64,000 nucleotides of DNA from positions 5,418,501 through 5,482,500 of the forward strand of contig NC_056550.1 of NCBI RefSeq assembly GCF_910596095.1, written 5' to 3'. This document shows positions 1 through 64,000 of this stretch, one piece after another. The DNA comes from Thunnus maccoyii (lineage: Eukaryota > Chordata > Actinopteri > Scombriformes > Scombridae). Made by a program: the position numbers and the translations under genes. The notes beneath the pieces were generated by a model. That model was not told the DNA's origin and did not search any database. It saw only the letters and a program-made list of their open reading frames with translations. How positions within the stretch are numbered: position 1 is the first letter of the stretch; each line of letters starts with the position of its first letter.

Positions 1-1069
1 GATAACTGCACAGAAAGTGGTGTGAAAATGAATAAACAGGAAAGTAGAGTTGCTGTTACTGGCGATTCAGCAGGAAATCAACAGTGTGTTCAAGTTTCTG
101 TCAGTGGGTACAAAGTCTAGACACATGCAGGGTGAATACACACACAAACATGGCAAACAAACTGATCAAATACAGAGATGCCCCTACACATGCAGTACAC
201 CAGTGGTAGGCAAATAGTAACATGTGGGCCAAAGCTGGCCCTCCAGCAAAAACATTTGGTTCCTAAAGAAAGCTGAACTTTCACGTTAGTTTGCGTCAAA
301 ACCTTTGTCACTTTTACACATGCAGTTTGGTAGTGGAAACAGAGGAAAAATCTTCATATATGTTTACCAAATTTGTATTAATATTAGTTGCTCTAAATTT
401 GTTGTTCCTCACTCATTAATGGGAAAAATGACATTTGCTGTTGGATACAGTCCTGAAAGGAACAGTTTAATCTATCAATTATATTCTCAAATTAATAAAA
501 ATGAAAATAAAATATTGGAAAAATACAAGCCTGTGGAACAACGATGAAAAAATTGGCCCAAGGTTGAATGTAACTGCTGACTCCCTCTATATGAGGTCTA
601 ACGACAATGATCTGCTTTTAGATTAAGCTTAGAGAAAGATTACATTCAGTCCATTAAAATTAGCTTTAATGTTTGACACATAACCCTCATAAAACCACAA
701 GATCTAGTTTTACCCTTCAGAAATAACAAGCCAGGTTAGCTGTTTCCCCATTTGGGCTAAGCTTAACCTAACCAGCTACTAGTGATAGCAGTAGATTGGT
801 ATCAATCTAACTCTTGGCAAGAGAGCAAATAAGCATACAGTATTTCCCAAAATGTCAAACTAAAATTTTTACGATTGGCTACCAGTGGTTGCAGGACAGA
901 ATATGCCAGTGGTCCAAGTATTTATCCACTGAGCATTGAAAATAATCAGCTTGTCAAGAAGGTCAAAAGGAATAAATGAGCTTTGGACTGCAAACTTGGT
1001 TTTAGACTCCAGGCCCACCTGGTAAAAGGTGGGTATACTCTCCCCTGTCTAATCTACCATTATTCTACC

Positions 1070-1754
1070 CTTAAAGAACGAGTTCACAGTGTTTCAAGTC
1101 TGTCTTAAAACAACAGTCAGGTGCCCATATGACCACTGAAAGAGGTTTTCCTCACTGTAATCATTCCTCCTGTTCATACTGGCTGTTAAAAAGATCCCCA
1201 TGCAATGTGCTAATAATAATAATAATAATATTACAATTATCAATGTAAGTGATGGGGGTCAAAATCCACAAGCCTCCGTCTGTGCAAAAGTGCATTTAAA
1301 AGTTAATCTGAAGCTTATTTGAGGCTTCAGCAGTCTGAGTTAGTCATATCAAGTGGATATCTGCCACATTTGCAGTCTTTTTAGCATAAAATTACCTCTT
1401 TGTGTTTCCTCAAACAGTGTTTCCTTGTTGAGCTGCGGTGGAAGTATAGTGAGAAAAAGAGGGACACTGTAAAGTTGAAAGATATCTACTTGATTTGATT
1501 CATTTGGACGACTGAAGCTTCATATTAGCTTCAGATAAACTTCAGATAAACTCAGATAAAATACATTTTTTCATGGGAGAAGGACTCTGGATTTTGGCTC
1601 CCATCACTTACATTGTAAGTGCATTATGAAGGGATCTAATGTTCAGTATGAACAGGAGGAATGATTACAGCAAGAAAAAACTATTTCAATGTTCATTTGG
1701 GCACCAGCCTGTTGTTTTAAGACAGACTTAAAAATTGTGAACCTGTCCTTTAAG
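1070..1754. repeat. Repeat E: fold-back element with long terminal inverted repeats
   Basis: The left end (CTTAAAGAACGAGTTCACA, then TGTCTTAAAACAACAGTCAGG and later TCATTCCTCCTGTTCATACTG) is the inverse of the right end (CAGTATGAACAGGAGGAATGA ... CTGTTGTTTTAAGACAGAC ... GTGAACCTGTCCTTTAAG). The inverted arms are about 120 nt. A second copy lies at about 13575-14117. It behaves like a non-autonomous DNA transposon; the family is not assigned. Confidence 0.7.
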
Positions 1755-2570
1755 CAAAGAACTAAACCCACTCGCTTGTTCCATCTGTGAAACTACGAAC
1801 TGAAAATACATACTGTCTGCTGGCTGTCAGTCATAGCAACTTTTAACAAAAGACATGAGGCAGTGCAAAGGGTTTGGTAAGTCAGCCAACATTTTATATA
1901 AATACATATCAAGCAAAGCCTATAATATTCAAACAAATAAGACTGCATTTATGTGTCAAATACAAGCAAAACACGAGAAAGGAAGACAACAATAAGCAAA
2001 AACAGCAGATTCTATATTTATAACAACAGTGCTTACAGTAATAGCAGCCATAGCTATAGTATGAGCCATATCAACAATATGTGAGACACTTGATAGATAA
2101 TGACTAATATAGAGGGTATGATATTGATTTTCTGCCATCATTCAAACTGAGTAGACTAGAAATCTCCCAACAAAAGTACAACTTTAATTTTGCACATTTC
2201 TCCTACTGTCATGAAGAAATGAGAATCAGGTCTCAGTTTTATAGATTCATAGTTCTAAAAAAAGACATCATCTCATGGCAGAAATGGCCTGGTTTACAAA
2301 CACAATCAAATCAATTGTCCCTTAGCCTGAGGCCAGTCTGTCCACCAAACTTCAGGAAATCCATTCTGAAGTGTTTCCTGCTGACAGTCACAGAGACTGA
2401 CATAGGTGAAAACATAACCTCCGTGGCAGAGGTGATATAACCTCAACTGTGAATCAAATAAAGGCATTTATATCAGTATATGACACATCAGGACACGAAA
2501 TGTAATACAGATTACATCAAAACACATCAGCCTGTATGAAACTACATGACCCAAAATGATAGCCCTATTC

Positions 2571-2596
2571 TGTGTGTGTGTGTGTGTGTGTGTGTG
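2571..2596. repeat. (TG)n microsatellite
   Basis: About 13 TG units. Confidence 0.9.
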
Positions 2597-4458
2597 CATC
2601 AGAGGATGTGTGCACACAATTTGAGCATGACACTGTTACCATAATGAAACCTTACTTACATACACATAAAATTTCCCCTGTACACTATAAATGTACAGGT
2701 TGTGGAGAGTACCTCATTTAAAATATACACAATCAAAGTTAGTTAGCCCTACTTTAAAACATTGAGACATATAGATTTTCACTAAGCTAAAATAACTGTA
2801 TTGCTAAGGTACTGCATGTTTATATAAACTATGTGGATATTTAGCTAATTAGTCACTGGTTGTTGTAGTGATTCTTCCTGTCCTTATTGGTCATAAAGTG
2901 ATCCCTTCCTTGTGTGACTATAGTGTAAGAAACGAGGGACAAAATCAATGGTCCTCGCTTCAAGGCTTCAGCAGAATGAGGGAAACACTAAGAAGGAATT
3001 TCATACTAAAAAGACTGTAACTTTAGACAATACTCATTTGATTTGGCTAGCTCAAACTGCTAAAACAAAAGTTAAACTACTTTGCATCAGAGGCACAGTC
3101 TATGGCCCAAATATAAATAACAGGGTAGCCCTACCACCAAATTCAAAACAGTTATTTATATAGTTATATAATTTATTATATAGTTATTAGCCCCAAATTA
3201 ATTCACATCTTGTAATAGACTGTCTAACAGTGCTCCACAACTAAGAGCTATTCATATTTTCTTAATATTTTCTCTTTACATCAGTTATTTTTGCAAACAT
3301 AGCATCTATTTATCAAACTCTTCAAAGCTCCTAGATACCCATAGTCAACCCACACAGGTGTTTTCACTTATGTTGCCTGATAGAGTCTATTGACCATATG
3401 TGTTTCAGCACCAAAGAAGTGCTCCAATTACATAATTTTGTCTTTTCACTTCCTGTCTACATCAGAAGTGGTGATGTGTTGCATTGTGTACACTTACTTC
3501 TGCTGCTTGGAATCAGCCTGCACCTATATATTAGCAAATATCTGACCACTTTTATAACATGCAACATGACTAACAGAGCCGAGAGATAGTCATGATGGCA
3601 GGTCAGAATGTGTTGGTATTGTGTTTTATTTCATGTTTGTAACAATATGATATCATAATAGAAGTTGTCTTAGTGTGGTCATTCAAAATGCGTGCTAATA
3701 TGCCAATATGGTCATATTTATTCATCCAAAATACACATTGGAGATGTTGCACAGTGGAGACTCATTAGGTCCTGTGTTCCATGGCATGAGACAAGCTAAT
3801 TATTCCAAATTTTATTATCAATAATAAATTATATTTCAGCTGCTCAGTGGCCACCAAGACAGACTGTGGTTGTACTGGGCAGCTTCCAGTTGTGAATGTA
3901 TGTAACCGTGTCAATGGGATCAGGTAATAACTGATCATGGTAATAACTTTTCTATTTAAAGTGGAACGTAATTTTACACAGGATTGCACAGATTGTCTCT
4001 TTAACCTGATTTCTGTGGTGGATGTGGTTGTGTCAGGCTATACTGTATGACCTCCTCAAATATATAGGCATGTGTTCCCAAATTTGAGAGAATTCTAGCA
4101 GGTTTTCACTGAACCGATCAGTACCTAGACTTTTTACTGGTATTTATTACAGCCCACAAAAGTTAAGAGACAAAGCAAATGGGCGGGCTGCATAGGCTAG
4201 CGTCAATAAGTGAACAGATGGTGCTTGATTGACATCTATCCCAGAATGACATCCGGCAAGACAATGTACACAGTTATCATTGTTATTAGCTAATTAGTCA
4301 CATCATGTAATTCCCAGCATAGGTCTAATTAGCCAGAGTAATTGAAAACACCTGTGCGGGTGTTCAGGGCCTTTAATTAGATATGACAGTGGGCTGCAAT
4401 TTATATGGTCATGGCTTTTGTAGTCGGTAATGACCACTATACATTACCAAGACATTGT

Positions 4459-4464
4459 TTTATT
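4459..4464 (-). terminator. Candidate polyadenylation signal of the GPCR
   Basis: AATAAA on the minus strand, about 150 nt beyond the receptor stop codon. Another lies at 4143-4148. Confidence 0.35.
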
Positions 4465-4613
4465 AAAAGATATTAAGGCATAAACTGTTCTTGATTGTTT
4501 CCCCTTTTTTGCATGTCTGTGCATACATGTCATGGCATTTCCTGTTTATAATTGTTTGCAGTCAAGTTTGAATGCAGTGTGTGCGCCCATCTCCGTGCAT
4601 ACAGTATTTGCCC

Positions 4614-7600
4614 TTACAAAGTGGTCGTGGAGTGCTGTGCCGTGAGTGTTCGCAGGCGGTGAGACTGTGTTTGAGAGTGTGTGTGTATGAGGCTGTGTAC
4701 AGCGTGTCTATATCTGGCAGACATCAGGTTGTACAGTAAAGGATTGACAGCAGCACTTAGGTAGAAGAGGACAGAGGACACCAGGTTAAAATACTGAGAC
4801 AGATAGTACAAAAAATACAAGTGTGTGTCACCGTGTGTGTATGTATTGTTGAAGTGTGTGTCATTGTATAGGCCTGTGGGTGTCACATCGTATGTGCTTA
4901 TGTCTGCAGTGGTAGGTGTGTGATTATGTGTGTTGTTATTCTGTGAGTTTATGCAAATGTATGAGTCTGCACAGCTCAGTCTGTTGGTGTGTGTACTAGC
5001 GCTTGTGTCAGTATGGAAACTAATATGTGCATTTTTGTTTGTGTCATTTTGTGTACTTGTCTGTGTGCTGGTATGTATTTTACTGTTTGTGTTTCTTTTC
5101 TCATTAAATCTGGATAATTGTGTATTAATACGTGTTGGATCATTGTGTGTTTCAGTGTGTGTAGTTGTATCTGTATCTGTTTCAGTGTTCAGATCCACAG
5201 TTTGTGTGCTTGTGTCTATATGTTGCCCTCTGGTGTGTGATATAACATGAGAATATAAATGTTTGTCTGTGCTCATATCATCAGTGTGTGTTTCAGTGTC
5301 TGTGTCTGCCAAGTGTGTATCTACGTTAGTGTGTGTGCTGAATTTGGTCTTTACACAGATGTCACAGAATATTTCATCTCTCTCGGTGTGAGCGTCTGCT
5401 GTCATCTTTCCAGTTGTGGACGGGGTCTTGGGGTGCTTGTCTGAGTGGCTAATGGGTTTATTAACATTGTGTATGTTAATATCTTTCTCTGACATCTGTA
5501 TGCTGACATCAGAGAGCATGTTAATGTCTTCATGTGAGTTTGTTTCCATGTATGTTTCCTGTCTGTCAGTACCAGTGCCCAGAGAAAGAGAGAATATTGT
5601 CCGACCGACATGGAAGGGCAGCCAGCAGAGGACAAACGCCAAGACAATCACTCCTGAAGGAGATGAAGAGACAGAGAGGTACAGGAGGAGCACATTAGAA
5701 TCATTGATACCTGAAGGTGATGAAAGAAGTTTCTTCCACTATTAAGCACAGATGCTGTGATTAAGTAGTCTCCAAGCACTGCCCTGATGTTGGAAAGGAC
5801 TATAGTGAGTTTACAAAATACAGCTGCAACAATTAGTCGATTAATTGATTAGTTGTCAACTAATCAATTAATAGCCAACTATTTTGATAATTGACCAATT
5901 GTTTTGAGTCATTTTTAAAGAAAAAAAATGTTAATATTGTCTGGTTTATTTGGTCTTTTGTGACAGTAAACTGAATATCTTTGGGTTGTGGACTGTTAAG
6001 GACAAAACAAAACATTTGAGGACATCACCTAGGTCAATATTTTTTACCATATTACATTTTAAAGACCAAAAAAGTAATTGATTAATCAAGAAAATAATCA
6101 ACAGATTAATCAGTACTGAAAATAATCATTAGTTGTAGCCATACTACAAAGCGCATATTAGCTGTCCATATAATGAGAAATTCTACAAAGATTTGGAAAG
6201 GCATAGTTTGACATTTTGGGAGATATACTTTTTTCCTTTCTTTCCAAGAAGAATTCTTCCCAAGGCTTAGCACAATAATTGGAAATAACGGGAAACAGTT
6301 AACTCTGTCCAAAGGTAACAAAATCCCCTTACCAGCACCACTAAAGTTAAAAAATTAACATGTTATATCTCATTTGTTTTGCTCTGACTCCAGAATGTTA
6401 CTGTGCCCAGCCAAGAAAAAGTCTGGCACATAATCTCCAAAACCACATGTCGCTTTTACACTTCAGTTTTTGTATTGTTTGTGAGGTTTAGAGTTTCTAG
6501 TAGACAGATTTGTTTCCTTCTGACAGAGCCAGGCTATAGTATAAAAGGAACTTTTAGGAAAAACATTTATTCTCTGTCTTGCCAAGAGTTAAATGAGAAG
6601 ATTGATACCACTCTGGGTAAATTGAAGCTAAACTAGGTGGTAGGTGGTAACTAAATCCACCTACTAGCACTCCTAAAGCTGACTAATTAACACTTTATAC
6701 CTTACACACATAACCCCCTGTAAAATCACAACATGACATTTTTACACTTAGGTTTTGTATGGATTAAACAAATGAGATACAAGTTCTTAATTTGTAAGAT
6801 CAGATGCCTCAGCAGAAAGCCAATCTTGAAAAATGTTACCAAAGTTGTGGACAGTTATCTTCTGTTCTGTAAAAAAAAAAAAAAAAAAAAAAAAGACGAG
6901 GTATTTGTTTTAATATTATAAAATTTAAATCTGGAGTATGGGACTTTTACATATAAATGAATGTCCATTACATTCAAGCCCTTGCCAAACCAGTTCACAA
7001 AATGCTGATTAAGCCTATCACCTCAAGGTAAATCTCTCTGTGTTTCGCAGTATACCAGAGTTTTTAAATCTGGTGTCTGTGGCGACTTTCCCACACTGGC
7101 GCACCAGTATTGATAAGTTTTAAGTCAACCAGCAATGATTGGTTTGCCAGAGCTAAAGGGGGGAGCAACCATGGATGTATTATGAGAACTGGATATAGCG
7201 TCGGAGGCGGGGCTCCATTCATTACTACGAAAGTTGCTCAGTGGTGCATGAAGCCAAAAAAGAGATAGGAAGAGAAAGGAAGAGAGCAACAGTTGTGACA
7301 GAGTAGGCTGCAGCAGGCTGCAGGCATACATCATAAGCATGCGTTGACAGTGTTTGTGTAATAACTCTCACTGCCAGAAGGGGGAAATGAAAGTTCTGCA
7401 CTGCAGGTTCAATATTTTCTATAATAGATATATACAGGGCTTATCTATTATTTTTCTTTCTCTCTTCTCCATCACGCCACAACATTAAATTGTATATTAC
7501 TGCTGTTACATGATGCAAGTAGTAATATTTTATCATTTCATGTTTTCTGACTGTTTCACTGTATGTTCTTGTTCTTTATAATAAAGCAAATACCTGAGTG

Positions 7601-10600
7601 TGTGTTTGCAAGTGTGTTTCCTCACCCAGCATTTTGACAGTGTGTCGGTGACTCTGGTCTCTACGGCTGCTCTGCGGACGGAGCCACAGTGTCCTTCCAA
7701 TCAGGCTGTAGACTAGTCCCAGGACGCAGAGTGGTATCAAGAAGTACAAGTTGGAGAGAATCATCATGGCCGACAACAGGCCGGAGGAGACAGCATAGTG
7801 TGTGCAGCGACACTCCCTCATGTCAGTCTCTTCCCTTCCTCCTCCCTCGTCTTCTTTCATTGTATTTTGCTGCTCTCTATGAACTTCCATCTTTCCCTCT
7901 CTTTCTTCTTGTTTTTCATCTTTCATTTCTCCTCCATCTCTTTGTTTCCTCTCATCTATCTCTCCTATTCCCAATTTTCTTTCCTCTTTATCTCCAACCC
8001 ATTTCAACTCCCCAAGTCTTTCACCCCATCCCTTTGTCTCACTTTCCTCCCACTTCATTCCCTCTAATCCTCCATCCATCAAGGCCATGTGTTCACTTCT
8101 GCTTTCCCCTCCACCTGTTATAAATCCTCCCTGTTCTCCTTCCCCACCTGTCCACCTTCCGTCCTCCCTCCATCCGCTGATCGCTCGCTCCTCTCCCCCA
8201 ACTTCCTCCACTCCAACCATGACCAACACCGGTGCTGCACTGACAGCTGCACCCAGCCAAAGGCAGCCAATAAGAGTCCTGGTTCTGCGCCGTGTCACTT
8301 GCGTCTTGGCCATGATTGGCCAGCAGACCGCCAGGTACCTCTCCAGGGAGAGGAAGGTGATATGGAGGATGGTACAGAAGGTGCAGCACTCTGAGAGGAA
8401 CATGGTCAGCTTACAGGCAAGGTCTCCTAAGGGCCAGGGTCTGGGCCTCCAGAGCTAGCAGGGACAGAGACAGGACAATTATTTTACCTCAGTCTCAGTC
8501 AAATGTAAGCTGTAAACGTTAGCATGTTATCAACTAGCTTTCTGTAGTAACATACACCTCATCAGTTGACAACAGTTTTGTTGGGTTACAGATTACAATA
8601 GAAAAAAAACCCAGTTCATGATAGCACATCCACTGTATGGAGAGTTTAGGCTAACGCTAGCAGCTCTGTCCTACTCTTTATTGAATTTGGGGAAGTTTAC
8701 ACTCACTCAGCCCCAGCCAAATTCATTATCTGAGATAGCGTTACGTTCTTCAAACATATTGGTTAATCCTCATCCTAAAAGCCTTTTCTCTTGTAACATT
8801 AAAAGAGAAAGGAAGTGTTTGAAAATAACAATAAACCATAAATCTATAACCTCTGTCTTGCTTGTCTAAGTATGTAAGCTAAGCATCTATATATCATATA
8901 CTGTGATCATTGTTTATTGTGTTATATGTTATGTCTGTCTATGTGTGCTGTTGACACTGTGTACGGAAGGTTCTTTTCCATGATGTACTGAAAACAAATT
9001 CCACCAACTCTGGTCGAGTGGCCATTAAATTAAAGTGAAGTGAAGTATGTTCTTCAATAATGCCTCCATCTGAGTTTCGAGAGATTTTCCCAATACCCAT
9101 TTTGTCACCTTACTGTACCCCCACAGTTTTGCTAGCATATTGTGATAATGTGTGATAATTACATAGGTTCTGCTAAATATCAGTGTTATTACCACCTTTT
9201 TTCTCAAACGTCTGTTTTATTTTCCAGTGCTATATTTACAAATATGCTTTCTCCATTCCTCTAAAATACCCATTTTTTACTCCCTCCCCATGATCTTGTT
9301 TCCTTCCACTGCACCTACATTTAAGTACCAGAAGAAACCATAGAGTATTTTATTAGTTTCTGATTCGTACAACAAATTGACACTGTAAAACATGACCTGT
9401 ATTATAAAGTGTTATCAATGTATTTACTCACACTTAAATGTCATGTATTTTCCATGCCACTGTGCAGAGGAAATGAAAGAAGAAGGACATAAGAACACTC
9501 TGGGTATGACATGACTAGTGAGTATAATAGAACAAAACTTAATTTGGCAGCAGGGATCCCCCTGAGGGAAAGGTTGCGAGGGCTTGTTTAAACTACTATT
9601 GGAGCACACCGCTATTCTCAACAGAAGCAAATGCATCATGCCCCCCTCTTCTGTAAATGCACCTTGAGGCAGAGCAAAACATCAGATATACAGTATGAGG
9701 GTCAAATCATATTGTATACCGCAACAACATGCGTGCATTAAGAAAAGGTGTACCTTATACAGATCCAGAGGCAGCAGCAGGAGTATCAACAGATCACTAA
9801 CAGCCATGCTGCTCAGGTAGAGGTAGGTAGAGCCTCTCATGTGTGGACGGAGCCAAACCACCAGAATTGTTAGTATATTTCCCAGAAGACCAAGGAGCAT
9901 CAGTGGAATGTAAATGACAGTCACGCACACTAGAAAATGACAGCATTGATATGTTGTTTCAGAACCACTTTGCATGTATGTGAGAACTGTACACATTGTC
10001 AGCCAAGATAGGAAAACGAAGAATAACAAGTTTTGAAGGTTCGTTCACAGATATCAATAATACTGCACCATGAGCTCATAAATACTAGCACAGCTAAGGG
10101 AATATTTTCACATTTTGGGAAATTGGCATTGCTTTTTTGCTGAGAGTTACTTGAAAAAATTGACCTGGTGTTAGCTTCATATTTATGTACAGATATGAGA
10201 GTGGTATTTATCTTATCATCTAATTCTAGGCAAGAAACGAAATAAGTGTTTCCCAAAATGTGGACCTATTCCTTTAAGACCAAAGTAAAGAGGAGAAAGA
10301 TCTGATGGTGAGTTTTGAATTGTACTGTCCAGACACCACAGCTCACTTTGTTATTGTTTATTTTATTTTAATTGCAAAAATCTTGGCTGATGCAGCTTAA
10401 CATTTCCATTTAATTTCCATTTACACAACACGATCATGCATTAATACTTTTTTTTCTATGATTTTTTACCCACCCAACTCAATGAATCCAAACATAGGTT
10501 CCTCCCACTGGCACTCGTTGTTTAAGCAGTTCTCTGGGAGGTTTGATGCTATGCCACAGTTTTCATCTTCACAACCACTGCCCATGTCTCCCAACTCCAT

Positions 10601-10609
10601 TAGATCCAT
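4614..10609 (-). CDS. Ghrelin/motilin receptor family GPCR with giant extracellular loops
   Basis: Four coding exons on the minus strand, read from high to low coordinates: 10609-10474, 9929-9754, 8454-7626 and 5653-4614. Intron phases are 1, 0 and 1 with GT-AG ends, giving about 726 residues. Exon 1 encodes a Cys-rich N-terminus; exon 2 TM1-TM2 (LGNILTILVV, SMAVSDLLILL, DLYK); exon 3 TM3-TM5 (LWRPRPWPLGDLACKL, ERY in place of DRY, SLIGRTLW, TVKML); exon 4 TM6-TM7 (LCWLPFHVGR, LSQYFNLV, NPLLYNL). These motifs are those of the ghrelin and motilin receptors (class A, Gq-coupled in known members). The intron before TM6 matches the single intron of human GHSR and MLNR; the introns before TM1 and after TM2 are extra. 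Loop 2 (about residues 186-326) is Glu/Gly/Lys/Arg-rich; loop 3 (about 405-662) is Thr/His-rich with N-X-T sites. I chose the ATG at 10609 because it gives a 45-residue N-terminus; an in-frame upstream ATG at 10732 is possible. Orthology to ghsr, mlnr or a fish ghsr-like gene is not settled. Confidence 0.88.
5818..6138 (+). repeat. Repeat B (TIR element rich in ATTAATCGATTA)
   Basis: It begins ACAGCTGCAACAATTAGTCG and ends ATAATCATTAGTTGTAGCC. Ends are inverted copies of each other (GCTGCAAC...GTTGCAGC), so this is a small non-autonomous DNA transposon. It sits in the last intron of the receptor. Other copies: 14890-15121, 30275-30590 (inverted), 33735-34070, 46345-46590 (inverted), 57150-57905 (interrupted), 60995-61130 (short) and 62360-62550 (inverted). 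Confidence 0.7.
6195..6760 (+). repeat. Two adjoining partial copies of repeat C
   Basis: Motifs GACATTTTGGGAGATA, CTGTCCAAAGGTAACAAAATC and TAACATGTTATATCTC form the first copy. A second copy (about 6525-6740) has GAGAAGATTGATACCACTCT and ACTAATTAACACTTTATACC. A compact copy with both ends is at about 10095-10278, and an inverted copy at 660-865. Confidence 0.6.
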
Positions 10610-12059
10610 GATGACACAGGGTGAGGTTGGAAAGAAAGTTACAGTGGAGAAAGCAGCAGGTGAGAGGTGTGTGTCCCCCAGGTTACAGGGCACAGAGGTG
10701 ACGCACACTGATGGATTTTCTATACCGTTCAATCACAGCTACACCACAGAGGATGGTGAGGGTGGAGAAGGGTTTCCTAGACAGTACAAAAGAAAAAAAC
10801 ACATTACAAGAAAATGCCACACACAAATGCATGCAATATAGACTTTATATATATGAATAAAGGCACGTGCAGGCACATGTGCAAAAAGGATGTGTACATT
10901 GAAACAGCAAAATTGTCACTACTGATGCAAGTTAAACTCTTTTAATTTAACACTTCACACTATTGTTAATATTTGTTCACCATATTACTGTTATTCAACC
11001 CCTGTATTGACATTAAGAAAACTGCTGTGTGCATATGAATGCATGAATACTAGAGTACAATACATTTCAAGTCAATTATTCAGTGGTTTCAAACCTTTCC
11101 AGGTAACTAATTTGGTTCTTGTTTTCCATCACAAAAGCCATCATCATCATTAACCAATGAAAATGTTATCCTTATCATTATCGTCTCCAACCACAAAAGC
11201 AATCTGTACCCAGACCTGTACATTATTGTTTACAGACGCAAAAATACACTCATGCACTCATGCACAAAGAAAAACGGGCACTTTAACTAAAGGTAAAATA
11301 AGATACTCACTGATTTAGAGAAGCTTCAGTGCCCGGTGTGTCTCTGCTGACATACACTTGTGCTTTGACTGTGACTTACAGTACACACCTACTGTATGAT
11401 CTCCCTCTTTCACTCACTCTCTTATCTCTCTCTCTCTCTCTCTCTCTCTGCTCATGCCTTACTGTCGGCACAACACTACTATAAAAAAAAATCAAACTTA
11501 TTGTCTTATCCCAGCTTGTACTCCCAAAACATCCTGTTTCAAGACCAAATGCATCAAAGCAATTAAGTAAGATGGACTTAACTTGCTGTTTCATTATGGT
11601 AGTTCTTTTATATACAGCATAGCAATAGGCTGTGATATTCAGATACTTTAACAGAAGTAGGTTTACTATCATAAAAACTTGAACTTTGATACTTTAAGTA
11701 TCAAATGTAAAAAGTACTTACATTGTTAGATTGTTAATACTGATGACAATGCTTGTTCTGCTACACACATTCTTTTTTTTCTTTTTTTTTGGACTTTTCT
11801 CTCTTCCTTTGTGAAACATTAGACATTTTTGGGCAAATTTTGGACAATTTTGAATAATTCTTTGAAGCCACCTGAGATGTGTAAAGGAGCAGTCTGTCTT
11901 TAAATCTGCAAGTAAATAGTAACTATAGCTGTCAGATAAATGTAATGGAATAACATGGCACAAAATTAAAAACAAAACAATAACTCTAATCGGATTTACG
12001 AGAATGAGAATAAAGAGAACTGAGAATAAAGAAACATTTGCACTGTACATACGGTCTTA

Positions 12060-12156
12060 TTACTGTCGTAAAGATCTATTTAGAACAGCTGATGGTCCTG
12101 CCTCCGTGCTGACGTCATGTCATTGCGGAAATAGCTGCTGGTTTGAGCGACACAAA
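12060..12156 (+). promoter_or_regulatory. eci1: eci1 proximal promoter / 5' UTR with CRE
   Basis: A perfect palindromic TGACGTCA lies at 12110-12117, 40 bp before the eci1 ATG. No TATA box is obvious. The element would bind CREB/ATF factors. The transcription start cannot be placed from sequence alone. Confidence 0.55.
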
Positions 12157-14328
12157 ATGGCATTGAGAGCAGCCCTGAGAAGTAAATGCGGCTTAACAGG
12201 TTTGTCTGCATGTGAAAGCAAGGGTACACTGCGGAGAGATGATTTGATATATATGCATCGTTTTTTCACCATCATTTAGACGGTATCTCTGAACATTTGC
12301 CAGCTGGTCGGCGTCTAACTGTTAGCTGAGCTGTCTGTACAGAAACTGGAACAAAGGTCGCAGCAGGACGTGTTGAACTCTGCTGGTCTCTGCTAGCTAA
12401 TTTTGCACCTATAATGTGCCTACATTATGCTGTTTTGGGGATGACTGCTCTCACAAGATATGTAGACAAGTAAATAACATTTGCAGTTCATTTGAATCAG
12501 CTACAGACTTGAGTTCCCAAATTCATTTGAGAACTCACTTGACTGTGATGAAGCTTTTAAGATCAGGATTCATTGAACTGCCGAAGGTGAAATTTTGAAC
12601 TTAAAGTTACTACAATGTGCTTTCATATTGTGTTGATTTTAGCGTCCCCTGTGGACAAAAGCAGTAGTGTTTCCCAGAATGACGACTTCATTTGCCATGA
12701 GCACCACCGCCTCGTGTCGTAAAGAACTTGATCTGGCTAGCGCGTGCATTTGTTATCTGCGAGTGAAAGAAAGATGAAGTTTATTTTTAATACTATTTTT
12801 CTTTTTTAAACCCAGCTGTTAGCAGGATGCATAGTGATGAGGTAATGTATCTGTTTGTGGCTATGTAAGATTAATAATTCAAATATGATGATGGTGATGC
12901 AAAGTAAACTTTGTTTTAGTACCATCCATACACCAAGGTTACATGTCAGGCTGCATTCACACCTAATCCGGCAATGCAGCACCTTCCCACAGGGTTGTGC
13001 GAAAGGTGTGGACGTGTTTATTTGTGCTTTGGAATGTAACCACTGTAAAACTATCAGGAAATAACGTTTTATTTCTCTGATTCACATCATTCCTTTGTTC
13101 TCGGTACACTGCCGCTCGCTCTCTCATCTACTCTCTAGCCCGCTCAACCACCGTTGCTCTCTCTCTCTCTTTTTCTCATGTTTTAAAATGAGTGGGAAAG
13201 CCGACAACAAGTCTAACTTGTGTAAAATCATTTTGTCTGATTTCACAGAGAATAGACCCGGTGGCAGGCATTAAGAATAACTGTATGAAAATAGCCAATC
13301 TTCTCGCTGATGGTCTCATTTGCTTATGTAGGTCATATGGAGGCATCATGAGACTGTTTCATAACCAGTTAAAAGTTCCTTGTAGTAAATAAAAGGAAAA
13401 AGTAAAAAATTAACCCTTACTAACTTACTGACTAACCCTTACTCCTATATATTCCTATATACAGTACTTGCAAATTTAAGGATGAAAGCTATTTATCACA
13501 TTTCTTTCCACTTAAACTCCTGTGGAGTTATGTTAAGTTATGTTTACATTGAGTGTAAAATAAATATTTTTCAAGTCTGTCAGGTCAGTTCAGGTGCTCA
13601 TATTAACATAAAAACCTGTTCATACTGACTATTAAAAGATCCCCTCCAAATGTGCTTCCAATGTAAGTGATTGGGACCAAAATCCACGGTGTGTCCACAC
13701 CGTTATTTTGTGCAAAAATGCATTTAAAAGTTGATGTGAAGCTTATATGAGGCTTCAGCAGTCTGAGTTTGTCATATCAAGTGGATATCTGCCACATTTA
13801 CAGTCTTTTTAGCATCAAATTCCCTGTTTAGCTGCGGTGGAAGTATAGTAACAAAAAGAGGGACTTTGGCACTAAAAAGATTGTAACGTTGAAAGATATC
13901 TACTTGATTTGACTAAATTGGATGGTTGAAGCTTCATATTAGTTTCAGATAAACTTTTATATACTTTTTTTTCACAGAAGGAGGACTGTTGATTTTCTAA
14001 TGGTCAGTATGAACAGCAGGAATGATTATGGTGAGGAAAAACCTGTTTCAATGCTGATTTGGGCACCTGACTGTTCTTTTAGGATAGCCTTGAAAAATTA
14101 TGAACCCGTCCTTTAAGATCCAACAAGTGTGCTTTAGACCTTTCCCTTCCCATTAAACCTTTGCAAAGCCAATCTTTTAAAAAGCATTTTAAATCCTGCA
14201 TTGTTTTCACATACAAATTACTGCTGGAGAAATGACGGATTTTACACCAATATAATTTTTTCATTTTTTATTACATGTATGATGTATAAATGTAATGATT
14301 TAATAGTTGTAATGATATATAGCTCCTA

Positions 14329-14387
<59 letters not shown>

Positions 14388-17127
14388 ACGTGTGCACGTG
14401 TGCGTGTGTGTGCGCGCGCGGGTCGCAGGTCGTCTTTCCCAGCTGTCTTCCTGCAGCAGTCATGGCAGGGTGTGTGTTGCTCAGCGGAGGAACAACTCTA
14501 CCTCACCCAAAATCAAAGTGGATTTTGACCAAAGCACAGGTAAGCAAATACACCTTGTGTGGTCTGAGGGAGCTTGAAGGTTTTTGTCTTCCCTTCAGCA
14601 ATATGTGTATGAGGTGAAAAAAACAACATTTGAAAGTGTACTCAGTGTTTCCCCATAATAGAACAGGCCTTGTGGGCCACCAGGCCAAAAAAAAAATTTT
14701 TGATTACCTGACATTTGTCAGGTAAAAAGGCAAAGTAGAACTTCTGACATGTCTCTTGCTGTACTGATGGAGTTAGTGCTGGGGAAATGGACATCATACT
14801 AAATTTATAAAAATATTAGGTCAACATGGAGGAAGTTTTGATTACACAATGAAGCTCAAACATCCAAGTGAAGGAACAACAGCCTCTTAAATTTGAGAAC
14901 TGGCAGCTTTTCCTTGGTCTAAAATGATTGTCGATGGACCATCTTTGGGTTTTAGACTGTTGGTTTGACAAAACAAGACATCTTATAACATCACCTTAGC
15001 TTGTAGGAAATTGAAATGGAAATGTTGCACAGTTTTCAGATATATTATAAACGAAGTGATTCATTGAGGTAAACATCTTCAAATTAGCCAGTGATGAAAA
15101 TGATCATTACTTGCAGCCCCAGATACACAGTACCAGTCATAAATGTGGACATACCTTCTGACAGGTACTGTAAGTGTAATGATTGAGTTAGCACATCCGA
15201 ACACATGCAAGATTGAAGTTTTTATTCTCTCCCTCTGCTTACTTTCCTTTTTACTCTTTCATGTCACTTCTTTTCCTTTTGAGATGAATCTTTAGGAAAG
15301 GCGCGTCAGTGAATTCAGGTAAAAGATCAGCCTCTCTCTCTCTTTCTGTAGGTGTGGCGGTGATGCGTATGCAGAGTCCGCCAGTCAACAGCCTCAGTTT
15401 AGATTTCCTCACAGAATTGTGCATCAACCTGGAGAAGCTGGAGATGGATAAGAGCTGCCGAGGCCTCATCATCACCTCGGTACAGTAGCACCTCATTGTT
15501 TGCAGTCACTGCTGGAGTGTGTGAACATTTTTTAATATCGCAATACAAATTGACAGTTGTGTGTGTGTGCGTGCATTGCTGTGATCAGAGTCAACCCAAG
15601 GTGTTCTCAGCTGGACTGGACATCATGGAGATGTACGGGAAGAGTCCAGAGCGCTGTGGAGAGTTCTGGAAAGCCGTTCAGGAGATGTGGCTGAAACTCT
15701 ACAGCTCCAACATGATCACTATAGCTGCAATCAACGTACGTATGAAACAAAACCCAGGGTATTATTTTGTCTATGTATCATGCAAGAAGTCATCAGTTTT
15801 TACATTTCCAGCTGTAGCGCCAACATTTTGATTAGAACAAACACAAGACATGGTAGTTTGTCGACCCCTCCACAGGGTTCCAGTCCTGCAGGCGGCTGTC
15901 TGATGTCTCTGACATGTGACTACAGGATAATGGCAGACAACCCGCGTTACAGCATCGGCCTTAATGAGACGCAGCTCGGCATCGTGGCACCGTTTTGGTA
16001 AGGAATTAGGAGAATGGCAATGGCCATGACAGTTGTGGCGGTGATGTTTATGACGATAGTATTGGTCATGCCTGGCACTGTTTAACCTGTTGTAACACTG
16101 AAGTGAACACTGGCGCTGTCTGCAGGTTTAAGGACACCATGGTTAATACAGTGGGCCACCGGACCACAGAGATGGCCCTGGAACTGGGGCTGCTCTACAG
16201 CTCCTCAGAGGCCCTGAAGATAGGCCTGGTGGACCAACTGGTCCCAGAAGACCAGGTCCTGACCACAGCCACACAGACCATGACCAAGTGGCTGGCCATT
16301 CCAGGTATATAGCAGATAAGTAGGAGGGCAGGCCACAATTAGAAACTCTAAATTGCCAGTAGATGCACTACTTATTTTCTTTGTTCAACATTTTTATCAG
16401 GACTCACCCTGTAATGTTGAAATATCATATATATTGGTGTAATATTATGTTGATTGTAAATTTTGTTTATACTGACCTCCAGTGGTTGAAGGTATCCCCT
16501 TGCTGTTAAGATGTAGAAATGTACTCCTGGGTGTGTCAGTACACTGTGCCTTCACTGTTGGATGTGGTTACAAGTTTTTGTGTTTTTTAACACTAGTGCC
16601 ATACAAAATGAAAAGTGCCATACAAATAAAGGTGGTTGCTATGATGATTATTACTGTTATCCATCAGTGACATTAGGTGTGGTCAGAGGTGCAAAAGACT
16701 TAACATAAAAAATACAGCTTTGTTCCAGTAAAAGAAAAAAGTGAAGATAAGAGAATCAAAAGGAACCCCTGACACACATGTATATATCACTGTTCTATTT
16801 CATTTCAATTCAGACAAATATTGATTAATAAAATATGAATAATTATTTTACTGAGCCATGTAGCGGAGACTCATCCAGAATTATTTTTAAGGCCACTGTA
16901 GGTCCCTGGACTCCACTGTTGAAATTGGTGAGCTAACTGTTCATCTTTTCACTTTTACAGACCACGCCAGACAGATCACCAAGTCCATGATGAGGAAGCC
17001 AACCATCGACAAGCTAACGTCCAACAGAGAGGCTGACATCCAAAACTTTGTCAGTTTCATCACCAAAGACTCCATTCAGAAATCACTTCGTATGTATCTG
17101 GAGATGCTTAAAAAGAGAAAAAGCTAG
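12157..17127 (+). CDS. eci1: Enoyl-CoA delta isomerase 1, mitochondrial
   Basis: Seven coding exons: 12157-12199, 14429-14539, 15352-15479, 15589-15735, 15876-15997, 16126-16304 and 16961-17127. All introns are GT-AG and phases close exactly, giving 298 residues (human ECI1 is about 300). The enzyme shifts cis-3 or trans-3 double bonds of enoyl-CoA to trans-2 during beta-oxidation of unsaturated fatty acids in the matrix. The first about 50 residues are Arg/Ser-rich with almost no acid, like a mitochondrial presequence. The crotonase core follows: PPVNSLSL, VFSAGLD (residues 99-105) and SSPAGGCL (145-152) as oxyanion-hole loops, and LNETQLGI with the family's catalytic Glu at 174. The C-terminal helix NFVSFI(T)KDSIQKSL is typical. 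The ATG lies 40 bp downstream of a consensus CRE. Exon 2 is the least certain: its acceptor follows a long GT tract, though the phase fits and the downstream KIKVDFDQSTG matches the family. Confidence 0.96.
13575..14117. repeat. Second copy of repeat E inside eci1 intron 1
   Basis: It shares long near-identical stretches with 1070-1754, for example the runs around TCAAGTGGATATCTGCCACA and GAAAGATATCTACTTGATTTG. Its left end is shortened, and its right end GAACCCGTCCTTTAAG is kept. Confidence 0.7.
14331..14421. repeat. (TG)n/(CG)n microsatellite abutting eci1 exon 2
   Basis: Around 25 uninterrupted TG units, then a mixed TG/CG/CA stretch ending in GTGCGCGCGCG, only a few bases before the predicted acceptor at 14427-14428. 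Translation of this tract creates false Cys-Val open frames. Confidence 0.9.
16470..16575 (+). repeat. Repeat F, with an inverted copy at 19980-20085
   Basis: TGACCTCCAGTGGTTG ... CACTGTTGGATGTGGTTACAAG is matched in reverse by CTTGTAACCACATCCAACAGTG ... ACTGGAGGTCA at about 19980-20085. One copy lies in eci1 intron 6, the other in dnase1 intron 7, so the two genes share an inverted pair 3.5 kb apart. Confidence 0.6.
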
Positions 17128-18012
17128 ATGAAACGTGTAAAATGAGATATACACACACTAGACTGTGTGAAAAGTTAGTTGAAAACACACTTGCCTTCAG
17201 AATCATGTGCTCAGTAAGATCCTCAAAGACAGTTCTCTGCAGTTCCTCTTCATAACAATTTTCAACCATTGATGAATCATTTTCAGTAATCCTGTGTGAT
17301 GAAACTAACTTGGGGAAAACACTCAGGACTGATGGCAATGATTCAATGACAAATAGTATTTTTCTATTTTACTTTCCAAGTACTTTAGTTAAAAATTAAC
17401 ACCAAGAATTTTTTTTTTCAATCTTTCACATAAGCTAATGTTACATTTGGGATGATTATAGATGTTTTGTTCTTGTTTCTTTCCCCAAAAATCAATATTT
17501 AGTGTCATAGAGAAGTACATTATTTGCAATTCAGTTAGGAGTTTTGAATATAGAAATGAGGGCCACATATATGCATATACACTGCAATACACACTGCATT
17601 GTGTATTGCAGTGTAGAGCTAGATAGCACTACTATTATAGTAAAGTATTAAAAAAAAAAAAAGAAAAGACACCCTCCATACTCCTTAAATGACAAGTATC
17701 ACTCTTACTACAGCCACACATACACCACTTGTGGGGAAATACAGGTGACAAGTGTGCCATGCCTTGTTATGACTTCTACATTATGATTGGACAGCCATGT
17801 GTGGGGGCGGGGTTTAGCAAATGGTCAGTTATTTTCACAGAGGCAACAGATCCTCACCATTTAAGTGCCTAGCCTTACTGTACCCTTAAGAGACATAACA
17901 ACTAATGAAAGTAAGCTTGAGAGCATTTGAATAGCCCACTGTGGGCAAAGCCTTTGTCATCTTTTGAACAGATTTGTGTGTACTTACTTTTTCTGACTGC
18001 CTGGAATTTCTG

Positions 18013-18018
18013 AATAAA
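18013..18018 (+). terminator. eci1: Candidate polyadenylation signal of eci1
   Basis: AATAAA followed within 20-40 nt by a GT-rich stretch (tgtggtccgtggatttgttgatgtg). It lies about 890 nt after the eci1 stop codon, which would give a medium-length 3' UTR. Confidence 0.45.
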
Positions 18019-18689
18019 TGGGTGAATTCATGTGGTCCGTGGATTTGTTGATGTGATTAAAGGGTGAATTGAAGGGTCAAAATCTCATTGTTCCTTAATT
18101 TTTGCCAGCATGTCAGAGGTATTAAAACATTCTCGTCCTCTCAGCCACATTGAGAAAATACAGTCTCACTTTTGGACTCAGTTATTCTTAAACATGTTGG
18201 TTCAGAGCCAACAGAGAGTCTCACTGCTACTCTGGTATCATGACATGCAGATAACTTCATTTTGATGTGTCAACAGATGAAACCTACACCATCACTCTAA
18301 TACAGTAAGGTTAAATGGACTCTTGTTTGTGCTGCTCAAAACACTGAAAAATAACAACAGCAGAGAGTCCGTTCAGAAACATTGTCTCATAAGAAATTGG
18401 TTTCCAAAGGTAAAATGATCTCCCACAAGTCATGTGCCTTGAGGCTTTCACATGCCTGTCCAAGCAAGTTTACTGAGTAACCTGATAAAACTCAGAACCC
18501 CCCAAAATCTAGGACATGCATAGTTGAAAAGACCATGGTGGAAATATTATTGTATTTATTTGTGGAGAGATGGAGAGACAGGGAATTAAGGGAAGAAAGA
18601 TGCAACAATGGCCCACATCCACACCCCACATGGTGGAAATATGTGGGTAGTGTACAGCATATTAAAGGTTGTTTATCATTTTCAGCTTG

Positions 18690-19115
18690 CAGCATGGCTG
18701 TAGGGATGGCAGTGTCAGTCCACCACTGTGGTCCAGGTGGAAATATCTCAACAACTATTGGATAGATTGTGTTGAAATTTTGTGCAGACATTTATAACAC
18801 CCAAAGGATGAAGGCTCCATTATTTGTTATTTCACAAAAAAGCCTCCATTATTTGTTATCTCAAACAATGGCCTTTGGTGACTTCTCCTCTAGCACCACC
18901 ATGAGGTTGATCTTCATGGGGTTTTTTTGTGAAATACCAAATAATGGATGGATGGCTGTGGAATTTGGTACATGCATTCATGTCACCCTCAGGAGGAATT
19001 GTAATAACTTTGCTGATCCCTTGGCTTTTCATGTGGTGCCATCATAAGGTCAATTTTTTATCGGCTTGAATCTTCAACTCATGACCAAAATACCAGCAAA
19101 ATTAATGACATTACA
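18690..19115 (+). repeat. Repeat A copy between eci1 and dnase1
   Basis: Shows two related modules in tandem, each with a variant of the 'acaactattggat' / 'aaatttggtaca' motif pair. Open frames read across it are not genes. Confidence 0.65.
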
Positions 19116-19375
19116 TTATTGCCAAAACTAAATTAGATATTACTGAATAATTACATCTTAGACTTGTTGCCCTTAAATCCAAATGGGCTGGCTTATGAGT
19201 ACTAACTGATGATCACCGACTCTGGTGATTATGAACCAAGCACATACAGTGTAGTTGTAGTATGGGTCCACTTGTAGTTGTAATTGCCCAGCTGTACAGA
19301 TGATAATTCCTTGTTCCCCGCTGTGTTTTTTTATGTTTATATTCAAACAATGCAGTGACATAATTTGGCAGATGT

Positions 19376-19381
19376 TTTATT
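19376..19381 (-). terminator. dnase1: Candidate polyadenylation signal of dnase1
   Basis: AATAAA on the minus strand, about 100 nt after the dnase1 stop codon. This is a normal distance for a compact 3' UTR. Confidence 0.5.
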
Positions 19382-19479
19382 TTGGTCTTGTAATTCACTC
19401 CTAGTGAATAATCATTGTTCCGATTCAGCCTGGAGGCTTGTGGAAAGACTGTGGAATTCATGATTCAGGCAGTAGGAGC

Positions 19480-22400
19480 TTAGCCAAGCAGTTTCACCTC
19501 CACAGGGTAATGGTCACTGACAGCGAGTGCCTGAGAGAGACACAGAGAAAACATTGTTTTCTTCTGGCACAGTTGATTATAGGTGTTTTCCTTGTACAAT
19601 GTGTTTTTCATCATGTACTGTAAAACCTTAACATACCAACAAACTATGTTTGCTCCAGCATCACTGCAGGTATACTAAGGTATACTGATGGTTTTGCTTG
19701 TTTTAGCCCATTACTGTAACTACAAATCATGAAAAACTATAGTATCACTGTTGCTCATTTACCAAAGCATACATTTTTTTAGATATGAGACTTGAAAAGG
19801 ACTGAATCTTGCTTGCTTAAGTATGTTTCAGAAAGAAATAGAAATATTTTTAAAATATATGTGATTAATTAGTTAATTGGCTGAAATATAAATGACCACC
19901 AGTATGGTTCTTAAGGAGTAACTTCACACCAAGCTGGGAAGCAACATTTCACAGACGCTGTCTTGTTCAGTCTGTTGCACTTGTAACCACATCCAACAGT
20001 GATGTCAGGGTGCACTGACCACACCCTGAGTACACTTCTACATCACTGCTGCAAGGTGACAACATCAAATACTGGAGGTCAAGCAAAAAAAGATATTCAG
20101 TCTGTGTTTAGTTACTCTTTAAAGCCTTCTTTAACCTTACAGTTGAAATTAATTGTAAAGTAGACAAGGATTAAAGCTAGAGTTGTTTTTACCAGACTGT
20201 GACTGAGTTTTAAGTCCGTCATGTAGTTGTAGACCTTAGCACTGCCGTGTGCCACTCCCTTCATCATGTCAGTAGTCACTACAATCCTGCAAACACAGGA
20301 AGAGGGGTGGAATTAAAACGGACATAACATGCCTTTTGTGATTTTCTTATGTCGTATATCTATGCTAAACATAGTTAAAGTTCCAAAACATGATGTGAGC
20401 ATATGTAAAAATGCTCCCTGGATGTCAAAGGCCCAGGCTTCAGCCTGCTCTGAACGCCTTATTTGCAAAGTTACCTCTTCTTCCAACTGATGTCAAATTG
20501 TTGTCACATTCCCACAAACGGCCGTCCGTGTTGTCCACTCTCAGATTTCAACTCGAACATGTACAGATGTATTTGAGAAATTGATATTTCAAGTAAAGAA
20601 GGAGAAAAAGAAGTGAAATCCTACAACTTCTGATTGTTTCAGCAGTCGGAGGAAGCTTCATGAAGGAGCTACAACAGCCTGTTTCAGACAGTGGCTGAAC
20701 TGAGTGGCTGCATAAAGGGTCAATATAAGATAAATAAGGAGTTTTCTGAACTGTAAATCATGCAAAGATATTCTAGTAGGGCCCCAGAATAAAAATACAG
20801 ACCTGGAAATGTGCACAGTATGTCCCTTTTATGAGTCTGTGTGCGTTTGTGTTTGTGCAAGCAAGTGCCTGTGTGTGTCTACCTGTCGTAAGGGCAGTGA
20901 GTGTTTTGTGACACTGTAGAGTCGACTTCATCAGTAATCAGCCAGTGGAAACTCTTGTCAGTGTAGAGGCGGATCTTCTGCCAGTCGGAGCCCATAACAT
21001 AATTGCAGCCTGCGTTGAAGTCACCCAGCAGCATGATGTCCTGCGGGGAGAGTGTGAAGGTTCAATCACTGTCACCCCCAGACTCAGACTAATTAATTAT
21101 CCTTTGTGCTCCACCTTTTGCTCACGTAGTTCCACTGAACCATAATTGAATTTGTGTGTGTGTGTGTGTTGAAGTGTGTATTCACATTAGTATTCCAGCG
21201 AGTGCGGACATCAGTCACCACATCATAGAGCGCATTCACTTCCTTCACAGCAGAGTCTGGAGAGGTGTGCTGGGGGATCAAAACAAAGTCCCTCACAGCT
21301 AGAAAACAAGAGAGAGAGAGGAGTGAGTGAATGAATGAAAAGAGGGATGTTTGATGAAGGAGAGACAAGTTGAACCAAAGTGAAATAACAGTGAGTTTAA
21401 TTTGGAAGGAGAAAGTTAACAACACTATTTGTATGACATAAGTCTTAATGGTGTATTCTTTTAGTATTAAACTAAATCAAGTAATGTGGGTTTAAAAATC
21501 TACATCACTTGTGTCTGATGGTGAAAAAGCAATACTCTCTGTGCTTCTCACACTCTTTCAGAGCCTACCGGTATATTTGGAGGAGAACATGACAACAAAG
21601 GGCTCTCTGTTGAAGATGTCTGTCCCACAGGGCTCACAGCCGTCATCATAAGTGTAGTTTTTAGCCACAGATACGGTCTGCTCCCTGGAAAGAAAAAATA
21701 CTAATTAACCACATCTCTTTTACAGTGTTGTTGTGCTCTTTTTCTGTGTGAGGAGTTGCTCTTTAGGACAGATTTACTGTACTTCTTGCTTCATGCTTCT
21801 TCCCTGTAAAACTTTACTTTTGAAGAAGTTTTCTAATAGTGAGTGAGGTCCAGTCTATCTCATACTCAGATATTCACAGCATTACTTGTGCATTTTCTAA
21901 AAGTCATTTGCACCACACTTGATGAATTGAATTATATTAGTCCAATGCCCTCATGTGGCCACTGAAGGGTGGGTGTCATACAGACCCCATACATATCATA
22001 CTACAGGTATAACATAACATATAACACATGTAACATATAATTACTATAGATTTACTTTAATACTAATAAAGCCTGAACACAATGCATTGTGTGCATTTGA
22101 CACAAAACTATACAGTATTCTGTGCACAAAATACACTTAAATTTGCAAGCATTTGGCACCCAATAATGCAATTTAATCACACAAAATGCTCACCAAATGT
22201 AACAGTGCATTTGCTGGGACAGCATGTGAAACACAGTCACCCATATTTATCTAAAACCCCTTAAATCTGAACCTTTGGTTTTCTGCCCTTGCTCATCATA
22301 AGGTCAGATACAAAGACACTGTGCAGAATTAAATAAAAATCATTTAATAAAATATTTCTGTTTTGTTCCCTAATGAAAAGTATCAACAGAGGATTTCTAC

Positions 22401-23810
22401 ATGAGGTAGTCTATCGTTATAATGATTTTGTTTGTGCAAAGTCATTAAAACAGTATAACAGCAAAACAGTCTCTGTGTACCTGTAGAGGAAGAGATATCT
22501 CTCCTTGTAGGAGCTGCGACCCAGAGGCTCACTGACGATGTGCTTGTACCTGAACTTAGGAGAACCTCTGGGAAAACACACATACACACACACATAGATG
22601 AAGAGCTTCATTATGTTTATCTTATATGATAATGTGAGTTTATGGTCTTTACATGTTTCTACAAACTTCCTGGAGAAGGTCAGAATATTTAGGCCTTCCA
22701 CCTGTGTGTAATAATACAGTGTACACTCTACAGAATATAAGGAGTGTGGTTATCCTTATCCTAACTTGTTGACATGCTCCATGAGTTTTTTGGTTGCTGA
22801 CAGATCACTGTCTCTGACTTCCTGGATCAGAATGATGTCATAGCGGTGGACAATCTGCAACAGATGCAAAAACACACAAAATCACATTTTCATGGCCTAA
22901 ACTTGCTACAGGGCAATTTCTAGTGAAGTTAATTATAGTATGATTCTATGGACGCTGTTTTCTAGTATAATTATATTGTCAAAGTGTTTGTTATTGTTTT
23001 TGGGGGTGTAAAGGGGCACTCTGCCAATTTTACCCATAAAGGCCAGTAGAGATAGTGAGGAGTACTACTCAGCCTGTGAAAACAGTTCTATAATCTTTTA
23101 TTGTGGCTCTGACGGAGCTTGCTAATGTCTGTGAAAATAACTCTGCCGATGTCATAGTGATGTCATCAGGGTTATCTGAGCTTGGGCAATACAAATTCAG
23201 AACAGAAACCCTGTGTTACAAACTGGAGACAATTTGAAAGCCACTGGCCTTCACCATATAGGAAGGATGGAAGAAAAGATGCAATTGGTTGCATTATGGG
23301 AAATGTAGGATTTAGTGCATTTTTTTTATTTTGGTCTTTTTTTTTTATCTGACACTTGTTATTCTCCCAACTTTATTACATTTTTGGAGTAGCCCTGTAA
23401 TTTCCAAGTCCCTCTAAACAAGACAGTATTCTAACTCAATCAATGGCATGGTTGTGCTACCACCATGTTACAGTGGAAGGTAGGCCAAATGAAATGCTGT
23501 GCAATTGTGCATGTTTGTGACAGACACAGTGAACAATGCAAAACCGTGTGGTATTTAAATTATTCACCACCCTTCAAAATGTATTGTGTTTATATTTGTA
23601 AAGGGGTGGTGAAATATAAATAAAGAGGGAAAGAATACTGGTTGTAGAATGCTAAACAGTGGCATTTCAGACCGTGCTGATGATGTTCATCAGAGTCGTG
23701 TTGGAGGATTTCTTGTCCCCAAATGACTTAATGTTGAAGGCTCCCAGCAGCAGAGAGGTAGAGACGTGCAGTAGGGCCAGAAAGAGACCCAAAGTACACA
23801 CCAAACGCAT
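19480..23810 (-). CDS. dnase1: Deoxyribonuclease I (secreted endonuclease)
   Basis: Eight coding exons on the minus strand: 23810-23673, 22854-22766, 22567-22481, 21684-21569, 21298-21186, 21040-20883, 20286-20193 and 19530-19480. All introns are GT-AG with matching phases, giving 281 residues (human 282). DNase I cuts double-stranded DNA outside cells using divalent metal ions. The N-terminus is a hydrophobic signal peptide running into [10 protein letters not shown]. Active-site motifs are all present: QEVRD (Glu58), PQHTSP (His154), GDFNAGC (Asp188, Asn190) and VSDHYPVEV (Asp271, His272). The DDGCEPCG pair (Cys121, Cys124) and Cys193 with the Cys of NTHC match the family disulphides. SNTT near residue 37 is a possible glycosylation site. 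The last exon is only 51 nt and was found from the SDHYPVEV motif. A tttttttgttgttggcacag acceptor one base before the ATG implies an upstream non-coding exon. Confidence 0.96.
20325..20832. repeat. Repeat D element in dnase1 intron 6
   Basis: It begins GGACATAACATGCCTTTTG and ends GCACAGTATGTCCCTTT, so the ends are short inverted repeats. It fills the intron between the exons at 20883 and 20286. Resembles a non-autonomous DNA transposon common in spiny-rayed fish; no family name assigned. Confidence 0.55.
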
Positions 23811-23857
23811 CCTGTGCCAACAACAAAAAAATAAATTAAAAATAAAAAGTCTAAATT

Positions 23858-24063
<206 letters not shown>

Positions 24064-24861
24064 GGGTGTAGAGCAGGCATCATTGTTATAGCAGTTTATG
24101 TTCATAATCCAAAATCTTGATTGTGATACATTTACATTATAATGGAAATAATAGAAATGCTTTTGGTGGTGATCAGGTCAGCATGTAATAGATTCCAGAA
24201 AATTAATGCAGTTGAATGTGCAGTCATATGTCACATGACCCTGACAGCCTCCTCTTAGGCTTACTGTGGGAATGAGAGACAGACATAACACCTGCACCTC
24301 TGGACACGTGACATAAGTCCAGAACTTACTGTTTGATGTCCTGCAGAGGAATGATTGTTGTTGTAAAGCTAGGCATTAAATATTACTCCAGTAGGAGAAT
24401 ATATTATCCTGTTACCCTGGTTACACTGTCCTATTGGAGCTGGCATGTAAGTGACTCTTGGGCAAAGGTTATAAAAATATGGAAATTAAGATCAGCAGTT
24501 GTAGTGTGGTGATTATTGGTTATTCATATACTGTTGTGTGTTACATTTTGTCAGCCAGAAAAAACAAATCCTGCATTACTGCTACATACATTTTCGTCTT
24601 TAAAGAAACATAGCATGAAAATAAAAGCAGACCCAGTCATGCTGGATTACAATTACTGTGTATACTGTTACAAAGCCTGCTAGAACTGTAATTCTCAACA
24701 ACAACAAACTGGTTTGTAGCATTGCTGTGCTGAATGTTTCATCCATAGTAACTGTAACAAAAAGTCAACACACTTATCTTTACTCAAAATATAAGCTTTG
24801 TTCGGCTCAGCTTGCGTCTGCTGTTTTTGCAGTAAAAAAAGATTCAGAGGCTCATAGCTAC

Positions 24862-24990
24862 CTGCTTCTGTAAGTCTGTGTGTGGAGGGAAAAGGAACAC
24901 AAAGGCTTTGTTGTGTGAATCCCTGGAGGCTCCACTACAACTTCTGAGCAGAACTACTGATAGCGTCTCTTGTGAGGTTTTTATTTACCT
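24862..24990 (-). promoter_or_regulatory. dnase1: Possible dnase1 5' UTR exon and TATA-like box
   Basis: On the minus strand an AATAAAAA TATA-like run (about 24977-24986) is followed by about 100 nt ending in a donor-like cagaagcag/gtagct (junction at 24862/24861). dnase1 needs an upstream non-coding exon because an acceptor abuts its ATG. This is the nearest plausible one I see, about 1 kb upstream across the AC/AT array. Confidence 0.3.
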
Positions 24991-25094
24991 GCAGGTGCAT
25001 GTGACTGGATCATGCTGGGGAGGAGTCAAGAGAGGAGGGGTGTTCTGGATGTGGTACGGGGCTTACAGGTGGTTGGTCGGTGCCCCGCTTTGAC

Positions 25095-25510
25095 CCACGC
25101 TGAAATATTATTGGATGGATTCACATGAAATTTTGCACAGACATACATGATCCCCAGAGGAGAAATCCTAATGACTTTTGGTGATCCCCTGATTTTTTTA
25201 TCTAGTGCCACCATGAGTATTTTGAGGGAAATATCTCATCTATTGGATAGATTTTCTTCATATTTGGTACAAAAATATCCCCCAAATGGATGAATTGTAA
25301 TAATTTTAATGATCACTAACTTTTCATTTTACTCCAAATTTTGAATTGTTCAGTACTACTTTGGTTTATGACCAAATACCTGCAAAACTAATGACATCCC
25401 CATCAGCCTCAGCTGTAATTTGTGCGTCGTGCTAATAAGCAATTGTCAACATATCTGCTAAATATCAGCAGGTTAGCATTGTCAATGTGGGCATGATGGC
25501 ATTTTCCCAC
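25095..25510 (+). repeat. Repeat A copy upstream of dnase1
   Basis: Same two-module order as at 18690, plus the tail with CATCAGCCTCAGCTGTAATTTG. Confidence 0.65.
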
Positions 25511-26390
25511 AGCAACAAGCTTCAAGTTTATCTAATCTTTCTCAGATAGTTTTATATTTACTCATGTATTGGTGGAATATGTTGCTTTATTCCAAGAAAA
25601 GCACTGACTCGCTGCTTTAAGAGTTACCATACTTTTACTGTTTATCAGTAGAAGCCCATGTTTTGCTGTCCTAGGTGAACTCCCAGTCTGCACTTGGTGC
25701 TCGTTGTGGGCAAGTGATTTGTTATCCCAGCACATTGGCATGGCGGGCAATTTCCATATGTCACCTACAACACAGACCACCATTGTTTTTTGGTAAAATA
25801 GTGTAGTGTTAAAAAGAGTGTTGGTAAAATGGCAAATGCAACTTCACAATGCAAACATACATACTGAATCAATAACCACAAAGGTGTTTAATGGATTTAA
25901 AGTAAGGTAATGATTAATAAGGTAACAGTAATAATGTGTGATGTTTACAGTGTGTACTATCGTGGTGTATCTGGCATTGCAGAGTCCTCTTGAAAAATAC
26001 ATTTTCATCTTTGAAACATATTCCTCTCCAAGGTCAGGTTAAATGTAAAGGTTACATGCATTTACCCTGATTTAAAGATCTCTGTTTGAAATAATTATTT
26101 AAAAATATTTTCAGATAATAAAGATTATCTGAAAAAATTGAAAAATTGATTTTTATGTATTTGTAGACTTGATGCTTTGAAATATATTTGTAATGCTTAA
26201 ACATGCACCTTAGACCTTTAAATTGTGTTAAAAATGCTAACATTGTTCAGATGTTTTATATATGCATGTATGAATACAAATTGTATATACAATGTAAATA
26301 CTGTAAATTTCTATCAAAGCAGTGATAAAAAATTTGGGATAAATACTATAAATATAACTACTATACTATATGATATGAGATGAGCTGATG

Positions 26391-26450
26391 CTATACTATA
26401 CTATACTATACTATACTATACTATACTATACTATACTATACTATACTATA
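26391..26450. repeat. (CTATA)12 pentanucleotide repeat
   Basis: Twelve perfect CTATA units, followed by a variant CTGTA. Confidence 0.92.
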
Positions 26451-26835
26451 CTGTATTATTTGTTAGTAATAAATTATGAAATTTGCAATGCAATCAGAAT
26501 TTTAACTTTAATGCACAAAAATGAGTAAACACTCACCTCTTGAAGTAGAGTATGCGGGTGATCAATAGATGCTATTTTTAATTGCAGTGTTCGCAGTATC
26601 AATGAGAAGGCAACAGATGGCATAAAAACATGATAAAGACAGTTCATTTAAGGTCACGCGTGATGGGAATTTTCTGATGTTTTCAGACATGTTGACATGG
26701 TTTTGATGCCAAAATGAAATATCTTCCTTTTAAAACAGAATGTGCTTAAAAATTGTATAATACAACATGCTCAACTCACAATCAAAATCAAAAAAGCCGG
26801 GTGCTGAATCTTTGAAGTGTTGAAATTAAATGAAG

Positions 26836-26945
26836 AAGGGGATTAGGACAGCACACCTAGTCAACTGATTTTAATTTTGAATTGCCACACAATTACCAAT
26901 TCAAAATTAAAATCAGTTGACTAGGTGTGTTGTCCTAATTCCCTT
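26836..26945. repeat. 49-bp inverted repeat with 12-nt loop
   Basis: Arms 26836-26884 and 26897-26945 are complementary over 49 positions with two mismatches, both of which are G-U pairs in RNA. The loop is CCACACAATTAC. Confidence 0.9.
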
Positions 26946-28399
26946 ATTTGTTTAAAAACAACATGTGCTGCCATGAGGTAAACAAGAACTTGATGATAAA
27001 ATATACACCATCAAGACATTCACTTGTACTTTCTGAATTATTAAAGGAGCTCAGGTCACTGAATATGATCCAAAATGTGTTTGCCATTAACTGAAATTAA
27101 TTGTTCATAGTTTTCTTTGTAACAAAAGTAGATACATTTTGTTATGATATTTACACAGTATATGAAGATCATAAATGTAACAATCATTTAAAAATATAAG
27201 AAATTGACTGTAATGCAGATTTTATTTTTAAAAATATCCACAGGGACATACAGTAGTTGAATATAGTCCTGTGACACAAGGTTCTGTACTGAATCTGAAT
27301 ATTTTCAGTCATATGTTAAGATCTCTTCTGAAACTGATTTTTTTTTTTTTTACTGTTTTAATGATAGATTGCTCTCAAGAAACATATGACAAACGAAGGA
27401 AGTGGAAAAGTCTGTTTTATTTTTAGTCTTTAACACCTTTATTTCATCATTTTAAAGGGGCAGACACAGCTGCTTTGGGCAGAAAAGGTAAGTAAGTGTG
27501 CAACCAAATTGTTTGACATGCCCTAATTTCATGTGATGATTTCTTCATCTTCTTCTGCATGCAAATGCCATCAATGAGCTCTCTTCACACCTTCAGCAGA
27601 TTCATGCAGGGGAGTCAGCAAACGCTGTCCACAGCACATGTTTCCTTCAGTGTGTGAAGGAAACAAAGAAGTGAACACATTGAGGGGTACTCCAGGTGGT
27701 GGAGCGTATTGTACTAATTTACAATGTACTATGTGCCTGTGCCTCTTTCTTTCAGAATCTCACTCTGTGTGTCTTCAGACCAAGTTGTCATCCAGACAAC
27801 CATCACTAATCCACTGAATCTTTTTTTTTTTTAATACACTATATTTTCTGCAGATGTATCATTTTGTGATCTGTACATTTCATGAAGGACTTCATTATCA
27901 TAAACTCCATTAATTATGCAGTTGTTGTTCAAGTTAAATGTGATTTCAAATTCTGAAAAACGTTTTCAACATCTTCATGGAAGACCCAAATAATATTTTC
28001 TCAAAATCAAATGACACTGTTAGTGAAGTTAACTGCAGTTAATGGTCATGGAAAGGCAAGTTTATTTGTGTTGCACATTTTATACACAAATGTATTAAAT
28101 ATGGGTTGGGTTTTTTTAAAGAAAAGCAATATAAAAATATTACATTAAATTCTAATTAAAAGCATTGAAACCTTTTAAAAGGAATTGGGATTTTTGTTTT
28201 CAAAGTTCAAACAAAATTATATCATATTAATTGATTCATTTCCAAGTTAAATCCAATGAATACTGAGCATGGAAGTTCATCACCTTGGAAACTGTAATTT
28301 GACCATATAAACAAAACAAAAACAAAACTTAACTCAATTTCCGTATGATGTGGTTGAAAGCTCGGGGAAATAAGATAGTAGGATCCCTACCGTTTTTTG

Positions 28400-28455
28400 T
28401 TTTTCTTTTTCTTTTTCTTTTTCCTTGTCTTTTTCTTTTTCTTTTTCTTTTTTTG
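28400..28455. repeat. (CTTTTT)n hexanucleotide repeat
   Basis: About eight imperfect CTTTTT units, about 230 bp upstream of the naa60 CRE. Confidence 0.8.
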
Positions 28456-28599
28456 ACTGGCTTCAAAACTAGACTGTTTGAGAAATATAACGAATATTGA
28501 CACCTCAGGTCGTGTGCTATTGCACTATAATGGGTGGAACCAGTGAGCTATAGTGTTAGTTTTTCGAGGGCAATGATAACTGAGTACACTCTTTAATCT

Positions 28600-28921
28600 C
28601 TAGTCCAAACTTCAGCCCAGTAGGTGGCGGTAAAACACTGACAAGTCTGATGCCAACCGACCAATCACAGGAAGAAAACGCTTTAACTGTGACGTCATTT
28701 ACGTAGCGGCCACAAACAGGAAGAAAACATCCAGCTGTTATCAAAGCAGAGAGACCTCTGGCTAGCTTAGCTTAGCTCTGTGACACAGTAATGAAACGGC
28801 CTTGAGAGTCGGGAATAAATTTGTACTTTATCATGTTGTGTCCGGAGTAGTGACTGTAAGGATTCATACATAAGGAACATATTTCTCCTCGACTTTCCTC
28901 CGGTCCGAGTGTTGAAACAAG
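28600..28921 (+). promoter_or_regulatory. naa60: naa60 promoter and probable non-coding first exon
   Basis: A perfect CRE, TGACGTCA, lies at 28690-28697. About 225 bp downstream a splice donor (aacaag, then gtacgt, junction after 28921) ends a likely 5' UTR exon. The first in-frame start is in the exon at 31827, whose acceptor ctgcag directly precedes GTGTGAATG. The link between this exon and naa60 is inferred from strand, position and lack of another nearby gene. Confidence 0.5.
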
Positions 28922-30274
28922 GTACGTTAGCTTAGCAACAGAGCGTTAGCCAGTGTTAGCATATGTGCTAATTAACTGTCAGCTGTAGTGCTTGATTTAT
29001 AACAACCTACCTTATTAATAACTGCGTTTTCTTCTGCTTTTTTGTGACCAGCCAGGTTGTAAGCTTTAGACTTTAATGGCAAGTGTAAAGATAGAAAAGC
29101 TATGTTACATTTCTGTTAACGTCCACAATGGAAGATGGACTAATTAATGATTCGTGTTGTTTTTGTAAACATTATGTAGTTTTTTGAACAATAATTCGAG
29201 GTTGTGGATTGTGAATTCTGTAGCAGGACAAACATATTGAGATCAATTTAACTTGTCAAAATGGTGTAAGAAATAAAATGTAAACCTGGGTGAAAGTAGA
29301 AATCCCCCTTAGCAGAGAATGAGAAATGTATTTCAATACCCTAGTTCATGGAATTAAATGTGTGAACGCGCAGAATGGATAAATATATAATTTAGGAAGG
29401 TCATTCAGATAAGGATTGATGTTTATTAAGGATTATTATTTGTTTGTTGAGGAATTGTGATTGATTTATATTTAGTGTTTGGCTTAATGTCTGAAAGGAT
29501 GACAATATAATGGCTTTTCACACTGCACATTCTTAGCCCTCAGGTAAGAGTTGACGATGGCATAACGTAAGCCTTTTTCACATACACGGCTAATCCAGGG
29601 TTAACCTAAACTCAGGGCTATAGGATTCATGCTGCACTTCAACTAACCCTAGGTTAAGTGTCTGAATGATTTTATCCCTGGGCTAAGTGCAGTGTGAAAA
29701 GCTCTTTAGTTTCTTTTCTGCGTGTACTCGATTGTTCATTTAATGAGATGAGCTTTTTTGTTTGCTGTGTTAAGTGACTACAGCGTGTATGAGTGTGTAT
29801 GATTGTATGGGTGGTGAACTTCAGGAAAAAAGCTCATGTTGATGCTGGTACTAATGGGGATCCTAATAAAGAAAGAAAGAAATGCAGACTTGTTATGTAT
29901 GAGATAATCTCTGTGTTGGAGCCTGAATCCTGTCAAAGGTCAAGCCCAAAAGATGGACACTAAGCATTCTCTAGACTCGGTTTTCATTATACTTTCAGTG
30001 GATATTCATTTATTTTCGTGCAACTGCAGAGCAAGCATTTGTCAGTAGTTATGACAAAAAGTAAAGAATATTATTTAGGGCCACTATGTTGAAAACTGCT
30101 TTTCCTTGTCATACCTGTTAGTACAGCAAATGATATATCTTTGTGTATTGTAGAGACATTTTTCAACAGTCTTCTGAAGTTTTATTAGTCAAACAATAAG
30201 TAGATTCATCACAAAAAAAAAGCTGACGATTAATTGATAATGAAAATAGTCCCAAACAGAGTTATCAGTAAAGC

Positions 30275-30590
30275 AAGGGCTGCAACTCACTTTCATTATT
30301 GATTAAGCTGCTAGTTGTTTTCTCAATTAATTGTTTGGTCTATAAAATGTCAAAAAAATGAAAAATGCCAATCATAATTTCCCAGAACCCATGGTGACAT
30401 CTTGAAATTTGTTGTTCTGTCTGACCAGCAGTCTAAAAATATTCATAGAGAGCTTAGAAACAGTGAAACTTGTTGGTTTTTTTAAAGTAATGACTGAAAC
30501 AATTGATCTATTATAAAAAATAGTTGCTGATTAATTTTCTGTGGATCAACTAATAAATTTATCAAATATTAGGCTAGTTTTAGCTCTAGT
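30275..30590 (-). repeat. Repeat B copy, inverted, in naa60 intron 1
   Basis: It starts AGGGCTGCAACTCACTTTCATTATTG and ends near TTTTAGCTCTAG; diverged but collinear with the inverse of the other copies. Confidence 0.6.
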
Positions 30591-30839
30591 GCAGATTACA
30601 TCCTATCGACTTTCCAAACACATTTATGTCCTCTTGCATTCAATTTCCTGGTGTCTTTTATTTATTATTCTATTTTATAATAATTTGCAACTTTTATGAT
30701 AAACGTTCAGTCAGAAGTATTACTGGTTCTACCATGTTTGATCAGTAATTTTTCTTTTGAAATTGGGTTATTAAATTTCGTGTTTTAGCACAAAGCTCTG
30801 AAATGTTTAAGCGTGTTTGGAAAGGATAGTCATATAAAG

Positions 30840-31523
30840 TAGGGATGCACAGTATTGGATTTTTTGCCGTTAGCCGATATGCAGATATTTCCAACTCATT
30901 GTGGTTGATAGCCTATGCAGATACCGATATATGCACATATTTTTTTCCAGCTGGCTGAGGAGACTATTATGCATGCAAATATAGATTGTACTAAGTATGA
31001 TCAAGAAAGACAATATATGAAGGAAGAACTCAGGACGACTGGAGTTCAGGAGCTCAGTATTAAAACTGTAAAGAACCTGCCAAGTGGGTGGAGCAGTAGA
31101 GTTTTCTTTGAGTTTATTAGACAGATAGGATTAATGTGTAGGATTTAATCTCTGGTCCACGCTCCACAGCAGAAGGTGGCTGTAATGCACCTAATACGCT
31201 GGTTGCCAACCGCTGTTATAAACCAAAAAGAAGAAGTTTTTTTTTTCCAAACAGAGTGATACATCCTGTCAGCCGTGGTGTTTCGTATTTGTGCAGCTGA
31301 ACTTAGCAGCTCCTCAACGGACATTCACCCTGATGGTCCTGGTGCTTCCTCCGCAGGCTCCCCTTCACTCAGCTGCCTGACAGACCCAGTGGAGGGAAGC
31401 ACGGTGGAGGAGAAGGCAACAAATCGGCCTCTCATAATCAGCAGAAATGGCCGATGCCAATATTTCATTTTAGAGCTTTTATCGGCCGATACCGATTGCG
31501 TGCAGATAATATCGTGCAATCCT
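30840..31523. mobile_element. hAT-like non-autonomous element with target-site duplication
   Basis: The left end TAGGGATGCACAGTATTGG and right end ATATCGTGCAATCCT are inverted. The element is flanked by CATATAAAG at 30831-30839 and 31524-31532. It is 684 bp, inside naa60 intron 1, and has no transposase. An 8-9 bp duplication fits the hAT superfamily. Confidence 0.8.
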
Positions 31524-31826
31524 CATATAAAGAGTCATACATGCCTGAATGTTAGGCAGTAAACTGGATACACACTCTTGCACAAACGCTTGACTTGTAG
31601 CCTTCTGCATCCTGTAATAATGGATGCAAGAGGCTTTTTATTTCATATTAGATGTGAATGACAGAATGCCCTCCACAACAGTTAGGACTTCCTGTTGGTC
31701 TATCAGTGTTTTTAAAAATAGAAGTTTTGTTCAGCAAGATCTCTCAATTGTTTGCTTTGGTTGGAGTGACTGACACTGTGACCTACCTAACCCTCCTGTG
31801 CTCTGTGTTGGTCCCTGCAGGTGTGA

Positions 31827-34800
31827 ATGAGTGACGTGGTGCCTCCCACAGCTCTCAGTGAAGTCCAGCTCCGGTTCCTCTGCCACGATGACATAGAGAG
31901 TGTCAAGCTGCTCTGTGGTGATTGGTTCCCAATCGAGTAAGAATCAGTTTGAAAGCATTCTATGAAATCTAAATCCACACTTTTTGGGACATGAAAGCTA
32001 ACCTGTCTCGACCTTTGACACCTTAGATACCCAGACTCATGGTATCAGGACATCACCTCCAACAAGAAGTTCTTCTCCCTCGCTGCCACCTTCAGAGGAG
32101 GCATCGTGGGAATGATTGTGGCCGAGATCAAAGGCCGGACCAAAGTACACAAAGAGGTATGATGTTCCACCCTGCTTATATGGACTCTATTCTGTATTTG
32201 TGTACTCTGCAGGGATGGCATGTCTCACAGGGGGAAGGTAAGGCCTATGAGATATGCTGGAATAAGAGAAAAGCAGAGTGTGTGTTGTGTACAGTGTAGG
32301 TGTGTAGCTGCATGAATTTACATTTTGGTGTCACCGAGTGTGTTGTTAGTGCAGTTCATCCACTCTCACTCAAAGTTCTTAAGTGGAACATTGACATTGT
32401 AGATTCTCTTTTTAGTCAGCTAATTAGACGAACCAGATGCCCTTGACTGAGTAAGGCTCGGTCATTAGACAGGAATAAGAAATGAGAGAGAAAATGTTGA
32501 AAGAAGGGCTGCAGCTAACTCATTTTTTTGTCGGTTTATGACAACAACAGGCTGTATGAGGAAGTGGTATAACTTAATTAGAAAAGGTCTAACTCATGTC
32601 ACAGTAGGATACTTGACAGATGTACAGTTATTCCACTGGACTGGTATCAGAAATCCACTCACTTCAGGCTATAGTTTTTATAAGCTGTTCACTCAGTGGA
32701 TAGAGTGCCTGTTGTCAAAATTTAATTTCCCTTTGGAACAGGATTTGCATTTCGGAAGCTACCTTCCTAGTAGGTAATTTGCCTAGGCATGATGAGGACT
32801 GTGTAACAGGCAGGTCGCAGAGGGAGCACGCAGGGCATGTTCAGAGTCGCTCCAAATTACAGAGCTGCAGATCCATTTAATTGATATTTTTCAATATAAT
32901 ACTGAGTCAAATGTAAGTTTTATTTCAAAATCCGTTGTGGATTGTAAAATAATCTGTTTTATATTTATAGAAAATGTCGGGCCTTAATCCTTAATTTTCT
33001 CTCCATCTTTGTCTATGTGTGTGTTAGGATGGAGACATCCTGGCCTCCAGTTTCCCTGTGGACACACAGGTAGCCTACATCCTCAGCCTGGGAGTGGTCA
33101 AAGAGTTTAGGAAACATGGCATAGGTAAGGTTCCCCTTTCTCAAGAGCTCTCACGCACATTACATTTACTTACATTCACTTGCTTGAGATTTACCCAAAC
33201 CTTAACCATGACCACCACATGCTAAACTCCAATGTTTACATTTACCTTTTAACCTAACCCTTAACAAAAACCACAAAAGTCCTCACCCTTAACACCCTTA
33301 ATTGTTAACTTTGTGGGGGTTCAGTTTACATCTCCACAAGGTATCTCCCACACACAAACACACTAGTAGAGACCTATACCTACATTTTAATCGCATATAC
33401 TATCTCACTAGATAAATAATAAAAGATGAGTTGATTCAAATCGACAAAGATTTTACAGTGAACTGGTCCAACTCCAGCAAAGATTATCAGGTCTTCATCC
33501 ACTCTTCAGTTGATGATGGACCTCTTGAATGAACATACAGCATTGTTCCAGAGTCCAGTGTATGAAAAACATGAAACAGAGAACATCACATTCAGTGACA
33601 TTATTTATGACTTCTGGATGACTGGATAGTCAACTTATGTTTTAACAACTATTTATGGAGGAGGTGGGTGTTCATTCTTGTACACTGAATTGAAAAATTC
33701 ATAAATATTGACAAATGCTATTCTGTTTAGAGCTGCAACAATTAGTCAATAATTTGTCCAATAAATTAATCACCAACTATTTTCATAATTGATCAATCAT
33801 TTTGAGCCATTATTTAAGAAAAAAATGTCAAACTTTTTGATTCCAGCTTCTCAAATGTGAATATTTTCTGGTTTCTTTAGTCTTCTAAAACAGTCAACTG
33901 AATATTTTGGGGTTCTGGACAAAACATTTGAGGATGTCATTTATGGCTTTGGGAAACAATGATCAACATTTTTCATTTTATAGACCAAACAACTAATTGA
34001 TTAATCGAGAAAATAATCAACAGATTAATCGATAATGAAAATAATCATTAGTTGCAGCCCTACTTCTGTAGGTAGTTTTGTCTTTTGGGAGAGCTGCCAG
34101 ACTGTCATGAATAATTAATAACATAAAGGTTATGCACAAATGTCTCCATAACCTTATACACACTTTGTTGCAACTTCTGGCACCAGAAACAAATGGAGAA
34201 AACTCATCCCTTCTTTCTCTGTGTAGCTCTTGTGTGTTCTCTCTATTGATGAACAGAGAGCAGGAGACATTTCAACCATGACTCAGAATACTGTAAGCTT
34301 TCCTCTCACTAACTGAGAATCTCTCTCCATCCGACCATTCAGGCTCCCTACTGCTGGACAGTCTGAAGGAGCATATATCAACGACAGCCCAGGACCACTG
34401 TAAGGCAATCTACCTGCACGTCCTCACCACTAACAACACTGCCATCCACTTCTATGAGAACAGGGACTTCAGGCAGCACCACTACCTGCCCTACTACTAC
34501 TCCATACGAGGGGTCCTCAAAGACGGATTCACATATGTGCTCTACATCAACGGGGGTCATCCACCCTGGACAATATTATATCCTTTTGTTGAAGGAAGAA
34601 CAGGAGACACTTACTCACAACTGTTTAGGGGACAGTTTGTATTTGTGTTTCACTCTTACATCAGAACTTTTTTTGCTCCAATGAGTACAATCTTTATCAT
34701 CTTGATTAGAGGGGAAGAGATGCTCTTCTTTTTTGTAGATCCTTATATTTTCAGGCAATCAAACAGACAAATCAAGTAGATAAACCAAACATAAATGTGG

Positions 34801-34989
34801 TGTTTTCATGTTTCCTTAACGTGGTGTCCCACTGACTATATCCAGCACATCGGTTCAACCCTGGCCAGCCTGAGCCCCTGCTCCATCCCTCAGAGGCTGT
34901 ACAGACACGCCCAGTCCCTGCTGCGCTCTCTGCTGCCCTGGTCCAACATCGCCTCCAAGACTGGCATACAGTACAGCCGAACAATGTGA
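31827..34989 (+). CDS. naa60: N-alpha-acetyltransferase 60 (NatF, Golgi-associated)
   Basis: Five coding exons: 31827-31936, 32027-32156, 33028-33124, 34343-34577 and 34833-34989, giving 242 residues, the same as human NAA60. The enzyme acetylates N-termini of transmembrane proteins facing the cytosol and sits on Golgi membranes. GNAT landmarks: the acetyl-CoA loop RKHGIG (residues 108-113), Tyr97 in VDTQVAY and His138 in YLHVL, matching the catalytic residues reported for human NAA60. HHYLPYYYSIRGVLKDG and GGHPPWTI follow. The C-terminal exon encodes the two helices (about 192-242) known in human to hold the enzyme on the membrane. Introns 1-3 are GT-AG. Intron 4 starts ATATCCTTTT and ends in AC, with a TTCCTTAAC branch site, so it is a U12-type AT-AC intron. 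Across it the joined codon reads TTT (Phe191), where human has Leu. Confidence 0.97.
33735..34070 (+). repeat. Repeat B copy in naa60 intron 3
   Basis: Nearly complete, running from AGCTGCAACAATTAGTCAAT to AATAATCATTAGTTGCAGCCC, with the same internal order as the copy at 5818. Confidence 0.75.
34578..34832 (+). other. naa60: U12-type AT-AC intron of naa60 (intron 4)
   Basis: The 5' end ATATCCTTTT fits the U12 AT-AC donor consensus. TTCCTTAAC at 34812-34820 is a perfect U12 branch site, about 13 nt before the terminal AC at 34831-34832. No GT-AG pair joins GGHPPWTI to DYIQHIG in frame, and this pair restores phase exactly (2 nt + 1 nt). The intron is 255 bp and is spliced by the minor spliceosome if the reading is right. 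Confidence 0.9.
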
Positions 34990-36105
34990 CACAGCATGGT
35001 GGGTGGGATCACCTTTAAAGCTTGTACATGTGACCTTTTCTGTCTAGTTTTGTCTGTCAACAGATGTCAGATTTTCTCTCTTTCTTTGTCTTTTTCAGGA
35101 GCACAAGTGTTCCGTTTCTCATCAGTCTTCCCCTGTACACACAAAGATGTACACGCACACCCACATCCTGTACGGCTTTCTGCACCCTGTATTTGACACA
35201 GGACTCAGGTTCAACCTGCGTTTGACCGTTCAAGTATCCAAATATTATTCCCTGTAAGATACACGTTTGGCACTGTTCACACAAGATCTGGGTTTGCAGC
35301 TGTAGCTCTGTACCTGCTGCTAAACAGGGTTTTTGCATTGTAACGTCATCAGAAGTGCAATGTTGTGTTTACACTGAAGACTCAGCAAAACAAATGGCAT
35401 GATTTGGTAAAACCATGGGATTTTTTCTGGTTATTTAGTTATTATACTATCCCATATACACTATACTATCCCATAATTACTATAGTAACCTGTGTTTAAC
35501 CAATCATACCAAAGCTGAGCAGTGTCAGACCCAGGCAGCAGAGCTGAGTGGAGGACCACGTTGACCCAGGCACACAAACGGCAAACACAGGTTGTAATAA
35601 TGGTGTGAAAGGGGTGTAACACACACACACACACACAAAAACACTCTCACACACACTGGGAACCCGATAGAGACTAAAGGTTCAAACCATGCCTATATTT
35701 CTCTTTTCAACCTGTCCACCACTGTCACAGAGACTATGTATACTGTTTGTATATTATATATACTAAACTAATATATAAATTTCTCTTAATATGTATGTTT
35801 ATTCTATGCTGTTGATAGGCCTAGTTGGATGATAATCCATCCTTTTCCCTTTTTGTGTATCAACTGAATCCAGACTCCGAGTCAATTCCAGTTTGTAAAA
35901 TAGACTCAAGAACAAGTTGCATTCAATTGGACTGTGAATCATTTAACAATGTTGAAAGGCTAGTAGGTTAGACTAAAGCTTATTATACAAAGGAAACTCT
36001 GAGACACAATGTAGATGGGTGATATTTTCAGTAGTAACAAAAATTTTCAAAAAAGAGAATTCTTCCCTTTTGAAAATTTATGAAATTGTCTGATTTGCTG
36101 TGTGC

Positions 36106-36115
36106 AATAAATAAA
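36106..36115 (+). terminator. naa60: Candidate polyadenylation signals of naa60
   Basis: Overlapping AATAAATAAA about 1.1 kb after the naa60 stop. A second AATAAA at 36812-36817 is followed by GT-containing sequence and would give a 1.8 kb 3' UTR. I cannot tell which is used. Confidence 0.35.
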
Positions 36116-39100
36116 AGTAGTAGAAACTGTACTAGTGACATCAGCACAGAAACATATGGACATGTTATAGTTTAGTACTCCGTCAGTACTTACTACAGCA
36201 GCTTTACAGGCATTCCACATGTTATGCAGTACTGTTTATAGGTCTTAACTCTACACTAAATGGCCTTTCTACATTGTTTCAAAATGTTGCCCGTGTATAG
36301 TTCGTACAAGAGTAAGGGAGAGTTGCTGGGGTCCTTATTTTAGAGGTTTTAAATGGTAACTGGCTACAGCACTGTCTGTCTGCTCCATGGCTGTAAAATT
36401 GCTGCTAATGTAGAGAAATTTCCATTTGTTTGTCCAGATTTTAAAATATGGCCCAGATTAGATTTTAATGTCTGCTTGTAGAAGAGATAAGAAACAGGAA
36501 GTAATGTTCACAAACAGAAACGCAACACACTTTGTGTGTCTGCTTGCATGCATGCAGGTGTGTATGCGTAAAAACATACAGGGTCCGAAATTAGCACCTG
36601 GCTAGTGCCAAATGTTGGTCAGATCTGTCTGCGGAAGACATGTTTGTCAGTGAGTAACACTGTAGTTCTTCAATTTTATTGCATTCTGTTGCACTTCACT
36701 GGCAAGGATGACTGTGTGAAAAATATGCGTTCATTGTTAAAAGGTGAAATTTTCTCCGTTTACCAGCCCTGGGCAGGTGACTCACAAGAAAGTTTCAGAC
36801 ATTGTGTTTGCAATAAACTTCATTTGACTGATTGTAAAGACTGAGTCAGTCTGGCAGCCCCTACTGTGTGTATTTTACACTGTTATAACATTTTCATTGT
36901 GATTGTCTTATTATATTGTCATAAACCTGAGCCTTGTTTTCATTCACAATATGCTATGGTATCAAGTATTTGTCTTCATTGCCTTTTAAAACGGCTTTCA
37001 TTGATCCTTTTACCACTCAAATCCTCTGGTGCCACACTGGCACAATTGTAGCATGAGAATCCTGCCAAAACAATGCAAGAACTTCAGCACTTGTAGGAAA
37101 TGGAAGAAATGTGTTGTCTCCATTCTGCTGCTGTCCAACAGTCATAAGCAAAATGTTCTTAATATACAGACAGAAGAACACAATGCTAGCCAGCATCTGG
37201 ATGTATTGATATTGAGCCTCTGGACTCAGCACAGGACACAGGAGTTAGGGGAAGAAGATTAGATAAACATTTCTCTACACAACACTACAGCTGTGTTAGA
37301 ATCAAAGAATGATTCATATTTCTCAGACAATGAATTCTAGTGATTTTGGTGATTTCCTGACTTCCTCTAGCACCGTCTGCAGGTTAACATTTGTGTTTTT
37401 GGGTGAAATTTCTTGACAATTATTGGATGGAATGCCATGAAATTTGGTACAGACATTTATGTTCCCCTTAGGATGAACTGTTATAACTTCTAGCGATTCA
37501 TTAACTTTTTGGTTTATGACTCTGGGCCAACAGCACAACACAGTTAAAAAATAGTTTTAACTTCATAGATGCATAATGATTTATATGAACTTGTATGGCT
37601 ATTAAAGTAGTACGTGTGTACATTAATATTAGTTAACTAAACTAATAGTTTGCAGTTGGGCTAATTGTTTTTCCACAACTCTGATTTCAAAATGTCTGTT
37701 TAAGACATTTGTGAAATACACTCCAAGGTACCCCCAACTGTTTAAAGATGTGACAACCACAGAACTGGTTCCAACATTACTCTCGCCATTGAGAGCCATT
37801 GTCAGAGATGTTGTCTAAGAGCCAGCATTTCAAAACTGGCCACTGGCAGCCACCACTAATTTTCTATTAATTATACCACACCAAAAACTGAATTTTCACT
37901 TTAATTGAAAAATTAGGGCCTTTTACCATAAAAAAAAAAATCATATTTCAGTCCATGAATTTATCTACTACTATTCCCTTAAAAGTCCATGAAAACTACC
38001 TTATTCCATCATTATTAATGGGTAAATTAATGTAATTTTAAGGTAAAAAAAAAAACCAAACAAACAAAAAAAAAACTAATGGACTCAGTTTCACAGGGAT
38101 GCATCCTTTATGTCCAGATAAATAACTCAATATGCTATACTTTCTAAAATGGTCCAGCTGACATCTTGGTCTGATCTGGATGTCTGTTATACATTTGAAG
38201 GATGTGTCACTTTTAAGATAATCCTGATAATAAATATATACATATAACCAAACACACAGTATCTTAGTTCATACAAGACATATGCAATCCTGTATACTGA
38301 GTCAATACTGACATGCAACTATATTTCATAATTATATTATTTATAGGATAAACAACACATAAAAAACTAATGCTAATGCTAAATCCAGGATTTCAAACAA
38401 CCGCTGACAGTCCTTGTCTGAACTCTGTAAGGAAAACAAAGGTTCTAAATCACTGAACTTTTTCCGTCAATATGAGCATTATACTGTAGTACGGCATCAT
38501 TTCTGCCACCATGACAAAAAAGAAATTTGCTCATTTTTTTGTTTTTGTTGTAACGAGAAAGTTATCTTGTTTTAACGAGAGAACTCTCTCATTTTAACAT
38601 TCTACAGTTTGTTTTGAGCCAGCTTAATTCACCACCAAATGTATCTTCAGTGAGCTGATTTCACTATTTCAGGCCCTCAGGCTTGTTACAGCTGTTAGGT
38701 GGGGGTTTTTTTTTTGGCAGTGGCCATTTTGAGGCAGATGTCATCTTCCTGGCTGGCACATGATTATTTCCAGCTAGAAAAAGCACCACAGATAGATAAA
38801 TAATTCATGATAAAAGATCATTGCAAATATTACCACAAAGGTCAGTCATGTTGGGGTGAATGTCAGTAGAGCCCTTTCACAGAACGGATCACCTTTTGTC
38901 CTCCACATTGCAGGAAAAAACAATACTTGCTTGAAATAACAGTAATATGTTTTTTAAGGTTTCAGTTGTTTTATGGCTGCACAGGAAGTGCCCAGTCCAT
39001 GGTTAGAGGCTGCCATGTTGAAGTAGAAAAACCAAGAAATCTTTTGATTAGTTTCCTCTTCGTAAGTGCAGTTTTCCTTTGTTTAACATTATTTTTTTAG

Positions 39101-41019
39101 TTTTTTTCTGACTCACATACAAGCAGTTTAGGCAAAGATTTGGTCTCTTATAGCTCTCTGAGTTTCCGTGTGTTCCTTTAAAATGCCGATGCCAGGCCAG
39201 ATTTCATAACTAACAGATGCTGCTATCTAGAATTCAACTGTATATGATTCTCCCTTGTGGCAGTGTTGCTATGATTTTTTATGAGGTGTGTATTTTTGTC
39301 TAACATCTCAACATCTGAGACCATCATATCTCAGCCTCACCCCTTGTTAAATTTGAACCAACTGTACTCCTACTATCTCATTCCTAAAGCAATGCCAATA
39401 TGCTCTGCTCCCACCTCTGCTCTTTATTTCCCCTGATGGGTCGTACAAAAAGGATCAGTGGTTTGTGTTGGTGATATGAGCAACTGATTGAAATGAGATT
39501 AGTTTTTACTCATTATCCAGCTGTATTATTCTAGCTGCAATATTGCAGCTGGGCAATGTTTTTCATCAGCATCCCACTTCATAGAATTCAGAGTTCAAAA
39601 TGTAACCTAGAACACATTCAGCGTAAATCCAGCAAAAACTGCATTATAGTGAAATCAGTGAGCAGAAATCCAGTGCCCATGTCTTTCAGCTTAGATTAAA
39701 AAAATGCAGTGATGTCTCCCTCTGCTGAATGTGAGGAGGTGCTTCATGTGAACCATGTCATTTTCCAGTTGAACCAGTTTATTTCCCAAGTTGTATTTGA
39801 CAGCCTGTTCACAGGCTTTATTCTTGTCAATTTTGTAAATGCATAACAGGGTTCAAGGATCATTTTCATCGTGTGCTGGATGACATGATCGTTTAATGTG
39901 TAGTTGCAGGTACCGCACATACAAACTGTCTAGGAGATAATAGGAAATAAAGACATTTTAAAGGAACTCCCGTGCATGTGTGTGTGTCTATTTATCTCAT
40001 TTTGATTTAGCCCCAGTTTGTGCTTATCATGTATTGCCATTACAATCAGGTGACAGATCCAGGTGTCCAAAAACTAAATAACCAACAATCTTCAAAAAAC
40101 CTAGAGCCATCCTAAGCCTTTTTATAAATTGCATCTATATTGGAGCTTGAAATGACACATCTCCTTGCTCATTTTGTATGACTTGAGAATCATTTCACAT
40201 GAAAATATACAGCATAATTGTACAATGTAACATCAATAGACAAAAACAACTGATGATAAAACTTTTTGTCATCAACAGAAGAGTTTTAGAGTGATTTAGA
40301 GTAGTCTTCTTTTTGGAATACCTTCAGAACAGTAGCCAGTGTTGGTAAATGATCTTGAAATGTGGTACAGATGGCCATTATGCCCAGAGAGATGGAAAGA
40401 TAAATCCCAATGACATCAGTTATCCCTTGATCTCTTCTCCAGCATTATCAGCAAGTCAAAGTTTTCACTTACCCAGACAAATATCTCAAAATCCACTGCT
40501 TGGATTGGCACAAAATTTCATAAATTCACGGTACCCAGAGGATGAATCTGAATTACTTTGGTAATCCCCAGACTCTTCCTAGGACATCGCCATTCAGTTG
40601 ACATTTGTTTCTTTAAGTGAAATGTCTCAACAACTATCGGATGGCTTGCCACCGCTCAGGATAATTGTAACTATTCTAAGTTACTGTAATTGTAAGTTTT
40701 TGTAAGTTTATTTGTGTCTAATATTCATTTTCCACACAAAAAAAGTTCAATTAACTGGTTAAAATGTTTAAAATTACATCTGCTGCTTCTCCCTCATTTA
40801 AAAAATCTATAATCTATGAGTATGCAAATATTTGTTTATTTTTGTTATATAAATATAACTGCTGGGCAAATATGTCTATTCTCAATGTATGTCCACTGGA
40901 TTTTCAAGTTTGGGTTCATGGGTTTCAAGTTTCAACATCACACTTTTGTAAATGGCATACTGGACAATTGGCCAAAAAATATTGTGATGTCACAAATCAT
41001 GCCTGTACATAAGTAAGTA

Positions 41020-41850
41020 ACTTTATTTATATAGCACCTTTCAAGAGCAGAGATATTACAAAATGCTTCACAGAGGAAATAAAGCAAATAAAGCACCAAC
41101 ATAAAGACATAAAACAATAAAAACAGAATAAACAGAAAATAGAAAAAATACACAAAGGCTGAACAAATGGCTCTTGAGCTGCTTTTTAAAGGTGTCCATA
41201 GTGTCCACAGATCTTAAATCCAATGAGATTTTTCATCTCCACTTGAGACACAATGGGCTTGAGCTTTGCAGTGCTACTCAGCTGGAAGAAACAAGAGCGA
41301 ATCAGACACTTGCCATGTTAGTCCAGAGTCAGAGACTGGTCCATAGTGACACCTAGATTTCTTATGGAGGATTTAACCAATGGCGTGAGAGACCCAAGAC
41401 CATCCCTTATCTTAGGGAAAACACTAGGAGGGACAGAAATAGGGATTTCAGTTTTTTCTGCATTTAGCTGTAAGAAATTATCAGCCATCCAGTTTTTATA
41501 GCATTTGGGCAGTTATTTAAAACTGACAATTTGGCTATGTTTTGAGGTTTAAATGAGACATATAATTGAATATCATCTGCGTAGCTGTGACAGGAGATAC
41601 CTTTAAAGTGCCTTATTATTTGTCTAAGGGGAAGCATATACTAGGCAAACAGAATAGGACCAAAGACTGAACCTTGGGGCACACCACAATACAGAGTCTC
41701 AGATGAGGAGGCAAAGCTGCCAACAGAAACTGCAAACCTGTCAGAGAGGTAGGAGGAGAACCACTGCAGGGCTGACCCTGAGATTACCACCCACTGTTCA
41801 AGTCTATCAACCAAGATACGGTGGTCCACAGTATTAAAAGCTGCACCAAC
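41020..41850 (-). mobile_element. L2-type LINE fragment (reverse transcriptase remnant)
   Basis: On the minus strand the translation shows DHRILVDRLEQW, CGVPQGSVFGPILFA and, after frame breaks, SYADDIQLYVSF, the catalytic YADD of non-LTR reverse transcriptases. Sequence matching LQLNAEKTEIPISV also appears. It is broken by frameshifts and lacks the 5' part. The low-coordinate edge (TTTATTTATATAGCACCTTTC) looks like a 3' tail. Confidence 0.8.
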
Positions 41851-42479
41851 TGAACTTCTCCTGCATCACCATGCATCAAGATATCATTTGAGACATACAC
41901 ATATTTAACTGAGACTTAAAGGTGAGGACAAACCTTCTGCCTACAGTAGATGAATGCAAAAAAATAGGCTTCACTCTGAATATCAGTCTGTACAATGAAG
42001 CTCAGACATCCAAGTGAAGTAACAATAAGCCAAATTTGAGTGGAGGGCATCTTTTTCTGGTCTAAATTTCAATTTGTCCAGTACTTTGGTTATGACTAAA
42101 TACTTGCAAAACTAACATTTCCATCAGCCTAGCTGTACTTTGTGTTTAGTACTAATTAGAATATTTCAGCATGCTAACACTATAAACAAAGATGGTGAAC
42201 AATAGCATTGTCATGTGACCATGTTAGCATGCTTACCAGTGTTTTTAGCCCTAAGCATGCTAGCCATGCTATATGACTTTTAGTCTTGAGTCTTAATTTT
42301 TTTTTTTATTATTAATGACTTCCTTTTTTCTTTTCCTGGCAGAAATGTGCTTCCATAAAATCAGTTCAACATCCAACTGTCAACATTTATAGTTGTAAGG
42401 GAATATTAGCAGTTTTGCGGGTTGCGGTTTTTATTTACGGTACACTGTGTGTTTTTGAGGGAGCACTGTAACGTCCATT

Positions 42480-42752
42480 ACGGTAAAGAGCTAATGCAAG
42501 ACGTCACTGAGGAAGCAGGCACGCCCATTCAGAAACAGAGAGAGAGAGAGGGGGGAGAGAGAGAGAAAGAGAGAGAGAGAGAGTATTTACGCTGCTTTCA
42601 CTCTTGGACACAGAACACTATACCTGTCACGTCCTGAACTGCGGAGGAACAAACAAAACGCAACAAGACTCCTCTAAAAGTTTTATTTTTGTCTGGTTGG
42701 ACGCGTTTTCTTTGGCGCCAGAGCATCCTTCAGTCGTGAAGTTGACGGAAAG
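42480..42752 (+). other. Possible orphan 5' non-coding exon of a plus-strand gene
   Basis: The stretch ends in an excellent donor, GGAAAG/GTGAGTG (junction after 42752). It is preceded by about 150 nt of GC-balanced, non-repetitive sequence after a GA-rich tract (42536-42582). No coding exon with a matching acceptor was found in the next 21 kb, so a partner exon would lie beyond the window. It could equally be a chance donor or a lncRNA start. The 5' limit is arbitrary. Confidence 0.3.
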
Positions 42753-43271
42753 GTGAGTGCTGCAGCAGCTAAGTTCCTTTTTTTTTTACGAGCAGTCGTC
42801 AAGTTTTAAGAGAAGTCACATTAAGTCAAGAAATATAGGCTATTTTGTGGCAAAAGTAAGAGGTGAGGTTGTCACTTGCTTTCTCTTTTTTTTAACTTAC
42901 TAGTGGTGTTCAAGTTGAGTGATTTCCATACTCTTTTCTTTCCATTGCGGATTGTGTTTTCCTGGCGTTCATTTCCTTGGGAGGAGGGGGCAAGCAAGGG
43001 GACACCAGCCAACAACACACAGAGAGAGAGAGAATATATGTGTATACTCTGTGTCATCCAATTACCTCTTCACACAAGTCTGAGCTGATGCTGTGTGTGT
43101 GAAAGACAGAGGGAGGAGGAGAGAGAAGCGTTCATTCAGAGACTTGAAAAGGTTTTCTCTCAGCACAGACCTCTCATTCTGAGTTAATGAAGTGCTGGAT
43201 GATGAGCTTCTGTGGGCGCTAAGAGCTGTAGGATATGTTGCCAGTATCCACCCGCAGCTCATTATAGGAGG

Positions 43272-43274
<3 letters not shown>

Positions 43275-43341
<67 letters not shown>
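43275..43341. repeat. (GT)n then (CTGT)n microsatellite
   Basis: About 18 GT units followed by about seven CTGT units. A second GT array (43491-43554) lies 150 bp on. Confidence 0.9.
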
Positions 43342-43486
43342 AGTCATAGGCTACTTTCAGGGACAAATTTTAGACTAGACCAGTTGATTGGGGACCGTTA
43401 GGGTTAGGCAAGCAGTGATTATGGTTAGGATAATACTCCAGGAAATTAATGTAAGTCTATGTGATGTCCCCAAAAGTGACCTAAGT

Positions 43487-43490
<4 letters not shown>

Positions 43491-43537
<47 letters not shown>

Positions 43538-43554
43538 TGTGTGTGTGTGTGTGT
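43491..43554. repeat. (GT)n microsatellite
   Basis: About 30 GT units with one GCGC break. The flanks (GTAAGTCTATGTGATGTCCCC, GTGACCTAAGTAAACGTGTG) resemble those of 59060-59165, suggesting both arrays sit in copies of one dispersed element. Confidence 0.85.
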
Positions 43555-45882
43555 TTTTGTGCATTAACCACAAACGCTAGCAGAGGTGGAGGGGAAGCTC
43601 TTGTTTTTGAGCCCTGATTCAGGCCTGTTGTTAGCTGAAACAAAGAAACATCAGCTGATGTGGTGGGCAAAGGATGAGTGTCAGTGAGGTTGTTTGTGTG
43701 TGTCTGGTAAAAAAAAAAAAAAAACCTCACAGATTTCTAATCGAGGGTGGTGACACATATCATGACACAGTTAAACTCAGGATGTGGTTGGCTCCAACAG
43801 GTTGAGCTCACCACTGCCCTCCTCCCCATACCCCCCTCCTCAGATTTGCACACAGACTAACAAAATGACAGATTTACACCTGCATGTACGATATATCACT
43901 GCATGTTTTAGCTGGTTTGGGGGTATTTATGAGACTGAGAGTGAAGTGGCCTCTTATATATTATGACAGATTAAAGGCTACACTTATATTTCCATGTCAA
44001 GTGTTCAGTGGATGTTTTACTCTAGCAGACATGAGTGTGAGAACAGATGAATAGGCCCACATGGCCTTGGTCCATTTTACCATTTAGTGCTGTATTCTTC
44101 TTATTCCATGAAGAACTTCTCAAATGTAGACTATCATGACAGCTAATATCAAAATATTTTTGGAAGTGAACATTGAAAATTGCCAGAAGTGACTAATTAC
44201 TTAATCATCACCTAAACTAAGAAGAACCAACACCTGCTCTGTACCATTCTGAGATATTTCTTTTCTGATCCCACATATCTACTGACGGTCAGTACCAGAT
44301 GCTTCAGCTAAACGCACATCCAGTTTAATAATCAGTTTCAGCATAGACAGAGAGGAAAAATCAGCTCACTAATTGATCTGCTGCTGTTTGTGTTTCTTTA
44401 CAAGACATCAGTGCGATATCTGCAGACGACTGCTAGCTAGCATATCCAGCAAGCACAGACAGACTAGGTAGAATCTGGAAACTGTTGATTCCCAGTACTT
44501 CAATTCTCATAACCAGAGATGATACCTCACCAATAAACACAAAGTGAGAGCACAGATTCGTGTGTGACATTTTCAGTGTGTCCTTCTGAAAGATGTGACC
44601 ATTAAATTCACTACATTAAATTGGTGCCACCTGAAGTCACCATAGTCCCGTAAACTGAAGCAGGTGTGCATGTAGTGCAAGCCCCAAGGAACAGTGTTGG
44701 GCTGTGGGACATAGTGGCCAAACTGTATAATTATAACTTTCGAGTCTTGCTTGTGATGCACACTGGCCCAAAAAGCCTTCCAATCATTGGAAAAGAACCG
44801 GCTGTAAAACAATGAATAAATGTTTTTGAGTGTCACAACCCCCACGAAATGACTCGTTTTATTACCAGAATTTGAGCCATTCCGTCCGATAACATTTGGA
44901 AAGTCTAGAAGAGTCGCACAGTTAAATCCATTTATACGCATTCAAGTGAGCAGAAAGCCAAATGGAAGTCAGCCAGCTCGGCCAGCGAAGGTCTCTAGTG
45001 TGCGTGCTCTGTGGGCCCAAAGATGTGGAAGCGTGAGCAACATCTGGGTAATTTCTTTACAGCTGGAAGCTGATTTTTTGGCTTCATGTGCCACTGAGCA
45101 ACTTTCATAGGAATAACCAGGGTGCCGTCTTTGAGTCTGGTATCTAGTTCTCCTGGATACCATTTAGGTTTTGATTGGTCACTTTCAGTTCTCCTTTATA
45201 TATTCATGATATCCTTTTGGGGTCCTCTACCCTTAGGTTGGGAACCACTGTTTCCGGCCATATAATGCACTGCAGTTTGTCTTCTTAATTTTGCCAGGTT
45301 TTCTGATCACCGATGGCATTTTTCTTCATGGCATTTTTTTCACATTTTGGCAACAAAATGAATACAGTAAGAAGTCAGTTCATTGCAGGCTAATTAATGA
45401 TTGATCATGCAGCCTTACATGACACTGCAGAAAAGCAGGTGAGTAATCATTACTAGACCACAGGCACACAATCTGTAAACACGTCTTCGTATTTGTCTAC
45501 TCCATCATAAATGCTTGTTTTCAGATCATCTATGATGCTGTTAACTGTGCTGTTACGCCACTGTAAAGGCTCGCTATGGTGTTTATGGCCGTGCCTTTTA
45601 CAGCTGTGCATTGAGGAGATGGAGCTTTTTTTGAAGGCCTTACATGTTTGTGTGCAATATGATCTTGCTGTAATAGTCCCCTGTGAGCTCTGGCTGTAGG
45701 CAATAAAGCAATGATCATGAGAGAGCCAGAGAGAGGTGGGTGGGGGGGTGAGAGATGGTTGACAGAGAGCTACTGAATTGGAGAAGTGTGATCATAAATA
45801 CGTGAACAGGTAGGCAAATAGATTTAATAAATAAATGAGGAACAGCAAAGAAGAAAGAGGAAAAGGGAGAAGAGGAGATGGA

Positions 45883-46230
45883 CACTACATGGCCAAAAGT
45901 ATGTGGATACCCAAATATTTTATAATTAAACATGCAAAGCATGGACATAAATCAGCTGCTATGACAGCCTACACTCTTCTGGGAAGGCTTTTTCACAAGA
46001 TTTCTAATAAAGCCTGGCGCGCAGTCAATGTTTCAGTTCATCTCAAAGGTTTTGGATGGGGTTGAGGTAAGGGCTTTGTGCAGGCAAGTCAAAGTCATCC
46101 ACTCCCAAATCATTTCTTTTTGGAACAGTTGCCTCAAAGGTAGAAGCACACTGTTGTCTAAAATATTATTGAATGCTGTTGTGAAGATTTCACTTCATTG
46201 GAGCTAAGAGTCCTAGCCCAGACCAAAATG
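45883..46230 (-). mobile_element. Degenerate Tc1/mariner 3' end
   Basis: The terminal motif ACTACATGGCCAAAAGTATG is typical of fish Tc1-like ends. On the minus strand the translation gives DDFDLPAQSPYLNPIQNL followed by stops, a decayed version of the PAQSPDLNPIE block of the DDE transposase. Confidence 0.75.
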
Positions 46231-47367
46231 GTCTTTACCTCTTCTATTGTCTTGACTCTGTCTTTAGAGTAAATTAAGGCAGCTTAAAGTCAGATTTTCA
46301 CAAAAGTATTAATAAAAGTCTTCAAAGTGTGTAACAAAGCAGGGCTTTTACTATGGATCTATCTGCCACTTATTTTTCACGATTAACTGATGAATCATTT
46401 AATTTTCTCTGTTTTAAATTTACAATGTAAAACAGAGAAAAGCAGCAAATCCGCTCACTGGATAATGCGTAACAACATAATGTTAAACACTTTTGCTTTA
46501 AAAATGACTTAAATGATTATTAAAATAGTGTCCAATGAATTTTCTGTTGATCAACCTATTAATTAATCAGCATGTAGTTTCAGCTCTAGAAGAAGCTACT
46601 GACAAAACCACATTAGTGTTTGATGGCAGTGTCTGTGTGTTTGTGGAGAGGGAAAAAAATAGTCCACAATAAAATGCAAATGGCAATTTAAAGAGAAAAT
46701 ACGTAGAGATAAAAACGAGTGAGTTATTGTGGCCTATTAATCTTCTCTCACCTCTGCAAACTGTGTGCGTGCAGAAACCAAATGCATGTGAGTTTACGCA
46801 GACATCTACACGCCTTTGTTACCTGCTGTTTGCCTAAGCAGCAAATTCCACTAACACAACTGAAATATGACTGGAATGGCTCCTGGAGGCATATCTGTGC
46901 TTATCACCACATCACTCAAGGTTATACTTTAGGAAACACATGACGACGGATCATCACCAAACAAGGTCGCGTTTTGTTTAACCAGTATTGTAAAGTGATA
47001 ATCCTCTTAATTTGCTTGTAAATAAATGCCTGCTTTGCATTTGTGGCCCTGTTGGCTTCTCTCAGTGTCTGTCTGGTTTAGCACAAGCGATATTAACCAG
47101 CGTGGCTAACCATTATATCCTACCGAGTATAGCAGAAAATCAAAAAATGTGTTTGCGTGTAGCTGGTCAGCAATCCAATGTCTCCCCGACTCTCTACCAT
47201 GATTTAATCAACTAAGTGTATTAAACATATATGATGCTGATGCCTGGAGAGTTTTTTACTTCTTTCCCAGCATTTGGAGTGATTTATGCAGTGAGTGAAC
47301 AGTTTCTGTAGTGAGACACAAAGTACACAGTTTTCCCTAAAAGTGTGAACGTGAATGAATTTAAGAA

Positions 47368-47436
47368 CTGTTCAGCTGTCTACATAAATAACTTTGTAGA
47401 CTCTCTAGAAAGTTATTTATGTAGACAGCTGAACAG
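47368..47436. repeat. Perfect 28-bp hairpin with 13-nt loop
   Basis: Arm 47368-47395 (CTGTTCAGCTG...) is the exact inverse of 47409-47436 (...CAGCTGAACAG). The loop is GTAGACTCTCTAG. No flanking repeat is obvious. Confidence 0.92.
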
Positions 47437-49600
47437 CTTATACAAAGTGTAGGTTTTATTTTAGCTTTCGTTGGACAGTGCATGTCGTCATTTTGGTTAA
47501 TAGGATACACAGCTTTAAGCTTTTTGCATTTTTGCTTTAAAAAAACATAACGTATATTTGGCATTTGTAATAATAGAAACACACTAGTTGTGTTTTTTTC
47601 ACACATCTCCAGTTTCAGTGTTGAAACCAGTCTCCAGCCATCTTTACAGAAGTGTTGCGCACTACTCAGAGCTAACGAAAGTCTCTTTTAAATCAGCCCC
47701 CTCTAAGTTATTTCCACCATCAAGGCGGAACATTAAAGTGTAACCTACGCCAGCCGCATCACGTCATTGGATTATTCCACAATTTCAAAATGGTATGGAA
47801 AGATGTTTTTCTTTTTCCAAAGACTTAAATACATACACAATTGAAATAGAAATTTAAGTTAGCAGCTGTGTCTTCAGTTGAGACACTGTAATTATCCACG
47901 TGAACTCTATTTTCTGAAGATGCCACATTTGTCAAGTGTGACATCTCATTTTGGAGCAAAACTTCTAACTTGTTGCCCTGAGGTGTGTTACCGTTGGAGG
48001 TGTTGCATTACACTGCAGGAAAAGACGTGTAAACATATCTACATGTAGTTAAGGAGAACCAAGGTGGGTGATGGTACTCCCGATAGCACAAGATAGTACA
48101 GGACACGCACGAGATCAGGTGTCATTGTTTGTAAATGGGTTGTGTGGGTGTCACTGCATTTGTTTTCTGTCCTGCTTTTCTGTCTGCAGCAGACACAGTA
48201 CAGATCAGAACACATAACCTGCACAGAAGTCTATTTCAAGCACAATAATCCATCCATGTGAAGGTGGTGTCATTTTCAGCTCATTTCTATGTAGTCTTCG
48301 GAGAAAGTCAGTTTTGTGTTGAAACTGCACTGAAGATACAAAAAGCATCTTATCCCAATGAATTGATGGTACACAGTTTCTTATATGATATTTTGGTGTA
48401 GATAAAGTTACCAGCAGGAAGTCTTCACCTACAAGAAGTGATAAATCATAACTTGTGGCTGAAATCCAGTCTCCTAAACAACTGGGCAGTTCAGAGAAAG
48501 CTGCACTCTTTTGTTTGATGGTGACTTAATTCTTTTCTCAATCTCTTAGATACTTGAAGATGATGAAGTTTTTGTACGGTGGCCAGATAAAATAAAGCCT
48601 TTCAAGTCTTTGCGGTGTTGAGCACACAGCTCAAGTGTCCACTTATGAACTGTGGCTTTCATTTGGTTTTGAAGGTTTTTTTCCAGCGTGCATCAAAGGT
48701 CAGTGTGTAATTGATCTAACATTCGTCAGTGTTAGGACACCATAGGAAGTGGTCATTCAGCCCACAGGATGAGTCACATGCAGAGATAGAGAGGTTTCAC
48801 AACCCAGATTGTGAACACTAATTTCCTTGCCAGTTTGCAACAGATCTTACATTAGTTGTAGGGTTATGAGGTTAAAAATGTTAAATCCAGCCGGATCAAA
48901 GAATAAATTGTAGTCAGTGGGTTGCAACTTAAGATGCTATACTGTCATAGGAATTAGAAACCCTAAGAGTTCATTGTAGTTAACATTGTACATTTCGTAA
49001 AGTAATTGTTAAGTCTGATATTTAGTTACTTTTTTTTCATCCATTATTTACCTTTCTGAATTTGGAATGATTTTTCACGCTCACATGTTCTTCAGAATTG
49101 TTTGAGGAACAGTTGTTGGTTAAATTGCTGGTTGTGTCTTGGTCCATGATTTACTTAGTCCATTACTCCCACCAGCACGGTGAAAATGTAAGTTGTCACT
49201 CTGGTGCAGGCTTGAGTCCAGATAGAGAAAAAGCAAAGATTTCCCAATATTCCAATTTCCCATCTTTCTCCATTTCTGGCAATTGTGAAATTCAGTAAAG
49301 CATATTTTGAAAGTTAAAGGTTAAAATGACACATGGACACTGTGAGTTTATCAGTAATTCATGGTCAGTTGAGTTTAAAAGTGGCACAAGTCTGTGTTTT
49401 AAGCCCTTTATACTTAAAAAAAAGACTGTAAATTGCACTTTCCAGACCATTCAACATCCAGCTAGGGACATTAGTATCTTGTCTCATTTTTAGTCAACAC
49501 AATACTGAGGAGAAGAAAGGAGTCATTGTGATCCAGTGCCTGATGGGAAGCTCGGTTGTTGATGCTGCTGTAACAAGCACACCATTGAGTAAGAATGGAG

Positions 49601-49601
<1 letters not shown>

Positions 49602-49662
<61 letters not shown>
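49602..49662. repeat. (TC)n microsatellite
   Basis: About 30 TC units; creates false Ser-Leu open frames. Confidence 0.9.
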
Positions 49663-49665
<3 letters not shown>

Positions 49666-52632
49666 TTTTCTCTCTGTCTTACTCTTTTTCTTTTCCTCGA
49701 CTCTGTCTTCTTACTTTCACTCTCCAGTTATTGCTGTGTTCCTTCCTCCCATAGACAAGCATGTTCGCAGTGGCTCCGCTGCCTCACTTAAGTGACAAGC
49801 TAACGTTACTGTTACCGTTAGCCTCAGCAAACTTTATCACCCACTTTTTCCATGTATGGTGTCAAATCCAAAATGCTTCGGTGGAATGTGTTAAAAGTGG
49901 CTAACAATAATTAGCTTTCCCTCATTGTCATTAGTAAAGAGAGGAACAATAGCCTAGTTAACAGTGCATGTTATGGGTCACACGGACAGTGAATTCTAGG
50001 AATTCCTTTCGTTGGAATACGAGAAATAAGCTGTTATTCTTATTCAATGATAATTTTGAAAACAAAACAGATCAAATATTTTTTTTCTGGTTTGAATGGT
50101 AGTTTAAATTTTGAATAAAAAGTGACACCCCTATTAAACATCTCCCGATCGACGCAACGAAAGTGCTATGATTAACTGACGCACACACTTACCAAATCTC
50201 AACAACACTTTGTGTATATCTGAGCATTGAGGTGGCTGATTGCTTGATCCAACCCCTGATGGGAGGTGGGTTCATGACGGAAAAGAAGAAATACGTAAAT
50301 GTTGTACTCAAAATAAATACAACAGAAATGGCCTTACACACATCTTCGAATGACACCCATGCACTTTGGCTTCAAAATGTTTCAATGCTAGTGCTGTTAC
50401 AATACCTGACTTTCAGTACCAATACCAAAACAGTTCTTTTGGTGAAAGATGAATTATTGCTTGTTCTTATACTTGGCTGAGTTGGAAAAGTTGGCATTTT
50501 AGTAATGAAGAGGATGTGATAAAGTTTAAAAAGTTGCTCCACATTGCTTTCTCCATCTATATGTAAAATGTTTTGCAAAATTTTCTAAATTCTGAGAAAC
50601 AGTAGAAATGATTAACTAGAGGTAGATGTGGAAAATATGGATATGGGAAAATGGGTTCATTAAAAATTTAAGTGTATTACAAATTAACCACAGCGAAATG
50701 TACAGATTGATGAGATAGCAGTGTAGGCGGGACAGGAGATGGAATTTTCTTGTAATTTTCAGGTTTAGTTGTCTCATCTCAAGTGTCTTATTTGTCTGAT
50801 GTAGTGTACACAGTGCTTTAATGGCTCTGTAACAGCTCACCACAGCCTCTGTTTTACCGTGTAATGCAGTGTAACATGATAGCAGCAATCCTGTAAAACA
50901 CTAAGGCTAAAGCAGTGGTTCTAGACCCTTTAATGATGAGACACACACCCTTTTTATGATCCCAGTTGAGTGGTTGCTACCACAGACAGGCCTATATTTC
51001 TTCCAGCAAGTATACTTATTGAACCGATTCTTTTTTTTCTTCAAGGTGCATCAATCTTTTCTCATTCTAACTTTTACTTGAACTTCAGTCTTGTGTCTGC
51101 TTGTACTCCTCTGCTTGGCCTGCTTGAGTTTTTCCTCAAACATCCCCACCTGAGTATGACTAATTAAACCATTGCCTAGACTTTCCCCAATTTGTAAAAA
51201 CCCAGATTTTCTTTTTTCCTACATATTAATGTGACACATCGTCGTCATCTCAGCTGAATCTGATCTTGATTCATATTGTCACACGGTCAATTTCATTCAT
51301 TCATGATGACATTTGTGGCCTATATGTGATGTGGCACCTCTACTCTTTTTCCTCCAAGGCTTAATGTTATAAAACCACTTCCATACTACCCATACTTTCT
51401 ACAGCCATACTAGCAGCTCTCTGAGGCAATATGATGCTGTAAGTCATTAGAATTTGTCCTCAAGGGACCTTAAGTATCTGTGGTAAAATTCACAGCATTA
51501 CATCAAATAGTTGTCAAGATATTTCACTCAGAAACAAATATGTCAACTTTATTGTGGTGCTAGAAGAAAAGTCAGTGGGATTCATTCTCTGGGCACCATG
51601 AGTGTCTAGACGAGTTTAATCTCAATCCATCCAATAGTTGATGAGATTTTCAGTCTGGACCAAAGTGGTGAGCCAACCGACCGTCTGTCAAACAGACTAA
51701 ATGCTAAAAAAAAATCCTATACACAGTGGCTTTACGAGAACTCCAAAACAACCAAATCACACCCATAGCGTTTCCTTTCTCTGGTGATTGCTCAGGAATA
51801 GACCTGGCTGCTTCCTTTTTCCTGCTGAAACCAGGAAGTGGCAATCAGCAGCTTTTGTTGTGATACCCTGAGGAGAGATTGGAACTGTCAGAATTAATAA
51901 AGGAAAAGATGGAAGAAAGTGGAAGGAGAAAATTTAAGATATGCAGTGCAAGCGTCTAATATCATGCATTTTACATCTCATTTTGCCAATGCTGGGATCC
52001 AAAGTAATATGTCTTTAACTGACCAGATTGCTTGCATACAAGAATATCATGGATGTTACTCCCAATAAGGTAGTCAACAAATTGTTCATCAGTAGTGGTG
52101 TGGAGGTTACCTGCATAGATGTTTCGGTTTTAACATTTTACAATGTTCCACCAATACTCTCATACAGACAGACAGGATTAAAACAGGATGTAGCTAATAA
52201 TGAACGGCTATTATGAATTTCAGCTTTAAGACGCAGAGCTGGTTGAAGGCCAGTGTGCTGAGGTGCTTGTGTTTGTGAGAGACAACATTAATTATTTTTG
52301 CTTTGTGTCAAGTCGGGTGAAAGGACATTAATTTCCATGAAATCAAAGGTTAATAACAATAGATGTGGTAAATATAATTTGATCAAAGGCCATGCTTTGA
52401 CTCCTCATCTACTCTACACTAGAAGCACCCATATGAATAAAACATCCCTTCAAATGAACTACCTCTTTTGATTTTTATGTATGACACGAATTGTCCCCAT
52501 CCACAGAATACATAGATCAGGCACTTAAAGCTCCTGAAAACTTGGTTTAAAATAGTATGTCTTTTCAATAATATTATATTGATGAAAAATAGGGAGCATT
52601 GAACCCTCATCCTACCAACATATTTAACATAA

Positions 52633-53880
52633 GGGGCCCTATCTTATGCCTGGTGCAGAGTGGTGCTAAGCGCAGCGCAAGTCTCTTTGCTATTTTAAGA
52701 CCAACGCAGTTGTCATTCTCCCGTCCAGCGCCCACGTTGTTAAAACAGCAATGGCACTTGCGCCCATCAGTGCGCCCATGGGCGTGTTGGTCTAAAAATA
52801 AGGTGTGGTCAGGCGCATTGTTGGCGCATTGCTATCTTGAGGAAGCAGAGAGCAATTGCGCTATTGACCAACAAAAATTTAGTCTTAAGTCAATGGCGCA
52901 GTGTTTCTATGTTATTTTAAGGGTGCATTATCAAGATGTGCCTACACAACGCCCGTGCACTCTGCTTGTCACACACTCAGGATGTGCAGCAGCGCACAAA
53001 CATGCAAAAGGTAAGAAATAAAAGGATTGCAATGTGAAAGATTATTATTATGTATATTAATATATTTTTAAAAATACATGTCATAATGCTTAGTCATAAT
53101 ATTTATCAGAATTAACTAATCACAGTAATGATGGATTAAATTGTTTAATTATTTGACCAAATCATGGCAATACATGTAGGTATTTCAACAGGCGGACAAC
53201 AACGGATCAAATACAGATCGACTTTCCTGCTGCATCAATACATGATGACATGAGGAACACATGAGGAAATAAATCTGCACAGCTTCTAGCTGCTGCCAGC
53301 AGCCAGATGAGAACCTTGGAGAGCTGATCAAGTCCTGATAACTGTGTTGATGATTCTTTACATGATTAAAAATAATGATTTAATTTTTGAACAATATTTA
53401 ACAAATATTCTTTAACATTTCTGAGAGTACAGTGATCAGGTTTCCATACTTTCAGCAATTAAAACCCTGCTGATTTGACCTGTTACTCCATGACTGAACA
53501 AAACGATTTTAAAGAAACTAAAGCTGTAATTTAAGAGAATAAACCTTTTCAAAAACCAAACGAAAATAAATGGGCAACAAATTAATGAACAGGACCTTAA
53601 ACTGGTGGTCTGTGGCTGACCACGGGAGGGTCCAGGAGCAGCAGTGTGCTCGTTATGGGTCGTGCGCTTTCACTTTGCGCACAAGCAGATCCATTTCCTC
53701 TGCAGAGAAGCGCCCTTCTTACTACTTAGCAAATGCGCCGTCAATCCGCCAATGTGCAAGTGCATCTCTAAAGGGAATTAGAGATGACACTGTGATTAGT
53801 TTGTTGCATGTTACACCGATGGTAAATGATACTGTCTGTATAGTCACCTCAGTCTTCTACAAAGTGCCATGCCAAGTGTT
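52633..53880. mobile_element. PIF/Harbinger-like non-autonomous element
   Basis: It starts GGGGCCCTATCTTATGCC next to a TAA, then has GCGC-rich segments (GGCGCATTGTTGGCGCATTG). A distal block AAAGGGAATTAGAGATGACA lies at about 53770. The right terminal repeat is not recognisable, so the 3' limit is approximate. No transposase frame. Confidence 0.6.
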
Positions 53881-54344
53881 CTGACCCCTCTGCTGATTTA
53901 TTCAGTGTGTACCTTTAACATATATTACCATTTTTCCAACTTCCCAACTTCATAGTTTAATCTTGAGGTACTGCATTTACTATAGTTATGCACTCATCAG
54001 TTTTTTTTTTGTGTTGTTTTGTTTTGTTTTGTTTTTTCCCTAATAAGGGACTATTGCAGACATTATGGGTGCACTTATTTTGGATTTATTTACAACTGAT
54101 AGATAATAAAAAGTGGTAAATAATCTGATTAAACTGTTGGCTTGTTTACTTCCTGTTTGTTTCTTGCCTCGTCAGACTTGGTGGTATAATGTTGAGTTCT
54201 AAAGAATTTGGTTGGCACAGTTGATGCTGATTCATAGTACTTGGTTGTCTAATGTAAATGAGCTGTGCCAATGTAATTTTAAAAACAGTGTCTCCATTAC
54301 ATAGTTTGCCTACCAGAGAACTCTGACAAGTTTAATTGTAGCTG

Positions 54345-54760
54345 TGCTAGTGACATGGCTCTATGGATAGCAGTGTCAGTTGGTCCACCACTTTGGTCCA
54401 GACTGAAATATTTCAACAATATTGGATGGATAGCCATAGAATTTTGTACAAACATTCATGGTCCCCAGAAGATGAATAAAACTGACTTTGGTAATCACCT
54501 GACTTGTCCTCCACCAGCACCATCGTCAGGTCAAAATTTCAACTTGTCCAATACTTTGTTTTATGACTAAATAACTTGAAAAACTAATGTATTCCCATCA
54601 TCCTCAATTATACTTTGTCCACTGCCAATTAGCAAATGTTTACAAATGTTAGCATGCTTACATGCTAAACTAAGATGGCAAACATGTCAAACATTGCACC
54701 TGCTCAGCATCAGCATGTTAACATTGTCATTTTGCCTCAAAATGAGATCTGAGGTTCACA
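54345..54760 (+). repeat. Repeat A copy
   Basis: Starts GACATGGCTCTATGGATAGC and ends in the GTTAGCATGC-rich tail near 54725; one module appears deleted. Confidence 0.65.
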
Positions 54761-57149
54761 GCACAGATTACGGGATGATGTAATCTTGTGAACTCAGTGA
54801 CCTCGACTTTATGAGTGGATAATAGTTACTTTCAGTGGAAGACAGTTGATGACGCTTACAACACATGGCATGCACAGAAAGTAAGATGTAGATTGAATCT
54901 CTTGTTGGGTGAACACACACACACACACGCATATCATATTTGGCCTTGCATGCAGATACACGCAACCATACACACACACACCCACACTGACTTCATAGCA
55001 CACAGAGAGCGCAATATAATAGGCTATCTGTGTTTAAGGTTAATGCTTCCTGCCTTCAGTGCTCTCAACAGTGGCTGCATAAATCCTCTAAAGCAGCTTC
55101 TCTCATTCTTTGTGTCAGTGCATACAGCTCCTCAATAACCTGCCTGAAGCTCTTAACAACCCCCGTCGACTTTGCGCATCATTTTCAAGTGCTTAACAAC
55201 GAAGGACACTGCTTTGAATGGGCGATCACCAGCTACAAAGGCTCAAAGTCCTCTCTCTCCCTTGGCCCAAAATGATAACACTTCTAGCTGTTTCCCCTTG
55301 TTTCCAGTCTTTGTGCTAAGCAAAGCAAACCAGCTCCTGTTGGTAGCTTCATATTCACCCTACAGACATTAGAGTGGTATCAGCTCTTGCTGTTAAGAAC
55401 CATCTTTTCCCTCATATTTTAGTTATTTAAGCAGCTATTTTTTATATATTTCATAATATCTGAGACTGCACAGAAACCTTTTTAATGCAAGAAGCTAACA
55501 AATGAATCCTTTATCTATTTACAGTGAGAAGGAAATATCCAATTAAGCTGAACTAACCAACAATATTTGGTCATTTAGTCTAATGTTGGCAAAACATTTT
55601 GTAATTTGAGGTTTAGTGTGTTTTTACTGTGAAATATAAGGTCAGATGTGTCAACCATATTCCATTTTAACTCTTTTACCCTTCAATCTAAACAGCAAGC
55701 TAACGTCAGTGTAAGCTAACGCAACAGTTCCACCTGGCAGCTATTTAGGAACATGTAATCATTGCATACATGTGTGGTGTAACCCGTTTTAATTTAGATG
55801 CATAAATCTTCACTTAGGCTAGTTATAATGCAAGTGTTTACTAAGTTTGAACTTATGAACTGCTGGTCCATCTGGCTCCAGTATTTTTTGCTCAGTATTC
55901 TTACATTTTGCTACTATTCTAACAAAAAAAGATTAGAGAGTATTTAGTATTTAGCCACCAAACCTTTATTCCTGCCCATGCGTAGAAGGCTTTGAAAAAA
56001 TAAGAACTTTATGTAGAGAGATACATTTTTTTAAAAATGTAGACAATTTTACCTTCTTTTAGGTATCTAGTCATTTTTTTTCTGAGGGGTGTAGGGTTGC
56101 ATATGAGGGAACTGACACCTGGATTCAGTGGTGATTGATGAACCTCTTCGTCATCTCCACCAACGGCTAAGATAAAGAAATTTCTTTTCTGACATCATAC
56201 AAAAATATTTCAGCACTGAAATCTTTAATTTCTCACTGCTGTGTGTAGCCTTTGGGCATACCTAAGCATAAAATAATGTAACCTGGAGTTTAGAAACAAA
56301 GAAGGGACTGTATTGTCTCCTATTACCTGTGGAAGATTTTCACCCACAGTAAAAAAAAAAAAAATTCCACTGTAGGGTTGAGTTCCTCCAACATGTAATT
56401 ATAGTAGACTTTCCCACAACCCTCTTTTAATTCCATTGTTTGTTCATATTCAGCTCTCTTTTCTTATGTTGCTTTTGCGTCATGTTATCCTTGTTGACAT
56501 TTCATTGCCTTTTGGGGGAGGAACTGGGTGAACCTGTGAGAGACATAGATGATAGAGAATGAAAGAGGCTGGAGGGAAAGGGAGGGATTGGAGTGAAGAG
56601 ACAGAGGGAAGAGATGATGAAAATGCTAATCTTGTTTAAAGTTTCAGTTCCTTGCACAGTCATCCTGTTCTGCTCTCTCTTGCTTTTTTTCTCACCACTT
56701 AAGCACACTCACATCTGTACTATTCTGTTTTGTGTGACCTGATGTAATACTCTCTGCAAATTCGGATAGCCTATTGTGCATTCACTAGCATGTAGTCTAG
56801 CATGTTCAGTTTGATTGTCAGCATGATAATGGCTGTGGTGTAACCATTGTGTTTCTTTTCCTTCTCTTTCTGTTTCTTTGTCCTTTATCTTAATTGACTA
56901 AAAAGCAGTTTGATAATAAATGTGGTCAGGTGACATTCTATAGTGAATGGAAGTTGCTGTAAAAGCTTTTTGTGAGTTGAATTTGGTTTTCTCCCATTCC
57001 CCAGTGTGTCTGTGGATTATCAACACACAGGTTTATAGATTCAAGAGAGACCGCTTTACAAAGACAAACATTTACAGTCACACCCAACATACAACCACAC
57101 AAACAAACAAGTACAAACACAGTTGGTTGTCTAACTTTATATATGAAAT

Positions 57150-57905
57150 AGAGCTGCAACAATTAATCGATTAATCGATTAGCCGATTGACCGAAAATTT
57201 ATTGGCAGCTATTTTGATAATCAATTGATTGTGTCAGTCATTTTTCAAAATTGCCAAATATTTGATGGCTCCAGCTTTTCAAATGTGAATATGTGTTTTT
57301 GTCCTTTTCATATGACAGTTAATTGAATATCTTCTATATCTCTAAAAACATTTTAGATTGTTAGGCTGTGTGTGAAATACTCCCTTCTTCACTCATTGAC
57401 TACTCCCAATATAATAGACACTAAATAGTTTATTCAATAATGAGCAGCAAATCAAGTTTTCGGACACTAACTAATCATCATCATTTTGTGTCATCACCAT
57501 TAGCACCGTAGCTATAGATTCGCGTGATGGTAATTTTCTCATCTTTAATGCATTGTTGGATTGTTAGCGGAAAGTAGTGTACATGCTACAGACACTACTT
57601 TTTTCGTTCCAATGTAGAATTCTTGAGGGAACTATATAGTGGATATATTTACGCACTCAGCATTCAGACACTCGAGTAAAATGGCGGAGGGTGAATGTAG
57701 TGCACTATTATCGTAAATAGGGAATGATTTCGGACACAGCCTTAGTCAGACAAAACAAGCAACTTGAAGATATCACCAAGGCCTCTGAGACATTGTGAAA
57801 GCATTTTTTTTTCTATATTTTTTCATAGTTTAAATGATTAATTGACAATTGAAAAAATAATCAGCAGGTTGATCGATGATGAAAATAATCATTAGTTGCA
57901 GCCAT
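57150..57905 (+). repeat. Repeat B copy interrupted by a MITE
   Basis: Left half 57150-57360, right half 57745-57905 (ends TAATCATTAGTTGCAGCC). The two halves are collinear with the uninterrupted copies. Confidence 0.8.
57364..57741. mobile_element. PIF/Harbinger-like MITE nested in repeat B
   Basis: Terminal inverted repeats GGCTGTGTGTGAAAT and ATTTCGGACACAGCC, flanked by TTA at 57361-57363 and 57742-57744. The flanking repeat B reads on smoothly when the 378 bp plus one TTA are removed. Confidence 0.82.
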
Positions 57906-58827
57906 AATATAAAGCCATGCTACTGACTCTCTGAGGCTGTACTAAGGTTTTAAGTTAATGTTAATGTCATTGTGCTAATATGGTCACAATGACAGTGCTA
58001 ACATGATGATTTTTAGCAGGCATAATGTGTACTGTGTTTACCATCTTGGTTTAGTATTTTAGCGTGCTAGCATTAGCTCATTAGAGCATAAATGACACAT
58101 GGCAATAGGAATGTCGTTAGTTGTGCAGTTATTTGGGCATAAATGAAAGTTTTGGACAAACTGAAATTTTGACCTGACAGTGGCACTGGCATTAACTTTT
58201 GTCTCTGTCACTGTTCTTGCTACCAGTTCTTCTACTCTTCATTGAATTGAAAACCGTTGTAACTTGTACAAAGCAGTGCAAATCCTCAACGTCAGAAAGT
58301 CTTTCAGTGGAAATGAATACTCACCAGTCTCTGAGTGTGTAGGACAGGAAATGTAAACTAGCAGAAGGTTGAATCTTTATTGTTTCATAACTCCGTAACA
58401 CAGGGTAGCAACAAGAGCAATTACTGATTTTTAAAATGTCAAAGACCACCACTATAAAATTGAGATTCCTTTTTCTGTGAATGCGGCTTTAGATAAATGG
58501 ATTTAATCTTGTATCAGGCACCAGGCTGAAACTCTACACCAGTGAATAGAGTGGATTTATGAAATGTGTTATCCTTTCTGTGCACAGACTGTGGCCGTAC
58601 AGTACAATGGCCTCATCACATGAGTAGTGTTTTGCTTCAGCAAAGCCGTGCGTGCATGTGTGCGTGTAGGTGTGTGTGTGTTGGTCTAAGAGCTTATCTG
58701 TGCATGTATATATGCGCGTGTGTGTTGTTCCCCACTGGGCTGGTATTTGCTGCATCAGCAGGGTCTTTGGGTTGTTTGGTGGACGGAGAGCAGTATCATG
58801 GAAAATTCCATAGGACACAAGTTTAAT

Positions 58828-58830
<3 letters not shown>

Positions 58831-58878
<48 letters not shown>
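58831..58878. repeat. (GT)n microsatellite
   Basis: About 24 GT units. Downstream sequence (TTAATTTTAGGGTAAAGACTTGG ... AGTCTCCAGGAAATGAATGTAAG) parallels that near 43390-43460. Confidence 0.9.
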
Positions 58879-58880
<2 letters not shown>

Positions 58881-59145
58881 TTCAGGTATTCCCCATGTTG
58901 TGGGGATGTAAACCTGTTTACACAGTCATGTTGTTGGGATTTGCCTCCATTATGGGGACAAAAAGCAAGTCCCCTTAAAGTAAATCATTAATTTTAGGGT
59001 AAAGACTTGGTTAAGGTGGTGGTTATGGTTAATGTTAGATAAGTCTCCAGGAAATGAATGTAAGTCAATGTAATATCCTCTGAAGTGATGGAAATACAAC
59101 TGTGCGTGAGTGAGTGAGTGAGTATAATAAAGAGCATCGCTATTG

Positions 59146-59179
<34 letters not shown>

Positions 59180-59384
59180 AGAGGGAGTCAATGCTGTGTT
59201 TATATAAAAGGAAATAAAAAGAAAAGAGGCAATTTTTTTGTGGTTGCCAAAGCCCCAGATCCACTCTTATAGTAGTAGTAGTTGTAATAGTAGTGGTGTA
59301 GTCTAGTACTACAGTACTAGTAGTGACCTTACAGTACAAACAGTTAAACAGCTCAAGCCTGATTTTTTTTTTTTAGCCATGCTA

Positions 59385-59740
59385 GAGGCATGGCTCTGGG
59401 TCTGTTGGACAACTGGTCGGTCAGTCAGTCCGCTGCTTTGCTCCAGACTGAAATATCTCAACAACTACTGGATAGATTGCTGTGAAATTTTGGACAGACA
59501 TTCACAGTCCCCAGAGGAGGAATGCTTTTTCCATTGTTTTTTTAATGCTTATTAGCAAATGTTAATATGCTAACATGCTAATATGCTAAACAAAGATGAT
59601 TAACCTTGTAGACATTATATCTGCTAAACATTAGCATCTTACTATGCCGACATTAGCATTTAGCTGAAAGCACCGCTGTGTCTAAGTACATTCTCACGGA
59701 CCTGCCAACATGGTTGTGGACTCTTGGTCTTGTTACATAA
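59385..59740 (+). repeat. Repeat A copy, shortened
   Basis: Carries TCTCAACAACTACTGGATAG and the tail with TATGCTAACATGCTAATATG; the middle is missing. Confidence 0.65.
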
Positions 59741-60498
59741 TATTTACATAATATTTTAATCTAATAATCACATTTCCTTTTTCTCATTGTTTGACTCAGA
59801 TATAATATCAACATTTATGAAACAGAATATGAAGTTATGAAATCCCAGTCTGGAGCTTAAATGTTATTTAATGTGCTAACCCCAAATCATATCTCTGTTT
59901 CTGTTTGTCATCTTTTACTCACTATCTGTGTCTTCCTGCCTACCTGTCCTCTGCCAACCTCATAAAATGTGACAAATATCAAGAATTCTGTCATAACATC
60001 CGTTTATGTCATAAGAGCAGTTTCATGAAGGAAGTTCATGTCTGTGTTTGTATGTGACTGGTACAGGGATGTTGATGTAAAGCTGAGAACTGCAAATTCT
60101 ATTATATTGTATCAGCACTCAGACATCAGACCATCATTAGGTGTTTAATAAAACAAATTCTGACTTAACATTTCCATCTTAGGTGTTTTTAGAGCATTTT
60201 AACAGACTCTGGTGACATGTTGTAGAATGTTTATTTCTTTTTGCAGGGAAATTCCTTTTTTGCATCATGTGACTCCAAAAATGAGTAATTATTATACTTT
60301 GTTCATGAGGATACAATGCTAGTGTTAATGTTAATTTTTTCTACAGATTTCATACAAGATCATAGTTATACATTGTGTATATATATATATATACATAAAA
60401 ATGTCACATTTCACATATACAAAACATGACTGGGAAACTAAAATACTGCATACTGTTTTTAAATATGTATATATACATACACACACAAACACACACAG

Positions 60499-60500
<2 letters not shown>

Positions 60501-60575
<75 letters not shown>
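60501..60575. repeat. (AT)n array
   Basis: About 35 AT units, preceded by an ACACACA patch. Confidence 0.9.
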
Positions 60576-60578
<3 letters not shown>

Positions 60579-61160
60579 TTAATATATTTCATAATAATTA
60601 AATAGATACTGGTTTAATTAAGGCAATTTGTCTTAAATTGCATAAATAGTTCAGAACCAACACTGATATTACTCCCATACTGTTCCAAATACTGATTATA
60701 TTTTTTTAATTTATATTTTATTGATATTTCTATATAAACAAAGATAAAGAAAACAAATAAGCAAACAATATACAGACACAAAATGGAAAAGGTACACCTA
60801 CACAAGAATATATGTATACATCAACATGCACAAATATATACATATATAGTGAATACCTGCATATATAAAGTACATATGCCTACTGGCATACATACATACA
60901 TGCATACACATGCATATACATACCTGCATACAGAAATATTTACTTCCCTGCTTTCTGTAGATTCCTGTCTTCCAATTTTATACACTACTTCTCATTAGAG
61001 CTGCAACAATTAGTGGATTAGTTTTTTCCTGACTTTTATTAACAAAACAATTAATTGATTAAATAATCAAGGAAATAATTGACAGATTAATCGAAAATGG
61101 AAATAATCGTTAGTTGCAGTCCTACTTCTCATTTAATTCACCTTCAGTATAATCTATACA

Positions 61161-61468
61161 TGGCACAGTGGTGCAGTGGTTAGCACTGTCGCCTCACAGC
61201 ACGAGGCTTCTTGGTTTGAACCCACCAGCTACCTGTCGCCTTCCTGTGTAGAGTTTGCTCTACACATGTTCTCTCTGTGTCTGTGTGGGTTCTCTTCAGG
61301 CACCCTGACTTCCCCCACAGACCAAAAACATGTAGGTTAGGTTAACTGGTGACTCTAACTTGCCTGTAGGTGTGAATGAGTGAGTGAGTGTCTATACTAT
61401 ATGTTAGCCTTGTGATTGACTGGCGACCTGTCCAAGGTGTACCCCAGAAAATGGATGGATGGATGATC
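61161..61468 (+). mobile_element. tRNA-derived SINE-like element
   Basis: The head GTGGTGCAGTGGTTAGCACTG contains an A-box-like motif, and GGTTTGAACCC (61213-61223) a B-box-like motif. The body (TGGCGACCTGTCCAAGGTGT) and a GGATGGATGGAT tail follow. This layout is common in fish genomes. Confidence 0.7.
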
Positions 61469-62109
61469 TATATCTATCTATATCTATTAATCATACAGTA
61501 TGTTCTATTTCATTGCTGTAACGCATGAATTCATAACACTTCAACTTTTGAATATCCCTCTTACGACAGCTCTTGCGTCAACAGAGCAATTGTGGTTTGA
61601 AGTTTCCCAAACAGATTTGTTTGTGTGTGTGTGGGTGTGGGAAAGTTGCTATGCCTGTGTGTATGTATGGATGCCCATCTTTTACTTTTGAAAACACACA
61701 CAGGCATGTCTATCATGTCTGACCTCCTTACAGTTTCTCTGTCCTTATCTTCAGCTCCTCACACCCATGCTCTTTTTTATCTCCCCCTGTTTTCCGTTTT
61801 ACACCTCTGGTGACTCAGCTTCTCTTAATTCAGCATGCATGTTTCTGCATGTTACTTTAAAACCTCACTGCAAGCTGCTGCTTCTCCAGTACCTCTTTTC
61901 TTCCGAGTTAAACCAGATATTTTGGATATATGAACCCCTGACTGTCATTTAAGTTTATTATTTAGGTCAATCCGTAGTGCGTGGACTGGCAGGGACTGAA
62001 TGTTTTTCTCAAAGACACTTCAGCAGATAGATGCTTTCAGTTACAGGGTAGTCTTTCTAGCCGTAGTAAACTGTATTGTGTTATCCTACATTGTTTGACT
62101 TTATAGCTT

Positions 62110-62800
62110 GCAATGTCGGTTAACATCTATTGGATGGATTGGCACTAAATTTTGTACAGACAGTCATAGTTCCAGAGGATGAATCCTACTGACTTTGGTG
62201 ATCCCTTGACTTTTCTTTTAGCAACAACATGAAGATCACATTTATGGTTTTGAGTGAAATGTCTCAACAACTAGTGTATGAATTACCATGAACTGACTTT
62301 TAATCTAGCACCATCATCTGGTCAAAATTTTAATTTGTCATCTTTGGTTTATGACCTGAAAAAGTTGATCACTGTTTCGCAGAGCCCAAGGTCACGTCCT
62401 CAAATATCTTCTTTTGTTCTGGCCAACAGTCTACAACACAAAGATATTGGGCTTTTTTTTTTCTTAAAAATGACTACAGTTAATTGTTGTCAAAATAGTT
62501 TTCTGTCAATCAACAAATCAATTCATTGAATGATTGTTGCAACTCTACAAATATGTGCAGAACTAATTACACTAACAACACTCCCATTAGGCTCAGCTAT
62601 ACTTTGTGTACAGTGGTAATTTCCACATTTTAGCATGATAATAAACTCAACTAAGATGGTGAACATTGCAAACAGTATACCTCCTCAATATCAACATGTT
62701 AGCATTGTCATTGTTAACATATTAGCATGTTGGTGTTAGCATTCACCTTAAAGAGCCTCACAGAGACGCTTGCGTGGCTACAGACTCCTTAATCTTGTTA
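62110..62800 (+). repeat. Repeat A copy carrying an inverted repeat B
   Basis: Repeat A is marked by CTCAACAACTATTGGATGGATT, ATGAAATTTGGTACAGACAT and a GTTAGCATGCTAA tail. Here it is split by an inverted repeat B at about 62360-62550. Other repeat A copies: 18690-19115, 25095-25510, 37330-37530, 40480-40655, 42050-42300, 51440-51690 (inverted), 54345-54760, 57930-58190 (inverted) and 59385-59740. Confidence 0.65.
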
Positions 62801-62879
62801 AATAAGATCTTCTAACAAATGAAAACACTTTGTTGTGGCAGCAGATGAAAAAGTACAACAATACTTAAAGAGCAATGAA

Positions 62880-63215
62880 GTAATGTCTCTTTTTGAGACT
62901 CTAATGGCAGACAGCTGTAATTGTTACAATTGGAGAAGGAGAATGTCAACAACACCACCCCCCTCCTTCCCCTGCTGCAGAGGACACTGTAATGTATTCT
63001 GACTTAGATAAACGATACCCCCTGCTGATGTAGATAAGGCATTGGCAGACAGCTGTCCTCTACCTCTGACCTTGGTATCAAACAGGTTCCCAAAATCTAC
63101 ACGGGAGACCACCGTAGCCAGCTTAGGGAACCAATGTTCAGCTTGGCCTCTGTAATCACCAGCTGTCATTGAATCACTCTAATTCGGGCCTATTTAGTCA
63201 GGAATGCCTGACAGC
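62880..63215. promoter_or_regulatory. Unique GC-balanced block with three CAGCTG E-boxes
   Basis: CAGCTG lies at 62912-62917, 63050-63055 and 63160-63165. The first two are inside an identical 13-mer, GGCAGACAGCTGT, at 62906-62918 and 63044-63056. The stretch shows none of the dispersed repeat motifs that surround it. Enhancer function is only a guess. Confidence 0.25.
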
Positions 63216-64000
63216 CGGATTACAATGAAAATGTGTGGGTGCAAATAGGTGTAGGAGGTTTGAAAGTACTCCAAGATGACCCTTTAATAGGGTATCTCTG
63301 GAAGAGGCCCACTCTGTCAGTTGAGGGCACTTGCCCAGTTTTATGGGGCGGCTTCAATGCCTTGACCCTAACATTTTTTGCCAATTCAACACAAGTAGTA
63401 AACCTTTCAATCAGTTATACTTATTATAGATTTTACACTGAAATTATGCCTCTATCACAGGTGCATCAGATTCATTTCAATCAAGAGATCTAAACCTGTC
63501 CAAAACTGTTAATTAATAAACATTGCATGTTTGAGCTGTTTCAGTATAAATAAATGTAGATCTCACGTCAGCCATATCTCAGGGAGGTGTCCTCTTACCT
63601 TAAGGAGCTAACCAAAAGACCTCAGAGAGTGCAAGTCAGGAATTCAGAGTGTATAAAAATACAAACCAGTTTTATTCGTTTTTTACAAAAATGAGTATTA
63701 CAAAATGTAAAAAGTTAAATACAATAACTTGAAAACAAAAGTTAAAAAGGAGAAAAATTCTTCCTAGTATTAAAAGGAGTCAAAAAGGCAAGAAGGCAAA
63801 AAAGGGCAAGAGAAGCAGCGAGCCTCCAAAAGCTAAAAAGGTCAAAAAGCAAAAAGCCTCAAGACCTCTCTGGCCTCTACTTTTATATCATGCGTTTTGA
63901 AGCATCTACATCTAAAAATCCATGTATGGTCACCAACCAGAACATCAGCAAATTATTGGATCATTTTTGTTTGCATTGCACAACACAATTCTTATAACTA

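Follow-up and report, generated by a model that had tools for sequence, protein, structure and literature searches.

Two long extracellular loops in a predicted ghrelin/motilin-type receptor of Thunnus maccoyii

Described receptors with long loops

Few loops of class A receptors are as short as the third extracellular loop (ECL3), which lies next to the peptide pocket. Teleost receptors GHS-Ra-LR2a/b are ghrelin/motilin paralogues, like the receptor considered here, and the LR2a representatives carry one oversized loop, called ICL3, with a length of 90-237 residues and of 275 residues in Fundulus; gene ECI1 is the neighbor of GHS-Ra-LR2a in some species, while the other flank is represented by TAC4 or PDXDC1 (PMC4797157). 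All 23 rows for LR2a/b in Table 2 of this paper give protein lengths of 303-577 residues, including the four rows with the ECI1 neighbor (465, 543, 577 and 576 residues). ECL3 is never named in its main text. In another survey, fish receptor sets near MLNR and GHSR were named MLNRB and GHSR2 (PMC6504862). The available part of PMC8419268 is silent on long loops in the motilin receptors of fish.

An enlarged extracellular loop was described in the same family for GHS-R1a-LR, the percomorph GHSR; it is ECL2 only and comprises 43 residues in tilapia (PMC3713435). Outside this family, ligand binding by the human C3a receptor, a peptide receptor that also belongs to class A, involves a flexible ECL2 of about 172 residues, and C3a is bound with high affinity only if the aspartates at both ends of this loop are present; the available part of the source mentions no long ECL3 (PMC10518620). 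A long flexible ECL3 between TM6 and TM7 is present in Smoothened, but this is a class F receptor, and no repeat origin is described for its loop in the part available (PMC6408332). A repeat-born long ECL3 in a class A receptor was not found among the matches listed in open-licence PMC papers, and the matches listed there for exitrons, microsatellites and dinucleotide repeats contained nothing to the point.

In the receptor of Thunnus maccoyii described below, ICL3 is ordinary, being 6 residues shorter than that of human GHSR in the alignment, and the long loops are ECL2 and ECL3, unlike in GHS-Ra-LR2a. The most probable reading, to which a probability of about three in four is assigned, is an intact class A gene, a third ghrelin/motilin paralogue resembling GHS-Ra-LR2a, with growth of about 250 codons in ECL3 and of about 127 in ECL2.

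Gene structure and place in the receptor family

The window, that is, the whole analyzed stretch of 64,000 nucleotides (C18:5418501-5482500), contains on its minus strand a receptor gene of three coding exons, the boundaries of which were drawn from homology and GT/AG sites. Joined in frame, the exons encode 703 residues, of which 326 form the core once both loop inserts are removed. The features are as follows:

9754-9996, minus strand: exon 1, short N-terminus, TM1 and TM2; the open frame has its first ATG at 9996, and homology to human GHSR starts with residue 21
7626-8454, minus strand: exon 2, from ECL1 to TM5/ICL3, including the ECL2 insert; homology and GT/AG sites
7825-8205, minus strand: ECL2 insert, 127 residues, rich in E, G, R and K, net charge -15, purine-rich (GA-rich) DNA; 0, 9 and 7 stops in the three frames
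4614-5653, minus strand: exon 3, TM6, ECL3 insert, TM7, C-terminal tail and stop codon; acceptor score 8.7
4821-5570, minus strand: ECL3 insert, 250 residues, rich in Thr, Asp, Asn, Ser and His, with 4 Cys and a net charge of -18; the frame is open and shows three-base periodicity

A further 5' exon possibly precedes exon 1; the last exon, which the sequence-only reading had labeled exon 4, is exon 3 in the present gene model.

The 7tm_1 profile match of 155.9 bits (cut-off 30.5) places the product among class A (rhodopsin-like) receptors, and motifs ERY, CWxP and NPxxY are all present. The best relatives with solved structures in the PDB are human GHSR (274 bits) and MLNR (241), followed by NTSR1 (151) and NMUR2 (145); judged by these scores, the receptor is a member of the ghrelin/motilin receptor subfamily, as had been proposed from the letters alone. 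The residues D99, C116, E124, M213, S217 and H280 were named as key for GHSR (PMC3713435, PMC4797157), and all six, as well as the ECL2 cysteine, are retained. By this sequence evidence, the receptor core looks functional, while two of its loops have grown. Loss of function, with the loops drifting ahead of a pseudogene state, would agree with the two large low-complexity inserts, with the short N-terminus and with the lower dN/dS of GHS-R1a/2a in comparison with the LR clusters (PMC4797157), but the 703 codons contain no stop or frameshift, the splice sites are GT/AG, and the key residues tested are in place, which makes such a loss highly implausible.

The gene contains an extra intron in ECL1 (intron 1, 8455-9753, after PLDLYK) with a weak donor (score 0.28). 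This intron is absent from the two nearest paralogues, in which TM1 to TM5 lie in a single open frame.

These two paralogues were found on C16 and C6 of the same genome. The C16 gene matches GHSR with 442 bits and MLNR with 336, and by these matches looks like the GHSR orthologue of the genome; it also appears to be the orthologue of GHS-R1a-LR and is a separate gene. The C6 gene, with 380 bits to MLNR and 358 to GHSR, looks like the MLNR orthologue. The receptor of the window is not the best match of the genome to either GHSR or MLNR. In pairwise comparison, made without a tree, the identity of its core is 58.5% to the C16 gene and 50.4% to the C6 gene, while the C16 and C6 genes share 55.1%. 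The receptor thus compared looks like a third ghrelin/motilin paralogue.

An exon of the enoyl-CoA hydratase/isomerase type, which we take to be ECI1, is located at 15585-16001 on the plus strand (ECH_1, 40.5 bits, cut-off 27). Under this gene name, the ECI1 flank of GHS-Ra-LR2a is present. The motif F.GLM, sought for the TAC4 flank, was not found in the window or in the 8.5 kb to its left. The receptor, with this ECI1-like neighbor but without a large ICL3, is regarded as resembling teleost clade GHS-Ra-LR2a and not as an assigned member of it. Its 703 residues exceed every one of the 23 tabulated LR2a/b lengths.

The loop called ICL3 in LR2a may be the same kind of loop as one of those found here. 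H280, a TM6 residue, is placed in TMD7 of the LR2a clade, and a 275-residue ICL3 in a protein of 501 residues leaves 226, less than the rest of the core needs (PMC4797157). From these two points we infer that the helix numbers in that paper are shifted and that its LR2a ICL3 is possibly a mis-numbered ECL2.

Other features were recorded in the window and beside it. In a compound microsatellite at 23861-24060, 28.5 perfect copies of AC precede 72 AT copies at 97%. The open frame 34297-34779 on the plus strand matched acetyltransferase and Nudix models below threshold and presumably resembles NAA60. To the left of the window, the open frames of flanking locus L048 (2394-3501) look like parts of a LINE reverse transcriptase.

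Reading frame and splicing of the third extracellular loop

In exon 3, the 250 extra codons are located between TM6 (CWLPFHVGR) and LSQYFN. In the alignment to human GHSR (PDB), residues 385 and 641 of the receptor correspond to 293 and 299 of the human chain. The span from CWxP to NPxxY comprises 299 residues, as against 41-53 in the 34 other receptors compared from this genome, with 49 in the C16 and 46 in the C6 paralogue; for this comparison, a motif search of 48 loci gave 38 rows and, after removal of four rows repeating a gene, 34 distinct ones, a span being obtained only from loci with both motifs in one open frame. The tripeptide LSQ before YFN fits the family, since the C6 paralogue has LSQ, the C16 paralogue LSE and human GHSR ISQ. 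The exon between TM6 and LSQYFN had been described from the sequence as open over some 255-258 codons; the frame is indeed open from TM6 to the stop codon, while the insert itself comprises 250.

The sense strand of the ECL3 insert contains 39 stop triplets, distributed among the frames as 0, 10 and 29. A frame 0 without stops was not obtained in any of 20,000 dinucleotide shuffles or 20,000 second-order Markov sequences of the insert; when repeated 7-mer stop contexts are counted once, which leaves 34, the chance of an empty frame is (2/3)^34, or about 1e-6. Every third of the insert lacks in-frame stops, with 12-13 stops divided between its two remaining frames. Three-base periodicity in the successive thirds was matched by 2, 0 and 1 of 1,000 simulations, and that of the whole insert (chi2 52.9) by none of 2,000 second-order Markov sequences and by none of 2,000 stop-free simulations, the mean of which was 10.4. 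An open frame of 750 bases was absent from all 2,612 overlapping windows of the non-receptor sequence examined, taken at 50-base steps on both strands, and from all 12 AC-rich windows; 351 open windows found in a further window set were all located within loci fetched for receptors. The open frame, the periodicity in each third and the absence of open non-receptor windows allow the stretch to be taken as protein-coding throughout. Accordingly, the ECL3 extension is very probably in frame and coding. Among maximal internal repeats of at least 8 bases, pure AC runs excluded, 23 of 47 pairs are spaced by multiples of three, a raw count for which no null was run.

Splicing was considered with a hand-written splice matrix, which was applied to each GT and AG of the insert region. 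The introns of the gene itself score, as donor plus acceptor, 0.28 + 2.87 (intron 1) and 3.72 + 8.74 (intron 2). Two features of exon 3 are relevant:

4794-5507, minus strand: best in-phase candidate intron by splice scoring, 714 bases, phase 0, unproven; without it, little of the insert and none of the conserved LSQ would remain
4794-4813, minus strand: acceptor-like tract, score 4.16, spanning the codons ahead of YFN, those of LSQ among them

If the stretch were mostly a constitutive intron, such as these 714 bases, and were open by chance, the mature ECL3 would be ordinary or slightly extended. The acceptor-like tract exceeds the acceptor of intron 1 (2.87), while the same place scores -2.2 and -4.4 in the two nearest paralogues, and the best in-phase pair, from 5507 to 4793 (-1.01 + 4.16 = 3.15), equals the sum of intron 1. 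Acanthopterygian GPCRs are reported to have gained introns, and in P2Y2 one such gain lies in the loop between TM6 and TM7 (PMC3151243). Removal of the candidate intron would give a protein of 465 residues, the tabulated length of the ECI1-linked medaka LR2a (465; tilapia 451), and the excess of the unspliced product over all 23 tabulated LR2a/b proteins points the same way; however, the three other ECI1-linked proteins, with 543, 576 and 577 residues, are longer than the core plus the ECL2 insert here (326 + 127) (PMC4797157). An open in-phase frame (P about 1e-6 to 1e-7) with coding periodicity over its full length is not expected of an intron. The donors of the insert region are weak: the best of the 25 GT sites (0.57) lies at 4831, so close to the end that its use would leave the insert in place, and among useful sites the maximum is -1.0, as against 0.28 and 3.7 for the donors of the gene itself. 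Moreover, 54% of 400 random windows contain a pair scoring as well as 3.15, and pairs sparing both TM6 and the conserved LSQ, which the best pair would delete, reach a sum of only -0.13. The most obvious pair had been regarded in the sequence-only reading as out of phase and destructive for LSQ, and this holds, the donor at 5572 being in phase 1 and the acceptor before 4793 in phase 0, with loss of LSQ. Splice scores by themselves neither support nor exclude an intron, and most of the work is done by the frame and the periodicity. Because of these two, an in-frame intron, the main alternative named earlier, is unlikely, and its constitutive form is quite improbable.

The same stretch could also be an exitron, a coding segment that is usually retained but is lost from some transcripts by in-phase splicing, which would yield receptors with long and with short loops. 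In favor of this are the coding frame together with a well-scoring internal acceptor-like tract and candidates of matching phase. The weakness of the donors, the equally good pairs in random windows and the loss of LSQ from the best short form speak against it, and this arrangement is regarded as rather unlikely. The preferred reading is thus that of a retained coding insert in ECL3.

Composition, origin and meaning of the inserts

The 250 residues of the ECL3 insert include 52 Thr, 26 Asp, 24 Asn, 23 Ser and 23 His. Runs of (AC)3 or longer cover 103 of its 750 bases, while 2,000 mononucleotide shuffles gave a mean of 8 and a maximum of 44. The proposal that the insert is built from ACACAC-type sequence is therefore borne out for its later three quarters, where such runs are enriched, but not for the first quarter, since none is present in 5380-5570; AC slippage accordingly does not explain the whole insert.

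Several N-X-T sites had been noted, and five are present (NDT, NNT, NHT, NDT and NNT). This number does not exceed the approximately 7.0 sequons expected from composition, and with Ser+Thr at 30% and Pro at only 2.4% the suggested mucin-like character was not supported. The suggested binding of metal fares no better by the sequence, as the 23 His form the pattern HxH only once. The four cysteines are arranged in two pairs (insert residues 69 and 72, 200 and 206), which might form disulphides. AlphaFold2 prediction for the insert alone gave a mean pLDDT of 32.7, with no residue at 70 or above; this weakly points to disorder, being a single-sequence prediction.

Two other sources of the insert were considered and rejected. 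A dispersed element was sought in the genome of the species (782 Mb, 54 contigs), and both DNA and protein searches returned this place alone, the DNA search skipping simple repeats and only the best candidates being scored. A tandem array was sought by Tandem Repeats Finder with a minimum score of 40, which listed none within 4821-5570. One scan of viral contigs found no relative of exon 3.

The ECL2 insert was absent from the sequence-only reading. The probability of its empty frame 0, given 0, 9 and 7 stops, is about 0.0015. Both inserts are acidic, with net charges of -15 in ECL2 and -18 in ECL3.

The most likely mechanism would be repeat slippage together with in-frame duplication, which would have lengthened the loops from AC-rich sequence in ECL3 and GA-rich sequence in ECL2. 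Loops tolerant of a change in length would have taken up this growth, while selection would have held the frame open and preserved the seven helices, ERY, CWxP and NPxxY, and the ligand-contact residues. The frame would have stayed open since any stop in these loops would cost the receptor its TM7. The product would have two acidic, probably disordered flaps over the peptide pocket. Such flaps could act as a flexible polyanionic lid, slowing basic peptide ligands or gathering them electrostatically; this role is modeled on the long ECL2 of the C3a receptor, the nearest working analogue.

An oversized loop has already been published for GHS-Ra-LR2a, as ICL3 (PMC4797157); new here are two long extracellular loops and a predicted length of 703 residues. 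A bolder version, which is held only tentatively, is that a translated, repeat-born ECL3 domain of about 250 residues and a separately born acidic ECL2 insert are two polyanionic flaps of independent repeat origin that guard one hormone pocket and may be switchable by in-phase splicing of ECL3.

If translated, an in-frame, largely repeat-derived ECL3 longer by about 250 residues, with ligand contacts retained, would show what loop length a class A receptor tolerates, and the gene would be a natural experiment on the conversion of simple repeats into extracellular protein. The comparison also suggests that the big loops of the LR2a-like clade are extracellular, and not intracellular as printed, in which case the pharmacology of these receptors would be read differently.
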